Below, in pieces: positions 1 through 64,000 of a stretch of DNA of 64,000 bases (positions are counted from its first letter, which is position 1; each line of letters starts with the position of its first letter). A program made the translations under genes and the position numbers. The notes below the pieces were generated by a model, which was given only the letters and a program-made list of their open reading frames with translations, was not told the origin of the DNA and searched no databases. This DNA comes from Bacteroidota bacterium. Its GTDB lineage: Bacteria; Bacteroidota; Rhodothermia; JANXDC01. The stretch spans positions 1,833,549 to 1,897,548 of the forward strand of contig AP024675.1 in assembly GCA_025998875.1 (NCBI GenBank), written 5' to 3'.

Positions 1-1619
1 GCTGGAACGAAGCAGAGGCTGTCCAGGAAGCCAAGGTCGGGATTGACCAGGAGGATTACCTTCTGTTCAAACTAAGCGGCAAGAACCTCGATCAGGGGAG
101 GCTTGTGAAGTCCCCTTCCTGGGGCTCATATCTCGTGATAGCTCCAGATACCTGGGAACGAGACGAGACATTGTCGGGACCCGCACCAGTCATGCCCGAG
201 CAGGTGTCATTAGCTGGCTTCAAGGCTCACTTCTTTGAGCTTGATAAGAATGGAGACCAAGATATTGCTTTTCGGACTCCAAATGGGGAGTCAAAAGTTA
301 TAAAGAAAAAGGCAAATAGATTTGAATTAATTGGGATAAGAATAGATGATGTAATTGATAAAATAGGTCCTATATTTTTAGAAGGACATCCTCGCATTCT
401 CGATATGAATGAAAAAAAATGGAAGGGTGTTAAGACAATAGTTGTTGGTGAAGAAGGTAGTGGTAGAAAAAGGTGGAAAATTTCTTTTACTCCTGATCAT
501 AATAAAAATGAGCAAGATTTTCCTTCAGATTTTTTAGAGAAAAAAATTGGATGGTATTTTGTTAGATTTTATGATGATAAAAATAATCTTATAGATAGCT
601 TAGATTTTAGATTAATTACCTGTCTCAAAGAAATTAAATTACCTGTATTGGGCATATTTCCATATAGAGATGGATATAAATCAGTACATGTAGAATTAAT
701 TCATGCTAAAGATTGTATTATCAAGCCAGAAAATAATAAAAAAAATATACAAATTGAAATAAAAGATGATAGAACGATTCTTACCGTTCCTCCTGATCCT
801 GATTATGATCTTAGTTATTGGTTGGTTTCTCTAGGAAATGATAATTTACAAGTTAAAATAGGGATCCTTGTGGAAAGAATTTGGTGGACACTGGGAGAAG
901 TGAATCATGTACCATCTCAATGGAGCGATAGACTAGTTGTGCTCTCTCGTGATGACTTTGCTGCCACGTCAAACAAAGCGTTGTGGTTACGACTTCCAAG
1001 ACGCCGCTGGATAGACAAGGTCCTTGTAGGTTTCGAACGATCAAAAGCCAGGCCGTATAATGTAAGAATAACAGAGAATACAATTGTTGTTCCACTTCGT
1101 GACTTTGTTGATTCTCAAGAAATAAGCAATAAGGTGAGGGATTATTTTTTCAAGATATGGATCGAGCGTGACAACGAGTTTCATGAAGGGATTATTGCGA
1201 TTATTCGATCATCGAAATATTTGGAATATTTCAAATTTGGATATGGAAGAAAAAAAACCGCCATCGCAAAAGCAACTATCCAAAATGGATCAGGGACAAT
1301 CAAAATCAATGGGCATGATTGGCGTTATTATTTCAGGACAGCTCCTCCCAAAGCCAGGCAATTCTTAGAAAAGTTAATTGAAATGAAGGAAGTGCAAGAA
1401 AAATTATCAAAACATGAAATCAATATTATCGTTCATGGGAGTCATCCGACGACCATGCGGCAACCGAAAGCAGTGGCCCATGCTATAGCAAGAGCTTTAA
1501 TGAATTATGATCCTTGTCTGGCACCTTTGTTGAGACAGGCAGGATTTGGAGGAGTCAAAGTGAAAGTTTCCGACAGGAGGATAAGCGATGAATCTAATAG
1601 AAATAGCAAGTCAGATTGA
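1..1619 (+). CDS. Partial protein with C-terminal ribosomal uS9-like domain, paired with a DUF1998 helicase
   Basis: The reading frame is open from the window's first complete codon (base 3), so the true start lies upstream; the GTG at 105 is only an internal candidate. About 415 residues before the tail are beta-rich and not recognised. From about base 1239 to 1616 the protein aligns with ribosomal protein uS9: GRKKTAIAKA (1245-1274), INGHDWRYYF (1305-1334), AIARALMNYD (1482-1511) and LLRQAGF (1527-1547) match uS9 blocks in order and spacing. Several positions, such as KTAIAKATI and the SK-I-I-V-G strand, look closer to archaeal than bacterial uS9. The usual basic SKR tail is replaced by SKSD. 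Bases about 290-880 are strikingly AT-rich compared with the flanks. The gene overlaps the helicase start by 32 bases, so the two are probably translated together. The fold call rests on reading the motifs; the function is unknown and no role in the ribosome is implied. Confidence 0.8.
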   Translation, partial: WNEAEAVQEAKVGIDQEDYLLFKLSGKNLDQGRLVKSPSWGSYLVIAPDTWERDETLSGPAPVMPEQVSLAGFKAHFFELDKNGDQDIAFRTPNGESKVIKKKANRFELIGIRIDDVIDKIGPIFLEGHPRILDMNEKKWKGVKTIVVGEEGSGRKRWKISFTPDHNKNEQDFPSDFLEKKIGWYFVRFYDDKNNLIDSLDFRLITCLKEIKLPVLGIFPYRDGYKSVHVELIHAKDCIIKPENNKKNIQIEIKDDRTILTVPPDPDYDLSYWLVSLGNDNLQVKIGILVERIWWTLGEVNHVPSQWSDRLVVLSRDDFAATSNKALWLRLPRRRWIDKVLVGFERSKARPYNVRITENTIVVPLRDFVDSQEISNKVRDYFFKIWIERDNEFHEGIIAIIRSSKYLEYFKFGYGRKKTAIAKATIQNGSGTIKINGHDWRYYFRTAPPKARQFLEKLIEMKEVQEKLSKHEINIIVHGSHPTTMRQPKAVAHAIARALMNYDPCLAPLLRQAGFGGVKVKVSDRRISDESNRNSKSD

Positions 1620-4600
1620 GGAAAGGTATCGTCGCTATCTGAAAACCACCTTTCACTTCAGAGACCCGGAATTCCGTAGGTCTTTTGAACAAGCGTTGGA
1701 CTCGGGCCATCTGAGCAAGGGGCCATACCTTGAAGCCACGCCGGTCTTCAAACGTGGCCAGAGGCCGCGTGAGTTGTTCGCGAATCTGCTTGGATTCCAG
1801 CCAGATGAGGGCTTTCTGAAGGCAGTGCAGGGTGATAGACCTCTTTATCAACATCAGGAAGAAGCAATCTCCAGAGTGTTCAAAGGAAGCAACATAGTTG
1901 TAGCTACAGGCACAGGAAGCGGAAAAACCGAGGCGTTTCTATACCCTATCCTGTTGCATCTTTATCGGGAATTCCGAGCAGGGAAGTTGTGTTGTGGAGT
2001 AAGAGCGCTCATCCTGTATCCGATGAACGCCCTGGCAAACGATCAGCGGGAACGCTTGGGAGAAATTTGTAAGCACCTAAAGGAAGCGAACTCTCCTTTC
2101 CGCTTCACCTTCGGGCAGTATATCGGAGAAACACCTGAAGATGAGAACGATTCTCAGCGACATGCGCGAGATCACCTGGCCGAGCGGGACCAGAAAGGTT
2201 ATTCCCTTATTGAAAGTGGGCACGTTGTGCATGGAGAATTGGTTCTTCGCTCTGAAATGCGCCGCACACCGCCCCATATCCTCCTGACCAACTATTCGAT
2301 GCTGGAGTATCTATTGCTCCGGCCTGACGATAGCCCGCTCTTTGACAACGGGCGCGCTCGGTGGTGGACATTCCTTGTACTTGATGAGGCCCATCAATAC
2401 CGGGGATCACGCGGCGTTGAGATGGCCATGTTGCTACGCCGCCTCAAGCAAAGACTGCGTGAAGGCGGCCGTTCAGAGGCGTTCCGCTGTATTGCGACCA
2501 GTGCGACACTGGTTGGTGGAGAAAGTGACAAAGCAGCCGTCGCGAGGTTCGCCTCAGATTTATTTGGTGAGGAATTTCGTACAGAGGATGTAATCCTGGG
2601 AGAGACAATCCCAGTGCCTGAACCTGGTCCGAGAGAACTGTCCCGCGAAGATTATCGTTCGCTCAAAGACCTTCTCCAAGAAGGGGTCGTGCAAAACGTG
2701 GGTCAACTTGCTGCAATCGCAAGCAAGGTGGGTGTATCGCTTCCAAATAGGGAGGAAGCGGCAAGGATAGTCGGAAGGATTCTTCAAAACGACGGCAGGG
2801 CAACTACTCTTCGACGCTTGATCACAGGTAATCCGGCTGAAGTTCAGAAAGTCGCCGATGACGTCTTTGTCGATCTGCCACAAGAAGAGCGAGTGCCCGC
2901 GTTGTCCGAATTGGTTGAGCTTCTACTGCAAGCGAAGGATCCCTCCTCGGGTGCTCCTCTGTTGTCTGCTCGCTATCATCTCTTCCTTCGCTCTCTGGAG
3001 GGTGCTTTTGTTTCTCTCTGGCCTGAGAAAAAAGTGTTCCTGGATCGAAAAACAATCGGAGCAGGGGGCGCTGCCTTCGAAGTGGCGTTATGTCGGGAGT
3101 GTGGTCAGCATTATTTTGTGGCCCAAAAGAATTTTAATGGTGGTAAGATTCAAGAGGCAATCCGAGATCCAAACGACGTCAATTTCGGAGCGACGTTTCT
3201 TCGACCTATTGAAAGTGAGGAGGATACAAGCACGGATGACGAAGATGTGAATCTCACAGAGAAGGCAACATTTTACCTTTGCGTGCAATGTGGCGAGGCA
3301 CGACGAACAAAACCAGCCTGCGGACACGATAACTATATCCGTGTTGTCAAGGAAGAAACTCCCGACGATGAAGATCGTGCTGACCAGATTGCGAAATGCG
3401 GTGCCTGTGGGTATTCCGCCGCTGGGCGCGATCCCGTTCGGGAGGTTGTGCATGGCACGGATGGTCCTCACGCAGTGATAGTCACGACTCTCTACCAATA
3501 CCTTCCAGAAAGGCGCAAGAAGGTGCTCGCTTTTGCCGATGGACGACAGGAGGCGGCATTTTTCGCGTGGTATCTTGAGGAGTCATATCAAGATATTCTG
3601 AGCCGCAATTTACTTCTCAAGGTTATGCAAGAGTTAAGCCCGCATACGCAAGAGGGTTTATCATTACGAGAAGTGGCAACAAGTCTACGGGATCTTCTCC
3701 GCAAGCGTCATGTCTCTCGACCATCTATGGGAGACCTACAGCTACGGCGTCAAGCCTGGTGCAGACTATATCGCGAATTTCTTACAGACGAGCCAAGGAT
3801 ATCTTTAGAGGGTGTTGGTCTAGTTTGGTGTTGCATCAAGTGGCCGAATTGGTTCAAGATCCCAGAAGCCTTGACGAATCCGCCCTGGTCACTCAGCGAG
3901 CAAGAAGCACGTGATTTAGTATTACTTCTGTTAGACACAATGCGAGCTGACAGAGCGGTTGAACTTCGTACAGAGGAAGGCGTCTCTCTGAGCTGGAATG
4001 ATCTGAATCTCCAGACGTCGCAAATGTGCTTCCGCATCGGCGATCCCAAAGGGAAGAAGAGCGTGCGTAGCTGGGATGGCAAGCAAGGGAAGCGTGCTCG
4101 CTTCTTGGCTAAACTGCTTATGAAGATCAAAAGCGATCTCTCTGGGCAAGAAGCCATCAACGAGGCTGTAAAGATCTTGAGAGAGATATGGGAGGCTATA
4201 AGGCAGACTGATGAACAGGCCCCTTCTTCCTCTGACCGTCTGCTCTTGTCCGTAGATGACGCCCGTAGGCTAAATCCTGATTGGTGGAGACTACATTTCC
4301 TCACCAGTGTTGACACCATCTATCAGTGTGACACCTGCGGCCGCCTTCAGGCCATCTCGGTCCGCGGAGTGTGTCCAAGGCATCGCTGCCCAGGGACGCT
4401 CAGACTAGTGCAGGTAAGTAACCTGGAGCCCAACCACTACCGGTCTCTTTACGAAGAGGATCTGCCTGGGATGTTGCGCGTGGAGGAGCACACAGCACAG
4501 CTTGATAAAGAAAAGGCTCGGGAGTTTCAAAGAGAGTTTCGAAACGGCAATATTCATGTATTGAGTTGCTCGACGACTTTTGAATTAGGCGTAGACCTGG

Positions 4601-6291
4601 GTGACCTCGACGTGATCTTTCTTCGCAACGTTCCCCCGGAGTCGTTTAATTACACACAACGAGTGGGAAGAACCGGACGGCGAAGTGGATACCCTGGATT
4701 TGCTCTCACCTACTGTCGCCGTAGCCCCCATGACCTTTACCACTTTTCTGAGCCAGAGCGGATGCTGGTCGGAAAAGTGCGCCCTCCAGTATTAACGTTG
4801 CGAAACGAGAAGATCCTTACTCGGCATATTGTAGCAGTGACACTATCTCGCTTTTTCCGTGTTTTTCCAGATAGGTTCAAGACCGTGGAGAGCTTATTCA
4901 AAGATCTGATTAATCCATCTGGAGTCAAAGATTTTAAGAATTTTATCCAAAAGCATAGAAGTGAAATAGAAAAATCTATACGTGAGATTGTTCCAGATAA
5001 TATGATAAGTCAACTTGGATTAGACAATGGAACCTGGGTGGATAAGGTCGCTGGCAATGAGAGTCGATTCTATCTAGCTGAGGCTGAGGTCTCAAGTGAC
5101 TACTACACGGCAATCAAGTTTGAGGAGAATGCTCGGAACGAAAGGAAATATCAAGATGCAGATTGGGCACGGAGACGGGCGGATACGATCGCATCAGAAG
5201 ATGTTCTCTCCTTTCTCTCCCGCAAGGCTGTGATTCCGAAGTATGGCTTCCCTGTGGATGTGGTGGAATTGGATACACAAAGAACCCAACAGAGCCAGGA
5301 AGGGTTTGAAGTCATGCTCCAAAGGGACCTCAGCATCGCCATTGCCGAGTTTGCCCCCACCAGTAAACTGGTGGCGAATAAGAAGGTGTGGACATCCTAC
5401 GGACTCAAGAAGGTGGCCGAGAAGGAGTGGCCACGGAAATTCTATAAGCGATGCCCTCAGCATGGTATGTTCGTTCAGTGGACACCTGGTGAACCTGAGC
5501 CCGTAGGAGTCTGCTGTAGCCGAATGAGGAAAGGGACATATCTTGTTCCACATTTTGGATTTGTCACCGATCGCGAAAAGCCGAAGAAGCCAAGATCTCG
5601 CACTCCCAGGGTATTTACAACGCGTCCCTATTTTGCAGGCCGTCCCACCGGTTCTGAGCCTGCTGAAATCACCCTGCCCTTGCGCTCCCCACTAATCACC
5701 CTGAAAAAGGCATCCCCAGGCTATATGGTCGTGCTATGCGAGGGCAGACGAGGGGAAGGATTCTATATCTGTCGTGAATGTGGCGCGGGATTCAGAAAAA
5801 AAGAGAGAACTCATAAGACACCTTATGGCCAAGATTGTTGTGGAACGCTCGAACAGGTTTTTCTCGGACATGAGTTTGTGACGGATGTGCTACAATTGCA
5901 ATTTGAACAAGCGTATGAAGGAAATAATTCTGTATGGTTTTCCTACTCGCTCGCATACGCACTGGTCGAAGGAGCTGCGGATATTTTAGATGTTCCCCCT
6001 ACCGACTTAAGCGCTACAGTGTCTTATGATGAGAGACTCTCTGTGCTCCCGATAATCCTTTATGATAATATACCAGGAGGGGCAGGTCTTGTCGCTCGGC
6101 TTGAAAGCGAAGATATGATGAAATCTTGCTTGGAGGCTGCGAAAAATCGTGTTATCGGAAAATGTGGCTGTGAAGAAAATACGAGCTGTTATGGATGTTT
6201 AAGAAATTATCATAATCAATTTGTTCATCAATATCTTCAGAGGGGTCCAGTGATGTGCTATTTGAAAGAACTACTCTTGAAATGGCAATGA
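1588..6291 (+). CDS. Large DEAH-box helicase with zinc ribbons and C-terminal DUF1998
   Basis: This is a 1567-residue superfamily 2 helicase, probably a DNA translocase in a defence or repair complex. Visible motifs are YQHQ (87-90), Walker A ATGTGSGKT (106-114), DEAH (266-269), SAT (305-307) and motif VI QRVGRTGR (1024-1031). The long spacer between the two RecA lobes carries CxxC pairs near residues 502, 565, 604 and 914, and another lies near 1395, consistent with inserted zinc ribbons. The end has the DUF1998 cysteine cluster CxCx5CxxC (C1526, C1528, C1534, C1537), as in MrfA, DrmB and DruE-type proteins. The start at 1588 is fixed by AGGAGG at 1575-1580. No nuclease domain is evident. 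DISARM would need separate DrmA/B/C genes, which are not seen. A Druantia-type relationship (a large DUF1998 helicase with an upstream partner) is possible but not demonstrated. Confidence 0.9.
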   Translation: MNLIEIASQIEERYRRYLKTTFHFRDPEFRRSFEQALDSGHLSKGPYLEATPVFKRGQRPRELFANLLGFQPDEGFLKAVQGDRPLYQHQEEAISRVFKGSNIVVATGTGSGKTEAFLYPILLHLYREFRAGKLCCGVRALILYPMNALANDQRERLGEICKHLKEANSPFRFTFGQYIGETPEDENDSQRHARDHLAERDQKGYSLIESGHVVHGELVLRSEMRRTPPHILLTNYSMLEYLLLRPDDSPLFDNGRARWWTFLVLDEAHQYRGSRGVEMAMLLRRLKQRLREGGRSEAFRCIATSATLVGGESDKAAVARFASDLFGEEFRTEDVILGETIPVPEPGPRELSREDYRSLKDLLQEGVVQNVGQLAAIASKVGVSLPNREEAARIVGRILQNDGRATTLRRLITGNPAEVQKVADDVFVDLPQEERVPALSELVELLLQAKDPSSGAPLLSARYHLFLRSLEGAFVSLWPEKKVFLDRKTIGAGGAAFEVALCRECGQHYFVAQKNFNGGKIQEAIRDPNDVNFGATFLRPIESEEDTSTDDEDVNLTEKATFYLCVQCGEARRTKPACGHDNYIRVVKEETPDDEDRADQIAKCGACGYSAAGRDPVREVVHGTDGPHAVIVTTLYQYLPERRKKVLAFADGRQEAAFFAWYLEESYQDILSRNLLLKVMQELSPHTQEGLSLREVATSLRDLLRKRHVSRPSMGDLQLRRQAWCRLYREFLTDEPRISLEGVGLVWCCIKWPNWFKIPEALTNPPWSLSEQEARDLVLLLLDTMRADRAVELRTEEGVSLSWNDLNLQTSQMCFRIGDPKGKKSVRSWDGKQGKRARFLAKLLMKIKSDLSGQEAINEAVKILREIWEAIRQTDEQAPSSSDRLLLSVDDARRLNPDWWRLHFLTSVDTIYQCDTCGRLQAISVRGVCPRHRCPGTLRLVQVSNLEPNHYRSLYEEDLPGMLRVEEHTAQLDKEKAREFQREFRNGNIHVLSCSTTFELGVDLGDLDVIFLRNVPPESFNYTQRVGRTGRRSGYPGFALTYCRRSPHDLYHFSEPERMLVGKVRPPVLTLRNEKILTRHIVAVTLSRFFRVFPDRFKTVESLFKDLINPSGVKDFKNFIQKHRSEIEKSIREIVPDNMISQLGLDNGTWVDKVAGNESRFYLAEAEVSSDYYTAIKFEENARNERKYQDADWARRRADTIASEDVLSFLSRKAVIPKYGFPVDVVELDTQRTQQSQEGFEVMLQRDLSIAIAEFAPTSKLVANKKVWTSYGLKKVAEKEWPRKFYKRCPQHGMFVQWTPGEPEPVGVCCSRMRKGTYLVPHFGFVTDREKPKKPRSRTPRVFTTRPYFAGRPTGSEPAEITLPLRSPLITLKKASPGYMVVLCEGRRGEGFYICRECGAGFRKKERTHKTPYGQDCCGTLEQVFLGHEFVTDVLQLQFEQAYEGNNSVWFSYSLAYALVEGAADILDVPPTDLSATVSYDERLSVLPIILYDNIPGGAGLVARLESEDMMKSCLEAAKNRVIGKCGCEENTSCYGCLRNYHNQFVHQYLQRGPVMCYLKELLLKWQ

Positions 6292-6549
6292 TATCCAAAG
6301 CCATAAAAGCAATAAGTTACTGGAATCAACTGTATTTCAGGTGATCGCTCAGTGCGATGTCGTTATACGCTTGTTTGTTTGAAAGCTATTTGCATGGTAT
6401 ACTCTAACTACACTAAAAAGTATCTTTGAAAAATTTATTCATGATCTTCAGATCAGCACCGATTCTTAGTTCAATCTTCGTCCTTACTCTTATGATCTTC
6501 GAGCTGGTAAACCCGAAATAATTTTACACAAAAGAAGATTTTTTTATTC

Positions 6550-6768
6550 ATGATGCACGTCTTGTTATGGCTTATGCCGGTGGCATTCATTCTTATCCTG
6601 GAACCGACAGTCCGGATTGTGCGGGTAGGAAACAGAAGCCGATTGTATCTCCTTTGCCTCCTGCTTAACACCACTTTCTTGATTCTTATCGCATGGTTGT
6701 GGGTCGGCATAATCCTTGAAACAAATATCCTATTTTCTAGGGATTCTCAATTGCGATTAAGAAGGTAG
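6550..6768 (+). CDS. Possible small two-helix membrane protein
   Basis: A 72-residue ORF whose product would be mostly hydrophobic. One segment covers about residues 3-18, a basic loop follows (RIVRVGNRSR), and a second segment covers about residues 33-56, which is a plausible helical hairpin. A weak AGAAG lies about 11 bases before the ATG, and a candidate promoter lies about 150 bases upstream. There is no recognisable family. An overlapping reverse ORF of similar length exists, but its product lacks such features. Small membrane proteins are common effectors in defence loci, but nothing here proves that this one is expressed. Confidence 0.3.
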   Translation: MMHVLLWLMPVAFILILEPTVRIVRVGNRSRLYLLCLLLNTTFLILIAWLWVGIILETNILFSRDSQLRLRR

Positions 6769-6988
6769 GCGGGCAGAATGCTATCAAAGTTGCGGCATAC
6801 CATTTCCAGATAGCTAGCCTTACCTTCTGTGAATGTGCTCAACGAACGCCTGCACCTGAAGCCACTCCGCGACTTTAGGCGGCGCAGGTTAAGTGCAGGA
6901 TGTTCGGCGGAAAGTAGCAGCGACATGACACAGATCGGACAAGCTAAATCCTTCAACCGGACAACGCCTCTGGTTCGTCGCACGTCTA

Positions 6989-7010
6989 GGGGTGCCCGTC
7001 GTGGCACCCC
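6989..7010. repeat. Perfect 8-bp inverted repeat (GGGGTGCC/GGCACCCC)
   Basis: GGGGTGCC at 6989-6996 and its exact complement at 7003-7010 flank a six-base loop. A third partial copy, GGGTGCCCC, appears about 50 bases downstream near 7061. No T-run follows, so it is not a typical intrinsic terminator. It may be a remnant of a mobile-element end or a structured RNA. Confidence 0.45.
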
Positions 7011-7234
7011 AACGGAAGATGCCGACTGGGGCTTTGCCCACGGCGGCCGGAGGGGGAAGTAGGGTGCCCCAGAGATTATCGGTGGGACGTTTGAGGAACT
7101 GGCCGGGCAGAGGGAGATGCTTCGCTTGCTGTCGTGCCGTAACAGTGCGAGAGTGTTGTGTTTGCAGATGCCGGAGTTTAATTTTACAAGGTGGCGCGTT
7201 TACCAATCACAGGGCAACAGGCAGGGATTAGTTC

Positions 7235-7741
7235 ATGAAGGCTCACGAAATAGAAGGACTGCTTTCGCTGATCCTCACGGTCCGTAAAGCCTTCTCCGGG
7301 CCTCGAAGAGGTGCGCTTGTCTTTGTTAGGGCCGATCAAGAGCAAAAGGTTAGGAAGCTTGCGATCGAGCTTGCCCAATCAATTTCACAAAGCGAACCGA
7401 TACCTGTCTATGTTGTTCAAGGACATCTGCGAGGTCAGCATGGCTGGCCTTTCTCTCGGATCAAGAAAATCCCTCGGTTGAGACTCGAGCCTAATGGCCA
7501 GATAGTAACCGAAACAGGCGGACTTATCTTTCCCCAGGATCGCCCTATCATACTCCTTGTAGAGTATTTCGATTGTCTCGAACCCCATGACCAACAAGCC
7601 TATGCCCATCTGGTCGATGGCGAGGGCGGGGAATGGGCACTTCATGCAGGAAGTGTGCTGATAGGTGCTTTGCTCGCAAACACCCCAGGCCAACTGGAAG
7701 CTAGTCTTGCAAGTCGTGGAGCACATTTTAGTCTCGCCTAA
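7235..7741 (+). CDS. Hypothetical protein resembling a degenerate AAA ATPase domain
   Basis: 168 residues, with AGGGAT at 7223-7228 giving a good ribosome-binding site for the ATG. The sequence has the rhythm of a single AAA core. A hydrophobic strand (ALVFV) sits where the P-loop should begin. A strand like Walker B (IILLVEYFDCL) is followed by a helix (PHDQQAYAHLVDG), and a strand like sensor 1 (SVLIGALLA) is followed by NTPGQ. The catalytic signatures are missing: there is no GxxxxGK[ST], and the acidic pair of Walker B has become EY. The protein therefore probably cannot hydrolyse ATP. It could be a pseudo-ATPase partner or a decayed gene. The family is not recognised. It sits alone between two stretches without convincing genes. 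Confidence 0.6.
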   Translation: MKAHEIEGLLSLILTVRKAFSGPRRGALVFVRADQEQKVRKLAIELAQSISQSEPIPVYVVQGHLRGQHGWPFSRIKKIPRLRLEPNGQIVTETGGLIFPQDRPIILLVEYFDCLEPHDQQAYAHLVDGEGGEWALHAGSVLIGALLANTPGQLEASLASRGAHFSLA

Positions 7742-8043
7742 CAACCGGTTAGTGCGAAGCCCCCACTGAGGGGCCAGCGCTGAGCTGGGCCCTCGGGCAA
7801 CAGCCGGCCAACCTATAGTAGCTATGACCATGGTGAACGTGGGACACCAATCAGCCAATTACGAGGCGGAGTTATAAGCGCGGGCAATTCTCGTCTGCCT
7901 GTTGACAGTGGTTGGCCAGGGACCCCAAGAAACATGAAGGCGCCTTTCAACTGGAGAGGTCTCCGAGAAAAGGGCGCAACGCGGGTGTATCCGGGGCACG
8001 GCCCTGTAAAGCAGACAAGAGGCCATAGATGAGGAGTAGAACG
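7742..8043 (+). other. 302-bp intergenic stretch
   Basis: No gene is recognised here. A small hairpin (CCCC-ACTGA-GGGG, 7761-7773) follows the stop codon closely but lacks a T-run. The end of the stretch carries the GAGGAG ribosome-binding site of the next gene (8031-8036). Confidence 0.4.
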
Positions 8044-8340
8044 ATGAAAAACAGCCCTCTCATCATGCGGAACAGTGTGTTTGCCTGGATTGCGCTCGGG
8101 ACAGGCTTCGTGTTGCTTGTCCCGTTGCTTGCTATGCAGGTCACAGAAGAAGTGAACTGGGGCATCCTGGATTTCGTAACCATGGGCGCGCTACTATTCA
8201 GCGCCGGTAGCATATTCGTCTTGATAGCAAGAAAGGTGCCTCGCAAGTACTGGCTTGCTATCGGCCTGCTCATTGCGCTGATAGTTTTGTATGTGTGGGC
8301 GGAGCTCGCAGTGGGTATCCTGACAAACCTGGGAAGTTAA
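8044..8340 (+). CDS. Small conserved integral membrane protein
   Basis: 98 residues with three predicted membrane segments, roughly residues 10-30, 45-61 and 68-90. The start at 8044 is preferred over the in-frame ATG at 8029 because GAGGAG at 8031-8036 is well spaced from it. The pattern (N-terminal F-W-I-G-F-L-P-LAMQ, then TEEVNW, DFVTMGALLF, RKVPRKYW, and WAELAVGIL near the end) resembles a widespread family of short uncharacterised membrane proteins found sporadically in many bacteria. This is from memory and needs a search. The patchy distribution and the position in an accessory segment suggest horizontal transfer. No function is known. Confidence 0.75.
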   Translation: MKNSPLIMRNSVFAWIALGTGFVLLVPLLAMQVTEEVNWGILDFVTMGALLFSAGSIFVLIARKVPRKYWLAIGLLIALIVLYVWAELAVGILTNLGS

Positions 8341-8682
8341 ACGTGCCTCCAGTTTCCGGCCGGACCGCCTACTTTATCGGGAGTTAAAATCATTCCGTCT
8401 TCCAGCCGGTGCCAGTATTTCGTGGGATGATAGGTTTCCATATGCCGCATCGCGGATGTTACAGGGTGCATTCAGGCGGGATGGTCGCGTAGCGCAGGAT
8501 CTTGGAGAAAACGGAGGATTTCAAGCGAGGGCATCCCGGGCGGCCGTGCGCCTCGGTCGCACCGGTGCAGGGATACACTCGCAGCCTTTTGAAAGCAGTC
8601 ATCCTGGCCGTATGGCTATTCCGGGCTGGTGTTTTTAATTTCCTATGCTTTAAGTGCAGTTTCTTCAAAACGTTCGCAGCCT
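8341..8682 (+). other. 342-bp intergenic stretch at the accessory/core boundary
   Basis: No gene, RNA or repeat is recognised. Base composition rises through this stretch to the high GC of the following envelope genes, so it may be the right boundary of the accessory segment. No direct repeat or tRNA fragment marks an attachment site. Confidence 0.4.
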
Positions 8683-9189
8683 ATGCGCGGAACGCGGGCG
8701 TGTCTGCTCGTGCTGGGTCTGCTGCTGGGTAGTGCAGGCACCGCTGCCCGTGGGCAGCCGGTCGGCTGGTGGGGGCTGCAGGGAAAGGTGATCGGTGGTG
8801 TGGGGCTCGTGGCCGAAGGGCCCATTGCCTCCGGATTGCAGGGGACGGTGGGGGCCGGCTGGCTGCTGCTGCTCGTCGATGGCTTTGCGGGCGTGACCAC
8901 GCACACCCGCACTCCGCTTGACTTCTACGGTCGGGTGCATCTGACCTGGGCGGCCGAGATCAATCTACCGGGCGGTGGCTCTTCGTCCGAAGATGAAAAT
9001 CTCCTGCTGGGGCTGGAGCCGGGCGTTCGGTTACAATTCGGTCGCCTGCTGCTCGAAGGCGGCCTGTTGCTGTTTTTCGACACCGAGACGGTGCGAGGAG
9101 GCCGGACGGGGGTCCCGCGCAACCGCCTGCGGACGATAGTGGCCCCCAACGTGGGTCTCTTGGTGCGCCTGGGGCGGATTCGGGATTAG
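8683..9189 (+). CDS. Secreted barrel-like protein of unknown function
   Basis: 168 residues beginning with a signal peptide (basic MRGTR, hydrophobic core LLVLGLLLG, likely cleavage near ARGQ). The ATG at 8683 is chosen because the signal peptide starts there; the frame is open from 8629. The mature part alternates glycine- and leucine-rich strands (GLQGKVIGGVGLVAEG, GVRLQFGRLLLEGGLLLFF), typical of a small outer-membrane beta-barrel or an outer-membrane beta-barrel-domain protein. It converges on the next gene and overlaps its stop by four bases. Function unknown. Confidence 0.6.
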   Translation: MRGTRACLLVLGLLLGSAGTAARGQPVGWWGLQGKVIGGVGLVAEGPIASGLQGTVGAGWLLLLVDGFAGVTTHTRTPLDFYGRVHLTWAAEINLPGGGSSSEDENLLLGLEPGVRLQFGRLLLEGGLLLFFDTETVRGGRTGVPRNRLRTIVAPNVGLLVRLGRIRD

Positions 9190-10310
9190 AAATACACCCG
9201 CCCGCGCAGGAAGAAGACGTCGGGCAACAGGCCATATTCGCTGAGTCGGTCGCCCCGGCCCAGCCAGCCGCCCAGCACGAGATCGACGGCCTGGGTGGCC
9301 AGCCAGGTGAGCTGCAGGCCGGTGTAGAAGCTCCGGTCGTTCAGGTTGCGCAGGTGCAGCGTCTGGAGTTGCACGAGGGGGTGGAGTTCGTACTGCAGCA
9401 GCAGCGCCAGCTCGTCGCGGCCTACCTGCACGGCCTCGCCACGCGCCAGGGCCGGCCAGTCATAGGCTTCGGGACGGGCCGCGCCCCGGCCGTTCCGGTA
9501 GTACTCGACAAGCCCGTACCACCGGGGCGAAAACTGATGGTCGAGGCCCAGCACGAGGCTGATCGCATGGTCCTGCTCCCAGAGTAGCTCGGCGCGGGCA
9601 CCGGCCGTACCCAGGTTGCCGGCCGCCGTCAGCCCCACGGTGGCCCGTCGGCGCAGGAGCGCTCCCACGAGCGCCAGGTCGTAGGTGCCCGCATGGGTGC
9701 GCCAGCGGAAGGCCACGTTGTGCCAGCGGCCCCGGCGCTCCGGGTTGTACACCAGCTCCAGATCGCTCAGCAGGCCCAGGTAGTAGCGCAGCGCGAGCGC
9801 GTCGGCCCCTGTTTTTTCGAGCTGGTCGAATTCAAAAGGAGCCAGCGGGTTGAAAAAATCCACCGGCGTCCAGAGGCGTCCGACGCCCCAGGCGATGCGC
9901 TGGCGGCCTGCTTCGATGCGGCCCCAGTCGAACGACCTTCGCAGCGAAAGCCGATCGATCCCGTGGGCGATCCGGGTGGAGCGGTCGTGATAGAGCCGGG
10001 CGCTCAGATCCACGAGCTGGCGGGGCGGCAGAGGGGCTTCGCCCGCGAGCAGGCCCGGCGTCCAGAGGTAGAGCAGGTTCAGTTCGTAGGCGAGCTGGAG
10101 ACGCAGGCCGCCGGGCAGGCGGGCCTCGGGCATCAGGCGGGTGCGGACCAGATCCAGCGTCAGCGTGCGCGCTCCTCCGAAAAGCAAGGCCCCGACGGGA
10201 TCGAAGCGCTCGTAGGCGTGCAGCGCCAGCACGTAGCCGCGCAGGCGGGCCGGCTGGGCCTGCACTGAACCGACAGCCACGAGCAGCAGGATGAGCAGCA
10301 GGCGGTTCAC
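9186..10310 (-). CDS. Predicted outer-membrane beta-barrel protein, last gene of the LolCD-like operon
   Basis: 374 residues. The GTG start at 10310 overlaps the ATPase stop (GTGA), and a signal peptide (NRLLLILLLVAVGSVQAQ) follows directly, which fixes the start. The mature protein is rich in aromatic amphipathic strands (ELNLLYLW, WGRIEAGRQRIAWGVGRLW, WYGLVEYYRNG) and ends RGRVYF with a terminal phenylalanine, as in outer-membrane barrels. The VGRLWTPVDFFNP stretch is reminiscent of DUF1302/porin-type proteins. Translational coupling to an ABC ATPase suggests it forms the outer-membrane end or receptor of the same transport path. The substrate is unknown. Confidence 0.75.
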   Translation of the reverse strand: MNRLLLILLLVAVGSVQAQPARLRGYVLALHAYERFDPVGALLFGGARTLTLDLVRTRLMPEARLPGGLRLQLAYELNLLYLWTPGLLAGEAPLPPRQLVDLSARLYHDRSTRIAHGIDRLSLRRSFDWGRIEAGRQRIAWGVGRLWTPVDFFNPLAPFEFDQLEKTGADALALRYYLGLLSDLELVYNPERRGRWHNVAFRWRTHAGTYDLALVGALLRRRATVGLTAAGNLGTAGARAELLWEQDHAISLVLGLDHQFSPRWYGLVEYYRNGRGAARPEAYDWPALARGEAVQVGRDELALLLQYELHPLVQLQTLHLRNLNDRSFYTGLQLTWLATQAVDLVLGGWLGRGDRLSEYGLLPDVFFLRGRVYF

Positions 10311-10999
10311 CTTCGTTCTTCGCGTTCGATCTGTCCGTCGTGCAGCCAGAGCAGGCGGCGGCCCCGCTCGATCACCTGGGGGTCGTGCGACGAAAAGACG
10401 AACGTCACGCCCTGCTCGCGGTTGAGCTGTTCCATCAGGTCGAGCAGGCGGGCGCCGGTGGCCGAGTCGAGGTTGGCCGTCGGCTCGTCGGCCAGCACCA
10501 GGCGGGGACGGCTGACCACGGCGCGGGCGACGGCCACCCGCTGCTGCTGGCCGCCGCTCATCTCGTGGGGGCGTTTGTGGGCCAGCTCGCCGATGCCGAG
10601 CTGCTCGAGCACCTCCAGCGCACGGCGGCGACGCTCCCGCTCCGGCACGCCCTGCAAAAGCAGCACAAACTCGACGTTCTCCAGCGCCGTCAGGACCGGG
10701 ATCAGGTTGTAGGCCTGAAACACGAACCCGATCTTGTAGAGCCGGAGCCGGGCCCGTTCGCGTCGGGAAAGCGTGGACAGGTCCTGGCCCTCGAAAAACA
10801 CCCGTCCTTCGGTAGGCACGTCGAGCGCGCCCAGCAGGTTGAGCAGCGTCGTCTTGCCGGAGCCCGAAGGGCCGGCGATCACCGTGAATTCGCCCGGCTC
10901 GATCGTGAGCGAGACGCCGCGCAGCGCCTGCACGGGCACGGCGCCCTCGTCGTAGATCTTTGTGACCTGTTCGGCCTGAACTATCGCGTTCGGATTCAT
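10307..10999 (-). CDS. ABC transporter ATPase, LolD/MacB type
   Basis: 230 residues with all ABC ATPase motifs: Walker A GPSGSGKTT, Q-loop VFQAYNLIPVLTALENVE, signature MSGGQQQRV, Walker B LVLADEPTANLD and H-loop SSHDP. This spacing is typical of the LolD/MacB/FtsE class, which powers FtsX-fold permeases. The start ATG overlaps the stop of the permease upstream (ATGA), and its stop overlaps the next start (GTGA), so the proteins are likely made in fixed ratio. It should work in the cytoplasm with the two adjacent permeases, moving a lipid, lipoprotein or other envelope substrate rather than importing solutes. Confidence 0.92.
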   Translation of the reverse strand: MNPNAIVQAEQVTKIYDEGAVPVQALRGVSLTIEPGEFTVIAGPSGSGKTTLLNLLGALDVPTEGRVFFEGQDLSTLSRRERARLRLYKIGFVFQAYNLIPVLTALENVEFVLLLQGVPERERRRRALEVLEQLGIGELAHKRPHEMSGGQQQRVAVARAVVSRPRLVLADEPTANLDSATGARLLDLMEQLNREQGVTFVFSSHDPQVIERGRRLLWLHDGQIEREERR

Positions 11000-12234
11000 A
11001 CGGCGCGCATCGCTTCGACAGGTTCGACATGAATGGCCCGCCAGGCCGGGTACAGCGCCCCCAGCCAGGCCACCAGCGGAATGATCAGCCAGGCGTTCCA
11101 GACCACCCGGAGCGTCAGCCGTGGATAGATCACTGAGCCGACGCCGAAGGCGGCCAGCGCCTCGGAAAAGACGGCCAGGTCCAGCCCGTGTCGGGCCAGA
11201 TAGGCGTAGACCGGCAGGCTCAGCGCCCAGCCGATGGCCGTGCCCAGCAGGCCGAGCAGCAGCGATTCGAGCGACACCAGTAGAAACAGCCGCCCCTCGC
11301 TCATGCCGATGGCCCGCAGCACGCCGAACTCCGGCAGCCGCTCCAGCACGGCCATCAGCATGGCGTTGATGATCCCGAAGATGAGCGCCACGCCGATGAT
11401 CAGGTAGATCAGGTACATCATCTCGGCGTACAGGTCGCGCTGCATGACGAGCAGCGGTACCACGTCGCGATAGGTGAGCACTTCGAGCGTGTCGGGCAGC
11501 GCGGCCTGCAGGCGGGCCTTCAGGGCGTCGGCCTGGCGGGCGTCGTCGAGGAGCACGGCCAGTTCGTGGGCGGCGTCGGGGGGCAGTCCCAGCATGGCGC
11601 GGGCGCGGTCGATCGGAATGAAGGCCATCGTCCGGTCGAAGTCGGCGCTGACCGTGCGGAACAGGCCCACCACGCGGAACACCTCCGAGCCGATCTGGCC
11701 GTCGGGCCGGGCGGCCATGGCCACCACCCGGTCGCCGAGGCGCACTTCGAGCTTGCGGGCCAGGCGCTCGCCGATCAGGATCTCCGAGCCCTCGCCGGTG
11801 AGATAGCGACCCGCGACGATCTGGTCGGCGATGAACGTCACAAGCGACTCGGCTTCGGGCGCGACGCCCACGAGCTGCACGCCACCGTTGTTGTAGGCGC
11901 TCGAGAGCAGCCCGTGAACCAGCACGCGCGGCGCCACCGCCCGCACTTCGGGTTCGGCGGCCACCTGCTGGCGGAGCGCCTCGGCCTTTCGGAAAAAGCG
12001 CTCGACGGCCGGGTTGGCATGGTAGCCCTGGCGGTGGATCTGGACGTGTCCGATGTGCAGGCGGAGCTGGTTGTCGAGCATCTGCTCCACCATGCCCAGG
12101 TTGAGCGTGTCGAAGAGCACGAGCACAAAGACGCCCACCACCACGCTGCTGAGCACGATCAGCGTGCGGCGCCGATTGCGCCACAGGTTGCGCCAGGCCA
12201 CGCGGGCCAGTCCGGTAACGCCGCGGAAGCTCAT
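10996..12234 (-). CDS. FtsX/MacB-type ABC permease, second of a pair (LolC/E-like)
   Basis: 412 residues in the MacB/LolCE layout. A cytoplasmic N-terminus rich in arginine (ARVAWRNLWRNRRRT) leads to one membrane helix. A periplasmic core of about 230 residues follows, then three C-terminal helices with the FtsX-domain signature (INAMLMAVLERLPEFGVLRA, and HVEPVEAMRAV at the end). The start overlaps the stop of the first permease by four bases. Two different permeases in tandem suggest a heterodimer, as with LolC/LolE, rather than a MacB homodimer. Whether the cargo is lipoprotein cannot be judged from sequence. Confidence 0.9.
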   Translation of the reverse strand: MSFRGVTGLARVAWRNLWRNRRRTLIVLSSVVVGVFVLVLFDTLNLGMVEQMLDNQLRLHIGHVQIHRQGYHANPAVERFFRKAEALRQQVAAEPEVRAVAPRVLVHGLLSSAYNNGGVQLVGVAPEAESLVTFIADQIVAGRYLTGEGSEILIGERLARKLEVRLGDRVVAMAARPDGQIGSEVFRVVGLFRTVSADFDRTMAFIPIDRARAMLGLPPDAAHELAVLLDDARQADALKARLQAALPDTLEVLTYRDVVPLLVMQRDLYAEMMYLIYLIIGVALIFGIINAMLMAVLERLPEFGVLRAIGMSEGRLFLLVSLESLLLGLLGTAIGWALSLPVYAYLARHGLDLAVFSEALAAFGVGSVIYPRLTLRVVWNAWLIIPLVAWLGALYPAWRAIHVEPVEAMRAV

Positions 12235-13454
12235 CAGGTGTAGCGGATGCCTTTCAACGGTTCGAGTCGGAGCACGTGCCAGAGCGGGTACACGATGGCC
12301 AGGCCGGCGATCACCAGCACGCGCAGCGTCGTGCGCAGGAAGATTTCGGGTGCCACCGACGAGGTCAGCACCGGCAGAAAGCCGTAGTACTCGTAGAGCT
12401 GGGCCAGCTCGCCGCCCAGCGTGATCGGATGGCGGATCAGGTACGTGTTGACGCCAAAGCCGGCCAGGCTCCCCAGTACGAGGCCGATCAGCACCACCAG
12501 CGCGGCCTCGGCGAGCACCACGCGCAGCAGCCGTTCGTTGGGCATGCCCAGCGCCAGCAGCACGCCAAACTCCCGCGAGCGCTCCAGCACGCTCATCAGC
12601 ACCGTGTTCAGCACGCCGAAGGCCACCACGATCAGGAGCATGAAGAGGAAAAGCAGGCCGCTGACGTTGTCCAGTTCGATGGCCTGGCGCAGCTCGGGCA
12701 TCAGCTCTTCCCAGGTGCGTACGACGAGCGTGCTGTCGAGCCGGGCTTCGAGCCGGTCGCGCACGACGGGCACGTCGGCGTTGCGCCGGACGGCCACCGC
12801 CACGGCCGTCACGCGGTTGCCGGTTTCGAGCAGGTCCTGCAGCGCCGCCAGCGGCAGCAGCACCAGCGAGCGGTCGTGCACCTCGTAGCCGATGCGCAGC
12901 GCCCCCACCACCACGGCGAAGCGACTGGTCAGAAAGCCGCCGTACGTTTCGGCCAGCAGTACCAGCGTGTCGCCCACCGAGGCCCCCAGGTTTTCGAGCA
13001 GGCGATAACCGGCCACGATCTCCAGCGGACGGGTTGTCGCCGGCATGCGGCCTTCGACCAGCCGGGTGGGAAAGTCGGTCACGTCTGGCTCGTAAGCCGG
13101 ATCGATGCCCAGCAGACGCACTCCGTAGGAAGTGGTCCGGTTGCTGATCAGCCCGCCGCTTTCCAGCCGAGGCGTCGCACCGGTAACGCCCAGCGTGGTG
13201 CGAATGCGGGCAAAGAGCGAGTCGGTGAGCCGGAAGCTCTGGCGCAGCGAGCGGCGGTCCAGATAGTCGGGGTGCTGCACCTGCAGGTAGCCCGTCGAAA
13301 GGCGGGTACTCTGGCGGATGAAAAAGTCGTAGGTGCCGAGCTGGAGTCCGCGCATGAACACCATAAGAAACGTGGCAAAAAAGACGGCCGCCACCGTCAG
13401 CAGCGTGCGTCGGCGGTTACGTCCCAGATTGCGCCAGGCCAGCCGTCCGGTCAT
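12234..13454 (-). CDS. FtsX/MacB-type ABC permease, first of a pair (LolC/E-like)
   Basis: 406 residues. The N-terminal cytoplasmic LAWRNLGRNRRRTLLT motif runs into membrane helix 1. A periplasmic domain follows (including GVRLLGIDPAYEPDVTDF, which recalls the MacB core), and three C-terminal helices carry VLNTVLMSVLERSREFGVLL. It ends VLRLEPLKGIRYT. It starts two bases after the LolA-like gene's stop and overlaps the second permease. The two permeases clearly share architecture but differ in the periplasmic core, which fits a heterodimeric transporter. Confidence 0.9.
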   Translation of the reverse strand: MTGRLAWRNLGRNRRRTLLTVAAVFFATFLMVFMRGLQLGTYDFFIRQSTRLSTGYLQVQHPDYLDRRSLRQSFRLTDSLFARIRTTLGVTGATPRLESGGLISNRTTSYGVRLLGIDPAYEPDVTDFPTRLVEGRMPATTRPLEIVAGYRLLENLGASVGDTLVLLAETYGGFLTSRFAVVVGALRIGYEVHDRSLVLLPLAALQDLLETGNRVTAVAVAVRRNADVPVVRDRLEARLDSTLVVRTWEELMPELRQAIELDNVSGLLFLFMLLIVVAFGVLNTVLMSVLERSREFGVLLALGMPNERLLRVVLAEAALVVLIGLVLGSLAGFGVNTYLIRHPITLGGELAQLYEYYGFLPVLTSSVAPEIFLRTTLRVLVIAGLAIVYPLWHVLRLEPLKGIRYT

Positions 13455-13456
13455 GA

Positions 13457-14251
13457 TTACTGCTCCAGCGCCCGAAAGCTGAAGATTTCCTCAGGAATGG
13501 GGATGTCGAATTCAACGGAAAGCAGGCGAATCTCCGTGTAGCGGCCGGGCTCGCGCTCGTTGTGCATCACCCAGCGGGTGGGCAGGCGGCGGCCGCCCAT
13601 GCGCCGCACGTCGTGGAACGTGAAGGTGCGTACCCGCTCGCCCTGCTCGCTGTAGTATTCGATCCGGGCCGGGAGGCGGTCCGGCCGGCGTACCCAGTAG
13701 AGCATTTTGCCCCAGACGACGGCCGCCTCGGGCTTCGGCACCAGTTCCAGCACGTAGCAGGGGACGCCATCGAGCGTGTCGGTGCGAAGCAGGCGGATGT
13801 GGTAGTCCCGCACCGGATTCGACTCGCGCACCAGGTCGTCGTACGTGAAATCGGAGCCCATCCACGACTGAAGCATCATGGAGGGCGGGATCTTGATGGT
13901 GGTTTCCGTTTCGCGCAGGTACATCCACAGTTCGTTCCCGCGCTTGAGCGTGCGGTTGCCCGCTTCGCGGGGTGGCTCGAGCGTGACGATGAGCGCCTTT
14001 TCGTTGCCCTCCCACCAGGCTTCGAGCCTGCGCGTGCGCCGGTAGTCGGGCGTGACGACGGTCATCTCCAGCACGGCGTGGCTGGTTTTGCCCTTGATGG
14101 CTTCCTCGGCCGCGCGCACGAGCGCCACCGGATCGCCCTCCTGGGCCGGGGCCGGGCGCACGGCCACCGCCGCCAGCAGCCACAAAAAAAGCCACGGGTA
14201 GCATCGCCCGTGGCTTTTCTGTCTGGCCGGATATGGTTGATTGCTCTCCAT
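13457..14251 (-). CDS. LolA-like outer-membrane lipoprotein-sorting protein
   Basis: 264 residues from the ATG at 14251; an in-frame ATG at 14308 is possible but would put an even longer leader before the signal peptide (YPWLFLWLLAAVAVRPAPA). The mature part follows the COG2834 LolA/LolB-fold pattern: VALVRAAEEAIKGKTSHAVLEM near the start, LWMYLRETETTIKIPPSMML, GSDFTYDDLV, YVLELVPKP, and PTRWVMHN near the end. These proteins form an open half-barrel that carries a lipid-like ligand across the periplasm. As first gene of the operon it is the likely soluble shuttle for the downstream ABC complex. Family membership is confident; the ligand is not known. Confidence 0.85.
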   Translation of the reverse strand: MESNQPYPARQKSHGRCYPWLFLWLLAAVAVRPAPAQEGDPVALVRAAEEAIKGKTSHAVLEMTVVTPDYRRTRRLEAWWEGNEKALIVTLEPPREAGNRTLKRGNELWMYLRETETTIKIPPSMMLQSWMGSDFTYDDLVRESNPVRDYHIRLLRTDTLDGVPCYVLELVPKPEAAVVWGKMLYWVRRPDRLPARIEYYSEQGERVRTFTFHDVRRMGGRRLPTRWVMHNEREPGRYTEIRLLSVEFDIPIPEEIFSFRALEQ

Positions 14252-14312
14252 GGTACAGCGCGTAACGGGTACCCTGTGGAGTTTAGGCAACCCGGCGTCG
14301 GGATGCAAGCGC

Positions 14313-14447
14313 TCAGAAGCGCAGCAGGGCGCCCATGGGTGCGTGTTGCGCTATGAGCGTGCGGGCTGCCTCGCTCCGCACCAGCTCGATCGTGGCGTCC
14401 TGGGCCAGCGCCATTTCGAGCGCCCGATTGCGGGTATATTCCCGCAC
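14313..14447 (-). pseudogene. Possible C-terminal gene fragment
   Basis: The last 44 codons of a reverse-strand frame ending at 14313 have strongly coding-like composition (nearly all third positions G or C) and read as an amphipathic helix (EMALAQDATIELVRSEAARTL) ending MGALLRF. Upstream of about 14450 the frame, although open to 14645, becomes arginine/proline-rich and non-coding in character. An alternative start (MGSTLLSIRIFF) lies in a different frame. This may be the tail of a gene whose front was lost where the envelope operon meets the aro operon. It could also be chance. Confidence 0.3.
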
Positions 14448-14670
14448 GGCGAGGTTCCCTGCTTGCACGGAAGAAGATACGGATGCTGAGCAGGGTAGAG
14501 CCCATCTGGAGCGCCTGGGGCATGCCGATCTATGGAGGCGCAGGATGGGTACATGGGCCCGCCCACCCACACGCCCCTGGGAGAGCCTTCGGGGCAGGGG
14601 ATCTCCCGGACTGCTGCGGGCGTTGCAGCGGTAGCAGAGGCGCATCGAATCGGCGTATTTTCAGAAGCCT

Positions 14671-15183
14671 ATGCAGCCGGAGCGGATATACCTCACAGGC
14701 CTGCCCGGAAGCGGCAAGAGTACCGTCGGACCTCTTCTGGCGCGCCGGCTGGGGTGGGCTTTTGTGGACCTGGATCGGCTCGTGGAGCAGCGGGCCGGAT
14801 TGCGCATTCCGGAGATTTTCGTCCGCAGGGGAGAACTCGCCTTCCGGGTGCTGGAGCGGGATCTGCTTCTGGAGTCTGCCGGCTGGTTGCGGCACGTCAT
14901 CGCCACCGGAGGGGGCACGCTCGCTCAGCCCGGTCTGATGGACTGGGCGCTGGAACACGGGTGGGTTGTCTACCTGCGCGCGTGGCCCGATCTGCTGCGG
15001 CAGCGCACCGCTCATCAAGAACGTCCATTATTGCGATACCGTTCGCTCGAGGAGCTCTGGCGCGATCGGGACCCCATCTACCAGCGCGCGCATCGGATCT
15101 ACGACGCTTCTCTGGAGCCACACCAGCTGGCCGAACTGATCGTGCAGGAGTTGCGGGTGGTAACCGAAGGGTCGGCTGGATGA
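14671..15183 (+). CDS. aroK: Shikimate kinase
   Basis: 170 residues, the normal size for the enzyme that phosphorylates shikimate with ATP (step five of the chorismate pathway). It has Walker [10 protein letters not shown] (10-18), the shikimate-binding DLDR, the GGGT loop (IATGGGTL) and the lid arginine near RPLLR. First gene of a tightly overlapping set: its TGA overlaps the aroB ATG (ATGA). A TATTTTCA element lies only seven bases before the ATG (14656-14663), with no clear Shine-Dalgarno site between them. Confidence 0.95.
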
Positions 15184-16265
15184 TCACCTGTCGGGTGCAT
15201 ACCCCCTCGCGGACTTACCCGGTTGTGATCGCGCCCGGGGGACTTCTGCGGCTTCCGCACTGGCTCGATGCACAGGGCATTCCCCGGGAGCAGGTGCTCC
15301 TGCTCAGCGACCGGTGCGTAGAAGCCCTTTATGGAGAGCCGCTTTGCCAGCTGCTTGGCCAAACCGGATCCCGGGTGCGCGTTTTTTCCCTTCCGCCGGG
15401 CGAGGAGAGCAAGGCGCTTGCTTATTTGCTCGAGCTCTACGATCGTGCCCTCGAAGAGCCGATTGATCGGCACACGCTTGTGCTCGCGTTGGGGGGCGGC
15501 GTGGTGGGGGATGTGGCCGGTATGCTGGCCGCCACGCTCCTGCGGGGGCTTCCTCTGGTGCATGTGCCCACCACGCTCCTGGCGCAAGTGGACAGCGCTA
15601 TCGGGGGCAAGGCAGGGGTGAATCACAGGCGGGGAAAGAACCTGATCGGGGTCATCTATCAGCCCCACGGTGTCTTCATTGATCCGGCTGTGCTGCGCAG
15701 CCTGCCGGAGCGGGAATGGATTTCCGGGCTGGCGGAGGTCTACAAGTACGCCCTCATTGCGGATGCCGAGCTGTACGGCCTGCTTCTGCGATCCCGGGAT
15801 CGCATTCAGGCCCGAGAGCTCGACTCGGTCTGCGAACTGGTCTCCCGGAGCGTGCAGGTCAAGGCGTGCATCGTATCCGAGGACGAAACAGAGAGGGGCC
15901 GGAGGGCGGTGCTGAATTTCGGGCATACATTCGGTCATGCGCTGGAGGCGGCTACCGGCTACAGCCGCTACCGGCATGGGGAGGCCATAGTGGTGGGCAT
16001 GTGGGCGGCCTGCTGGCTTTCGGCGCGCCGTTATCCAGCCTTTCCCTGGAAGGAAGCCGCCGTCCTGCTGGAGCAGCTGCCCGTATCCGACTGGCCCCGG
16101 GATGTGTCCTTTGAGGCGCTCTGGCCGCACATGGAGCGCGACAAAAAGCGACGCGATGGTCAGTTGCGTTTTGTGCTGCTGCGTACCCTCGGAGAGCCCG
16201 TCCTGGAGGAGGTCTCCCGGCAAGAGGCCGAGGAGGCCTGGCGGTGGGTACGGCAGAGGGGGTGA
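15180..16265 (+). CDS. aroB: 3-dehydroquinate synthase
   Basis: 361 residues. It converts DAHP to 3-dehydroquinate using NAD and a metal, the second step of the chorismate pathway. Seen directly: the NAD-binding [39 protein letters not shown], the metal-ligand regions [19 protein letters not shown] and [10 protein letters not shown]. The start at 15180 is set by homology ([14 protein letters not shown]) and by the four-base overlap with aroK, although the frame is open far upstream. Its TGA overlaps the next ATG (TGATG). Confidence 0.95.
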
Positions 16266-19200
16266 TGCGAGCCGCGGCGACGATCATACGCTTTCTGCTC
16301 TGGTTGCTGTTTTGGGGCGCGCTGGCTTCTGTGGTTTTCCTGCTCTCCACAGACGTCGGTAAAGAGCGTATCCGTCGGGAGCTTGAGCGCGCCTACGGAG
16401 CCCGTTTCCAGGGGCAGCTGCACCTGGGCGAGGTGGAATTGCTGTCGTGGGATCGGATACGGCTCTGTGATGTCGGAATTCGAGACCCCGAAGGGGTGCC
16501 TGTGCTGTGGTTCGATACGCTGGAGGTGGCCTTTGAGCCTCTGGAGCTGGTGCGCAGGCGGATTGTGCTTCGATCCGTGCGCCTTGCCGGGCTGGAGCTG
16601 GCCCTGTTCCGGCATGCACCGGAACGCCCTCTGGCGTTGCTGGAGGCAGTTGCGCCCCGCAGGGTTCCGAGGCCGGAGCCCTCCAGAGCGGCCTGGTGGG
16701 TGTACGTGGATCGCCTGCGCTGGCAGCGGGCCGATGTCTTCTGGTCGGAGGGTAGGCCCCGTCAGATTCGAAGCTCCTCTGGCTCGGTGCATCTGGAGTG
16801 GGCTCCGGAGTTCCAGCTGCTGGAGGTGAGCCGCCTGCAGGCGCTCCTGCCAGAGGAGGGGATTGTGGTGCAGCGCCTGGATGGACAGCTGTATCTGGAC
16901 TCGGCGCACGTGGAACTGAACCGGTTTCGTCTGGAGACGGAGCGCAGTCAGCTGAGCTGGGATATCCGTCTGCGCGGGGCCGGATGGCGCGACAGCCTCC
17001 AACGGCTCGGCCGTGAGGCGCTGTATGTGAGTCTGGGACCTTCTCGCGTGGCGCTCTCGGAGCTGCAGCCCTGGACAGCCCTTCCTGTGCGGGATACGCT
17101 CTGGGTTGAGGTGCGGGCAGAGGGTCGTCTGGATCGGATCGAGCTGCGCACGTTCAGGCTCGGATGGCGACAGTCGACCCTTCAGTTGCGGGGAGGTATC
17201 CGGGGGCTACCGGACTGGCGCCGCAGTTTTGTGAACCTGGTCATTGATTCCGGTCAGCTTCTGCGGTCGGACTGGGCCCCATATGCAACCCATCTGGGCC
17301 TTTCCGTGCCGTTCCCGGAATGGCTTGCTCTGGAGGGGCGTCTGACGGGATTCTGGCGTGACTGGACAGCGGAACTGCGGCTGGATGGTGGAGCAGAGGC
17401 CGGATCCCTGGAGCTGGATCTGAATGCCAAGTTCCCCCGATCCGATCTGCCCCGCTATGCCGGCGCTGTGCACCTGAAGGGCTGGGATGCCGTCCATTGG
17501 CTGGGGGATCGGGCGCCTCTGATACGGCTCACCGGGCGGCTTCAGCTCACAGGGCAGGGGCTGGATGGGCGGCGGGCGCTCCTGGGGGCGCAGGGGTATC
17601 TGGTCTCCTCCCGGCTGGGAGGTATGCACATCGATTCCCTCCAGCTCGGGCTTCGCTGGGGGGAACGGCGACTGGAAGGCGCTGTAGAGCTCTACAGTCC
17701 GGAAGGGCTCCTCTTCGCCGCTGGAGAAGCCTATCTGTCCGAAGATCGCCTGTGGCCGGAGTCGCTTTCCCTGCGCGGGCGTTTCCAGGACCTGGATCTG
17801 GCCCGCATGGAGGTGGCCAGCCTCCAGGCGCCCCTGTCCGGACGCTGGTCGCTTAGGATGCAGGGGGCCGATGAAGAGGCCTTTTCCGGTCTTCTGGAGC
17901 TGGATCTGGACTCCATTGCGGGTCAGCGGGATCCGTTCTGGCTCCGACTGGAGCTTGAAAGCCAGCCCACGGGCCGAAAATGGGTGCATCTGAATTCCAA
18001 TGCGCTGGAGGCCGATCTGGAGGGTAATGCGCGCTGGAATGCCCTGGCGGCGCTGTTGCGCTACTGGGGCGCCCGATGGGGGGGATATGCGGCGGCCCTC
18101 AGGGCCCGCATCGATAGCGCAAGAGCCGAGCTCCAGTTCCCCTTCGACTCCACCGCCTGGTTTCGGCTCCGATGGCGGCCGAAGGAGCTCAGCCGGCTTG
18201 CCGCCTGGTGGGCCGACCTGCGGGGCCTGTTCTGGTCCGGTGTGGGGCTTCTGGAGATGCGTGCCGACGTCGATAGCCTCTCGATGCACCTGCGGTTCTG
18301 GGCCGATTCCCTGCGCCTCGGATCGGTAGGGGCCCGCTCCGTTGCGCTTGAAGTGGGTGCGCGGAGCGGAAACCCGGGTTCCGAGAACTGGATGTATCGG
18401 GCCGATCTGCGGGTCCAGCACCTTGAGGTGGCGCGGCGACGACTCCGGTCCATGCAGCTGCAGGCGGCCTACGCCAACCGTCTCACCCAGGGGTATCTGG
18501 CTCTCGAAGGAGAAGATCCAAACCTTCTTCTTCAGACCTCTGGCCTTCTGCTCCAGGAGGAGGCGCAGAGTCGACTTACGCTCATTGATCTGTACATCGG
18601 CACCCCCACATACGCCTGGAAGAATGCCGCCGAAGCCCAGTTTGTGCTCAGGCCGGACGCATGGCGGGTAGAAGGGCTCCAACTCCTCAATGGCCCTCAG
18701 CGGCTGCTGGTCTCCGGTGGCCTGCAGGCCAACGGGGAGGATTCGCTCGAGGTGCGACTCGAAGGATTGCACCTTGAGGAGCTCTCCGAGCTTCTGCGGC
18801 TTCCGGTACGACTGGCCGGAGAGCTGGAGGCGGGGCTGCGCATCCGGGGATGGACCCGTAGCTGGCAAACGCTCGTCGGCAGGGTACAGGTGCGCAATCT
18901 CGGCATCGACGAGGCTCTGCTGGGAGATCTGGAGGCGCAGAGCTATCTGGATCCCTCCGGAACGCGGCTGCACCTGCGCGCACATCTGCGCAAGGATCTG
19001 CCGCCGGGTCGGATCGGGATCCCGAATGAGGCGGAGCTTATCGGAACCTGGGCGCTCCAGAGCCAGACGCGGTGGCCCGTAGAGGGGGAGCTCCGGGTGC
19101 AGGTTTTGGACCTGTTCTTTCTGGAGTATTTGCTTCCGGACCTGTTCAGCCGGGTAAGCGGATGGGCTTCCGGTCGGTTGCGCCTGTTCGGCCATCAAGG

Positions 19201-20761
19201 GGGGATCGCGCTCGAGGGGGAGGCCCGTATTGAGCCCACGCGGGTGCGCATAGCTCGCTTCGAGGCCGAGCTGATCGCCTCCGGTCGGGTTCGTTTTCTG
19301 CCGCAGGCCGTTGTTTTTGACGAACTCCTGTTGCAGGATGATCGGGGGGGCACGGGCCGCCTGCAGGGGCGTATCGGCCATGATGGCCAATGGTCGAATT
19401 TCCTTTTCGACCTCTCCGGAGAGGCGCGCAACCTCCTTGTGCTCGACAACCCGGAGCAGGTGGGGGAGCTCTTCTACGGTACGGTCAGCGCTTCGGGTCG
19501 ATTCACCCTGACCGGGACCCAGCTCAGGCCCGTGCTCTGGATCGATGCCACCGCAGATGCGCGCTCGGAGTTGTTCCTCACCGTACAGGGAGAGGAGCCC
19601 ACCGAGGAAAGCGGGTTTATCGTCTACCTGGAGCCCGTCCCGTTGCTGGACAGCGCAAGGACGGTTCGTGCTGGCGCTCCCCTGCGCCCGATGGCCCAGA
19701 CGTCCCCGGAGCCCTCCTTCCTGGACAGGCTCCAGATGCTCCTCAATATCTCCGTGCCGGAGGGGGCCACGGTCTGGCTTGTCTTCGATCCCCGGATCGG
19801 AGATGAGCTGCGCGCCGTGGGGTCCGGGCGTCTGCAGCTGGTGTTGCGCGACGGGCGCTTTTCCACCTTTGGCACCTTTACCGTCAGCCAGGGAGAGTAT
19901 CGCTTCACGGCGCGGGATCTGTTTGTGCGCCGCTTCGAGCTCGAGCCCGGTGGGCAGCTGCGCTGGGATGGGGATCCGATCAATGCGCAGCTCGCCCTTT
20001 CGGCTCTGTACCGGACACGGGTGGATGTTTCTCCCCCCGGGAGCGGTGTCCGAGAGGTGCCCATTCCTCTGGGGATCCGGCTCCGGCTCTCGGGCCGTAT
20101 GCAGAGCCCGGAGGTGGCGCTGGAGTTCACTCTGCTCGAGGAGACCACAGATCCCCAGATCCGGGCCCGGGTCACCCAGCTCAACCAGAGCGAGAATCGG
20201 CTTCTGGAGGCCATCAGCGTGCTCGTTACAGGCAGGCTCTGGCAGAGCGGCGGATTGGGAGGCAACAGCCCTCTGGGCGGACTGCTCACCTCCGGGGGCA
20301 CGACCACGGGGCTGGAGTTCCTGGCCAACCAGGTGAACCTGTTTCTGCGCGGGCTGTTGGAGAATCTGGATATCCAGTTGGACCTGCAAGATCTGCAGCG
20401 GGGCGGAGCGCTCAACGTGGATATCGCCCTGCGCCTGTTCAACGATCGCCTACTCATTCGCAGGGTGGGCACTATAGGGGGAGGTGCCTGGTCAGCGTCG
20501 GAGAGCGCTTCCCAGAACGCCAGTCAGTGGTTCGGGGATCTGACGATTTCCTTTCAGCTCAACCGCCGCATGAGCGTGGAGTTCTTCCATCGCAGCGGCT
20601 GGTCCTACTGGCAGGTGAGCCCGGATACGTACGGGCTGGGGTTGCGTTACCGAACGCATTTCCCCGCCTGGCGATATGTGCTCGGCCGATATCCTCAGAC
20701 GTCGCTGACGAACAAGTCCGCTACCCCAAGCACCATCAAACCCGATGAGGAACCCCGATGA
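16265..20761 (+). CDS. tamB: TamB/AsmA-like translocation and assembly protein (DUF490)
   Basis: 1498 residues. One N-terminal membrane anchor (IIRFLLWLLFWGALASVVFLL) is followed by a long repetitive beta-rich body with many short hydrophobic strands, the plan of AsmA/TamB proteins that form a lipid-conducting groove across the periplasm. The C-terminal 350 residues have the DUF490 character: ATVWLVFDPRIGDELRAVGSG, the FTVSQGEYRFTARDLFVRRF region, and an end resembling an outer-membrane strand (YGLGLRYRTHFPAW). It is probably involved in phospholipid transport and outer-membrane assembly. No BamA-like TamA partner is in the window. Start and stop overlap aroB and rnr by three or four bases. 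Confidence 0.88.
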   Translation: MRAAATIIRFLLWLLFWGALASVVFLLSTDVGKERIRRELERAYGARFQGQLHLGEVELLSWDRIRLCDVGIRDPEGVPVLWFDTLEVAFEPLELVRRRIVLRSVRLAGLELALFRHAPERPLALLEAVAPRRVPRPEPSRAAWWVYVDRLRWQRADVFWSEGRPRQIRSSSGSVHLEWAPEFQLLEVSRLQALLPEEGIVVQRLDGQLYLDSAHVELNRFRLETERSQLSWDIRLRGAGWRDSLQRLGREALYVSLGPSRVALSELQPWTALPVRDTLWVEVRAEGRLDRIELRTFRLGWRQSTLQLRGGIRGLPDWRRSFVNLVIDSGQLLRSDWAPYATHLGLSVPFPEWLALEGRLTGFWRDWTAELRLDGGAEAGSLELDLNAKFPRSDLPRYAGAVHLKGWDAVHWLGDRAPLIRLTGRLQLTGQGLDGRRALLGAQGYLVSSRLGGMHIDSLQLGLRWGERRLEGAVELYSPEGLLFAAGEAYLSEDRLWPESLSLRGRFQDLDLARMEVASLQAPLSGRWSLRMQGADEEAFSGLLELDLDSIAGQRDPFWLRLELESQPTGRKWVHLNSNALEADLEGNARWNALAALLRYWGARWGGYAAALRARIDSARAELQFPFDSTAWFRLRWRPKELSRLAAWWADLRGLFWSGVGLLEMRADVDSLSMHLRFWADSLRLGSVGARSVALEVGARSGNPGSENWMYRADLRVQHLEVARRRLRSMQLQAAYANRLTQGYLALEGEDPNLLLQTSGLLLQEEAQSRLTLIDLYIGTPTYAWKNAAEAQFVLRPDAWRVEGLQLLNGPQRLLVSGGLQANGEDSLEVRLEGLHLEELSELLRLPVRLAGELEAGLRIRGWTRSWQTLVGRVQVRNLGIDEALLGDLEAQSYLDPSGTRLHLRAHLRKDLPPGRIGIPNEAELIGTWALQSQTRWPVEGELRVQVLDLFFLEYLLPDLFSRVSGWASGRLRLFGHQGGIALEGEARIEPTRVRIARFEAELIASGRVRFLPQAVVFDELLLQDDRGGTGRLQGRIGHDGQWSNFLFDLSGEARNLLVLDNPEQVGELFYGTVSASGRFTLTGTQLRPVLWIDATADARSELFLTVQGEEPTEESGFIVYLEPVPLLDSARTVRAGAPLRPMAQTSPEPSFLDRLQMLLNISVPEGATVWLVFDPRIGDELRAVGSGRLQLVLRDGRFSTFGTFTVSQGEYRFTARDLFVRRFELEPGGQLRWDGDPINAQLALSALYRTRVDVSPPGSGVREVPIPLGIRLRLSGRMQSPEVALEFTLLEETTDPQIRARVTQLNQSENRLLEAISVLVTGRLWQSGGLGGNSPLGGLLTSGGTTTGLEFLANQVNLFLRGLLENLDIQLDLQDLQRGGALNVDIALRLFNDRLLIRRVGTIGGGAWSASESASQNASQWFGDLTISFQLNRRMSVEFFHRSGWSYWQVSPDTYGLGLRYRTHFPAWRYVLGRYPQTSLTNKSATPSTIKPDEEPR

Positions 20762-22908
20762 AAAGCAAAAAAACACGCAACAACCCGGAGGAGGTGGCCT
20801 CTGTGCCCCTTGCGGAGCGTATTCTGCGCCTGCTGCGTACCTATCCCGGACGATTCTTCCGGGTAAGCGAAATCGCCCGTCGGCTGGGTCAGCGATCTCC
20901 GCAGGCCGTTCAGGAAGTGCGTGCCGCGCTGGGGGAGCTGCTCGAGGCCGGGCTTATCAGTCGAGCTCGGAGCAAGCGCTATGGCTATCAGCCCCGGCGC
21001 CGGTACGTGGAGGGGGTTCTGCGCATCAACCCGCAGGGGTTCGGCTTTGTCACCCCGGACGAGGGAGGCGAGGATATCTTCATCCCCCCGCGGCATATGG
21101 CAACGGCGCTGGACGGTGATCGGGTGCGGGTGGCCCTGTTTGCCCGCCGAACCTCGGGGGATGGGCGCCCGGAGGGCGAGGTCGTCGAGGTGCTGGAGCG
21201 TCGGCGCAATCGTCTGGTGGGCACGGTGCGGCGCTTTCGCCGTCTGCATGTACTGGAGCCCGATGATCCCCGATTCCTGCACGATGTCATCCTGACCGAG
21301 ATGGGCGGGGCTCGGGAGGGCGATAAGGTCGTCGTGGAGCTCGATCTGGAAGGATGGACCGATCCCCGCATCAACCCGGAAGGCCGGGTGGTGGAGGTGC
21401 TCGGGCCGGCCGGCCGTTCGGATGTCGAGGTGCTGGCCGTAGCCAAGGCCTTCGATGTGCCCTCTGTGTTCCCCGAAGATGTCCTGCGCGAGGCCGAAAT
21501 GCTGCCGGCACGCATCGACGAGGGGGAACTGCGGGGCCGAGAAGACTTTCGCTCCTGGATTGTCTTTACCATCGATCCCATCGATGCCAAGGACTTTGAC
21601 GACGCCATCTCCCTGCGTCGGCTGCCTGATGGCAGTTATGAGCTGGGCGTGCATATCGCGGACGTTTCCCACTACGTCCGTCCCGGAACAGCGCTCGACC
21701 GGGAGGCGCTGCGTCGGGCCACAAGCGTGTACCTGGTCGATCGCACCCTGCCCATGTTGCCGGAGCGGCTGTCGAACGACCTCTGCAGCCTGCGGCCCGA
21801 GGAGGATCGGCTGGTGTATTCCGTCCTCATGACCCTCAGCCCGCAGGGCATCCGAAAGAGCTATCGGATCGTCAAGGGGGTCATCCACAGCCGGGCGCGT
21901 TTCAGCTACGAAGAGGTCGACGCCATCCTCGAAGGTCGCCAGCGGCACCCCTTTTCCGAGATCCTGCGCGAGATGAACGCGCTGGCCAGGACCTTGCGCC
22001 AGCGGCGGATGCGCAACGGAAGCCTGGATTTCGATCTGCCCGAGGTGAAGTTCGTGCTCGATGAGCACGGGCTGCCTCTGGAGGTCATTCCCAAGGTGCG
22101 CAAAGACAGCCATAAGCTCATCGAGGAGTTCATGCTCCTGGCCAACCGCACGGTGGCCGAGCACATCGGGCGGAGGCGAACCGGTCATGCGGCCAGACCC
22201 TTCGTCTACCGGGTGCACGACAAGCCCGACCCAGAAAAGCTCATCCAGCTTGATGAGTTTGTGCGGCATTTCGGTTATCGGATCGAGAAGGAGGGCAACC
22301 GCATCACCCCGCGGTCGCTGCAGAAGCTGTTGCACGATGTGGAGGGGAGTCCGGAAGAGGCCGTCATCGAGCAGCTCGTGCTGCGCTCCATGGCCAAAGC
22401 CATCTACTCCACGCGCAACATCGGCCATTACGGGCTGGCCTTTCGTTACTACACGCATTTTACCTCTCCCATCCGGCGCTACCCGGACCTGATTGTGCAT
22501 CGGCTTCTGGAGCACTATAGCCGGGGGGGATCGGACTGGAACATAGAGGAGCTGGAGGCCATCTGCCGGCACTGTTCGCTTCGGGAGCGAGCGGCCGATG
22601 AGGCGGAACGGGAGTCGATCAAGCTCAAGCAGGTCGAGTACATGAGCCGACATATTGGAGAGGTTTTCGAGGGCGTGATTTCGGGGGTGGCCCCGTTTGG
22701 GATATTTGTCCAATTGCTCGAGACGCTGGCTGAGGGGTTGGTGCGTCTGCGGGATCTGCGCGACGATTACTACGTATTCGATGAGCGTCAGTATGCCCTC
22801 ATCGGCCAGAGCACCGGCCGATACTACCGGCTGGGGGACCGGGTGCGCGTGGTGCTTGCGCGCGCCGACACGGAACGAAGGCAGCTGGATTTTCAGCTGG
22901 CCGAATAG
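20758..22908 (+). CDS. rnr: Ribonuclease R
   Basis: 716 residues. A 3'-to-5' exoribonuclease that degrades structured RNA. Domains in order: winged-helix-like N-terminus (FRVSEIARRLG), cold-shock domains (GVLRINPQGFGFVTPDEGGEDIFIPP), the RNB catalytic domain with the metal-binding cluster DPIDAKDFDDAIS and HIADVSHYV, then a C-terminal S1 domain (GVISGVAPFGIFVQL). It lacks the long basic tail of E. coli RNase R. Last gene of the aroK-aroB-tamB-rnr operon, overlapping tamB by ATGA and followed by a strong hairpin. Confidence 0.95.
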   Translation: MKSKKTRNNPEEVASVPLAERILRLLRTYPGRFFRVSEIARRLGQRSPQAVQEVRAALGELLEAGLISRARSKRYGYQPRRRYVEGVLRINPQGFGFVTPDEGGEDIFIPPRHMATALDGDRVRVALFARRTSGDGRPEGEVVEVLERRRNRLVGTVRRFRRLHVLEPDDPRFLHDVILTEMGGAREGDKVVVELDLEGWTDPRINPEGRVVEVLGPAGRSDVEVLAVAKAFDVPSVFPEDVLREAEMLPARIDEGELRGREDFRSWIVFTIDPIDAKDFDDAISLRRLPDGSYELGVHIADVSHYVRPGTALDREALRRATSVYLVDRTLPMLPERLSNDLCSLRPEEDRLVYSVLMTLSPQGIRKSYRIVKGVIHSRARFSYEEVDAILEGRQRHPFSEILREMNALARTLRQRRMRNGSLDFDLPEVKFVLDEHGLPLEVIPKVRKDSHKLIEEFMLLANRTVAEHIGRRRTGHAARPFVYRVHDKPDPEKLIQLDEFVRHFGYRIEKEGNRITPRSLQKLLHDVEGSPEEAVIEQLVLRSMAKAIYSTRNIGHYGLAFRYYTHFTSPIRRYPDLIVHRLLEHYSRGGSDWNIEELEAICRHCSLRERAADEAERESIKLKQVEYMSRHIGEVFEGVISGVAPFGIFVQLLETLAEGLVRLRDLRDDYYVFDERQYALIGQSTGRYYRLGDRVRVVLARADTERRQLDFQLAE

Positions 22909-22913
22909 CTGGC

Positions 22914-22939
22914 GCGGGGCGGCCCGAAGGCCGCCCCGC
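22914..22939. terminator. Bidirectional hairpin between rnr and the convergent peptidase gene
   Basis: A perfect 11-bp GC stem (GCGGGGCGGCC at 22914-22924 with its complement at 22929-22939) has a CGAA loop. It starts six bases after the rnr stop and ends five bases before the reverse-strand gene's stop. There is no T-run on either side, so termination efficiency is uncertain, but its position between convergent genes fits a shared terminator. Confidence 0.65.
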
Positions 22940-22944
22940 CGCTA

Positions 22945-25644
22945 TCACCGATATACCAGCCGGAAGCCGACATACGTCAGCGGTGGGGGGCGGTAGCCCG
23001 ATTTCGGATCGGCGGGCAGGATGGCCGCCCCGCCTCGAATGACCCCCTGATGCGTGGCATCCAGACACCATTCGGCCACGTTGCCCCCGACGTCGAAGAG
23101 CGGACCCGATCCGGCTCCCGGACGAGAGCCCACCTCCAGCAACAGGGCGTCCGGACGGGGCAGGCTGTCGAGCTTGGCCTGGAGCTGACGCACCTCATCC
23201 GGGTTGGGGCTGTATCCGGCCCAGAAATCAAGCGTATTTTCCTGGGCGCGCCTGCTTTGCACGGCCCGCTCCAGCGCCTCGAATTCCGCCACGGTGGGCA
23301 GCCGTACGGGCCGGCCCAGCTTCCCGGCCAGCCACCGGGCGTAGGCCTGCGCCTCTTCCAGGGAGATGCCGTTTGCCGGATAGTTGTCTGTTCCGGCCGG
23401 ATATGTGTACTCGGGCCGAAAGGCGCGGTACTGGGCGCGCGTGATCTCAAAGCGGCTTACCCAGAGGGAGTCAACCTCCACGAACTCCGGCACCAGGGTG
23501 CCGTCATCGAGCCGCCTGCCGTAGAGGCCGTCGACGCGACTCACCCGGGCTCGGCGCAGCAGTTCTCCCAGGGGGGAATCTGCCTTGAAGGCGGCATTGG
23601 GTTTCTGATAGCGGCCGAAGAGATACTGGTCAAACCAGGCCAGCTCTTCTTCCATCTTCCTGCGCTGGTGTGAGAGGCGCACAAGGCTGTGCTCTGCGCC
23701 GGGGAAGAGGATAAACCGCACCGGCGCCCGGCCCATCTGCTGTAGCGCCCGGTAATGCTGCCAGCCCTGTTCCGTGGGCACGGAGCGGTCCTCGGTGCCG
23801 AAGAAAATGATCGTGGGCGTTACGACCCGGTCCAGGCGGAAGAAGGGCGATTTTTCGATGTAGTGCTTCAGGTTATTCCAAGGGTTGCCCTTGAAGTAGG
23901 ATTCATCGAAGCGTACCCCGAAGGCGCAGTTGCCGTAGTCGGAAATCCAGTTCACGTCTCCTGCGCCCGGAGCGGCGGCCTTAAAAAGGGTGGGGTATTC
24001 GACCGTGAGCCCGATGGTCAGGATCGCTCCGTTGGACCAGCCCATTACCCCCAGACTATCGGGATGTACCAGGCCCTGCTGGATGAGCGCCTCGATACCC
24101 CGCCGGATGTCGGGCAGCTCGTACTCGTAGTAATGCCCCTTGATCGATTCGACAAAGGCAAGCCCGTAGTTAGAGGAGCCATGGTAGTTGGGGCGCAACA
24201 CGAAAGCACCCCGCTGGGCCAGCAGATTCGGGTATCCCGCCCAGGACTCCCGCCAGGCGTCCAGGTCCACAGAGGCGGGACCTCCATGGATGAGCACGAT
24301 CAGGGGGTAGCGGCGTCCGGGCTGGTAGTGGTGCGGATAGTACAGGATGCCCTCCACGGGGTGGTTGCGCGCCCCCCGCCAGCGGAAGACCTCCGCGCGC
24401 GCGATGGTTCGCTCCCGCAGATGCGCGTTCAGCCGGACCAGTTCACGGGGCTCCAGGATGCGCTCTCCCTCCAGGCGCGCCCAGAAATACCGGGTGGGCT
24501 GGCTGGCCCGGGAGTGGGCAAAGACGATTCTTTGTCCGTCCGGTCCCAGCACGAGCCCGCCCAGATGATCCGCCGAGAGGCTTGTATCCGATATCGATAC
24601 CCATCGACGCTCCCAGCCGGAATCGGTGCGCACGTAGTGGGCCAGGCGGTTGTTGGTGCCATTGGCCAGCTGCACGAGCACGCCCTCCCGGGTGGGCACC
24701 ACGGTTCCGAAGCTTCCCAGCCCCCAATCCCACTGCAGGGGCACTTTACTGTAGGTGCGTCGGGTCAGATCGAAATAGTACAGCTCCTCAATTCCGGCCC
24801 CTTCCCACTGAGGGTCGCTGGAGTACGTATCCGTGGCGTAGAAGCCCTTTCCATCGGGCGCCCAGCGAAAGTTTTCCGGGTCCAGATAGCGCTCCGCGAA
24901 GATCTCAACACGCTCCCCCGTCTGCAGGTCGTAGAGGAACTGTCGGGGCTGTTCGCGGGCATCCGCCCCGTAATGGGGGCTCTGGTTGTGCGAAGTGACC
25001 ACATAGCGGCCATCTGGCGAGACGGCAAATTCCGTGATCTGGTCTGTGTTCTCCGTAAGGCGCCGCACGCGCCGGGTATGCACGTCGATCTCAAAGAGCC
25101 TAACCGGGGGCCAGAACTCCCGATCCTCGACCACCTGTGCGTCGTCTTTGCGCTCCTTGAGTTGGCGTTCCCGCAGTGTGGGCTCTTCCCGGGCCAGGAA
25201 AAGGATGCGCACCGAATCCCGCCAGGCAAAGGCGCGCACCCCGCCTTCGTGGTTTGTCAGAGGCCAGGGCTCCCCGCCATCGGGGCGGATGAGCCAGATC
25301 TGTCGGCCTTCTTTGAGGTCCTCGGCCCGGCGGCCGGAAAGAAAGGCGATCCAGCGGCCGTCGGGGCTGAAGCGAGCCGACCCATCGTCGTTTCCACCCC
25401 GGGTAAGCGGAATCGTCCTGCCTTCGGGCAAACGGGTCAGGTACAGGTCGGTTACATGCCGGTCTTTCTTCCAGTCGGCGTAGCGTTTGGCCCAGACCAC
25501 CGCTCGGCCGTCAGGGGCGATATCCATGCCCGAGATGGCTTCCTGCTCGATGACGTCCTCGATCGTCCAGGGTTTGGGGGATCGCTGGGCCCACCCCAAG
25601 ACGGCCAGGGAGCAGAGAAGCAGGCAGAGCACAGCGGCGCGCAT
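22945..25644 (-). CDS. Secreted S9 prolyl-oligopeptidase-family peptidase fused to an FGE-sulfatase-like domain
   Basis: 899 residues. The ATG at 25644 is chosen because AAGGAG sits nine bases before it and the signal peptide (RAAVLCLLLCSLAVLGWAQ) starts there. Residues about 30-400 form a WD/TolB-like propeller with repeated SPDGR-type motifs. Residues about 430-680 are an alpha/beta hydrolase with GWSNG (Ser537), GTEDRS (Asp619) and AEHSL (His652), as in S9 peptidases. From about residue 715 an FGE/SUMF1-type domain follows: SRFEITRAQYRAF, EEAQAYARWLAGKLGRPVRLPT, DVGGNVAEW and a terminal VGFRLVYR. Such domains occur in formylglycine-generating enzymes and also as C-type-lectin-like binding modules. 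A role in peptide scavenging is likely; what the fused domain adds is unknown. Confidence 0.9.
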   Translation of the reverse strand: MRAAVLCLLLCSLAVLGWAQRSPKPWTIEDVIEQEAISGMDIAPDGRAVVWAKRYADWKKDRHVTDLYLTRLPEGRTIPLTRGGNDDGSARFSPDGRWIAFLSGRRAEDLKEGRQIWLIRPDGGEPWPLTNHEGGVRAFAWRDSVRILFLAREEPTLRERQLKERKDDAQVVEDREFWPPVRLFEIDVHTRRVRRLTENTDQITEFAVSPDGRYVVTSHNQSPHYGADAREQPRQFLYDLQTGERVEIFAERYLDPENFRWAPDGKGFYATDTYSSDPQWEGAGIEELYYFDLTRRTYSKVPLQWDWGLGSFGTVVPTREGVLVQLANGTNNRLAHYVRTDSGWERRWVSISDTSLSADHLGGLVLGPDGQRIVFAHSRASQPTRYFWARLEGERILEPRELVRLNAHLRERTIARAEVFRWRGARNHPVEGILYYPHHYQPGRRYPLIVLIHGGPASVDLDAWRESWAGYPNLLAQRGAFVLRPNYHGSSNYGLAFVESIKGHYYEYELPDIRRGIEALIQQGLVHPDSLGVMGWSNGAILTIGLTVEYPTLFKAAAPGAGDVNWISDYGNCAFGVRFDESYFKGNPWNNLKHYIEKSPFFRLDRVVTPTIIFFGTEDRSVPTEQGWQHYRALQQMGRAPVRFILFPGAEHSLVRLSHQRRKMEEELAWFDQYLFGRYQKPNAAFKADSPLGELLRRARVSRVDGLYGRRLDDGTLVPEFVEVDSLWVSRFEITRAQYRAFRPEYTYPAGTDNYPANGISLEEAQAYARWLAGKLGRPVRLPTVAEFEALERAVQSRRAQENTLDFWAGYSPNPDEVRQLQAKLDSLPRPDALLLEVGSRPGAGSGPLFDVGGNVAEWCLDATHQGVIRGGAAILPADPKSGYRPPPLTYVGFRLVYR

Positions 25645-25718
25645 ACCGAGCATCTCCTTGCCTGTGGTATAGAAGCGGCCTAAAGTAGTACGTTCTTTGT
25701 GCACAGGGGCAAGCGAAT

Positions 25719-26306
25719 ATGGCTATTCGGGAGCTTACCCCGGAGCTGGTGCTGGCCGGATATCGGGCGGGGATCTTCCCCATGGCTCCGAACCGCAGCA
25801 GCTCGGAGGTGTACTGGTTCAGCCCCGATCCCCGTGGGATCCTGCCTCTAGAGGGATTTCACGTCCCCCGGACGCTCCAGCGCCTGTATCGGCAGGGGCG
25901 ATTCGAGATCCGGATCAACACGGCCTTTGAGGCCGTGATCCGGGCCTGTGCAGATCGACCGGAGACGTGGATCTCCGAGCGCCTTATTGAGGTGTACACG
26001 CAGCTGCACCGACAGGGATGGGCGCATTCCGTGGAGACGTGGCAGCATGGAGAGCTCGTAGGAGGACTTTACGGGGTAGCTATGGGGGGCGTATTCTTCG
26101 GAGAATCCATGTTTCATCGCGTTCCGGATGCTTCCAAAGTGGCCCTGCTGGCGCTGGTGGAGCGTCTGCGCGAGCGCAGATTTGCCCTCCTGGATATCCA
26201 GTGGGTGACTCCCCATCTGGCCCGCTTTGGGGCCATTGAGATTCCGCGCTCCGAGTACCTGCGGCGGCTTGAGGAGGCGCTTCGCATCGAGACCACCTTC
26301 CTATAA
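25719..26306 (+). CDS. aat: Leucyl/phenylalanyl-tRNA--protein transferase
   Basis: 195 residues, shorter at the N-terminus than the E. coli enzyme but with the full catalytic core. It transfers Leu or Phe from charged tRNA to N-terminal Arg or Lys, creating N-degrons for ClpS/ClpAP. Recognised blocks: GIFPM, VYWFSPDPRGILPL, ETWISERLIEVY, VGGLYGVAMGGVFFGESMFHR, DASKVALLALVERL and the C-terminal FGAIEIPRSEYL. Single gene, divergent from the peptidase upstream. Confidence 0.93.
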   Translation: MAIRELTPELVLAGYRAGIFPMAPNRSSSEVYWFSPDPRGILPLEGFHVPRTLQRLYRQGRFEIRINTAFEAVIRACADRPETWISERLIEVYTQLHRQGWAHSVETWQHGELVGGLYGVAMGGVFFGESMFHRVPDASKVALLALVERLRERRFALLDIQWVTPHLARFGAIEIPRSEYLRRLEEALRIETTFL

Positions 26307-26353
26307 GCCGGGGCGCCTGGTTGCCGGCAAGGCGTCCATGTTCGTCCCCGGCT
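26306..26353 (+). other. Potential long-range RNA hairpin between aat and the thiolase gene
   Basis: AGCCGGGG (26306-26313) is complementary to CCCCGGCT (26346-26353), enclosing a second short pairing (GCCT with AGGC). No T-run follows. It could end aat transcription weakly or be a leader structure for the thiolase gene. Confidence 0.3.
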
Positions 26354-26417
26354 CCGGCTCTATGGCTTTCCAGGGGTGGGGCGATTATCTTAGCCCCGTC
26401 ACAGGCGAGGACCTGCT

Positions 26418-27599
26418 ATGCGTGAGGTGGTAATCGTAAGCGCCGTGCGTACGGGGATTGGCTCCTTCCAGGGGACGCTGGCTCCGCTCTCCGGCCCCGA
26501 GCTGGGTGCCATCGCCGTGCGGGAGGCCGTGCAGCGGGCCGGGATCCGGCCCGAGGAGGTCGATGAGGTGTTTCTGGGCAACGTCTACCAGGCTGGTGAG
26601 CGCCAGGCTCCCGCCCGTCAGGCCGCGCTCAAGGCCGGGTTGCCCGTTACGGTTCCCTGCACGACGGTAAACAAAGTCTGCGCTTCCGGGCTGAAGGCCG
26701 TGCAGCTGGCTGTGCACGCCATTCAGGTGGGGGATGCCGATGTGGTCGTGGCCGGGGGGTTTGAGTCCATGTCCAACGTGCCCTACTACCTGCTGGGTGC
26801 TCGCCGGGGCTATCGACTCGGTCATGGGCAGCTTGTCGACGGGCTCCTCTACGACGGGCTGGAGGACGCCTACGAGGGATGTCATATGGGCAACGCTGCC
26901 GAGCTATGTGCGCGCACGTTGCAGATCAGCCGCCAGGAACAGGATGCCTATGCTATCGAATCCTATCGGCGCGCTCTACGTGCTCACGAACAGGGATGGT
27001 TCGATGCTGAGCTCCTCACCGTCGAGGTGCCGCAGAGCCGGGGCGAGCCGGTGCGTTTCCGGGAGGATGAGGAGCTGAAGCGGGTGAATTTTGAGAAGAT
27101 TCCCCAGCTCAAGCCCGCCTTCGAAAAAGACGGGACCGTAACGGCCGCCAACGCGTCCAAGATCAACGACGGGGCCGCCGCGCTTGTGCTCATGGCGGCC
27201 GAGAGGGCCCGCAGTCTGGGCCTTGAACCCCTGGCACGCGTGGTGGCGCAGGCCGACGCGGCGCGCGAGCCGTTGTGGTTCACCCTGGCGCCGGTGGATG
27301 CGATCCGTCGGGTCCTGCAGCGGGCGGGTTGGGCGCTGGAGGAAGTAGACCTCTTTGAGATCAACGAGGCCTTCGCCGTGGTCGCCATCGCCAACGCCCG
27401 GGAGCTGGGTATACCGCAAGAGAAGCTCAACGTGCACGGCGGGGCCGTGGCCCTGGGGCATCCGGTGGGCTGTTCCGGAGCCCGCATTCTGGTCACCCTG
27501 CTTCATGCGCTGCGCGTGCACGGGGGACGGCGCGGGGTGGTGGGTATTTGCAACGGAGGTGGAGGGGCAAGCGCGCTGGCCGTCGAGCGCCCAGGGTAA
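26418..27599 (+). CDS. Acetyl-CoA C-acetyltransferase (thiolase)
   Basis: 393 residues, the usual size for a biosynthetic or degradative thiolase that makes or cleaves acetoacetyl-CoA. The nucleophilic cysteine is in TTVNKVCASGLKA (Cys88). NEAFAVVAIANA and the C-terminal GGAVALGHPVGCSGARI supply the other active-site residues. The loop pattern resembles acetyl-CoA acetyltransferases (AtoB/PhaA) more than FadA, but substrate length cannot be set from sequence alone. It is followed after 35 bases by the epimerase gene. An enoyl-CoA hydratase lies far off at 47 kb, so beta-oxidation genes are scattered. Confidence 0.92.
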   Translation: MREVVIVSAVRTGIGSFQGTLAPLSGPELGAIAVREAVQRAGIRPEEVDEVFLGNVYQAGERQAPARQAALKAGLPVTVPCTTVNKVCASGLKAVQLAVHAIQVGDADVVVAGGFESMSNVPYYLLGARRGYRLGHGQLVDGLLYDGLEDAYEGCHMGNAAELCARTLQISRQEQDAYAIESYRRALRAHEQGWFDAELLTVEVPQSRGEPVRFREDEELKRVNFEKIPQLKPAFEKDGTVTAANASKINDGAAALVLMAAERARSLGLEPLARVVAQADAAREPLWFTLAPVDAIRRVLQRAGWALEEVDLFEINEAFAVVAIANARELGIPQEKLNVHGGAVALGHPVGCSGARILVTLLHALRVHGGRRGVVGICNGGGGASALAVERPG

Positions 27600-27634
27600 G
27601 TCGAACGCTTCCGCAAGCAGGGAGACTTTCCGCT

Positions 27635-28567
27635 ATGAAGATTCTGGTCACCGGGGGGGCGGGTTTTATCGGCTCCCATGTGGCCGAGGCCTTTCAGCAG
27701 GCCGGACACGAGGTGCACGTACTCGATGATCTCTCCTCGGGCCGAAGGGAGAACGTGCCTCCGGGGGTTGTCCTGCACGTCATGGACATCCGCTCCGGCG
27801 AGGTGGAGGAACTCTGGGCCGAGCACGGATTCGAAGTGCTCTGTCATCACGCCGCGCAGATGGACGTGCGCCGCTCGGTCTCCGACCCCCTCTTCGATGC
27901 GGAAGTGAACGTGCTCGGTACGCTTCGGCTCCTGGAGGCCGGCCGCAAGCACGGCCTTCGGAAGGTGATTTTCGCCTCCACGGGAGGAGCTATCTACGGA
28001 GAGCCCGAATACGTACCCCAGGATGAGGATCATCCCGTGCGGCCCGTATCTCCCTACGGGGTGACCAAGCTCGCCGGCGAGAAGTACCTCCATTACTACT
28101 ACGTCCAGTACGGCATCCCGTATGTGGCCCTGCGCTATGCCAATGTGTACGGACCGCGCCAGAACCCGCATGGCGAAGCCGGCGTGGTGGCCATCTTCCT
28201 GGAGCGCATCCTGCGCGGCCAGCAACCCATCATCTACGGCGATGGCCGACAGACGCGGGATTTCACCTATGTGGAGGACGTGGTGCGGGCCAATATGCTG
28301 GCCCTTGCCTACCCGGAGCCGGACGTCTTCAATGTGGGCACGGGCCAGGAGACGGATGTGCTCAGCCTGTTTCGCCTGATTTGCCAGGCCACGGGAAGCG
28401 ATATCCCTGAGGTGCACGGACCACCCCGACCCGGCGAACAGCGTCGCAGTGTACTCGGATATAAGAAGATCCGTGACCGGATGGGATGGGAGCCCTCGGT
28501 GTCCCTGCAGGAGGGGATTGCGCGCACAGCGGCTTACTTTCGTCAGCAGCTGGCTCAGTCCGTGTAG
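27635..28567 (+). CDS. NAD-dependent sugar-nucleotide epimerase (UDP-glucose 4-epimerase-like)
   Basis: 310 residues, extended SDR fold. It has the NAD-binding [10 protein letters not shown] at the N-terminus, the catalytic YGVTK (Tyr-x3-Lys), [16 protein letters not shown] and DFTYVEDVV in the sugar-binding half. The start at 27635 has GCAGGGAGA just upstream; the frame is open further back. This subgroup includes GalE-like C4 epimerases of UDP-sugars used for lipopolysaccharide or exopolysaccharide. The precise sugar is not determined. Its end overlaps the convergent lptB end by 13 bases. Confidence 0.9.
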
Positions 28568-29289
28568 CGTTCCAGCCGGAAACGCTCTCCCAGGTAGAGC
28601 CGGCGTGCCTCTGGATCGTTGGCCAGAAAGTGGGAAGTGCCTTCTTTGAGGATGCGCCCCTCGAAGAGCAGGTAGGCCCGGTCTGTGATGGCCAGTGTTT
28701 CGTGCACGTTGTGGTCTGTAATCAATACCCCGATGCCCCGCCGCTTCAAATCGGCCACGATACGCTGCAGGTCTTCGACGGCGATGGGGTCGATGCCGGC
28801 GAAGGGCTCATCGAGCAAAATGAATCGGGGGTCGGTAGCCAGGGCGCGGGCGATCTCCGTACGGCGCCTTTCCCCCCCGGAGAGGGCATATCCCCGCGTG
28901 TGGCGCACGTGCACAAGTCCAAACTCTTCGAGCAACTGTTCGACTTTCTGTCGGCGCTCGGCCCGGCTCAACGGTGTGAACTCCAGTACGGCCTCCAGGT
29001 TCTCCTGCACGGTAAGCTGGCGGAATACGGAGGCCTCCTGGGGCAAGTAGCCGATCCCCATCCGCGCCCGTCGGTACATGGGCATACGGGTCAGGTCCTG
29101 GTCGTCTAAAAAAATGCGCCCCGCGTTGGGCCGAATGAGGCCAACGATCATGTAGAAGGTGGTCGTCTTGCCCGCGCCGTTGGGGCCGAGCAAGCCGACG
29201 ATTTCCCCCTGTCGGACGTGCAGGGAGACGTCCCGCACCACCCATCGTTTCCGGTAGCGTCTGGCCAGGTTTTCGGCGCGCAGGGTCAT
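28555..29289 (-). CDS. lptB: LPS export ABC ATPase LptB
   Basis: 244 residues. It powers LptFG extraction of lipopolysaccharide from the inner membrane. Motifs: Walker [10 protein letters not shown], the LptB-typical [28 protein letters not shown], signature [15 protein letters not shown], Walker [14 protein letters not shown] and ITDHNV with the switch histidine. The strong match to LptB rather than branched-chain amino-acid ATPases rests on [16 protein letters not shown] and DHNVHETL. LptFG, LptA and LptC are not in the window. The start overlaps the Fe-S protein's stop by ATGA. Confidence 0.93.
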
Positions 29290-30551
29290 GGCACAAGAGC
29301 CCATCGGAGCACATCGGCGTAGTGATATACCTCTACGGCCAGGCCTGCACGGCGGATTCCGTAGCGCAGTTGCAGGATACAGCCCGGATTGCCCGTAATG
29401 ACCCATTGGGCGCCGCTTCGGCGTATATGTGCGAGCTTGCGCTCCAGAAACCGTTCCGCATCCTCGGGCCGCAGCGCGCTGTATATACCCGCGCTTCCGC
29501 AGCACCAGGTGGCCTCTTCTAGGGGGAGCAGCTGCAGATCCGGGATGCGGCCGAGCAGGGCGCGGGGCTGGTGTGCGATGCCCTGGGCGTGCACGTGATG
29601 GCAGGCGTCATGATAGGTGGCCCGAACCGGAAGGGGCCGAAAGGGGCCCGAGAAGTCGCACTCCAGCAGCCACTGGCTCAGGTCACGGACTCGGCTTTGA
29701 AATTCCCGTGCCCGCTCGGCCCATCGGGGATCATCGCTCAGCAGCTCTGCGTAGTGTTTCATAAACGCGCCGCATCCGGCCGCATTCGTAATCACGGCCT
29801 GGATCGGCTCAGCGCTGAAGGCCTCGATGGTGCGCCGGGCCAGCCGCTGAGCCGTTTGCCGATCTCCGTTGTGTCCGTGCAGGGCACCGCAGCATGTCTG
29901 CCTCTCCGGGGTCCACACGGAAAACCCCGCCCGTCGCAGGAGATCCACGCTGGCCCGGTTGGTTTCAGCGAAGGCCACATCCATCACGCATCCGAGGAGG
30001 AATCCCACCCGACCCCGGGAAGGACCCGAGGGGGTTTCCCGGATTTCAATGAGGCGGCGGGAGAAGCGCCTCGACAGGCTGGGCATCTGGGGCTCCAGGC
30101 GCGCCAGTCCGGGGGCCAGGCTCCGGAGCAGGCCCGTGCGCACGGCCCACCGCCGCAGTCCAGAGCGATCGATCCAGTACAGCAGCCGTGCCAGGGCGCG
30201 CAGGCGTCCGGGATAGGGGAACAGCCCCCGCAGGAGGAGGCGCTTGAGGCGATTCGGGTAGCGTTTCTCGATTCGGTCTCGCGCCTCCTCCAGGATGTGT
30301 CGGTAGGGGACACCCGCTGGGCAGGCCGTCTGGCAGGCGTAACAGCCCAGGCAGTAGGCGAACGATTCGGCGATCAGGGGGGAGACTTCCAGCTCCCCCC
30401 GCTCCAGGGCGCCAAAGAGCTGGATGCGCCCGCGGGGGGAATGCACCTCCGCTTGCGTGTCGACGTATGTGGGGCAGCTGGGCAGGCACATGCCGCAGCG
30501 GATACAGCGGCGGAAGGCCTCCTCCGCCGCAGAGGAAATGGGCGGGTACAT
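29286..30551 (-). CDS. Glycolate oxidase iron-sulfur subunit-like (CCG-domain Fe-S oxidoreductase)
   Basis: 421 residues. Two [4Fe-4S] ferredoxin motifs come first ([14 protein letters not shown] and [15 protein letters not shown]). Two CCG domains follow ([13 protein letters not shown] with [11 protein letters not shown] upstream, and [13 protein letters not shown] with [12 protein letters not shown] upstream). This is the layout of GlcF, which passes electrons from the flavin subunits GlcD/GlcE during glycolate oxidation. Neither flavin subunit is adjacent, so the partner must be encoded elsewhere, or the protein serves another flavin dehydrogenase. Translationally coupled to lptB. Confidence 0.88.
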
Positions 30552-30554
30552 AGG

Positions 30555-31388
30555 CTAATATCCCATAGCCGCCAGCTTGCGTACCCAGTCGGTGTAGAAC
30601 CGATAGGGATCGAAATCCCGGTTGGCTCCCAGACGCAGGCCCAGTTGCTGGGCATGATCGGCGGGCAGGACCTCCTGAAAATCCCCCCATCGGCTGGAGG
30701 CGACCGATACCATACCGTCGTTGAGGCCTTCGCGTTCGTAGATGACGCTGTTGTACCACATGAGCAGGGGGCTGATGGGAACCTCGGTGCCTTTGCCCGC
30801 TGCTCCGGCGAAGGAGAAATAGCGCACCTCGGGGTGGTTGGGCACATCCGGGTTGAAGACATGCTGTATAAAATCGCGCGTCAACTCCTGGATGGCCGCC
30901 AGGGCTTCTCCACGGTTGTAGCGATATAGCCTGGAGCCCAGCCAGTTGTACAGGACCACCAGCGCCTTCAGAAACGGTTTGGGTTGTTCCAACGCGTATT
31001 CGGCCAGGCTGGTGCCCCGATGGGGGGTGGCCACGGTCGTCAGGGTCGCCACGCGGGGACCCAGATTCAACTTCGTGATCGCGTATCGGCTGTCGAGCCC
31101 GCCCATACTGTGGGCGATGAGGTTGACCCGTTCGGCCCCTGTGATCTCCAGTATCCGCTCGATGCGCGCTTTCCATTCCCGGGCGCGTTGTTCGATCGTG
31201 CCATACGGGGTCACGTTGGGGCAGAAGGCCCAGACCAGGTGCTGGCGCAGGTGCATGGCGATCTCGTAGAACATCCCCCGTCGCGCCATGAGCGCGGCCG
31301 TTCCAAATCCGTGTACGAAGACCACCGGATAGCGAGTGCGCACCAGAGGGGGTTCGGGAAAGGGCACCAACTCGCTCAGTAGCGCCAT
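30555..31388 (-). CDS. Alpha/beta-hydrolase lipase (triacylglycerol lipase-like)
   Basis: 277 residues with no signal peptide. The oxyanion-hole strand is PVVFVHGFGT, the nucleophile elbow AHSMGGLDSRY (Ser in GHSMG-type context), and TVATPHRGTSLAE is typical of family I lipases and the PGAP1/lipase_2 group. The likely acid is in GLNDGMVSVASSRWG and the histidine in LPADHAQQLG. It is the first gene of a three-gene reverse operon with the Fe-S protein and lptB, separated by only three bases. Substrate is probably a medium- or long-chain ester; this is inference. Confidence 0.85.
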   Translation of the reverse strand: MALLSELVPFPEPPLVRTRYPVVFVHGFGTAALMARRGMFYEIAMHLRQHLVWAFCPNVTPYGTIEQRAREWKARIERILEITGAERVNLIAHSMGGLDSRYAITKLNLGPRVATLTTVATPHRGTSLAEYALEQPKPFLKALVVLYNWLGSRLYRYNRGEALAAIQELTRDFIQHVFNPDVPNHPEVRYFSFAGAAGKGTEVPISPLLMWYNSVIYEREGLNDGMVSVASSRWGDFQEVLPADHAQQLGLRLGANRDFDPYRFYTDWVRKLAAMGY

Positions 31389-31449
31389 ACTCTCTCTCCG
31401 GGTTACGGAGCGAAATACGTGGGCTTGAGGGCCAAATTCAAGCCGGGGC

Positions 31450-31477
31450 TTAAGTATCGTTTTGAGACAGCCGATAA
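31450..31477 (+). promoter_or_regulatory. Sigma-28 (FliA) type promoter for flagellin
   Basis: TTAAGTAT (31450-31457) and an exact GCCGATAA (31470-31477) are separated by 12 bases. The consensus is TAAAGTTT-N11-GCCGATAA. It lies 45 bases before the flagellin ATG. This ties the gene to the late flagellar regulon. Confidence 0.8.
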
Positions 31478-31522
31478 AATAGCTCGGGAAGTAGAGACGG
31501 AACAGGAGAAAGGAGTACTGCC

Positions 31523-32383
31523 ATGCCGTTCGGAGATCTGACGCGCATCAATTCCGATGCTCAGTCCTTGGGCGCGCTCAATTCGCTCTTTCGCATCAAC
31601 CGGGAGCTGGGCGTGCGGCAGACGCGTCTGGCCACGGGCTATCGGATCAACTCGGCCGAGGACGATTCGGCCGGCTATGCCCTGGGCAAGAAGCTCGAGG
31701 CCCGCATTCGGGGGCTGAGCGCGGCCCTGGACAACATCGGGGACGCCAAGAACATGCTCTCGGTGGCCGAGGGCGGTCTGCAGTCGATCATGGACATCCT
31801 GCAGACGATCAAGGAGAAGGTCACCCGCGGGGCCAGTGATTCCATGGCGCAAGAGGAGCGCACCGCCATCGTGGCCGACATCCAGGCCCTGGGTCGGGAG
31901 ATCGACCAGATCGTCGAGCAGACCAAGTACAACGGACGCGCCCTGCTGAAGGACTACAACTCCGGGGGATCGTCCCTGTGGTTTCAGGTCGGACCTGATT
32001 CGGCGGACACGGTGCAGTTTCAGTTTACCCAGTCCGGTTTTTATTCCGCCTCCCTGGATAGCGGATTGTTCGGCTCCCTCAGCGGGGCTTCCACAGCGGC
32101 CGATTTTGCGATGGCCCTTGCCTCTGTCGACGGGGTGATCGGCAGGATCAGCGCGGCCATCCGGGACCTGGGCGCCTTCCAGAAGCGGCTTTCTGTGAAG
32201 GAAGAGCTCATCTCCGCGCAGATCACGAACACGGAGGGGGCTCGCAGCCGGGTCTTTGATGCCGATTTTGCCAAGGAGCAGCTGCGCGTGGCCAAGTTGC
32301 AGATCCTGCAGCAGACGGCCACCGTTGCCCTGGCGCAGGCCAACGCCAATCCGCAGGCGGTGCTCTCCCTGTTCCGTCAGTGA
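31523..32383 (+). CDS. fliC: Flagellin
   Basis: 286 residues, a short flagellin with both conserved helical ends and almost no variable domain. The N-terminal D0/D1 part has [24 protein letters not shown] and [17 protein letters not shown], then the [13 protein letters not shown] and KYNGRALL blocks. The C-terminal part has [33 protein letters not shown] and ends [24 protein letters not shown]. It forms the filament after export by the flagellar type III system. AAAGGAG lies just before the ATG, with a sigma-28 promoter upstream and an intrinsic terminator downstream. No chaperone (FliS) or cap gene (FliD) is adjacent. Confidence 0.93.
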
Positions 32384-32411
32384 TTCCGACCGGAGTCACA
32401 CACCGCCACCC

Positions 32412-32448
32412 CACCGGCCGGGTCGAGGGGCCCGGCCGGTGTTTTTTT
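32412..32448 (+). terminator. Rho-independent terminator of the flagellin gene
   Basis: A perfect 11-bp stem (CACCGGCCGGG at 32412-32422 with its complement at 32431-32441) and an 8-base loop are followed by seven T residues (32442-32448). It lies 29 bases after the stop codon. Confidence 0.92.
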
Positions 32449-32463
32449 GGCTCTCTGGGCCGC

Positions 32464-32495
32464 TTTCGGCAAAGCGCTCCGAGGCGATATATTCA
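32464..32495 (+). promoter_or_regulatory. Candidate Bacteroidota-type promoter of ppdK
   Basis: TTTC (32464-32467), a 20-base spacer and TATATTCA (32488-32495) approximate the TTTG-N19-21-TAnnTTTG pattern. It lies 40 bases before the ppdK ATG and just after the flagellin terminator. Confidence 0.45.
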
Positions 32496-32535
32496 CGGCG
32501 GTCATCCGTCATCGACACGCAAGGAGGTTTTTTCT

Positions 32536-35205
32536 ATGGGGCACAAATGGGTATACACGTTCGGCGGCGGCTCGGCCGAGGGGCGGGCCGACATGCGCGA
32601 CCTGCTGGGGGGAAAGGGGGCCAATTTGGCCGAGATGAGCGCCATCGGATTGCCCGTTCCGCCCGGCTTTACCATCACCACCGAAGCCTGTAAGTACTAT
32701 TACGACAACGGCAAGACCTATCCACCTGAGCTCTGGGAGCAGGTTGAGGAGGCTCTGGCCTTTGTCGAACGGCTGATGGGGCGCCGCTTCGGGGATCCCT
32801 CCAGTCCCCTGCTGGTTTCGGTACGTTCCGGCGCGGCGATCTCCATGCCCGGCATGATGGATACGGTGCTCAACCTGGGCATCAACGACGAGGTCGTCGA
32901 GGGCCTTATTCGGCAGACGGGGAACCCCCGTTTCGCGTGGGATGCCTATCGGCGTTTTATCGATATGTTCGGCGATGTGGTCATGGGCGTCGATCATGCG
33001 CACTTCGAAGAGGCGCTCGAGGGGCTGAAGCGCGAGCGGGGGGTAAAGGAGGATACCGAGCTGACGGCCGAGGATCTGCGCGAGTTGGTCAACCGCTATA
33101 AAGCCATATATCGCCAGCATACCGGACATATGTTTCCGACCGATCCTCGGGAGCAGCTGGATCGGGCTATTCGGGCTGTGTTCGAGTCCTGGAACAGCGA
33201 GCGCGCCATTAAATATCGGCAGATCAACAAGATCCGGGGGCTGCTCGGCACGGCCGTTAACGTGCAGACCATGGTTTTTGGCAACATGGGCGAGACCTCC
33301 GGTACCGGGGTCTGCTTTACCCGCAACCCCTCGACGGGGGAACGGGAGCTCTACGGCGAGTATCTGCCCAATGCGCAGGGCGAGGACGTGGTGGCCGGTA
33401 TCCGCACGCCGCTTCCCATTTCCGCGCTCAAGGAGCAGATGCCCGAGGTCTACGCCCAGCTGCTCGATATCGCCGGTCGGCTGGAGCGGCACTATAAGAA
33501 CATGCAGGATATCGAGTTTACCGTCCAGGAGGGACGGCTGTTTATTCTGCAGACCCGGCATGGCAAGCGCACAGGTCCTGCGGCGGTGAAGATCGCCGTA
33601 GACATGGTTCGCGAGGGGCTTGTGACTCCGGAAGAGGCGGTGCGCAATCTGGTCGAGCCCCGGCATATCGATCAGCTCCTGCATCCCCGCTTTCAAGACG
33701 AAGAGGGATACCGCAAGGCCGGGCGCGTCATCGGGCGCGGGCTTCCCGCCTCGCCCGGCGCTGCGGTTGGGCGCGCCGTGTTCTCGGCAGAAGACGCCGA
33801 AGCCTGGCACGCCCGGGGGGAGAAGGTCATCCTAGTGCGTATTGAGACCTCTCCGGAAGATGTCGGCGGTATGCACGCCGCCGAGGGGATTCTGACCAGC
33901 CGGGGGGGCATGACGAGCCATGCGGCCGTGGTCGCCCGGGGGTGGGGAAAGCCCTGCGTGGCCGGATGCGGGGATATCGTCATCGATTATGCTACCCGAA
34001 GCTTCACCAACGGGCGCGTTACGGTCCGCGAGGGGGATTGGATCTCCCTCAACGGCACCACGGGTGAGGTCATCCTGGGGGCCGAAGCGCTCGTCGAGCC
34101 AGAGCTCAGCGGGGACTTTGCCACGTTCATGAGCTGGGTCGATCGCTTCCGGACCCTGCGCGTGCGCGCGAACGCGGATACCCCAGAAGACGCCCGGATC
34201 GCCCGGCAGTTCGGGGCCGAAGGGATTGGTCTCTGCCGCACGGAGCACATGTTCTTCGAAGGCGACCGGATCTGGGCCGTGCGGGAGATGATTATCGCCG
34301 AGGACGAAGCCGGTCGGCGTCGGGCGCTCGATAAGCTACTGCCCATGCAGCGGGAGGATTTCTACGCCATCTTTCGCGAGATGGAAGGGCTTCCGGTAAC
34401 CATTCGTCTGCTCGACCCGCCGCTTCATGAGTTCCTGCCCCAGGAGCTGGAGCAGCAAAAGGAGATGGCCGAACGGCTGGGGGTGAGTCTGGAGCGGGTG
34501 CGTGCGCGCGTGCAGGCGCTCCATGAGCTCAACCCCATGCTCGGGCATCGAGGTTGCCGACTGGGCATTACCTATCCAGAGATCACCGAAATGCAGGCGC
34601 GCGCCATCCTGGAGGCGGCCTGCCGCATGGCCAAAGAGGGGCGCACAGTCTATCCGGAGATCATGGTGCCGCTTGTGGGCACGGTCGAAGAACTGCGCCA
34701 TCAGCGCCAGATTATAGACCGGGTGGCTGGCCAGGTCATGCGTGAGCAGGGCGTGGAGGTGGCCTATCTGGTGGGCACCATGATCGAGGTGCCCCGCGCG
34801 GCCCTGGTGGCCGACCAGATCGCCGAGGAGGCGCAGTTCTTCAGCTTCGGCACCAACGACCTCACCCAGCTCACCTTTGGCTATAGCCGCGATGATATAG
34901 GTAAGTTCCTGCCTCAGTACCTGGAGCTCAAAATCCTGCCCGATGATCCATTTCAGACACTCGATCAGGCCGGAGTAGGCCAGCTTGTGCAGATGGCCAC
35001 GGAACGCGGACGTCGGGTGCGCCCGGCGCTCAAGGTGGGCATCTGCGGGGAACACGGGGGGGATCCGGCCTCCGTGGAATTCTTTTTCCGAGCAGGGCTC
35101 GATTACGTAAGCTGTTCCCCGTACCGGGTGCCGGTCGCCCGGCTGGCGGCCGCCCAGGCGGCGCTCAAGCAGAAACCAATTGCGGCGATGGTCGGGGAAG
35201 CCTGA
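32536..35205 (+). CDS. ppdK: Pyruvate, phosphate dikinase
   Basis: 889 residues, normal length. It interconverts pyruvate + ATP + Pi and PEP + AMP + PPi. AAGGAGG at 32521-32527 fixes the start, although the frame is open to 32380. Domains: N-terminal ATP-grasp ([20 protein letters not shown]), the swivelling phosphohistidine domain ([19 protein letters not shown], His462), and a C-terminal TIM barrel with [35 protein letters not shown] and the catalytic [10 protein letters not shown] (Cys837). It is probably a gluconeogenic or PPi-linked glycolytic enzyme here. Confidence 0.97.
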
Positions 35206-35230
35206 AGCGGAGGGACGTGTTCCCTGCAAG

Positions 35231-35263
35231 CGGGACGGGTTGACCTTCAGCCCGTCCCGTTTT
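35231..35263 (+). terminator. Rho-independent terminator of ppdK
   Basis: CGGGACGGG (35231-35239) pairs with CCCGTCCCG (35251-35259) across an 11-base loop and is followed by TTTT. It lies 26 bases after the stop codon. A TATCTTCG element directly overlaps its 3' edge. Confidence 0.85.
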
Positions 35264-35336
35264 GTATCTTCGGCATAGAATCTGCCCCTGATGGGCGAGG
35301 GATGTGATTCAGCCTACAGCGCATGGAGGGCATGTC

Positions 35337-35789
35337 GTGGAGGTGCGCACCTTCTGGGATCAGCTGGCCTCTCTTCCGAGCCGCAACGGTTGCCGACTGC
35401 CGGATCCTCCCCGTCCGGCCGTGGTTTTGCTCTTCTCGCCCCGCTGTCATGCCTGTCTGCTGGCGGCCCTGCCGAACCTGGTCAGCCTCTGCGAGGAGCT
35501 CCAGGGCGCCATCGCCTGCGCGGCCGTGCAGGTACATGCCTCTGACCCCGCCTCCGAGCGGTTGCTTCCTGCGTCCTGGAGCCTGGATAAGGCCCCCTTT
35601 CCCATCTTGCTCGACCCTGCAGGGCAGATCTGGAGAGCCGAGGAGGGCGTGCCACTCTGGTTGGTGGTGGATGAAACCGGGCAGGTGCGGCATCGCATCC
35701 CGGGATCCGGACCGGCGGCCATGGCCCGCCTCTCGTATGCGATCGAGGAGCTCATCGGCCAGCTTGTGCGCTTCCGGGGTATGGGGTGA
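35337..35789 (+). CDS. Thioredoxin-like/peroxiredoxin-fold protein with CxxC
   Basis: 150 residues from the GTG at 35337, which has GGAGGG at 35325-35330; a longer start at 35304 is possible. The pattern is that of a TlpA/AhpC-TSA-type thioredoxin fold: strand AVVLLFSPRCHACLLAALPNL with a CHAC redox motif, the middle PFPILLDPAGQIWRAEEGVPLWLVVDETGQV where a cis-proline loop would be (GVPLW), and a C-terminal helix. It has no signal peptide, so is probably cytoplasmic. The substrate is unknown; the fold call is moderately sure. Confidence 0.7.
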   Translation: MEVRTFWDQLASLPSRNGCRLPDPPRPAVVLLFSPRCHACLLAALPNLVSLCEELQGAIACAAVQVHASDPASERLLPASWSLDKAPFPILLDPAGQIWRAEEGVPLWLVVDETGQVRHRIPGSGPAAMARLSYAIEELIGQLVRFRGMG

Positions 35790-35895
35790 TTACCTTTTGC
35801 CCCTCCTCTATGCCGGGGAGATCGCCTCCCGGGGTCGTGCGAAAGGGGGTATGCTTTTTGAGCCTCTCGAGAGGAAAAAAACCGGAGGTCACCTG

Positions 35896-36813
35896 ATGCC
35901 CTGCACCGCCTGTGAAAGCGATCGCATGCGGTTCTGGACCAGCATAGAGGGGTATGCGCTACGGGAATGCCCGGAATGCGGCTATGCCGAGCTCTGCGAG
36001 CCCGGAGATCCGGAACAGATCCGGCACATCTACAACGAGGCCTATTTCACCGAGGGAGGGGTGGGCTATCCGGGGTATCTGGATCTCGGTCCAGCCCTTC
36101 GGGCTACGGGTCGGTGGTATGCCAGCCGGTTGCTCCGGTACACGAATCCGGGTTGGGTGCTGGATATCGGCTCGGCGGCGGGGTTTATCCTGTGGGGCTT
36201 CCGGGAACAGGGCTGGCAGGCAGTGGGACTGGAACCCAATGCGCAGATGGCCGCCTATGGCCGTCAACAGCTCGGGCTGGATATCCGCCGGGGCGAGATC
36301 GAGCGTTTCGAGCCCGATCGCCTCTATGAGGCCACGCTCTGGGTACAGGTGCTGGCCCACGTGCAGGATCTGAACCAAGCCCTGGATCGGGCGCTGAGGG
36401 CCACACGGCCCGGAGGGCTGTGGCTAGTGGAGACCTGGGACCGCGCCAGCTGGCTGGCCCGCCTCATGGGCAAGAGGTGGCACAACTACGCCCCGCCCAG
36501 CGTGCGGCGCTGGTTTACTCCCAAGAGCCTGATTGCTCTGTTGCGTCGTCGGGGGCTGGAACTTCTGGAGTTGGGTCGACCACCCAAACGCACGATCGGA
36601 CGGCACATCCGGGCCTCACTGCTCTATCAGGCCCGACGCTGGCCGTATTCGAGGATCTGGCGGGCGCTGGCCCGGTGCATCCCCGATCGGATGGTGCTGC
36701 CTTATCCGGGAAGGGACCTCTTCTACGCCGTCTTCCGCTTGCTCAGGTGCTGGTGGATCTCCACGATAAGCCGCTACGCCGAACTGGAAGGGGTCTGCGG
36801 AGTACTGCTCTGA
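35896..36813 (+). CDS. SAM-dependent methyltransferase with N-terminal zinc ribbon
   Basis: 305 residues. The start at 35896 has GGAGGT at 35884-35889. Two CxxC pairs at the N-terminus (CTAC and CPEC, about 20 residues apart) suggest a zinc ribbon. The class I methyltransferase core follows: [19 protein letters not shown] (motif I), [27 protein letters not shown] and [13 protein letters not shown]. The C-terminal part ([26 protein letters not shown]) resembles methyltransferases of the sugar and small-molecule type (Methyltransf_23). Its last 40 bases overlap the convergent ABC ATPase gene. The substrate is unknown. Confidence 0.85.
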
Positions 36814-37523
36814 GCACCGGTGCTCAAAACCGCACGTGACTCATCGCTTTCGATGAGTCCATCTCGCAGGCGGATAATCCGGTGGGCATGGCGGGCGACT
36901 TCCTCTTCGTGGGTGACGATGATGATCGTATGCCCGTTGCGGTGCAGATCGTCGAAGAGGGCCAGGATCTCCGCCCCCGTACGGGAGTCCAGATTTCCGG
37001 TGGGCTCATCGGCCAGCAGGATGGAGGGGTTGTTGACCAGGGCGCGGGCGATAGCCACACGCTGCCGCTGTCCTCCGGAGAGCTCGTTGGGCTTATGATG
37101 TACCCGATCGGCCAGCCCCACGGCTTCCAGCGCGCGCAGGGCTCGGGCGCGCCGTTCGGCCCGAGGCACCCCGGCATAAATAAGGGGCAGTTCCACGTTG
37201 CGCAGGCAGTCCTGCCGGGGCAGGAGGTTGAAGGTCTGAAAGACGAAGCCGATTTCCTGATTGCGGATCCGAGCAAGCTCGTCATCGGAGAGTTCGCTCA
37301 CCCGGCGTCCATTCAGGTAGTAGGCTCCGGAGGTAGGGGTATCCAGGCAGCCCAGAATATTCATGAGCGTGGACTTTCCGGAGCCCGAAGGGCCCATGAT
37401 AGCCACATACTCGTTGGGGTAGATGCGCAGGCTGATCCCTCGGAGGGCGTGTACGGGTTCGGCGCCCATGGGATAGGTGCGTCGGATGTCAACGAGCTCG
37501 ATCAGGGGTCGCGTTTCGTTCAT
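36774..37523 (-). CDS. ABC ATPase, MacB/LolD type, of an export operon
   Basis: 249 residues: Walker [31 protein letters not shown], signature [15 protein letters not shown], Walker [14 protein letters not shown] and switch VTHEEEV. A serine/threonine-rich tail follows. This class drives FtsX/MacB permeases. Transcribed after the adaptor gene with an ATGA overlap, giving TolC - adaptor - ATPase. The permease expected next is absent: the following DNA belongs to the convergent methyltransferase gene. The permease must lie elsewhere or has been lost. Confidence 0.92.
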
Positions 37524-38872
37524 GGCTGTTCATTCCGGCTTGCGGCTCTGGCTTCAGTGGAGGGCGGTGTGCGGGGGGCGATCCGCACCGGGGAGCCATC
37601 CTGAAGCAGTCGGCTCACGGCCCGGAAGGGCCCGGTGATGACCTCCTCGTCCCCCTGCAGGCCGGAGAGGATTTGGATGTAACGATCGTCGTTGATACCC
37701 GTCTCCACGGGCCGCTGGCGGGCCTTGCCCTCTTTGACCACGAACACCACCCGCTCGAGCTCTTCTTCGGCCCGTGCGGTATCCGAGGGGGCGCGTCCGC
37801 CTTTGCGGGAGCGCACGGTCACGCTCTGGATGGGGACGGCCAGCACGTCGCGCACCGTCTGGGTGCGAATATCCACCGTGGCCGACATGCCGGGACGCAG
37901 CTGGGGCATCGGGGCAGGGGGGAGTTCGCGGGGATCGATTCCCACCGGAAGCACGGCCTCGTTGGGTCGCTGGAAGGCCCCTAGGATGCGAATCCGTACG
38001 GGGTAGTTGGTGACCTGCTCTACGGTGCCCTGAAGGCTCGTCTGGGGGGAGTTGGCGATGTTCGTCACCTGTCCCAGGAAAGCCATTCTGGGATAGGCAT
38101 CGATCTCGATCAGGGCGGTATCTCCCAGGCTGACATGCACGATGTCGTTTTCGTTGATATCCACAAGCACCTCCATCTGCTCCAGCAGGGCGATGCGCAT
38201 CATTTCCGTGCCGGCCATCTGGCTGGTGCCCACGACGCGCTCGCCCAGCTCGACGGAAAGCTGGCTTATAGTGCCCGAAATAGGCGCGTAGATGAAGGTT
38301 TTTTGCAGATTACTCTGCGCCTCGCGCAATCGGGCTTCGGCGCTTTTGACCTGAAACTGGGCCGATTCGTACTGCGCTCGGGCCGACTCGTACTGCGCCC
38401 GGGCCGACTCGTATTCCGCCTCCGCGATGGCCCCGGCCCGGTACAGGGATTCGCTCCGCTTCCAATCCGCCTCGGCCTTAAGCAATTGCGCGCGCGCCTG
38501 CGCCAGCAGGGCGCGCATCTGATTGAGGGCCGCCTCGCTCTGCTCTACCTGAGCCTGATAGAAGTCCGGTTTGATGCGAGCCAGCAACTGCCCCTGGCGG
38601 ACCCGGTCGCCCTCCTTGACGTAGAGGGCGATGATCTCTCCGGACACATCGGGGGTGATCTTGACCTCGATCTCCGGGCGCACTTTGCCTGCGGCGGAGA
38701 CGACCTGCGTGATGTCCCGCCGGGAGACCCGTTCTACCTGCACTTCGATGGCCTCGGATCCCGATCCGAACCATCCGAAGATCCGACCGAGCCCGTAGAG
38801 GAGCACAACGGCCCCAAAGGCCGATCCGGTCCATAGAAGCAGCTTGCGTGTGGGGGAGGAAGTACGTGCCAT
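37520..38872 (-). CDS. Periplasmic adaptor of an ABC efflux/secretion system (MacA/HlyD family)
   Basis: 450 residues. One N-terminal membrane anchor ([19 protein letters not shown]) precedes the membrane-fusion-protein plan. A biotinyl-lipoyl half ([39 protein letters not shown]) comes first, then a long alpha-helical hairpin (about residues 100-185) with heptad repeats. The second lipoyl half follows ([21 protein letters not shown]), and then beta-barrel and membrane-proximal domains ([19 protein letters not shown]). It bridges the inner-membrane transporter and TolC. The hairpin contains a recent 21-bp triplication. Confidence 0.92.
38359..38421 (-). repeat. Three tandem 21-bp repeats inside the adaptor gene
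   Basis: Units at 38359-38379, 38380-38400 and 38401-38421 are nearly identical, the first two differing at two positions. Read on the coding strand they encode the heptad ESARAQY repeated, within the coiled-coil hairpin. Adding whole heptads lengthens the hairpin by fixed steps without breaking its register, so copy number could vary between strains. Confidence 0.85.
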
Positions 38873-38932
38873 AACAGGGTTCCGTCTGCTGGGTCGGTGT
38901 TCTGGTACGTGTTCCGCATCGAAAAGTTGCCT

Positions 38933-40291
38933 TCAGTCCAGGTCGGCCTGTAGCCGCCCCACGTAGTAATCGAGCGCCAGACGCTGCAGCAGCACGTTAT
39001 AGCGCGCCTGTGCATGCTGGGAGGCCGCACGCACATAGTTGGCGTTGGCTGTGGTGAGCTCAAGCAGCGTGCCCGAGCCGGTTTCGTAGCGTTCTCGCTC
39101 CATGTGCAGAGCCATTTCGGCCGCCCGCAGTTGGGTGGTCGTAGCCTGCAGGCGCTTCTGGGCCGCCCGGTAGGCAAGCAGGGCCTGCTGGACCTCGGAT
39201 TGGATGCTCCAGCGGAGTTGTTCCAGCTCCAGGCGCGCGTTTTCGTACTGAATCCGGCTGCGGGTTACGTTGGTAGCCGTGTTCAGTCGGTCAAATACGG
39301 GGATCGAGATCCGCAGCCCGAAGCTGGAGTACACGTTTTCCCTCCAGAACTGGTCCTTGAACCCCACGCGTTCAAGGCGTTGCGTGCTCGGATCGAATCG
39401 CCGGGCCAGGCTGGAATATCCCGATCCGTAGGAGAATGAGGCGTCCAGACGCGGCAGATATCCGGCTGTGGCCGCGCGTATACTCCACCGGGCCGCCTCC
39501 GTAAGCAGGAGCCGCTGTCGGTAGTCGGGGCGCAGAGAGAGCGCCTCTTCGTAGAGGGTCTGCAGATCGAGCTCTTCGGCCAGCAGGGCCTCAGGACTCG
39601 TTTCGGGGGGGTGAAACGCTACTGCGGAGTCAGGCTCCAGGCGCAGGAGCGCGAACAGGCGAGCCCGGTCCAGGGTCAGGCGATTTTCCGCCTCCACTAC
39701 GGCCAGTTCCTGCTGGGCGAGCTGGGCTTGCTGGTTCTGTAGCTCCGAAGCCGGCCGGAGGCCGGAGCGGACCAGCTGCTCGATGCGCTCTGTCTGGGCT
39801 CGCTGGGTCTGGAGATTTTCCCGCTCGATACGCAGGAGCTCCTCATCCAGGAGGACCTGCAGGAAGGCTTGTACCACGGAGAAGGCGACCGATTGTCGAG
39901 TGCGCGCAAGAGAGGCCTGCTGGGCCGCCAGCTCGCGTTCGCTTTGTTGCCAGCTGGCCCAGTCCGCCCCGCCGTTGAACAGGTTCAGGGTCACATCCAG
40001 GCTGGCGCTCAGGCGCTCGCTGCGCTGCGTGGTGAGCTGAGCCGTGGTGAGGTCAAACTGCCGGCCCTGATTGAGGCCTGAGGCGGCATCCAGGCTCACG
40101 TAAGGGAGAAAATTGGCCCGCCTCTGGCGGCGCTGCGCTTCGTAAAGCTCCAACGTCTGATCGGCCTGCTGGATGGACAGATTGCGCTCCAGAGCGATCC
40201 GGATGGCCTCCTGGAGGCTCAGCCTGCGGCTCTGGCCAACGAGCAGGCCGGGCAACAGCAAACCAAGAAGCAGACTGGCGGGGATACGCAT
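38933..40291 (-). CDS. TolC-family outer-membrane efflux protein
   Basis: 452 residues with a signal peptide (RIPASLLLGLLLPGLLVGQ). The two-fold repeated helical barrel of TolC is visible: each half begins with a LSLQEAIRIALERN-like or LYEEALSLRPDYRQ-like helix, followed by long heptad helices (ENLQTQRAQTERIEQLVRSGLRPASELQNQQAQL and its partner near residues 360-430). Strand-like segments (NFLPYVSLDAASG, GYLPRLDASFSYG) form the barrel. It is the first gene of the tolC-adaptor-ATPase operon, 60 bases upstream of the adaptor start. Confidence 0.92.
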   Translation of the reverse strand: MRIPASLLLGLLLPGLLVGQSRRLSLQEAIRIALERNLSIQQADQTLELYEAQRRQRRANFLPYVSLDAASGLNQGRQFDLTTAQLTTQRSERLSASLDVTLNLFNGGADWASWQQSERELAAQQASLARTRQSVAFSVVQAFLQVLLDEELLRIERENLQTQRAQTERIEQLVRSGLRPASELQNQQAQLAQQELAVVEAENRLTLDRARLFALLRLEPDSAVAFHPPETSPEALLAEELDLQTLYEEALSLRPDYRQRLLLTEAARWSIRAATAGYLPRLDASFSYGSGYSSLARRFDPSTQRLERVGFKDQFWRENVYSSFGLRISIPVFDRLNTATNVTRSRIQYENARLELEQLRWSIQSEVQQALLAYRAAQKRLQATTTQLRAAEMALHMERERYETGSGTLLELTTANANYVRAASQHAQARYNVLLQRLALDYYVGRLQADLD

Positions 40292-40348
40292 CGGTGGCCT
40301 CCGTCCGGTTCAAATTCGATCCCTTAAACGGGAGACATCGGAATCGGG

Positions 40349-40380
40349 TTGCACGCTGGCGGGGCTGGGCCGTAGATTTG
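40349..40380 (+). promoter_or_regulatory. Bacteroidota-type promoter for the 40.4-kb gene and aroA
   Basis: TTG (40349-40351), a 21-base spacer and TAGATTTG (40373-40380), an exact TAnnTTTG. It lies 27 bases before the ATG at 40408, which supports that start over the upstream one at 40294. Confidence 0.7.
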
Positions 40381-40407
40381 CCATCGGTATTGCGGAAGCG
40401 CACGTCT

Positions 40408-40734
40408 ATGTCCATCGCCAGCGAAGTAATCCGGATTCGGCATTTGCGCCGAACAAGCAAGATCGTCGACCGTCAGGTCGGGCGCAACGCACAGCTCTAT
40501 GCGCAGGCCATCGCCCAGATTCCGGAAAAGACTCGACGTTATCCCCACCTGCGTGTGCTGATCAGCATCATCGAGCAGGCCCACCCGGAATGGGCTCAGG
40601 CGCCGCAGAAGGACCGTCGTATCGCCGATCTCATCCGGGCCATGGAGCCCTCCCTGGATGTGGGGGAGATCCTGGAGGTCATACGGGCCATGGAGTCCGA
40701 GCGCCCCGAAGGGCGCAGTGGCCGGTCCCACTGA
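40408..40734 (+). CDS. Small conserved protein, possibly DUF4290-related
   Basis: 108 residues, charged, soluble and probably all-helical. The stretch VGRNAQLYAQAIAQIPEKTRR followed by LISIIEQAHPEW recalls the Bacteroidota DUF4290 pattern (YGRNIQ..., then a helix of the type IIxxMxxxxP); this is a weak family match from memory. The start is chosen downstream of a clear TTG-N21-TAGATTTG promoter. It sits 10 bases before aroA, so the two are probably co-transcribed. Function unknown. Confidence 0.65.
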   Translation: MSIASEVIRIRHLRRTSKIVDRQVGRNAQLYAQAIAQIPEKTRRYPHLRVLISIIEQAHPEWAQAPQKDRRIADLIRAMEPSLDVGEILEVIRAMESERPEGRSGRSH

Positions 40735-40744
40735 ACCGGGAAAG

Positions 40745-42046
40745 ATGTCCGAACGCTACACAGTCCGACCCGCTTCGGGTCCCCTGCGCGCCTCTGTACG
40801 CGTACCCGCCGATAAGTCCATTGCCCATCGCGTTGCGTTGCTTGCCGCCTGGGCGGAAGGGAGTTCCGAGCTGATCGATTTCCCCCATAGCCGGGATCCC
40901 CGCAGTACGCTTGCCTCTCTGGCTGCGCTGGGGGTGCCGATCGAGGAAACCCGGCCGGGCCAGATACGGGTGCAGGGGGTGGGCCTGAGGGGATTTCGCC
41001 TCCACGGACAGCGGCTCTGGTGTGGGAACTCCGCTACCACAATGCGCCTGCTTGCGGGCATGCTCATCGGGCAGCGCGGAGAGGTATGGCTTGACGGGGA
41101 TGAGTCCCTGCGCCGACGGCCTATGGAGCGCCTGGCCGCGCCGCTGCGCCGTATGGGGGGATCGGTGCAGACCCGGGATGGGCTTCCACCGATCTACATC
41201 CAGGGCACGGCCCGATTGAAGGGAGGGGGGTTCCGTATGGAAGTGCCCTCGGCCCAGGTGAAATCCGCCCTCTTACTGGCCGGGCTTCTGGCCGAAGGGG
41301 AGACGACGGTGCTGGAGCCCATACCGACCCGGGATCACACCGAGCGCCTGCTGGGATTGGAGCCGGTGCAGACGCCCGAAGGATGGCTGTTGCGTCTGGT
41401 GGGAGGAACGATCCGGCCACAACCGGATCGCTATCAGATTCCCGGTGACCCGTCTGCGGCGGCGTTCTGGGCTGTTGCTGCCGCGTTGATCCCGGGCTCG
41501 CAGATCGAGCTCCTGGAGGTGGGGCTCAACCCCACCCGCACGGCTTTTCTGGAAGTCCTGCGTCGCGTGGGGGCGGAGGTGGAGGTGGTATGCGAGCGTT
41601 GGCTGGGGCGTGAGCCGGTGGGACGGATCTGCGTGCGCGCCGCCGGATTGCACCCCTTTCGCATCGATGCCCCGGAGAGCGCGCTCTTGATCGACGAGCT
41701 GCCTGTTCTGGCCGTGTTGGCCTCCCAGGCCCAAGGGGAGAGCTGGATTACCGGAGCGCGGGAACTGCGAGTCAAAGAGTCCGATCGCATCCGGGCTATG
41801 ACCGAAGGGCTCCGGCGTATGGGCGCACGGGTAGAGGAGCTCGAAGACGGCTGGGTCTTTGAGGGACCTGCCCGACTGCGGGGAGCAGAGGTCTCGTCCT
41901 GCGCAGATCATCGCGTGGCCATGGCGCTGGCCATCGCCGGACTTCTGGCCGAAGGGGAGACGGTCATCGAGGGGGCCGAATGGGTGGAGATCTCCTATCC
42001 CGGTTTCTGGCAGACTCTGGCCCGCTTTCAGGCGATGTCCTCATGA
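40745..42046 (+). CDS. aroA: 3-phosphoshikimate 1-carboxyvinyltransferase (EPSP synthase)
   Basis: 433 residues. It joins shikimate-3-phosphate and PEP in the sixth step of the chorismate pathway. Seen directly: the substrate-binding VPADKSIAHRVALLAAWAEG, the LWCGNSATTMRLLAGML loop, DGDESLRRRPMERL, SAQVKSALLLAGL, and the second signature ELRVKESDRIRAM. Unlike aroK and aroB, which form an operon at 14.7 kb, it lies 25 kb away behind a small uncharacterised gene. Confidence 0.96.
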   Translation: MSERYTVRPASGPLRASVRVPADKSIAHRVALLAAWAEGSSELIDFPHSRDPRSTLASLAALGVPIEETRPGQIRVQGVGLRGFRLHGQRLWCGNSATTMRLLAGMLIGQRGEVWLDGDESLRRRPMERLAAPLRRMGGSVQTRDGLPPIYIQGTARLKGGGFRMEVPSAQVKSALLLAGLLAEGETTVLEPIPTRDHTERLLGLEPVQTPEGWLLRLVGGTIRPQPDRYQIPGDPSAAAFWAVAAALIPGSQIELLEVGLNPTRTAFLEVLRRVGAEVEVVCERWLGREPVGRICVRAAGLHPFRIDAPESALLIDELPVLAVLASQAQGESWITGARELRVKESDRIRAMTEGLRRMGARVEELEDGWVFEGPARLRGAEVSSCADHRVAMALAIAGLLAEGETVIEGAEWVEISYPGFWQTLARFQAMSS

Positions 42047-42084
42047 GCCCGGAGGGAAGGTAGCCAGCAAAGGCGGCCCGGGAT

Positions 42085-43854
42085 CTATCCTCCGCGGTTG
42101 CCCAGTTTCTGACGAAGGCGCGCGTTGTCCGGATCTCGCTCCAGGGCCTGTTGCCACAGGTTGCGCGCCTCATGCATACGGCCTACCCGGGCGTAGGCAT
42201 CGCCCAGATGCTCCAGCACCACGGCGCTGGCCTGACCCGTGGCCACAGCCCGCTCCAGCCAGGCGATGGCCTCCGTGTAGCGACCCATCTGGAAGTAGAT
42301 CCAGCCCAGCGTGTCCAGAAAAGAGGGGTTATCGGGTTCCTTCTCGACGGCCCTTAGGGCCATCTGCAGGGCGCCTTCCAGATCCCGTCCGGTTTCGGCC
42401 AAATGGTAGGCGTAGTTGTTGAGCAGGACGGGATTTTCCGGATCCAGGACGAGCGCGGCTTGATAGAGGCTATCGGCCCGCTGAGCCGGTCCGGTCTGCG
42501 CGTACGCATCGGCCAGGGTGCCCAGCAGAAGCGCGCGCAGCGCGGTGCTGTCGGTCTCGAGCTCCAGAGCGGCCTCCAGGCGGGAGATGGCCTGCTGCGG
42601 CCTGCCGCGCTCCAGATAGGCCGAACCCAGCAGCAGCAGGATCGCGCTTTGCCCCGGAAAGAGCTCAAGGGCTTCCTCTCCGAGCTCGATGGCCAGATCC
42701 GGGTTTCGGGCCTGAAGGGCGACCTGGACGGCGCGCAACCAGGCCTCCGGATTGCGCACGTCCAGCTTAATTGCCCGGCGCAGCAGATCAAGCGCTTCCT
42801 CGCTCTGCCCGAGGCGAGCCTTCAGATCGCCGAGCCAGAAGGCGAGCTCGGCGCTTTCCGGATCGTTTTTCCAGAGCGTCTCCAGTGCGCCCAGGATCCC
42901 CTGCACATCGCCCTCTCCGGAGCGGGCGCGTTCGTAGAGCAGGGCGCCAAGACGGAGTCGGTTTGCCGTATCGAGCCGGGGGGAGTTGAGTAGGGCTTCG
43001 AGAATTTTTCGGGCCGAATCCGGCTGGCCCATAGCTTCAAGAAGCTCGGCCCGATCCAGCTCGACCTCCGGATCCTGCTCACCCGCCTCTTCAAGCAACT
43101 GGAGCGCCTCCTCGGCCCTTCCGGCCCGCAGGTAGCGGTGCAATAGTTGACGCCTCAGCTCCCCATTGTGCGGCTCCTCCTGCCACCAGGATCGGAGGAG
43201 GGCAAGGGCCTCCTCCTGTCGGCCCAGCTGTTCCAGCAGCAGGAACTTTGTCTCCAACAGCCCGGGTTCCGGGCCTCTGAGCCTGAGTAGGGTGTCGAGC
43301 ACGGCCAGCGCCTTTTCAGGCCGGTTGAGCCGCCTGTACAGCTCCGCCAGCTCCAGCCAGAGCTCCTCGTCGCGCCGAAACCGGCCCAGCAGGTGTTCGT
43401 ATTCCCGGACCGCCCGCTCCGAAAGCCCGGCCTGCGCGTAGAGCTCGGCCAGGGTGCCTCGATACCAGCGAGCGCTGGACTCTCCGGATCGAATCGAGTC
43501 CAACCGGACCGCCTGCTCCGCGTATCCGATCGCCTGGCGCAGCTGGCCGCGGCGGGCCAGCAGCTGAGCCAGCGCATGCAGGATGCCGGGTTCTTCCGGT
43601 GCCAGAGCGAGCGCTTTTTCGTATCCCTCCTGGGCCGCCTCCCAGTTGCCCATGGCCTCCTGGTACAAGGCGCGCAAAAAGAGCTCCCGGGCCCGTTCCT
43701 CTTCCGAAAGCGACGGAGGGGTAAGCAGAAGGATATTCGGGTCGAGCCCCTGGAGCGTATCCCGCGCCTGATCCGGGATCGGGCGCGTGGGGGCGCATCC
43801 CAGGCCGATAAGCAGCAGGACGGCCAGAAGCGATTTTGGCGCGGAGACGAACAT
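42085..43854 (-). CDS. TPR-repeat lipoprotein
   Basis: 589 residues. A short hydrophobic leader (APKSLLAVLLLIGLGC) ends in a cysteine in a plausible though imperfect lipobox, so the protein is probably lipid-anchored. The rest is at least ten tetratricopeptide repeats, for example AIGYAEQAVRLDSI, ALALAPEEPGILHALAQLL, AIKLDVRNPEAWLRAVQVAL and ALVLDPENPVLLNNYAYHLAE. Such proteins scaffold envelope or secretion complexes. The ATG at 43854 is preferred because a strong promoter ends only four bases upstream, which excludes the in-frame ATG at 43911. Confidence 0.88.
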   Translation of the reverse strand: MFVSAPKSLLAVLLLIGLGCAPTRPIPDQARDTLQGLDPNILLLTPPSLSEEERARELFLRALYQEAMGNWEAAQEGYEKALALAPEEPGILHALAQLLARRGQLRQAIGYAEQAVRLDSIRSGESSARWYRGTLAELYAQAGLSERAVREYEHLLGRFRRDEELWLELAELYRRLNRPEKALAVLDTLLRLRGPEPGLLETKFLLLEQLGRQEEALALLRSWWQEEPHNGELRRQLLHRYLRAGRAEEALQLLEEAGEQDPEVELDRAELLEAMGQPDSARKILEALLNSPRLDTANRLRLGALLYERARSGEGDVQGILGALETLWKNDPESAELAFWLGDLKARLGQSEEALDLLRRAIKLDVRNPEAWLRAVQVALQARNPDLAIELGEEALELFPGQSAILLLLGSAYLERGRPQQAISRLEAALELETDSTALRALLLGTLADAYAQTGPAQRADSLYQAALVLDPENPVLLNNYAYHLAETGRDLEGALQMALRAVEKEPDNPSFLDTLGWIYFQMGRYTEAIAWLERAVATGQASAVVLEHLGDAYARVGRMHEARNLWQQALERDPDNARLRQKLGNRGG

Positions 43855-43858
43855 AGAA

Positions 43859-43889
43859 CGAAAATACTTCTTCCCGCCCGGCGGGGCAA
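43859..43889 (-). promoter_or_regulatory. Promoter of the TPR lipoprotein gene, implying a leaderless transcript
   Basis: On the reverse strand TTG (43889-43887), a 20-base spacer and TATTTTCG (43866-43859). Only four bases separate the -7 element from the ATG at 43854, so transcription would begin at or within a base or two of the start codon. Confidence 0.6.
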
Positions 43890-43955
43890 TGCCGTTGAAT
43901 CCCGGGAGCAAAACCCCGTACCATTGCGGGGAAGGGCACAGCGAGCACCCACCCC

Positions 43956-45266
43956 ATGAGGTTTCATCCGGTCGAGATCATCGCAAAAAAACGGGATCGG
44001 CAGCGGCTGAGCGCCGAGGAAATCCGCTTCTTCGTCCACGGCTTGCTGAACGGCACCGTGCGGGACTATCAGGCCGCGGCCTGGCTCATGGCCGTATACC
44101 TGAACGGCATGGATGAAGAGGAAACACTGGCCCTTACCGAGGCCATGCTCACCTCGGGCCGGATCATAGATCTGAGCCAGGTGCCCGGCCTCAAGGTGGA
44201 CAAGCACTCTACCGGCGGTGTTGGGGATAAGGTTACCCTGTTGCTTGTGCCCATCGTGGCGGCCGCCGGGGTGCCTGTGCCCACGATCTCCGGCCGTGGG
44301 CTCGGGCATACGGGGGGTACGCTGGATAAGCTGGAGTCCATTCCGGGTTTTCGAACCCGGCTTACGATCGAGGAATACCTCGAGCAGATGCGCACCATCG
44401 GAGCGGCCATGATCGGGCAGACCGACGATATCGCCCCGGCGGATCGGGAGCTGTATGCGCTTCGGGATGTGACGGCGACCGTGGAGTCCATCCCGTTGAT
44501 TGCGGCCAGTATCATGAGCAAGAAGCTCGCCGAGGGGATCGACGCGCTGGTGCTGGATGTCAAAGTCGGCCGTGGGGCGTTCATGAAGACCCGGGATCGG
44601 GCGCGGGAACTGGCCCGCACGCTGGTGGCCATCGGCCGCGGAGCCGGCAAGCGCACAGTTGCCCTGCTTACCGATATGGACACCCCCCTGGGGCGGACGA
44701 TCGGCAACTGGCTGGAGGTCGAGGAGGCCATTGCCTGCCTGCGCGGGCAGGAGGTGCCCGATGTGCTGGAGGTGACCTATGAGCTGGCCGCGTGGATGTT
44801 CTACCTGGCCGAGCGCGTCCGGGATATAGAGGAAGGGCGCGCTCTGGCACGGGAGATGGTTCGATCCGGACAAGCGTGGGAGAAGTTGCTCCAGATTGTG
44901 CGGGCTCAGGGCGGCGATGTGCGTCTGCTCGAGCATCCGGAGCGCTACCCGGAGGCCCCCTGCGTTGCGGAGCTTCCCGCCCCTGAAAGCGGATACGTGG
45001 CCGATCTGGACGCCTGGGCTTTCGCCTGGGCGGCGCTGGAACTGGGAGCGGGTCGATACCGCAAAGAAGACCCCATCGACCCCAGAGCGGGCATACGCAT
45101 CAACTTTTCGCCCGGAGAATACGTACATGTGGGCGACCCCGTGGTCCTGCTCTATGCAGCCAGCCCGGATCGCCTCCAGCAGGCCCTGCAGCGGCTCGAG
45201 GGCGCCATATGCATCCAGGACACCCCGCCCCGGATGCGTTCGCGCCTGCTGGAGGTGGTCGAGTAA
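43956..45266 (+). CDS. pdp: Pyrimidine-nucleoside (thymidine) phosphorylase
   Basis: 436 residues. It cleaves thymidine/uridine with phosphate in pyrimidine salvage. The phosphate-binding KHSTGGVGDK and the family signature SGRGLGHTGGTLDKLESIPGF are complete. The helical N-terminal domain (AAWLMAVYLNGMDEEETLALTEAM) and the C-terminal alpha/beta domain (RAGIRINFSPGEYVHVGDPV) are in place. The length matches Pdp/DeoA. Together with upp at 51.6 kb this gives two salvage enzymes in the window, in separate operons. Confidence 0.95.
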   Translation: MRFHPVEIIAKKRDRQRLSAEEIRFFVHGLLNGTVRDYQAAAWLMAVYLNGMDEEETLALTEAMLTSGRIIDLSQVPGLKVDKHSTGGVGDKVTLLLVPIVAAAGVPVPTISGRGLGHTGGTLDKLESIPGFRTRLTIEEYLEQMRTIGAAMIGQTDDIAPADRELYALRDVTATVESIPLIAASIMSKKLAEGIDALVLDVKVGRGAFMKTRDRARELARTLVAIGRGAGKRTVALLTDMDTPLGRTIGNWLEVEEAIACLRGQEVPDVLEVTYELAAWMFYLAERVRDIEEGRALAREMVRSGQAWEKLLQIVRAQGGDVRLLEHPERYPEAPCVAELPAPESGYVADLDAWAFAWAALELGAGRYRKEDPIDPRAGIRINFSPGEYVHVGDPVVLLYAASPDRLQQALQRLEGAICIQDTPPRMRSRLLEVVE

Positions 45267-45275
45267 GGGGAGGGG

Positions 45276-45305
45276 TTGCTTTCCCGGCCAGATTGGTTAT
45301 CTTTA
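45276..45305 (+). promoter_or_regulatory. Candidate promoter of pspA
   Basis: TTG (45276-45278), a 19-base spacer and TATCTTTA (45298-45305). It lies 30 bases before the ATG of pspA. It matches the TAnnTTT core found before other genes in this window. No PspF/sigma-54 type -24/-12 element was seen. Confidence 0.5.
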
Positions 45306-45335
45306 CCCGAAATCCGAGCGGAAAGGCTTCCGTCT

Positions 45336-46094
45336 ATGTGGCAGCGTTTTGTGCGTGCGCTGAAGGCTCTGCTGGGGGGGCTCATCAAGAGCCTCGAGGA
45401 TCCCCGTCTGATCCTGGAGCAGAACATCCGGGAGCTTAATGATCAGATCCCGAAAATGAACGAGAACATCGCCACGGTAAAGGCGAACGTGCTGTTGTTG
45501 GAGCGGGAGATCCGGCGATTGGAGGGAGAGGTTCAGTCCCTCACCTCCCATATCCGCGCCGCGCTGGAGGCGGGCCGGGAGGATGTGGCTGAAAACTACG
45601 CCATTCGGCTTGAACAACAGCGCGCAGCCCTGGATCGAGCCCGGGAGCAGTTGCGCCTGGCCCAGCAGGCCTACGAGAAGGCGATCGAGGTCAAGAAGGC
45701 GTTTATGCGGGAGCGGGAGCGCAAGATTCGCGAAGCCCAGGAGGCGCTTCGCGAACACGAGCGGGCCCGCTGGCAGGCCCGGGTGGCCGATGCCCTGGAG
45801 TCCTTCGAGGTGGCGGGCATCGATCAGACGCATCAAGAGATGGTCGCCCGCATCCGGGAAGAAGCCGCCCGTCAGGAGGCGCGCATGGAAATGGCCCTCG
45901 ACAGCGTCGATCGGGAACGCATGCGCATCGAGGAGGAGGCCGAACGTATACGGGCTCGTGAAGTGCTCAAGCAATTCAAGCTCGAAATGGGCCTGGAGTC
46001 CGGGTCCTCTGCTCCGGAGGCCGCCTCATCCGGCGAGGTCAAACAGGTCCCGGAAACGCAGAAAACCGTCGGTCGAACCCGGAGTCGCTCCTGA
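45336..46094 (+). CDS. pspA: PspA/IM30 family membrane-stress protein
   Basis: 252 residues, almost entirely coiled coil. The N-terminal amphipathic helix (WQRFVRALKALLGGLIKSLEDPRLILEQNIREL) is the membrane-binding signature of PspA/Vipp1, and the following heptads (LLEREIRRLEGEVQSL, AIRLEQQRAALDRAREQL) form the ESCRT-III-like core. It probably polymerises on damaged inner membrane. A PspA-type regulatory partner (PspF, PspB/C) is absent. A membrane/coiled-coil protein of unknown function follows 222 bases downstream. Confidence 0.9.
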   Translation: MWQRFVRALKALLGGLIKSLEDPRLILEQNIRELNDQIPKMNENIATVKANVLLLEREIRRLEGEVQSLTSHIRAALEAGREDVAENYAIRLEQQRAALDRAREQLRLAQQAYEKAIEVKKAFMRERERKIREAQEALREHERARWQARVADALESFEVAGIDQTHQEMVARIREEAARQEARMEMALDSVDRERMRIEEEAERIRAREVLKQFKLEMGLESGSSAPEAASSGEVKQVPETQKTVGRTRSRS

Positions 46095-46315
46095 TTATGC
46101 TGCCCGCGCGTCTGTCTGGTTCGCTACTGGCCAGGGCCTCCTTTCCCGGACGAGGGGCAGACTCCGGCAGGACGGCTTCGGCCGGCGGGCCCGGAGGCTC
46201 CGTCGGGGTGCAGAACCCGGTCTGCGTCCGGAGGGAAATGGCCCTTCCTGCCGGGGCGGCGGGGATGATGGGCGCCTTGGTTCGGCGCAGGAAGCGATAT
46301 CCTCGTCTCTGAGCT

Positions 46316-47161
46316 ATGTCCAGCACGCACACGCAGGAACCCAACTACATCCGGGAAGCCTTTCTGTTACCGTGGAACCTGCTCGCTTTGGCGGCGGCGG
46401 GGCTGTGGACGTTTTTCAACCCGGAGTGGTTCGAGCTTACCTGGACCCTCGTGGCCGGTCTGGAGTTGCTCTATCTGGGCCTGTTGCCCCGCTCGAGGCG
46501 ATTTCAGCGCTGGGTGCGGTCCCGACAAGGGCACAGGCAGAAGCCCGCCTCCGAGACGGAGATGCTGCTCAGCCTGGATCGCGCCCGTCAGGGCCGGTTT
46601 GTGGCTATGCGCGGCCTGCTTGATGCCATCGAGGCCCGTTACGGGCAGTACTCCAGCCCTTCCCGGGCGCTGCTGGAGGGACACGAACGCCGGTTGCAGC
46701 AGCTGCTGCAGGCCTACCTGCGGCTGTTGCTGGCCGATCAGCAGTATGCGACCTATCTGGCCACGCACAGCGAGGCGGAAATCCGTCGGGCTCTTGCGGA
46801 GCTGGAGCAGGATGTACAGGATGATCCGCCCCGAATTCAGCGTCTGAAGGCCAGGCGGATAGAGGTCTTGCGCAAACGGCTGGAGCGCTATCAGCAGGTC
46901 CGTGAACAGGCCGAGGCCGTGCGCGCTCAGCTGGAGACGATCGAAGACGTGTTTCGCTTCATCCACGAACAGGCCCTGACCATGAAGGACCCCGAAGCGC
47001 TCGGGCTGGAGTTGGACAATCTTCTGCAGGAAGTAGAGGAGACGGAACAGGCTGTGCAGGAGATGGAGGCGCTCTTCGAGCCGCTTGCTCGGCTCTCTGT
47101 AGCATCCGAGGAGACCGAAGTCACGCTTCGGCCAAGAAGGAGCCGTAGCCGTTCTACATGA
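46316..47161 (+). CDS. Membrane-anchored coiled-coil protein next to pspA
   Basis: 281 residues. Two membrane segments at residues about 20-55 (NLLALAAAGLWTFF and TLVAGLELLYLGLL) lead into a cytoplasmic region of more than 200 residues that is nearly all charged helix (RLEQLVR-like heptads, RLKARRIEVLRKRLERYQQVREQ, EEVEETEQAVQEMEALFEPL). No enzyme motif is visible. Its position between pspA and an enoyl-CoA hydratase gene and its architecture suggest a membrane-associated partner of PspA, but this is guesswork. The family is not recognised. Confidence 0.75.
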   Translation: MSSTHTQEPNYIREAFLLPWNLLALAAAGLWTFFNPEWFELTWTLVAGLELLYLGLLPRSRRFQRWVRSRQGHRQKPASETEMLLSLDRARQGRFVAMRGLLDAIEARYGQYSSPSRALLEGHERRLQQLLQAYLRLLLADQQYATYLATHSEAEIRRALAELEQDVQDDPPRIQRLKARRIEVLRKRLERYQQVREQAEAVRAQLETIEDVFRFIHEQALTMKDPEALGLELDNLLQEVEETEQAVQEMEALFEPLARLSVASEETEVTLRPRRSRSRST

Positions 47162-47171
47162 GGGGGAGAGG

Positions 47172-47954
47172 ATGATGAACAACACGACGTTGCTCTGGGA
47201 GCTATCCGAGGGCATCGCGCTCCTGGTCATCAATCGGCCCGAGGTGCTCAATGCCCTCAACGGGCAGGTGCTTGAGGCGTTGGAGGCGGCCTTTGAGCGC
47301 ATATATACCGATCCCGAGGTACGCGGGGTTATCCTCACGGGGGCCGGGGAGAAGGCCTTCGCCGCGGGGGCCGATATCGCCGAGCTCAGCGGGCTGGATG
47401 CGCTCCGCGGATGGGAGCAGGCCCGTAGGGGCCAGCGCCTCTTCGATCGCATCGAGCGCTGTCCGAAGCCCGTTGTGGCCGCTGTCAACGGCTATGCGCT
47501 CGGGGGCGGATGTGAGCTGGCCATGGCCTGTCATGTGCGCTTTGCCGCCGATACGGCGCAGTTCGGGCAGCCGGAGGTCAACCTCGGCCTGATCCCGGGC
47601 TACGGAGGTACCCAGCGCCTGGTGCGCCTGGTGGGCCGAGGCCGGGCGCTGGAGCTGCTGCTCACCGGGGAACGCATCTCGGCCGAAAGGGCCTATCAGA
47701 TCGGGCTCGTCAACCGGGTGGTGCCGGCGGATCGGCTGCTGGAGGAGGCGCGGGCTTTTCTGAAGACCGTGCTGAGCAAAGGGCCCGTTGCCGTGCGGCT
47801 CCTGCTGGAGGCCGTAGCCGCCGCGGACCTGCCCCTGGAGGCCGGTCTGGCCCGTGAGGCCGAGCTCTTCGGGTTGGCCATGGCCACCGAAGACTTCCGG
47901 GAGGGCACGCGCGCCTTCATGGAGAAGCGAAAGCCGGTCTTCCGAGGACGATAG
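47172..47954 (+). CDS. Enoyl-CoA hydratase/crotonase family
   Basis: 260 residues, standard size. The oxyanion-hole strand is KAFAAGADIAEL. The two catalytic glutamate positions are present in LGGGCELAMACHVRFAA and PEVNLGLIPGYGGTQRL, so true hydratase activity on short-chain enoyl-CoA is likely, as in crotonase. GGGGGAGAGG upstream supplies the ribosome-binding site. It lies 10 bases after the coiled-coil gene and five bases before the CBS protein. Confidence 0.93.
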   Translation: MMNNTTLLWELSEGIALLVINRPEVLNALNGQVLEALEAAFERIYTDPEVRGVILTGAGEKAFAAGADIAELSGLDALRGWEQARRGQRLFDRIERCPKPVVAAVNGYALGGGCELAMACHVRFAADTAQFGQPEVNLGLIPGYGGTQRLVRLVGRGRALELLLTGERISAERAYQIGLVNRVVPADRLLEEARAFLKTVLSKGPVAVRLLLEAVAAADLPLEAGLAREAELFGLAMATEDFREGTRAFMEKRKPVFRGR

Positions 47955-47959
47955 GGGCC

Positions 47960-49201
47960 ATGGATACCCTGTTGCTTGCCCTGCTTGGGGTGTTGCTGTC
48001 GGCCTTGAGCACCCTGATCGGGCAGGCCTATGCGCATGCCACGCGCGCCTGGGCCGAACTGGTGCACCGGCGGACTCGGCCGGCCACCGTTGCGCTCGAG
48101 CTGTTGCGCTATCCGGACTGGTATCGCCATGCCCCCTGGGCGGGAAGGGTGCTGGGAAGCCTGCTGTACGGCTGGGCGCTCTGGGGGGCGATCGAGCCCC
48201 TTATCGGTCGCGCCTGGCCGGGCGTTCCGGAGCCGTACAGAACGCTGCTCATCGGCCTGGGGGGCGCTTTCTTGCTGGGCATCCCCTACTATGTGCTGGC
48301 CTGGTGGTTGCCCGATCTGGTGGGGCGCTATCGGGCTGATCGGCTCGTCCTGCCCCTGGCCTATCTGGCGCGTGTACTGGCGTACCTGGTCTATCCGCTC
48401 ACCCGCGCGCTCGGACAAGAAGCCGGTCAGGGAGGGGACCGGCAGGGAGTACAGCCGGGCGCCCCCGAAGAACGCCAGAGCGAGGTTTTTCCGGAGCGTG
48501 TGTGGCTGGAGCGCGCCCTACAGCTCACCGAACAGCGCGTAAAAGACCTCATGATTCCCCGCACCGAGATCGAGGCCGTAGAGGAGAACAGCTCCCTTCG
48601 GGAGGTCATCGATCGCTTCCGCAAGACGGGCTACTGGCGCCTGCCCGTCTATCAGGGGACGATCGATACGGTGATCGGGCTTGTTCAGGTACAGGATCTG
48701 TTTCGTCGGCCCACCCACCTTCGCGAGATTCTTCGACCCGTGCTCTTTGTGCCGGAGTCCAAAACGGCCACCAATATGCTCCTGGAGTTCCGCCGCACCG
48801 GGCAGGTGATGGCCATTGTGCTCGATGAATACGGGGGTACGGCCGGATTGATCACGCTCGATGATCTGCTCGAGGAGCTGCTCGAGGATATAGAGCGATA
48901 CGAAGAGGAAGATGAGCTGGTGATGCGGCGTCTCAATCCGCACACCTTTATCCTCAGCGGTCGGGCTTCGATCGAGGAGATCAACGATCGTTTCGGGCTC
49001 GGCCTCCCGGAAGGGGACTACGAAACCCTGGCCGGCTATATCATGGATCGGCTCGGCCTGATTCCGGCCGTGAACGAAGAGTTCGTGCTCGATGGGCGTT
49101 TCCGGGTCATCATCACGCGCGCCACCCCCTCACGGATCGATCTGGTCAAACTCATTGTCCTGGATGCGGAAGGCAGAAGGATTGCACCGGTTCGGTCTTA
49201 G
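47960..49201 (+). CDS. CorC/HlyC-type CBS-domain membrane protein (GldE-like)
   Basis: 413 residues. Four hydrophobic segments occupy about residues 1-155 and correspond to a divergent CNNM/DUF21 domain. A CBS pair follows (VKDLMIPRTEIEAVEENSSLREV and LREILRPVLFVPESKTATNMLLEF), then the CorC_HlyC C-terminal domain (TFILSGRASIEEINDRFGLGLPEGDYETLAGYIM). The family acts in magnesium/cobalt efflux; in gliding Bacteroidota a relative is GldE. The basic linker around residues 155-175 is poorly conserved. It ends 47 bases before rpsT, and the rpsT promoter overlaps its 3' end. Confidence 0.88.
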   Translation: MDTLLLALLGVLLSALSTLIGQAYAHATRAWAELVHRRTRPATVALELLRYPDWYRHAPWAGRVLGSLLYGWALWGAIEPLIGRAWPGVPEPYRTLLIGLGGAFLLGIPYYVLAWWLPDLVGRYRADRLVLPLAYLARVLAYLVYPLTRALGQEAGQGGDRQGVQPGAPEERQSEVFPERVWLERALQLTEQRVKDLMIPRTEIEAVEENSSLREVIDRFRKTGYWRLPVYQGTIDTVIGLVQVQDLFRRPTHLREILRPVLFVPESKTATNMLLEFRRTGQVMAIVLDEYGGTAGLITLDDLLEELLEDIERYEEEDELVMRRLNPHTFILSGRASIEEINDRFGLGLPEGDYETLAGYIMDRLGLIPAVNEEFVLDGRFRVIITRATPSRIDLVKLIVLDAEGRRIAPVRS

Positions 49202-49213
49202 CCGCTATATTTG
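49182..49213 (+). promoter_or_regulatory. Bacteroidota-type promoter of rpsT
   Basis: TTG (49182-49184), a 21-base spacer and TATATTTG (49206-49213), an exact TAnnTTTG. It lies 34 bases before the ATG and partly inside the end of the preceding gene. Confidence 0.75.
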
Positions 49214-49247
49214 CCCTCCGTCTACCCAGTAGCAAGAGGCGTTGTCT

Positions 49248-49505
49248 ATGCCCAATACAAAGTCTGCGGCCAAACGCGCTCGACAGAGCCTGAAGCGCTA
49301 TCTGCGCAACCGAGCGCAGCGTTCGAAGATGAAAACCCTGATCAAGAAGGTGCTACGCGCGGCAACGCGCGCGGAGGCCGAGGCGCTCTACCGAGAGGCG
49401 CAGGCGGTGATGGATCGGCTGGCCACCCGGGGGATCATCCACAAAAACAAAGCGGCCAGGAAAAAGGCGCAGCTACAGCGTCATATTGCCGGCCTGCCCG
49501 CCTGA
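49248..49505 (+). CDS. rpsT: 30S ribosomal protein S20 (bS20)
   Basis: 85 residues, typical length. MPNTKSAAKRARQSLKR at the N-terminus and GIIHKNKAARKKAQL near the C-terminus are diagnostic. It binds 16S rRNA during small-subunit assembly. AAGAGG at 49234-49239 precedes the ATG. It is a single-gene unit with its own promoter and terminator. Confidence 0.97.
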   Translation: MPNTKSAAKRARQSLKRYLRNRAQRSKMKTLIKKVLRAATRAEAEALYREAQAVMDRLATRGIIHKNKAARKKAQLQRHIAGLPA

Positions 49506-49529
49506 ACGGGATCGGTTTTGGTCTGTGGA

Positions 49530-49552
49530 CCCCGCCTCAAGCGGGGTTTTTT
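49530..49552 (+). terminator. Rho-independent terminator of rpsT
   Basis: CCCCGC (49530-49535) and GCGGGG (49541-49546) with a five-base loop, followed by TTTTTTG and a second T-run. Confidence 0.93.
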
Positions 49553-49556
49553 GTTT

Positions 49557-49588
49557 TTTGCGCCCCGTGCGCCGGTCGTGTATCTTCG
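49557..49588 (+). promoter_or_regulatory. Bacteroidota-type promoter for the small membrane protein and mutL
   Basis: TTTG (49557-49560), a 20-base spacer and TATCTTCG (49581-49588). The -33 element lies in the T-rich tail of the rpsT terminator. The first start codon is 22 bases downstream. Confidence 0.7.
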
Positions 49589-49609
49589 TCAGGGCAGGAG
49601 AGGAGCAGA

Positions 49610-49807
49610 ATGCTTTTTACCCGACGTCCCGGTTACCGACGCTTTGAATACCGTCCGCGCTACTACGACCCGAGCCGAGAGCAGACTCTGCGGGAGCGCC
49701 TGAGGCGGCAGCGCGAGCGCGTGCGCCGGACTCGACGCAGACCCATGTCCCTGCTCTGGATGCTCGCTCTGTTGTTGATGGCCCTGTATCTGTACGGGCG
49801 GCTGTAG
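49610..49807 (+). CDS. Small basic single-pass membrane protein upstream of mutL
   Basis: 65 residues. The N-terminal half is aromatic and very basic (RRPGYRRFEYRPRYYDPSRE, then RERLRRQRERVRRTRRR), and a single membrane helix ends the protein (SLLWMLALLLMALYLYG). AGGAG precedes the ATG. Its stop lies only four bases before mutL, so the two are co-transcribed. Short proteins of this kind with an FxY-P-R-(F/Y)YDP motif are, from memory, recurrent in Bacteroidota-like genomes but have no known role. Confidence 0.75.
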   Translation: MLFTRRPGYRRFEYRPRYYDPSREQTLRERLRRQRERVRRTRRRPMSLLWMLALLLMALYLYGRL

Positions 49808-49811
49808 GGCT

Positions 49812-51665
49812 ATGGCGGGGATCATTCGTCGGCTACCGGAGGTGCTCGTCAGCCAGATCGCGGCCGGCGAGGTGGTACAGCGGCCCGCCTCCGTGCTCAA
49901 GGAGCTGCTGGAGAACGCCATTGACGCCGGAGCGAGCCGCATTGAAGTGCACGTTCGCGATGCGGGCAAAACGCTCATACAGGTCATCGACAACGGATGC
50001 GGCATGCATCCTGAGGATGCCGTGCTGTGCTTCGAGCGCCATGCCACAAGCAAGATCGCCACAGTCGAGGACCTGTACGCCCTTCATACCTTGGGTTTTC
50101 GTGGAGAAGCGTTGGCCTCCATCGCCGCCGTAGCCCAGGTCGAGCTCCGCACCCGGCGTTCGGAGGACGCCCAGGGTACGCTCGTCCGTATAGAGGGCGG
50201 ACAGATCCAGCGCGTTGAAGCCTGTGCGGCCGCACCGGGTACTTCTGTCTCCGTGCAGAATCTGTTCTTCAACACCCCCGCACGCCGCCGATTTCTCAAA
50301 TCCGATGCTACCGAGTGGAAGCACCTGCTGGACGTTTTCCAGCGGCTTGCCCTCTGTTATCCCCGCATCGCCTTCGAGCTCTACCATCAGGAAGAGTTGA
50401 TCTATGCCCTTCCGGCGGAGACGCTTCCGGAGCGACTTGCTCGGTTGTTGCGTCTGCCGAATCTGGACGACTGGGTGGCCGTGGAGGAGGGCACCGAACA
50501 GGCCCGGCTCCATGGGTACGTGGCTAAGCCGGTTTTTTCCCGGCCCAGTCGGGGTGAACAGTTCTGGTTTGTCAACGGTCGCTATGTGCGGCATCGGGGG
50601 CTTGATCATGCCGTCTACAGCGCCTATGGGGAGCTGATCCCCAAGGGCAGTTATCCCGCTTTTGCCCTGTTTCTGAGTCTGGATCCCCGCCATGTGGACG
50701 TGAACGTGCACCCGACGAAGGAAGAGGTCAAATTCGACGACGAAGCCCTGCTCTACGCCATGGTGCGAGCCGCTGTGCGGCGGGCGCTGGCCGACTCGAG
50801 TCTAATTCCGGAGCTTGTCTGGCAGGGGGATCGCCTGGCCGAGCGTGCCGTTTGGGTCCGGTGGACCCCTGAGGCTCCGGCCCCGCTCAGGGGGGCATCG
50901 GGCGTTCGGGCTCAAGCGGGCGCCTCCGGTTCGGAAAAACCGGCCCAGCTTTCCCTGTCTGCGTCCTCGCCCCGGGCATTGGCCTTGGAGTCCCCCTACG
51001 GACGGGATGCCGAGCCCTGGGATCCCCGCCAGGAGGCGCGCCTGTTCTGGCAACTGCACAATCGCTACATCCTGGTGCAGATCCGCACGGGCATGATCAT
51101 CGTCGATCAGCACGCCGCCCATGAGCGGATTCTCTACGAGCAGGCCCGGGAGGCGCTGCAGGGGGCGTTGTCGGCCACACAACAGCTCCTCTTTCCCCAG
51201 ACGGTTGCGCTTTCCCTGGAGGATTTCGAGTTGCTCAAAGAGCTACAGGGCGACCTCTGCCGGCTGGGCTTTTCCCTCAAACTGGGCCCTGGCCGCACGG
51301 CCACCGTGCTCGGGGTGCCGGCCGATGTGCGCCCCGGCCGGGAACAGGGCATCCTCCAGGAGGTGCTGCAGTACTATCGGCATTACCGCTTTGCCGACCG
51401 GTTGCCCAGCCAGGACGCTCTGCTCAAGGCGCTGGCCTGCCGGATGGCGATCAAGTCCGGGGATCCGCTCAGTCCCCAGGAGATGGAAAGCCTGCTGCAT
51501 CAGCTCTTCGCCTGCCGGATGCCCTACGCCTGCCCGCACGGCCGTCCCACGTTGGTCAAAATCACCCTGGAAGAACTGGATCGCCGTTTTGGTCGTATCG
51601 GACATCTGGAGCGCGAAGCCTATGGAGAACCTCACGATCATCCAGCACGCCCTCATCCAACGTAA
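49812..51665 (+). CDS. mutL: DNA mismatch repair protein MutL (endonuclease type)
   Basis: 617 residues. The N-terminal GHKL ATPase is complete (ELLENAIDAGAS, VIDNGCGMHPEDAVL, RHATSKI, TLGFRGEALASIAAVA). The C-terminal half has the endonuclease motif DQHA-x2-E-x4-E (from Asp432) and CPHGRP near the end. MutL therefore nicks the strand itself, as in bacteria without MutH. A variable proline/serine-rich linker separates the halves (about residues 345-400). mutS is not in the window. Its last 44 bases overlap the start of upp. Confidence 0.96.
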   Translation: MAGIIRRLPEVLVSQIAAGEVVQRPASVLKELLENAIDAGASRIEVHVRDAGKTLIQVIDNGCGMHPEDAVLCFERHATSKIATVEDLYALHTLGFRGEALASIAAVAQVELRTRRSEDAQGTLVRIEGGQIQRVEACAAAPGTSVSVQNLFFNTPARRRFLKSDATEWKHLLDVFQRLALCYPRIAFELYHQEELIYALPAETLPERLARLLRLPNLDDWVAVEEGTEQARLHGYVAKPVFSRPSRGEQFWFVNGRYVRHRGLDHAVYSAYGELIPKGSYPAFALFLSLDPRHVDVNVHPTKEEVKFDDEALLYAMVRAAVRRALADSSLIPELVWQGDRLAERAVWVRWTPEAPAPLRGASGVRAQAGASGSEKPAQLSLSASSPRALALESPYGRDAEPWDPRQEARLFWQLHNRYILVQIRTGMIIVDQHAAHERILYEQAREALQGALSATQQLLFPQTVALSLEDFELLKELQGDLCRLGFSLKLGPGRTATVLGVPADVRPGREQGILQEVLQYYRHYRFADRLPSQDALLKALACRMAIKSGDPLSPQEMESLLHQLFACRMPYACPHGRPTLVKITLEELDRRFGRIGHLEREAYGEPHDHPARPHPT

Positions 51666-52245
51666 CCTGACCCTGCTGCGCGACCGCCGCACCCCGCACG
51701 GGGAGTTTCGTCGTCTGCTTCATCAGACCGCCTCGCTGTTGGCCTACGAAGTATTGCGCGATCTGCCGGTCCGCGCCGTGGAGATCGAAACCCCGCTGGA
51801 GCCCACCGTGGGGTATGTGCTGGACACCGAGGTCGTTGTGGTCCCCATCCTTCGAGCGGGCCTCGGTATGGTGGACGGTTTCGTCCAGTACCTGCCGGAG
51901 GCGCGCATCGGACATCTGGGCATCTATCGAGATGAGGCCACCCACCGGCCCGTGGATTACTATGCCAAGTTGCCCCCCGGTCTGGAGCGGGCCTGGGTGA
52001 TCGTGATCGATCCCATGCTGGCCACAGGGGGGAGCGCCGACGACGCCCTCAGCTCGCTCAAAGCCCGCGGCGCGCGCCAGCTGCGCTTCGTCTGCCTGGT
52101 GGCCGCTCCCGAAGGGGTGCGCAGGTTGGCCGATCGCCATCCCGACGTGCGCCTTTACGCCGCCGCTCTGGATAGGGAACTCAATCGGCACGCCTTCATT
52201 CTGCCCGGTCTCGGCGATGCCGGAGACCGTGTTTTCGGAACCTGA
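51622..52245 (+). CDS. upp: Uracil phosphoribosyltransferase
   Basis: 207 residues. It makes UMP from uracil and PRPP. The PRPP loop is VIVIDPMLATGGSADDAL, PILRAGLGMVDG is the family N-terminal block, and the end GLGDAGDRVFGT is diagnostic. The start at 51622 lies inside mutL in another frame, an overlap of 44 bases. Pyrimidine salvage role; pdp at 44 kb supplies free bases. Confidence 0.96.
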   Translation: MENLTIIQHALIQRNLTLLRDRRTPHGEFRRLLHQTASLLAYEVLRDLPVRAVEIETPLEPTVGYVLDTEVVVVPILRAGLGMVDGFVQYLPEARIGHLGIYRDEATHRPVDYYAKLPPGLERAWVIVIDPMLATGGSADDALSSLKARGARQLRFVCLVAAPEGVRRLADRHPDVRLYAAALDRELNRHAFILPGLGDAGDRVFGT

Positions 52246-52254
52246 AGGTTTCAT

Positions 52255-52280
52255 TTTTTCCCGCGCGGAAAAACTTTTTT
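52255..52280 (+). terminator. Likely rho-independent terminator after upp
   Basis: TTTTTCC (52255-52261) pairs with GGAAAAA (52267-52273) across a CGCGC loop, and six T residues follow (52275-52280). It starts nine bases after the upp stop. The stem is AT-rich, so strength is uncertain. Confidence 0.6.
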
Positions 52281-52378
52281 CTCGCCTATCCCCTTACAGG
52301 CCTCAGAAAACGGCTTGCTTAAGTCGGTACGGTTCTTGGTACCAGATGCGGGGGAAAGCGAAGGGAGAAAAGCGAGCC

Positions 52379-52732
52379 ATGTCCTTCACCGTACGCGGTA
52401 TCAGTCCCCGAACACACGTCATTACAATCGGCAAGGCCTTGGACTACCGTAACGCGCAGGAGTTCAAGGCCTTGGTCGATACCCTCATGCAGGCGGGGGT
52501 GGTGAATCTGATTCTGGACTTCTCCAACACGGGTATTCTGGATTCCACCGGACTGGGCGCTATCTTCTCCGCCTACCGGAAACTGACCCCCCGAGGAGGG
52601 CAGATCGTCTTCGCCAACGTCTCTCGCCCCGTGCAGATGGTCATCGAGCTTACGCACACCAACCGTATTTTCAAAATCTTCCCGACGGTGGAAACCGCTC
52701 AGGCCGCTCTTACACCCGCCAAGGTTTCCTGA
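52379..52732 (+). CDS. STAS-domain anti-sigma factor antagonist
   Basis: 117 residues with the SpoIIAA/RsbV fold: LILDFSNTGILDSTGLGAIFSAY contains the phosphorylatable serine (Ser56), and KLTPRGGQIVFANVSRPVQMVIELT follows. In a partner-switching cycle it binds the anti-sigma kinase when dephosphorylated. The next two genes encode the kinase and a phosphatase, so all three form one module. The ATG at 52379 has GGGAG upstream; an in-frame ATG at 52346 is an alternative. Confidence 0.92.
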   Translation: MSFTVRGISPRTHVITIGKALDYRNAQEFKALVDTLMQAGVVNLILDFSNTGILDSTGLGAIFSAYRKLTPRGGQIVFANVSRPVQMVIELTHTNRIFKIFPTVETAQAALTPAKVS

Positions 52733-52749
52733 AAACTGTCGACTGGATC

Positions 52750-53178
52750 ATGGGATACACGCAGATGCAGTTCAGCAACCTGGAGACCGTCACCGAGGAA
52801 CTGCTCGAGCATTTTGCTCGCTGGCTGGAGGATACCGATGGACCGGTGGAGTATCTAGGCCAGGATGGGCTTCTGAAGCTGCAGCTCGTGGTGCACGAGT
52901 GGGTGGCCAATCTGGTCGAACACGCCGTTTTCAATGGTCGTCCGCCGGAAATCCGCATCGAAATCGAGCCCGCCGATCCGCAGGGCGTCTGGTGCCGGAT
53001 TTACGATAACTCCGAGGGGTTCGACTGGGACCGGCACGCCTCCGATACGGTGCCTCTGGATGACTGGGAGGCCGAACGCGGTCGGGGACTGGCCTTCATT
53101 CAGGCCCTCTGCAAGCAGACCTTCTACCAGAGCCGAGAGGGGTTGAACTGTCTGAGCGTATGGGTGGTGGAACGATGA
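52750..53178 (+). CDS. Anti-sigma factor serine kinase (RsbW/SpoIIAB-type HATPase)
   Basis: 142 residues, GHKL ATPase fold. N box VVHEWVANLVEHA (Glu and Asn present), G1 YDNSEGFDWD, G2 ERGRGLAFIQAL. It should phosphorylate the upstream STAS protein and sequester a sigma factor or another output. It starts 17 bases after the STAS gene and overlaps the phosphatase gene by ATGA. No sigma factor gene is adjacent, so the target is unknown. Confidence 0.9.
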   Translation: MGYTQMQFSNLETVTEELLEHFARWLEDTDGPVEYLGQDGLLKLQLVVHEWVANLVEHAVFNGRPPEIRIEIEPADPQGVWCRIYDNSEGFDWDRHASDTVPLDDWEAERGRGLAFIQALCKQTFYQSREGLNCLSVWVVER

Positions 53179-54296
53179 GCGAGCGTTCCGCGACGATTCT
53201 GGTCGTGGAAGACGAGCCCACCGTGCGCAGGCTGTTGCAGTACAGTCTGAGCAAGCGTTATCGGGTTCTGGTGGCCACCAACGGCGCCGAGGCCTTGGAG
53301 CTTGTGCATCGGGAGGCGCCGGATCTGATCATCTCCGATATCATGATGCCCGTCATGGATGGGTATGAGCTGCAGCGCCAGCTGCAGAAAGAGGAGGCCA
53401 CGCGGGCCATTCCGTTCATTTTCCTCACGGCCAAGGCCGATGAACAGTCCCGCCGAGAAGGTATCCGCATGGGTGTGGACGATTATCTGACCAAGCCCTT
53501 TGATGTGGAAGAATTGCTCCTGCGCGTAGAACGGCTCCTGGAGCGCGCCGCGCTCTACCGCTCCCAGCTCGATATGCGGCTGAGCCGGGACTTCTCCCGA
53601 CGGCTCATGCCCGATGGGGTGCCCGATATCCCCGGATATCGACTGGAGCTGTTCTATAACCCCCTGCAGAGCGGAGGGGGGGATCTTTTCGACTGGCTGC
53701 AGCTGGAGGATGGTCGCTACCTGTTCGTCATCGGCGATGTGATGGGCAAAGGGGTGCAGGCCAAATTCTACGCCTTCAGCTTCATGTCCTACATACGCGG
53801 CACCCTGCGCACCCTGACCGAGGTATCTGCATCGCCAGCTGAACTGCTTACGCGGCTGAACCGGATTCTCATCCGGGATCATATCCTGCAGGAGACGTTT
53901 GCCTCCCTGCTCGTCGTTGCCCTGGACCCTCGTACAGACGAACTGCTCCTGGCCAATGCCGGCCATTGTCGACCCCTGTTCTGGTATAACGGGGAGATGT
54001 GGTTCGCTCGGGAGGGCAACCTGATCCTGGGGCTAGATCCTCAGGCGGTGTATACGGAACTGCGCCAGACCATGGAGCCGGGTATGGGTGTGCTTCTGTA
54101 CACGGACGGCCTCCTGGAGCTCCCTGTGGGAACGGAGATGGGGTTGCTGGGGGAAGAGGGGCTGGCTCAGCTTGTGAACAGGGTCTATCATCCGGGCTTC
54201 GGGCTCGAGGACCTGATCGAGCACGTGCTTGCATCGGCCCGAGAAGGCCGTTTTGCCGACGACGCCCTGCTCCTGCTCTTAGAGCGCGAGCCCTGA
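53175..54296 (+). CDS. Response regulator fused to PP2C-type serine phosphatase (RsbU-like)
   Basis: 373 residues. The receiver domain occupies residues about 1-125 with the phospho-acceptor in LIISDIMMPVMDGYE (Asp55), the acidic pair VVEDEP and the FLTAK...DDYLTKPFD lysine. A PP2C/SpoIIE phosphatase follows (QSGGGDLFDWLQLEDGRYL, VIGDVMGKGVQA, LLLANAGHCRPLFW, GVLLYTDGLLE). Phosphorylation by an unlinked histidine kinase would switch on dephosphorylation of the STAS protein. This places the partner-switch under two-component control. Confidence 0.93.
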   Translation: MSERSATILVVEDEPTVRRLLQYSLSKRYRVLVATNGAEALELVHREAPDLIISDIMMPVMDGYELQRQLQKEEATRAIPFIFLTAKADEQSRREGIRMGVDDYLTKPFDVEELLLRVERLLERAALYRSQLDMRLSRDFSRRLMPDGVPDIPGYRLELFYNPLQSGGGDLFDWLQLEDGRYLFVIGDVMGKGVQAKFYAFSFMSYIRGTLRTLTEVSASPAELLTRLNRILIRDHILQETFASLLVVALDPRTDELLLANAGHCRPLFWYNGEMWFAREGNLILGLDPQAVYTELRQTMEPGMGVLLYTDGLLELPVGTEMGLLGEEGLAQLVNRVYHPGFGLEDLIEHVLASAREGRFADDALLLLLEREP

Positions 54297-54351
54297 GCAG
54301 GGTATCCCTCCCGGTCGGGCGAGGTCCGGCTGTCCCATCGCGCCAGCGCAC

Positions 54352-56445
54352 TCATCCCACGCGGGCCAGTTCCAGGGAAACCGGATACCGGCTACGTAGC
54401 CAACAGGCCAGCTCCTGGTGCTCGGGCGCGCTCAACCGGGGGTCTATGTTCACGAGCGCAAAGGCGGCCTCGCGGGCCTCTTGGAGGATATCCTGGTCCG
54501 TGAGCAGGTTGGCGATGCGGAGTTCGGGGAGCCCCGTCTGGCGTGTGCCGAAGAACTCTCCGGGTCCACGCAGCTGCAGATCCCGTTCGGCGATCTGAAA
54601 CCCGTCGGTGGTCTCCACAAGCGTACGCAGGCGCGCCTCGGCTTCCCGGGTCCTTCCGGAGGCGGCCACCAGGAAGCAATACGACAGATGCGGCCCACGA
54701 CCCACCCGGCCCCGCAGCTGATGCAGCTGCGCCAGGCCGAAACGCTCGGCGTGCTCGATGAGCATAACCGTGGCGTTGGGCACATCTACGCCGACCTCGA
54801 TAACCGTGGTGCAGACCAGGATATCGAGCTCCCCGGCCTTGAAGGCGCGCATGATGTGCTCTTTCTCCCCGGAGGGCATGCGCCCGTGAAGTAGCCCCAC
54901 CCGCCGATGGGGAAACCGGGCCTGGATGCGCCGGTAACCCTCTTGGGCGTTTTCCAGGTCTAGGGATTCGGACTCCTCCACAAGCGGATAGACGACATAG
55001 GCCTGTCGGCCCCGGCTCAGTTCACCTTCAAGAAACTCGTAGACCCACTCCCGATGGGACTCGGAGACCAGGCGCGTGACTATGGGCTTTCGTCCCTGGG
55101 GCAGCTCTCGGATCACGGATACATCCAGATCTCCGTAGAGCACCAGGGCCAGGGAACGGGGGATCGGGGTGGCGGTCATAACAAGCAGGTGTGGAGAGAG
55201 CCCTTTGCGTCGGAGCTCGGCCCGCTGCAGCACCCCGAAGCGGTGCTGTTCATCGATGACAATTAGCCCCAACCGATGGAACCGCACATCCTCCTGGATG
55301 AGCGCGTGCGTGCCGACCACCAGCTGGGCCTGGCCGGTGGCGATCTCCTGGAGAACCCGGGCCCGCTCGCCCCGGGCCATGCCTCCGATCAGCAGACGCA
55401 CCTCTACCCCGAGCGGCTCGACGTATTCCCGCAGCACGGCCGCGTGCTGTTCGGCCAGGATCTCCGTCGGCGCCATGAGCGCGGCCTGATAGCCGGAGTC
55501 CAGCGCCAGCAACATGGCCGCGATGGCCACCACGGTCTTTCCGCTGCCCACATCGCCCTGCAGGAGCCGGTTCATAACCCTCCCGCTGCGCACGTCCCGA
55601 TAGATTTCCCGGATGGCCTGCTTCTGCCCCTCGGTGAGGGGAAAGGGCAGGCTGCTGTAGAAGGCGTTGAACAGGGCGCCCGCAGGCGCAAATCGAGGGC
55701 CTGAGGATACCGGGTGCTCTCCGCCGCGGGACCAGGCCAGAAGCAACTGCAGGTAAAACAGCTCTTCGAACTTGAGCCGCCGCCGGGCCCGCTCGAGGCT
55801 CTCCCAGTCCGGCGGGGTATGCATAAGCGTGAGCGCCTGCTGCAGGGGAAGCAGGCTGTAGCGTTCTCGTATCCACCCCGGCAGCGGATCCGGCAGGGGA
55901 GGCAGGGGCTCCTGTAGGAGTGTGTATACTAGTCTTCGGATGGCGATACTGCTCAGCCCGACGCGCTCCAGCGCCCGTGAACCGGGATACAGGGGCAGGA
56001 TCGTGCCCGTGCGCAGGGGGCCAGAGGAGTCTTCTTCCAGCTTGTCGTAGTCTGGATGCACCAGTTGCAGACGCGCCCCGTAGCGCTGCGGTACCCCGTG
56101 AAAAGCCACCCATTGGCCCGGCCGGAATTGTTTACGGATCCAGTTCAGGCCCTGAAACCAGACGCAGACCAGCTGTCCGGTGCCGTCGTCGAGCAATAGC
56201 TCGAATCGGCTGCGACCGCGCGCCCCCTCGACAAGCCCCTGAGCCCGCACCTGCCCCACCACGGTAATGCCCCCCTGCTCGGGCCGGAGGCTCCGGATGG
56301 GCAACACGGTGGTGCGGTCCAGATAGCGCCGCGGCAGGTAGCGGAGCAGATCCTCGAAGGTGTGCACGCCCACCGTGGCCAGCGCCCGGGCTCGACGGGG
56401 GCCCACCCCCTTGAGTTTTTCGATGGGGGTCTGCCAGGAGCTCAT
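54352..56445 (-). CDS. recG: ATP-dependent DNA helicase RecG
   Basis: 697 residues. The N-terminal wedge domain (OB fold) includes LKGVGPRRARALATVGVHTFEDLLRYLPRRYLDR. The SF2 motor has Walker A LLQGDVGSGKTVVA, DEQH (IVIDEQHRFGVLQR), TATPIPR, and the C-terminal QLRGRVGRG. The TRG region (IVTRLVSESHREWVYEFL) is present. It reverses stalled forks and branch-migrates Holliday junctions. It follows lon on the same strand after 54 bases. Confidence 0.96.
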   Translation of the reverse strand: MSSWQTPIEKLKGVGPRRARALATVGVHTFEDLLRYLPRRYLDRTTVLPIRSLRPEQGGITVVGQVRAQGLVEGARGRSRFELLLDDGTGQLVCVWFQGLNWIRKQFRPGQWVAFHGVPQRYGARLQLVHPDYDKLEEDSSGPLRTGTILPLYPGSRALERVGLSSIAIRRLVYTLLQEPLPPLPDPLPGWIRERYSLLPLQQALTLMHTPPDWESLERARRRLKFEELFYLQLLLAWSRGGEHPVSSGPRFAPAGALFNAFYSSLPFPLTEGQKQAIREIYRDVRSGRVMNRLLQGDVGSGKTVVAIAAMLLALDSGYQAALMAPTEILAEQHAAVLREYVEPLGVEVRLLIGGMARGERARVLQEIATGQAQLVVGTHALIQEDVRFHRLGLIVIDEQHRFGVLQRAELRRKGLSPHLLVMTATPIPRSLALVLYGDLDVSVIRELPQGRKPIVTRLVSESHREWVYEFLEGELSRGRQAYVVYPLVEESESLDLENAQEGYRRIQARFPHRRVGLLHGRMPSGEKEHIMRAFKAGELDILVCTTVIEVGVDVPNATVMLIEHAERFGLAQLHQLRGRVGRGPHLSYCFLVAASGRTREAEARLRTLVETTDGFQIAERDLQLRGPGEFFGTRQTGLPELRIANLLTDQDILQEAREAAFALVNIDPRLSAPEHQELACWLRSRYPVSLELARVG

Positions 56446-56499
56446 GGGAGGAGTCGGGGTCTCGTCCCCCCAATATAGGGCCTTGAGGTCGGCAGAGAC

Positions 56500-58995
56500 C
56501 TACTGGACCTCCACTTCGGTTGTCTGCACCGGCGGCCGAGAGGGCTGCAGTTCCTCCTCCGGAGGAGCGAAACGCTGAGCGGGATCGGCCACGGGCTCTG
56601 GCTCCAGGGCCCGCTCAAGCACCTCATAGACGCGGGAGACACAATGGAAGGTGAGCTCCTGCCGGATGGCCTCCGGAATATCCTCAAGGTCTTTCTCGTT
56701 GCGAGCCGGAAGAATGATCTGTCGGATGCCCGCCCGACGCGCGGCCAGCACTTTCTCTTTGATGCCTCCCACGGGTAGCACAAGCCCTCGGAGCGTGATC
56801 TCTCCCGTCATGGCCACATCCGAGCGCACGCGCCGTTGGGTGAGCAGGGACACCAGCGCGGTCAGGATGGTCACCCCGGCCGAGGGGCCGTCTTTGGGAA
56901 TAGCGCCCGCCGGCACGTGTACGTGCACGTCCCAGTGCTTGAAGATGCGCCACGGGATCCCCAGCTCCCGGGCGTGTGCCTTGATGTAGCTCCAGGCCGC
57001 CTGGGCCGATTCCTTCATCACTTCGCCCAGGTGGCCAGTCAGGATAAGCCGGCCCGAGCCGGGTACAGCCGTGGCCTCGATGAAGAGCAGATCCCCTCCC
57101 GTGGGGGTCCAGGCCAGCCCCGTGGCCACCCCAGGTATCTCGGTGCGTTCGGCCACCTCGTTGAAGTACTTCTCCGGACCCAGATACCGGCGCACAGCGG
57201 CCTCATCGATGCTGAGGGGGCCTTGCCGTTCCCCCATAGCGATCTCCTTGGCCACGGCACGCAGGATCGCGGCGATGGAGCGCTCCAGATTGCGCACGCC
57301 GGCTTCCCGGGTGTAGTCCTGGATGATCTTCTGGATCGCCCCATCGGTGAAGCTGACTTGCTCCGCGCTGAGCCCGTGCTCGAGGAGCTGTCTGGGGATC
57401 AGATGTCCGCGCGCAATATGGAGCTTGTCTTCGTGCGTATAGCCCGGAATCTCGATGATCTCCATGCGGTCCCGCAGCGGGGCGGGGATGGCCTCCAGAT
57501 AGTTGGCCGTGGCGATGAACATCACGCGCGATAGATCAAAGGGCAGTTCCAAGTAGTGGTCGCTGAAGTTGGCGTTCTGCTCCGGATCGAGCACCTCCAG
57601 CAGGGCCGAGGCCGGATCGCCCCGGAAGTCCATGCCCAGCTTGTCGATCTCGTCGAGCATGAAGACCGGGTTGGCCGTCCCCGCCTTGCGCAGGCCCTGG
57701 ATAATGCGGCCCGGCAGGGCGCCCACGTACGTGCGCCGGTGCCCACGGATCTCCGCCTCATCGCGCACACCACCCAGAGAGATGCGCACGAATTTCCGCC
57801 CCAAGGCGCGGGCAATGGACTTGCCCAGCGAGGTCTTGCCCACCCCCGGTGGGCCATAGAAGCAGAGGATGGGGGCCTTCATATCCCCCTTGAGCTTGAG
57901 CACGGCCAGGTACTCGAGGATGCGCTTTTTGACCTTCTCCAGATCGTAGTGGTCCTCGTCGAGGATGCGCTGAGCACGATCCAGATCCAGAATGTCCTCG
58001 GAGTATTCCTGCCAGGGCAGATCCAGGATCCAGTCTATGTAATTGCGAGTGACCGCATGTTCCGGGGACATCGGGGGGATGCGCTCCAGGCGTTTGAGCT
58101 CCCGTTCCAGGGCCTGGCGCACCTCCTCGGGAAGGGACTTCTCTGCGGCGCGTTTACGCAGCTCTTCGAGCTCGGCCGTGGTTGTATCGCCTTCTCCGAG
58201 CTCCTCCTGGATAGTCTTCAGCTGCTGACGCAGGAAATACTCTCGCTGCTGGCGCTCGATGTCGGAGCGGACCTTATTGCGGATTTCCTCACTCAGGCGC
58301 AGCACCTGCAGCTCCCGGTTGAGCTGCTCCAGAATCATCTCGGCCCGCTTCTCCAGAGGGCGCATCTCCAGCAGCTTCTGCTTTTCCGATACGGGCAGCT
58401 GCAGGTTGGAGGCGATGAAATGGATCAAAAAGGCGGGGCTTTCGATGTTCTGGATCGCATAGGCGGCTTCGTTGGGGATATTGGGAGACAGGTTGATGAT
58501 CTGCGTGGCCAGCTCTTTGATCGAGCGGACCAGGGCCTCGAGCTCCATCGTGTATGTGAAAGACTCGTCAATAGGCTCGATGCGGGCCACCAGATAGGGT
58601 TCCGTCTGCAGATAGTCCAGAATCTCGAAACGCCGCTTGCCCTGGATGACCACGCTCTGCGATCCGTCGGGCATCCGGATGACCTTCAGGATCTTGGCCA
58701 TGGTTCCGACGCGGTAGAGGTCCTCCGGAGTCGGATCGTCGATGCCGGGATCCTTCTGCGCGACCACGCCGATCATCTGATCCCGCTCCAGACTATCCCG
58801 GAGCAGGCGAACGGATTTCTCCCGGCCCACCGTGATGGGCACGACCACGCCGGGGAAGAGCACCGTATTGCGCAGGGGCAGGATGGGCAACGCATCCGGA
58901 AGCGGCTCCGCATGAGCGCCTTCCTCTTCCTCCGGGCTCGGCAGGGGAAAGCTCTGTTCGAGATCTTCTTCGCTCAGATGCAGTAGCGGCCACAT
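56500..58995 (-). CDS. lon: ATP-dependent protease La (Lon)
   Basis: 831 residues. N-terminal LON substrate-binding domain ([23 protein letters not shown]), coiled-coil linker, AAA module with Walker [12 protein letters not shown] (Lys387) and Walker [12 protein letters not shown], and a C-terminal protease domain with catalytic Ser705 ([10 protein letters not shown]) and Lys748 ([12 protein letters not shown]). It degrades misfolded and regulatory proteins. The last about 35 residues form an acidic, proline-rich tail. No CIRCE heat-shock operator was noticed upstream. Confidence 0.97.
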
Positions 58996-59301
58996 GTTCT
59001 ACTAGCTCCAATTCCGATCCAGAAAGCCGCGCAAAACACCTGCCAACAGGCAAAAAATGACCATTTCGACAGCACGTGAAGCAATAGGGGCGATTTTTTC
59101 TGTCATTCCGTCAGGGTTCATGCTGCGTAAACGGGCAAGCAACCGACCGGTACGCCCCGGCCGTGCGGAACGGTTGAGCCGACATGTCCGCTGAGGCAGA
59201 CAGGGGAGTCCGCTATTGCTTCGAGCGGAGAAAATGCTTATACATATGTGGGAGCCATTTCTCTTTCTTTTCCGTCCAGGTTCGATAGAAGGGGAGCCAC
59301 G
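58996..59301. other. 306-bp divergent intergenic region between lon and the secreted-protein cluster
   Basis: It holds the upstream signals of two divergent genes. A weak candidate promoter on the + strand is TTG at 59216-59218 with TATACAT at 59239-59245 (20-base spacer). Nothing clear was identified for lon. No RNA gene seen. Confidence 0.4.
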
Positions 59302-60549
59302 ATGCGCGATCGTATCATCTTCCGAATGGTTCTGCTCGGATGGCTCATCGCCGGGTACGGCTATGCACAGATTCGCGGCGGTGCCGAGACGGCACAATTT
59401 GAACCCGGCGATATGGTCCTCTATCAGGAAGACCTTTCGGGCACGCCGATCGGCGAGCAGGTGGAGGGCTGGAAGATCGTTCGGGGAAGCTACGAAGTGG
59501 CGGAGTTCCAAGGTAAGCGCTGGTTCCGTCCGCTGGAGCCGGATACCCGCATTCTACGGTCGCTCACGTTCCCGCAGGATTTTTCCGTGGAGTTTACCAC
59601 CTATCTTTCAGCGGAGGGTGGAGCCCAACTCAGAATATTTCTCTACACGGCGCGCGATCTGGAGCGGGAACGCATGGGCCCCGATGGTCCTTCACAGCTC
59701 TACCTGATCGTAGGACGGGGCTACCATCCGGACCACGACTTTGTCCATCTCCGGGTGTACGATCCGACGCAGCGCCGCTATCAGGATGTGGTCACGCCTG
59801 GCTCATACAAATTCACGCCGAATCAGCCGCACCGGATAGCGCTGCAGGTCCGCGGTGGGCAGCTACAGCTCTTCGTGGACGGCACGCGGGTAGCCCTCAC
59901 GCCCTTCCGTCCCGAAGCGCCTCTGGTGGCCATCGGGTTCATCTTTGGTGGTGGTGGGCACGAACTGCCCTACAAGGACCGCCCGGCGCTCTTGGACGCT
60001 CTCCGCATCGCCGGCTACAGCCGACCCGTCGGACGCGCCACGGGCGGCGTCTTCCTCTACTGGATGTTCCCCGGAGGGCAGGAAAACCTGCCCCGGCTCC
60101 AGGCGGCGCAGAGCCAGACCTTTAATTCAAGTACGGCCCTGTTTGCCGTCAGTGGTGAGCCCCGCACGATGGAGGGCACGCTCGTGCCGATTGACCTTCC
60201 CGCCAACCCCTTCGCCCCGGGTGAGGTGCGGGTGCGTGCCGAAGGGCAGGCATGGCAGGAGTTCGTTCGGCGCCTGCAGGCGGACCTTCCCGCCGTGCGC
60301 GAGGCGGGGGGCGGATTGGTCATCGTCGGCGACGGGGGCGATGGGCGCACGGAGCAGGAGAGCCGACTCCTTGCCAACCAGCGCGCGATCGCCTTTGCCG
60401 CCTGGCTTGCTGGGCAGGGCATCGGCAATCCACAGAATCTGCTGGCTGGCATCGTGATCAACAACGGCGGATACAGAGGCATCATGGTCGTGGCGAGTAA
60501 CGGTGGATACCGTGGCATCCTGTCGCTTCAGATGGAGCGGAGGCGATGA
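59302..60549 (+). CDS. Secreted protein with jelly-roll-like domain and OmpA-like tail
   Basis: 415 residues. AAGGGGAG precedes the ATG at 59302, where a signal peptide starts (RMVLLGWLIAGYGYAQ). Residues about 40-235 look like a concanavalin/LamG-type beta sandwich (DFSVEFTTYLSAEGGAQLRIFLY, RIALQVRGGQLQLFVDGTRV). After residue 300 a region with ESRLLANQRAIAFAAWLAGQGI resembles the peptidoglycan-binding OmpA family helix. The last 25 residues contain a near-duplicate NGGYRGI unit twice. There is no T9SS sorting domain on this one. Function unknown; perhaps a cell-wall-associated carbohydrate-binding protein. Confidence 0.65.
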   Translation: MRDRIIFRMVLLGWLIAGYGYAQIRGGAETAQFEPGDMVLYQEDLSGTPIGEQVEGWKIVRGSYEVAEFQGKRWFRPLEPDTRILRSLTFPQDFSVEFTTYLSAEGGAQLRIFLYTARDLERERMGPDGPSQLYLIVGRGYHPDHDFVHLRVYDPTQRRYQDVVTPGSYKFTPNQPHRIALQVRGGQLQLFVDGTRVALTPFRPEAPLVAIGFIFGGGGHELPYKDRPALLDALRIAGYSRPVGRATGGVFLYWMFPGGQENLPRLQAAQSQTFNSSTALFAVSGEPRTMEGTLVPIDLPANPFAPGEVRVRAEGQAWQEFVRRLQADLPAVREAGGGLVIVGDGGDGRTEQESRLLANQRAIAFAAWLAGQGIGNPQNLLAGIVINNGGYRGIMVVASNGGYRGILSLQMERRR

Positions 60550-60683
60550 GGAGTGCCCGGAGCCTGGGCAAAGCCAGATGACTGAGTGCGGGCAGGGTAG
60601 GCGTGCAGCTATTTCGTAGCGGAGTATGGAAGCCCAGCCGATCTGGATTTAGCGAGGATGTCCAACGATTAGGAGATGGTGCC

Positions 60684-62096
60684 ATGTTAGCAGCATTCTC
60701 TGCCGAGCTGTTGCAGCGGCAAAGGGTGGTAGCCGTATTCCTCGTCTTGGGCCTGAGCGGTGGTGTTCCTCTCCAGGCGCAGTCTCTGTTCTGGATTGCT
60801 CCACCGGCCAGCGGCGGATCCATAGTGGCCGCTGATTTGGCTGTGGTGGGGGAGATGCCCGTTGTCGTGGGACAGGCGACGTTTGTGGATCCCCAGCGCG
60901 GGATTTACATCAGGCGCGCCTTCATCTGGACCCCGAGTAACGGACTCCGCCAGCTTGGCGCTCTGGATCCTTCTATGGAGAATGGGGCATCTGCCATCTC
61001 CCCGGACGGACGCTATATCGTGGGAGTGGAGGGAAATCGCGCTGTGCTCTGGACCCTCAGAGGGGATAGCTACACCATACAGGATCTCGGCGTGCCCACA
61101 GGATACAGCAACAGCAAGGCGCTGGACGTTTCTCATTCCGGCGCGGTACTGATAAGGGCAGACGATCCCGGCTCTGCCTTGTTCCGGTGGACTCCAGGTG
61201 GCAATATACAGCTTATTGCCTCTCCTGTTGGGGAAATGGGCGCCATCTCCGCCGATGGAGAGATTGTTGTGGGAGGGGTAGAGGGAAATGCGCCCTACGC
61301 CTTTCGCTGGAGCGGCTCCGGAGGGCTGGAAAACCTGAACGCCTATCTGCCGCCCCCCGCACCTCCGACATGGCTTGCGGAAGCCACGGCTATGTCCCCC
61401 GACGGGCGTTTTATCGTCGGCAATGGGTTCAATGGACAGGCTGCACGCCCGGAATCGTTTCTGATGGATTACTCCACCAAGGCGGTGCGCTGGATGGGAA
61501 TTCCTGCTAGCCAGGATGTCACCCTCTACGTCACCAGCGCGCAGGACGTCTCCTCCGACGGGACAATCGTCGTAGGGTTTGCCGTGGATCATTCCTGGTC
61601 GGTCGCCCGGGCCGTCTGGTGGCGGCAGGATACTGGACCTGAGGATCTGAACCGGCGTTTTTCCTCCCTGCTCCAGGATGGCTCTGTTCTGCGAGAAGCT
61701 CGCGCCATCTCGCCCGATGGTCGCTACATCGTGGGGATAGGCTTTCATGCCGCTCGCAACCAGACCGAGGTTTTCGTTCTGGATACCCGTACGGCGACGG
61801 CTGTGAACTCTGAGAAACTCTTCACCCGGTTTCTGGAGATCTTCCCTAATCCCGTCAGCGCGGAAGCAAACATCCGATTCGCGCTGGAGAAAAGCGCACC
61901 GGTGCAGCTGGAGATCTTCTCCTCCACAGGCGCACGAGTTTATGCCCGGGATCTGGGCTGGCTTGCGGCGGGCGAGCATCAAGTGCGCTGGGACGGGAGA
62001 TCGGTTTCGGGTATGCGCCTCGCTGCGGGCCTGTACCTGTGCCGGCTTCTGCTCGGGGGCGAGATGCGAACGGCTACCTGTATCCTGCTGCCCTGA
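60684..62096 (+). CDS. Secreted HAF-repeat protein with type IX secretion sorting domain
   Basis: 470 residues. AGGAG precedes the ATG at 60684, and the signal peptide follows (VVAVFLVLGLSGGVPLQAQ). About six repeats of the type ISPDGRYIVG / MSPDGRFIVGNG / VSSDGTIVVG match extracellular HAF repeats, probably a beta-propeller. The last 80 residues form a T9SS type A sorting domain: FLEIFPNPVSAEANIRFAL, then VRWDGRSVSGMRLAAGLYLCRLL. The protein should therefore be exported across the outer membrane by the Por system. The role is unknown. Confidence 0.85.
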   Translation: MLAAFSAELLQRQRVVAVFLVLGLSGGVPLQAQSLFWIAPPASGGSIVAADLAVVGEMPVVVGQATFVDPQRGIYIRRAFIWTPSNGLRQLGALDPSMENGASAISPDGRYIVGVEGNRAVLWTLRGDSYTIQDLGVPTGYSNSKALDVSHSGAVLIRADDPGSALFRWTPGGNIQLIASPVGEMGAISADGEIVVGGVEGNAPYAFRWSGSGGLENLNAYLPPPAPPTWLAEATAMSPDGRFIVGNGFNGQAARPESFLMDYSTKAVRWMGIPASQDVTLYVTSAQDVSSDGTIVVGFAVDHSWSVARAVWWRQDTGPEDLNRRFSSLLQDGSVLREARAISPDGRYIVGIGFHAARNQTEVFVLDTRTATAVNSEKLFTRFLEIFPNPVSAEANIRFALEKSAPVQLEIFSSTGARVYARDLGWLAAGEHQVRWDGRSVSGMRLAAGLYLCRLLLGGEMRTATCILLP

Positions 62097-62104
62097 GCTG
62101 CGCT

Positions 62105-64000
62105 ATGCGTGCGATCTGCCGGCTCCTGAGCGGATTGTGGCTTCTGTTCCCCGGCATGCTTGCCGCGCAGGATACCCTCCTGGAACGTCTGACAATCGCA
62201 CGCGTGACGGACGTTTTTCCGCTTCTCCAGAGGCTTAGCGAGGAGCTTGAGCAGGGCAAGCGCTTTAGTGAGGAAGCGCGCATCGCCCGTCTTACCGCGC
62301 GCTTCTGGCAGGACCCGGCGGCGCCTCCGGAGGTGGTGGAACGCCTGCGGCACATCTACGGCATGATCGCGCCCGTCCTGGCGGTCATGGACCCTCCGCT
62401 GGCCGAAACGCTGTTCGTGCGCGTGCCCCTGACATGGATGGCCTCGGGCGATGAGACGCGCCGAAGGCAAGGACTGGAGACGCTTACGCTGAGCTGGGAG
62501 CTCTTCTTTGAACATGCCCAGCAGGAAATTCTGCTCCAGGCGCTGCCTTCGGCCCTTGCCCAGGCCGCCACCTGGACCGAGGAGGACTTTGAAGCCATCC
62601 TGTCCTTCCTAGCCAACCGGGTAGCGCTTTCTTCCGAAGCGCACCTGCCGGACAGCCTGCCAGAGACCTTCGTGGAGCGCCTGCGCCGCTATCGGGGGCC
62701 CCATGCCTGGAAACTCCCCGATATCCTGGCTCTGGATACCACGGAGACAGGCACGGACCGGCTCATCGCGTGGGCGCAGAATCCGCCCCCTCCGCCGCCG
62801 TCGCTGGCCGCGTACCGCCATCGCTGGCGCGAGGCCTTTCTGGATAAGTTGGATGGTCGCCAATTGACACTGGAGCAGAAGCGGCAGGTCGTAGCGCTGC
62901 TGTCTGACCCCGAGCTCCGGGACGCCGTGTTCCGCCTGGTGCGTGCCTGGCGGTACCGGGGTGAGCCGCTGCCTCCACCGCCGCCGGAGAGCCTGCCCAT
63001 GCTGGAGGAGTGGGCCGTCCGGGAACATTGCGAGGAAGCCGTGCGCCTGCTGGCGGCGGCCGGTCGGGAGGGGCTGACGCGGCTCTTCCGGATGGCGAGG
63101 GAGGAGCTCCGGGACTGGGGCGCCCCTATCCGAGAGCCTCGCCCCTGCGAGGGGGATCGCTGGAGCGCGCTCTTCGAGCACGCAGACGCCATCGCAGACC
63201 GGATCGAAGCCGCCTACCGGGAAGACCCAGCGCCCCGGCTCCTGCGCCTGCTGGCCCGCGCGGGACGCTGGGAGGTCGTCCTCGAGGCCCTGTCCTCTCC
63301 CGAGGCCGCCCTGCGGCGGGAGGCGGCCTTTCTCCTGGCCCTGGCGGTGGCGCCGGAAGAGGATGCGCTGGCGCGAACAGGGGATGCCGGACAGGGGCAG
63401 GCTGCTGGTGGCGTCGTGGCAAAAGCGGCCGGAGCTGCACCCGCGCGCGCGGGAAGCGCTGCGCCAGGCACTCCGCGATGAAGATCCGAACGTGCAGCGG
63501 GAGGCCCTCCGGGCGCTCCTCTCCCTGGGCGACGAGACCGCCTGGCCGGTGCTCCTTGTGGCGCTGCGTGCGGAAAACGAGAACCGGTTTCAGACTTTCC
63601 TCAGCGGGTTCCGACCGGCGCTTACGGACTCCCTGGCGCGTGCGCTGGCCGAGGTGCCCGGAGGGATTCCAGCGAAGCGGTGCGTCGCCGCGCCGTCGTC
63701 CTGCTTGGCCGCGCGGAGCCCGGGCCCTGGCAGGCCGCGGTGGAGCCCGTGCTGCGGGGGCTGCTCCGGGACCCCCACCAGGAAGTGCGCCGCGCTGCGG
63801 CGGAATACTTCGCGGCCGCCCCCGCCCGGGAGGTCGCCACCACGACCGCCCTCCTCGAGGCCACGCGCGACGCCTACGAGTACGTCCGGCATGCCGCGGC
63901 CATGGCCCTGGGGCTGGCCCGCGGCTGGACGCCGGAGCTGGTGGACCGTCTGGAGGTGCGGCTACGCGAAGGAGACCCGGACGAAAATGTCGTGCGGGCG
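62105..64000 (+). pseudogene. HEAT-repeat secreted protein with two compensating frameshifts, truncated by the window end
   Basis: The ATG at 62105 begins a signal peptide (MRAICRLLSGLWLLFPGMLAAQ). The first frame runs to a stop at 63481 but loses coding character near 63370. Between about 63372 and 63660 the natural reading is the +1 frame (RLLVASWQKRPELHPRAREAL and QREALRALLSLGDETAWPVLL, typical HEAT repeats). After about 63660 it returns to the first frame (SSEAVRRRAVVLLGRAEPG, EVRRAAAEYF, YVRHAAAMALGLARG). Two opposite one-base changes would restore one long HEAT-repeat protein. Either the gene is decaying or the assembly has two indels in this very GC-rich stretch. Confidence 0.7.

What the first reader, a model, noticed from the sequence alone, without database searches (positions are those of the whole stretch)
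1239..1619. Ribosomal uS9-like domain as the C-terminus of a helicase-operon protein
The last ~120 residues of the first gene align block by block with ribosomal protein uS9 (GxGRKKTxIAKAxI, IxINGxDWxxYF, IVxG, AxxxAIARALMxYDPxL, LRxAGF, then DRR), with archaeal-looking positions. They sit behind an unrelated beta-rich region of at least 415 residues and overlap a DUF1998 helicase gene. I know of no described system joining a uS9-like domain to such a helicase. Ideas: an RNA/DNA-binding module recruited from the ribosome, a ribosome-docking device that links immunity to translation, or a decoy of a ribosomal component. The basic SKR tail that touches P-site tRNA in real uS9 is missing, so a plain ribosomal role is unlikely.
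Basis: partly seen in the sequence, partly recalled or inferred. Interest (0 to 1): 0.88.

Follow-up and report, generated by a model that had tools for sequence, protein, structure and literature searches.

The report
Swappable ribosomal-protein tail on Druantia-like partner
The gene belongs to a two-gene, Druantia-like system that probably defends bacteria against viruses; its last ~115 residues are a reshaped copy of a ribosomal protein, and relatives carry other interchangeable, probably nucleic-acid-binding modules in the same place, including a second ribosomal protein that bacterial ribosomes do not have.

Summary
Confirmed: the C-terminus of the first gene (window ~1236-1568) is a uS9-fold domain (Pfam S9, 54.7 bits, cut-off 22.5; AlphaFold/Foldseek match to ribosomal uS9). 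The gene is 771 aa (it starts 5' of the window): N-terminal transmembrane helix, disordered linker, ~465 aa of tandem Ig-like domains, then the uS9-like module. It overlaps a DruE/YprA-family helicase gene (1588-6291): a two-gene Druantia III-like locus. The host also has a normal rpsI.

The wider finding: about 60 relatives of the Ig core, nearly all directly upstream of DruE, end in recurrent alternative modules: uS9-like (five distinct), eL13-like (about 24; Pfam L13e, an archaeal/eukaryotic ribosomal protein), multi-zinc-finger (about 19), basic helical (about 6). A sister pair with 80%-identical DruE and 50-70%-identical cores carries unrelated tails. The fused uS9 domains form one clade outside all sampled rpsI, yet their cores do not (AU p=0.012).

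Best reading: an exchangeable nucleic-acid-binding specificity module on a DruH-like sensor/adaptor working with DruE. This mechanism is inferred. Ribosome docking as a general rule is unlikely, because eL13 has no bacterial ribosomal site. No homology to canonical DruH was found, and I found no prior description of such modules.

The parts
1..1619 (+). Partner gene of the system (residues 234-771 of 771; the gene starts 697 bases 5' of the window, genome C1:1832852)
   Evidence: open frame; homologues upstream of DruE
1..1211 (+). Tandem Ig-like core (protein residues ~170-636; its first part lies outside the window)
   Evidence: AlphaFold; Foldseek to titin/DSCAM Ig chains; conserved core alignment
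1236..1568 (+). uS9-like C-terminal module (residues ~645-755)
   Evidence: PF00380; structure; PDB; clade
1588..6291 (+). DruE/YprA-family SF2 helicase, 1567 aa, 32-nt overlap with the partner gene
   Evidence: PADLOC DruE1 628.9 bits; Pfam DEAD, Helicase_C, MZB
1909..1929 (+). Walker A motif GTGSGKT of the helicase (residues 108-114)
2383..2394 (+). DEAH box of the helicase (residues 266-269)
5950..6201 (+). MrfA zinc-binding (MZB/DUF1998) domain, residues 1455-1538; no nuclease domain follows
   Evidence: PF09369 37.6 bits

Best explanation
The locus is a horizontally acquired two-gene antiphage system of the Druantia III-like/YprA class. The first gene is a predicted membrane-anchored partner made of tandem Ig-like domains that ends in an exchangeable C-terminal module. 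In this copy the module is an exapted, tail-less uS9 domain. I propose that the module is a nucleic-acid-binding specificity part: it binds a structured RNA or DNA feature present during infection and so brings the SF2 helicase DruE to that target or licenses it there, while the Ig stalk senses or scaffolds. SHOWN: uS9 identity, Ig core, DruE identity, tail exchange, one clade of fused uS9 domains, separate rpsI. INFERRED: antiphage function (from tested DruH-DruE systems, PMC13192584 and PMC13316683), nucleic-acid binding by the tail, and its role in directing DruE.
For: uS9 fold; DruE identity; Ig core. Same position holds uS9, eL13, zinc-finger or basic helical modules; two are rRNA binders by family and C2H2-type fingers are usually nucleic-acid binders; uS9 and helical tails are strongly basic, mean net charge about +12. 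Tails change on a core tree 11-12 times; sister pair L165 (uS9)/L029 (zinc fingers), 100/96 support, DruE 80% identical, identity falls sharply at the tail. Fused uS9 one clade 100/99 while their cores are not (p-AU 0.012). The fused uS9 keeps GRKK but loses the P-site tail. Every uS9-tailed genome tested has its own rpsI. Low GC against host. Published type III: DruH likely sensor, DruE helicase.
Against: No binding or defence data. Zinc-finger tails are not basic (mean net charge -2) and could bind protein; the large eL13 clade lacks the TM anchor. Partner has no detectable homology to canonical DruH, so its role is transferred by position and by domain type only.
Confidence: 0.55

Rival explanations
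1. The tails recognise phage proteins (or DruE itself) rather than nucleic acid: old ribosomal folds and zinc fingers reused as protein-binding surfaces, diversified by the arms race as proposed for the Ig domains of DruH.
For: DruH is thought to sense a phage baseplate protein (PMC13192584); Ig-like domains are protein binders; zinc-finger tails are near neutral; rapid exchange of tails fits an arms race.
Against: Two independent modules come from rRNA-binding proteins and keep their basic character (uS9 and most eL13 tails); GRKK and Q80 of uS9 are kept in the fused copies.
Confidence: 0.25
2. Ribosome docking: the uS9-like module attaches the partner to the 30S subunit (or its precursor), coupling immunity to translation.
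For: Clear uS9 homology and fold.
Against: The equivalent position elsewhere holds eL13, which bacterial ribosomes lack, or zinc fingers; tail and GGG loop, near-universal in rpsI, are lost or replaced; ordinary rpsI is present. Could still hold for the uS9 subgroup alone.
Confidence: 0.1
3. Decoy: the module imitates a host ribosomal protein that phage factors attack, so that attack on the decoy triggers the system.
For: An integrated-decoy logic would explain why host-like proteins sit in an immune protein.
Against: eL13 is not a host protein in bacteria; the fused uS9 is far from its host's own rpsI (long stem).
Confidence: 0.05
4. Chance or chimeric junction without function (assembly artefact or one-off fusion).
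For: Most relatives lack a uS9 tail.
Against: The host genome is one complete contig; the same fusion occurs in four further distinct systems, with shared own residues such as AGFGG and RQ.
Confidence: 0.01

Closest known systems
Druantia type III (DruH-DruE)
   Same: Two co-directional genes, large Ig-containing partner upstream of a DruE/YprA helicase; the published M. smegmatis pair overlaps by 17 bp, this one by 32 nt.
   Different: Partner has no detectable sequence homology to E. coli DruH (hhalign probability 0.2%) or to any PADLOC DruH model; it is smaller (771 aa against ~1100), has a TM anchor and exchangeable tails; DruE lacks the PLD nuclease region (1567 aa against 2114 aa in E. 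coli).
Druantia III-like branch ('III-B') of Bell et al. 2025, PMC12458937
   Same: DruE-like helicase, most often without nuclease.
   Different: I could not place this helicase on the published tree; the main text names neither DruH nor any ribosomal domain.
Ribosomal protein uS9 (bacterial)
   Same: Fold and first ~94 Pfam positions.
   Different: No SKR tail, altered GGG loop, insertions, fused to an Ig protein, own clade.
Ribosomal protein eL13 (archaea, eukaryotes)
   Same: Sibling tails match its central GFS..EL..AG...DKRRR segment (PF01294 and PDB eL13 chains).
   Different: Only that ~50-residue segment, in bacteria, at the end of the same Ig-core partner; absent from the window copy.

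Membership tests
Druantia type III | DruE helicase: DEAD/DEAH, Helicase_C, MZB (DUF1998) | tested here: met
Druantia type III | Partner is DruH (PADLOC models, homology to E. coli DruH) | tested here: not met
   no PADLOC match for 43 partners; hhalign probability 0.2%; control: E. coli DruH matches at 1830 bits
Druantia type III | Two-gene co-directional operon, partner first | tested here: met
   no conserved third gene except in four closely related loci
Druantia type III | Ig-like domains in the partner | tested here: met
   Foldseek to tandem Ig chains; domain type only
Druantia type III | C-terminal PLD nuclease domains on DruE | tested here: not met
   no Pfam domain after MZB; 29 residues remain
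Druantia type III | Antiphage activity | not testable with these tools
   needs plaque assays
Ribosomal protein uS9 | Pfam S9 over its curated cut-off and uS9 fold | tested here: met
Ribosomal protein uS9 | NCBIfam equivalog cut-off (true ribosomal S9) | tested here: not met
   56.3 against 112 bits; 37.8 against 147; 37.2 against 162.75
Ribosomal protein uS9 | Basic C-terminal tail ending in KR | tested here: not met
   57 of 57 rpsI have it, 0 of 4 fused copies
Ribosomal protein uS9 | The genome's only uS9 | tested here: not met
   separate rpsI at C1:1214635
Ribosomal protein eL13 (sibling tails) | Pfam L13e over cut-off and match to eL13 of solved ribosomes | tested here: met
   43.8, 32.3 and 30.8 bits against 24.9; 9e6q_AH 5.2e-15; four divergent tails (L076-L078, L084) were assigned by motif only, and L077's gave no L13e match

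The most novel reading that the evidence does not exclude
A family of Druantia-like immune partners has repeatedly captured ribosomal proteins, including one absent from bacterial ribosomes, as interchangeable RNA/RNP-recognition tails, so that infection is recognised through a structured RNA or ribonucleoprotein state and handed to a helicase of a family so far shown to act on DNA.
Probability: 0.3. Interest if true: 0.9.

Novelty: new variant of a known kind. Interest (0 to 1): 0.78.

Why it matters
What sets the specificity of Druantia-type systems is open; for type III, DruH is only a likely sensor (PMC13192584). Here is a natural series in which helicase and scaffold stay similar and only a ~50-160 residue tail changes, which makes specificity testable by domain swap. 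It also shows ribosomal proteins exapted as immune modules, and an eL13-like domain in bacteria that, in 743 genomes sampled from two phyla, was seen only in this family.

Tried and rejected
Genome-contig scan with the single partner protein: no hit; solved by scanning with DruE. Plasmids: only rpsI-type matches listed for the partner, none for an eL13 tail. Viral contigs with the core: none; with DruE: nine distant helicases at 28-36% identity. PADLOC and PHROGs for the partner: nothing. Archaeal origin of the uS9 domain: not supported, though no archaeal uS9 was put in a tree. The first uS9 tree held wrong-frame rows and was redone. Alignment A7 was made with a wrong reference and is not used. 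The DotG/IcmE hits at the top are a repeat artefact. Helical tail: no Pfam match, no convincing PDB sequence match, no fold match. Third gene: none conserved except in four closely related Acidobacteriota loci. Sampling of Acidobacteriota genomes with the core failed twice for technical reasons.

Full report
OBSERVATION. The C-terminal part of the first gene matches PF00380 (54.7 bits, cut-off 22.5, profile 1-94/121); no other Pfam family matched the window part of the protein. A genome-wide search shows the same domain and one ordinary rpsI of 178 bits in the single 2.35 Mb contig. The gene starts 5' of the window; complete it is 771 aa and overlaps the next gene by 32 nt. phmmer against the PDB lists uS9 chains, best 3.5e-12, bacterial before archaeal. 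NCBIfam agrees: bacterial model 56.3 bits, archaeal 37.8 and 37.2, all below their equivalog cut-offs.

ANATOMY. AlphaFold (43-sequence alignment, mean pLDDT 80.8) gives a helix at 2-38, disorder at about 40-167, a beta-rich core at ~170-636 and the alpha/beta tail at 645-755. The helix carries a strongly hydrophobic stretch (Kyte-Doolittle 2.69). Foldseek matches the core to tandem-Ig proteins (titin, DSCAM) and the tail to ribosomal uS9 with probability 1.0 and TM-score to target about 0.6-0.7. Whole-chain matches to the core have large rmsd, so they show the domain type, not an orthologous arrangement.

THE HELICASE. The second gene is DruE-like: PADLOC DruE1 6.9e-189, DruE3 1.2e-161, with DEAD, Helicase_C and MZB and intact motifs. 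It ends soon after MZB, without a nuclease match. Two 2026 reports describe DruH-DruE as a tested antiphage pair; one names DruH as likely sensor with Ig-like domains and DruE as helicase-nuclease (PMC13192584, PMC13316683). A YprA survey describes a Druantia III-like branch that most often lacks nucleases (PMC12458937). The partner here is not DruH by sequence.

RELATIVES AND TAILS. Scanning bacterial and archaeal genomes with a four-sequence DruE alignment gave 448 relatives, best 80 kept. A profile of the partner core finds homologues in about 57 of these loci, nearly all just upstream of DruE. After the core come tails of mostly 77-200 residues in recurrent classes: uS9-like in the window, L035/L036 (identical tails), L043 and L061; eL13-like in about 24 loci plus G056, often behind one more Ig-like domain; several zinc-finger motifs in about 19; basic helical in about 6; a few others. 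Class labels were assigned by me from motifs; Pfam independently finds S9 in 5 and L13e in 17 of 56 tails scanned, and examples exceed the curated cut-offs. The eL13 profile hits the eL13 chain 9e6q_AH at 5e-15 and many eukaryotic eL13. A fifth distinct uS9-tailed system turned up in a sample of the phylum of G405 (the genome of L067, titled Limisphaerales, Verrucomicrobiota) at 66.3 bits, followed by a DruE 74% identical to the window's.

THE TAIL IS EXCHANGED. On a tree of cores alone, 11-12 changes of tail class are needed (minimum 4). L165 (uS9) and L029 (zinc fingers) are sisters at 100/96; their DruE are 80% identical and partner identity falls from 50-70% to about 20-30% in the tail, where the alignment is gappy. 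The window core is 51% identical to both L030 (zinc-finger tail) and L061 (uS9 tail), and identity to L030 drops from 75% (residues 553-593) to 13-15% beyond ~632. The eL13-tailed L037/L039/L040 lie within the other main clade, away from the large eL13 clade, on starred branches. Fused uS9 domains form one clade, 100/99, outside all 57 sampled bacterial rpsI, while holding their four cores together costs 31.5 log-likelihood units, p-AU 0.012. That test was chosen after the first core tree had been seen, so its p-value is somewhat flattering. One gain plus several losses is not excluded, but exchange explains the sister pair most simply.

NOT A RIBOSOMAL PROTEIN NOW. Fused copies keep G8, R9, K11, A15, G22, N29, Y36/F37, G72, Q80 and AL91-92 (numbering of the 131-residue domain) but replace the GGG loop by GSxP with a two-residue insertion, add ~5 residues after the YF motif, and lose the RDxRxVERKKxGxxKAR...KR tail that is near-universal in the 57 rpsI. 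From general knowledge that tail reaches P-site tRNA. In ~300 Chloroflexota genomes the fused-uS9 profile scores the known fused copy at 188 bits and the ordinary rpsI at 59 or less. PF01294 is found in 1 of 394 genomes of the window's phylum, and that one is G056's partner protein (21.1 bits, below the curated cut-off, E 4.6e-4). The eL13-tail profile is found in 1 of 349 genomes of the phylum of G406 (Pseudomonadota by L080's title), again the known partner. L13e is described as a patchy archaeal r-protein shared with eukaryotes (PMC3353972).

MECHANISM. The common denominator of uS9, eL13 and zinc-finger tails is more likely nucleic-acid binding than the ribosome, since bacterial ribosomes have no eL13. 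I therefore favour an exchangeable nucleic-acid-recognition module that helps choose the target of, or licenses, DruE, carried on an Ig scaffold that in many members has a TM anchor (mostly absent in the large eL13 clade). Recognition of a phage protein by the tail is the strongest rival. Nothing here measures binding or defence.

CONTEXT. GC falls from ~65% to 34-52% across both genes, and among 100 relatives only two others carry the partner core, as expected of a transferred locus.

LIMITS. Tail classes of truncated or frameshifted MAG genes are approximate; the best-80 cut biases towards close relatives; absence in the literature means absence from an open-access library and from main texts, not from supplements, which could not be read.

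Noticed in passing
L037, L039, L040, L060, L063, L065-L068, L070-L072, L074, L075, L079, L080, L083, L086, L091, L100 (C-termini): Ribosomal eL13-like segment, a protein of archaeal and eukaryotic ribosomes, at the end of bacterial DruE-partner proteins; L083 carries a ~65-residue insertion inside it.
   Followed up: yes
G129 (L026), L031, L033, L034, L045, L051 tails: Basic, predicted all-helical C-terminal module (model pLDDT 82) with no Pfam or PDB fold match; unknown nature.
   Followed up: partly
L032 1187-4858: ORFs that look like type III-B CRISPR (Cmr) genes lie just upstream of the partner gene in a Bacillota MAG; recognised by eye only.
   Followed up: no
L076, L077, L078, L084 (Acidobacteriota): Partners with ~800-900 residues before the Ig core and a strongly diverged eL13-like tail.
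   Followed up: no
L030, L034, L058, L082: DruE appears split or frameshifted in these MAG contigs: the longest helicase ORF starts well after the N-terminal match.
   Followed up: no
L003:11164-11853 (just 5' of the partner gene): Methyltransferase-like ORF whose C-terminal half looks like out-of-frame or unrelated sequence, perhaps a remnant at the insertion edge of the low-GC island.
   Followed up: partly
L081 926-3097: Partner with a second, partly repeated core segment and a zinc-ribbon-like tail (Poribacteria).
   Followed up: no

Follow-up and report, generated by a model that had tools for sequence, protein, structure and literature searches.

The flagellin gene described here very probably encodes a second filament flagellin whose ends are kept uniform by gene conversion with those of a canonical flagellin gene, in a T9SS-bearing host that has a flagellar gene set. 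It lies in the window, the 64,000-nucleotide stretch that was analysed, which corresponds to bases 1833549-1897548 of a complete one-contig genome of 2,354,932 bases (G000). The canonical gene lies 532 kb away in inverted orientation, and we interpret the pair as a likely case of concerted evolution between unlinked flagellins. The features of the window gene are as follows (window positions):

31450-31477, plus strand: sigma-28 (FliA)-type promoter, TTAAGTATC-N-GCCGATAA, found by genome pattern search; its core is kept in the same-genus genome G001
31509-31962, plus strand: 5' segment, apparently homogenised, comprising 14 nt before the ATG (with AGGAG) and codons 1-146; 2 differences from the canonical gene, at 31568 and 31836
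31523-32383, plus strand: open reading frame of the second filament flagellin, 286 aa, ATG start, with Pfam and NCBIfam matches
31963-32210, plus strand: diverged middle, covering about residues 147-230, with 97 differences in 252 nt and 49 of 84 aa identical
32211-32376, plus strand: 3' segment, apparently homogenised; 2 differences from the canonical gene, at 32353 and 32359
32377-32383, plus strand: locus-specific 3' end, gene end CGTCAGTGA, common to the ppdK locus of G001; CGCTAA at the fliS loci
32412-32441, plus strand: intrinsic terminator, a stem of 13 pairs followed by seven T

A compact flagellin, its control signals and its genome

The reading frame (genome coordinates 1865071-1865931, plus strand) matched Flagellin_N at residues 9-146 (112.6 bits against a curated cut-off of 26.6; 2e-32) and Flagellin_C at residues 200-284 (69.1 bits against a curated cut-off of 23; 4.2e-19). 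The two domains are colinear and together cover most of the protein, placing it in the FliC family, and the domain scan revealed no D2/D3 insert, in agreement with the earlier note, which had described a 286-residue flagellin with almost no surface domain. The best PDB sequence matches were filament flagellins of 271-281 aa (top match 9lrz, 1.1e-36). An AlphaFold2 model built from 17 sequences (mean pLDDT 76.9, pTM 0.59) has helices at residues 6-38, 49-103, 110-133 and 192-285 and strands at 151-155 and 163-167, and Foldseek matched this D0/D1 helical fold to filament flagellins at E about 1e-12. Because the domain scores, PDB relatives, model and Foldseek matches agree, the protein is of the D0/D1-only type, a common compact kind. 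The junction protein FlgL was rejected as an identity (FlgL model 58.9 bits, below its cut-off of 127.2), and a separate FlgL-like gene adjoins flgK elsewhere in the genome; profile scores also ruled out other rod and hook proteins.

As stated in the earlier note, the gene sits between a lipase-like alpha/beta-hydrolase gene and ppdK. None of the 18 other window ORFs scanned is a flagellar gene, so the description of the gene as solitary holds locally; genome-wide it does not, given a near-twin flagellin and other flagellar genes. An Rfam scan of 31300-32700 gave no match. Among the other window ORFs, one at 1588-6291 encodes a 1567-aa DEAD/DEAH helicase-like protein that scores far below every curated cut-off, and a 642-aa ORF without a Pfam match at 23755-25683 overlaps an antisense 919-aa ORF, either of which could be the gene.

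FliA is encoded at 397894 (210 bits, cut-off 189.6), downstream of FlhA; an SRP54-type GTPase and a MinD-type ATPase, likewise upstream of FliA, are probably FlhF and FlhG. A second cluster, at 1312-1333 kb, includes FlgG, FlgH, FlgK, an FlgL-like protein, FlaG, FliD and FliS, with flgA, flgI, FlgL and chemotaxis genes named there by eye. The canonical flagellin (292 aa; 1331979-1332857, minus strand) adjoins FliS, FliD and FlaG. The earlier note had proposed a search for fliA, the export apparatus and fliS, and had reasoned that without fliA and a flagellar apparatus the gene would be a relic; FliA, FlhA and FliS are all present, and the relic reading was rejected in view of FliA, the flagellar genes and the conserved promoter.

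The promoter pattern TTAAGN{13,16}CCGATAA has exactly two exact matches in 2.35 Mb and none in a reversed control, and both matches lie upstream of flagellin genes, one at the window locus and the other, elsewhere in the genome where the earlier note had suggested looking, before the canonical gene. Each of the two genes also appears to have its own terminator. A pattern with a stricter -10 and a looser -35, TAAN{14,16}GCCGATAA, matched once in the genome versus three times in the control and is uninformative alone; the promoter evidence therefore needs both halves together with their position. In G001, the stretch from GGGCTTAAGTATCGTTTTGAGA to GCCGATAA is kept amid diverged surrounding bases, in the same orientation relative to the window-locus flagellin, and a G/C-rich hairpin with a T tract occurs at the position matching the window terminator. 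Upstream regions of relatives lend modest support: TAA-N13-17-CCGAT was found in 9 of 17 entries; one G003 gene is counted twice among the 17, and the -35 of one match is poor. The window gene is further preceded by AGGAG at 31511-31515. Since FliA scores above its cut-off, the promoter is kept in a second species and a flagellar gene set is present, the proposal that the gene belongs to a sigma-28 regulon is supported by these sequence features, and the sigma-28 promoter and strong terminator of the earlier note were both recovered.

MotA_N (PF20560) gave no match in the complete G000 genome, whose flagellar gene set is otherwise rich, in a search that detected it in 4 of 14 control genomes. 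The stator of G000 may be divergent, or swimming, and with it rotation of the flagellum, may be in question. Because promoter and hairpin are kept in G001, we argue that the flagellin is used despite the missing MotA_N match. An isolated flagellin gene can, on this evidence, be a maintained member of a regulon and not a relic.

Mosaic identity of the two copies

Between the two flagellin genes, 2 of 438 nt differ in codons 1-146, 97 of 252 in the middle and 3 of 165 in codons 231-285, which makes 5 of 603 nt in the two ends combined; at the protein level the end segments are 99-100% identical. A permutation test produced no spread of differences as uneven in 20,000 trials (0/20000). The flanks outside 31509-32376 appear unrelated between the two loci. 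In codons that specify identical amino acids, synonymous differences number 4 of 200 in the ends versus 23 of 49 in the middle (Fisher p 3.6e-15). Since synonymous sites match in the ends but differ in the middle, the ends are best read as homogenised DNA, not merely as conserved protein. In the structure model the diverged middle comprises the beta-hairpin, the outer loops and the outer part of the long C-terminal helix, and the DNA encoding it includes a 34-bp identical island at 32150-32183. The two middles are nevertheless nearest to each other (58%), the next flagellins among the 70 sequences compared being at 39-40%.

We propose that gene conversion between the unlinked, inverted loci keeps the ribosome-binding site, codons 1-146 and codons 231-284 near-identical. 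The homogenised codons encode the helices of the D0/D1 core, which contact adjacent subunits and are recognised in export and by FliS; the outer-face segment would have escaped conversion and diverged. Conversion seeded by the identical ends could maintain the compatibility of the two copies, and the outer segment may be either too different for conversion or held apart by selection. Both genes would most likely be transcribed by FliA-RNA polymerase and their products exported with FliS and assembled into one lattice, because the core helices of the two flagellins are identical. With a homogenised core and a diverged middle, the cell could thus make two lattice-compatible subunits with different surfaces, and the different outer face might have a hydrodynamic, surface-adhesion or phage-receptor role. 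The pair would offer a clean natural case in which conversion over a long chromosomal distance keeps the assembly core of a filament uniform as its exposed part diverges.

The locus in a second species and competing explanations

G001 is the only same-genus genome found, so only two species enter the comparison. Searching it with 5.9 kb around the window flagellin identified the locus at about 73-81% DNA identity. Three G001 contigs stop inside a flagellin gene: C11 comes from the lipase side and C10 from the ppdK side, and the third, C16, also bears the fliS side. Contigs thus end at both loci, with the promoter shared at the lipase side and the terminal codons at the ppdK side. A further contig, C8, was rejected as the holder of the canonical 5' end, as it begins inside a glycosyltransferase gene. 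All G001 flagellin contigs break inside the gene, which places the middles, the canonical 5' end and the way the ends join outside the comparison; the grouping by genome described below therefore covers the 3' segment alone, as just one of the two genomes shows the 5' segment at each of its loci.

C10 and C16 carry the same 141 bp of the 3' segment without a single difference. Assemblers often use a k-mer of this length, so the stretch really shared in G001 may not have exactly this extent. Across these 141 bp, the four sequences have 16 variable columns, 14 of which group by genome, two involve differences within G000 and none group by locus. Over 138 nt of the segment, orthologues differ at 15-16 positions and paralogues at 2 and 0, so that paralogues are closer within than between species, the pattern expected of concerted evolution. 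The terminal codons, in contrast, go by locus: both ppdK-side copies end in CGTCAGTGA and both fliS-side copies in CGCTAA. Because the 3' sites group by genome and the terminal codons by locus, the duplication is probably older than the split of the genus's two known species, and the 3' segment was probably homogenised after that split, separately in each lineage.

The small number of differences in the ends, and an identity that runs cassette-like from 14 nt before the ATG to just before the stop codon, would also follow if the gene were a very recent copy of the canonical one whose middle had since been exchanged, through recombination, for flagellin DNA of foreign origin. G001, however, has flagellin ends at the matching lipase and ppdK sides together with the promoter and terminal codons, which largely refutes a recent duplication, and the middles are closest to each other and not to those of other taxa; we regard this explanation as very unlikely. 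Strong purifying selection on the protein core alone is extremely unlikely to account for the identical ends, even though D0/D1 is where all flagellins are conserved and, in this class as a whole too, the middle varies more than the N and C segments. Such selection does not explain why synonymous differences are scarce in the ends and frequent in the middle, and the same end codons differ synonymously between the two species at 12-16 of 42-45.

The remaining alternatives concern what the second copy does. Its distance from the flagellar operons and the indicated exchange between the copies could suggest a relic in decay, or a silent donor that only feeds variation to the canonical locus. Donor cassettes as a rule have no promoter, whereas the window flagellin has one, along with an open frame, a ribosome-binding site and a terminator, and its promoter core and hairpin are kept in G001; we consider a donor or relic improbable. 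We likewise give low probability to a long-range recombination switch, in which exchange between the copies, by conversion or a 532-kb inversion, would repeatedly reshuffle surface against promoter; if it operated, the cell could change the surface of its filament with no need for a site-specific recombinase. A phase switch that allows one of two flagellins to be made at a time is suggested by a pair that is unlinked, similar at its ends and different in between, as in Salmonella fliC/fljB. It is highly unlikely here, as a search of 31380-31640 around the promoter revealed no inverted repeats, the promoter has equal orientation in G001 and the immediate neighbours include no repressor-like gene. 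Conversion between two flagellins that are probably both used remains our preferred reading.

Flagellins across the class and in known systems

Our class survey covered 244 genomes, with flagellin matches counted at E <= 0.001. Flagellin-like genes were present in 91, some weak matches probably being FlgL alone, and SprA, the T9SS translocon, in 242; the two SprA-negative genomes (G084 and G206) are not among the 91. Because all 91 are SprA-positive, a flagellin and a T9SS in one genome are ordinary in this class, and the earlier note's view of this co-occurrence as notable is not supported. What sets the gene apart is its inverted, far-off near-twin, alike at both ends and different in between. 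The T9SS signal of the earlier note is borne out for the genome but not for the window: all 13 T9SS sorting tails (TIGR04183) detected lie outside the window, and SprA, from which a Bacteroidota-like lineage can be inferred, is at G000:C1:1294782-1301657, some 11 kb away from flgG. A search for GldL gave no match and, with an equally silent control, was uninformative. In G001, SprA lies on C16, the contig that bears the fliS-side flagellin end.

The best match to the window flagellin outside the genus by E-value was 52% identical, and among the matches listed none exceeded 55%. In relatives with several flagellins, the copies are often neighbours. Among 17 pairs from relatives, which were loci picked from the set in use and not a full census, two (G025 and G035, same genus) strongly show conserved ends, and the remainder are uniform, uniformly diverged or of the reverse pattern. 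The G009 tandem pair (L020) is an example of the opposite arrangement, its middle being 98.8% identical and its N segment only 86.5%. The tandem pairs of G025 (L018/L037) and G035 (L035) have ends that are 98-99% identical and long middles that are only 65-68% identical, which suggests that conversion has left a like pattern in a further family of this class. Nucleotide identities there (N 98.4-98.6%, middle 65-68%, C 98.8-99.4%) resemble those of our pair. Unlike the tandem arrays of G025, G035 and G031, where the copies are neighbours, the second copy studied here occupies a distant housekeeping locus.

Salmonella fliC and fljB are unlinked and have homogenised ends. Like the present pair, they are two filament flagellins with a divergent middle region (PMC8306008), and they are the closest counterpart of the pair described here. 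Unlike fliC/fljB, both genes here have a FliA-type promoter, no invertible segment was seen around the window promoter and the proteins lack D2/D3. Concerted evolution is listed for Alteromonadales fla in PMC6053082, and our paralogues are similarly closer within a genome than between species; the differences are the bacterial group, the spared middle and the 532 kb between copies. In Shewanella, Campylobacter and Helicobacter, major and minor flagellins occur together in one filament (PMC8306008). The present genome likewise encodes two subunits, and both of its promoters are sigma-28-type, unlike Campylobacter and Helicobacter, where the second is sigma-54. FliC-1 and FliC-2 of Pseudomonas kilonensis are described as evolutionarily distinct, with FliC-2 not supporting motility, in PMC9927476; like FliC-2, the window flagellin is a second gene with its own promoter, but the end segments of our pair are near-identical in protein. 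The literature searched on flagellin conversion or concerted evolution, on Bacteroidetes/Rhodothermaeota flagella and T9SS and on Salinibacter yielded no report of this pair, which is a weak negative. Compared with these systems, the pattern is already known in kind, and its new parts are the distance between the copies, their orientation and the lineage.
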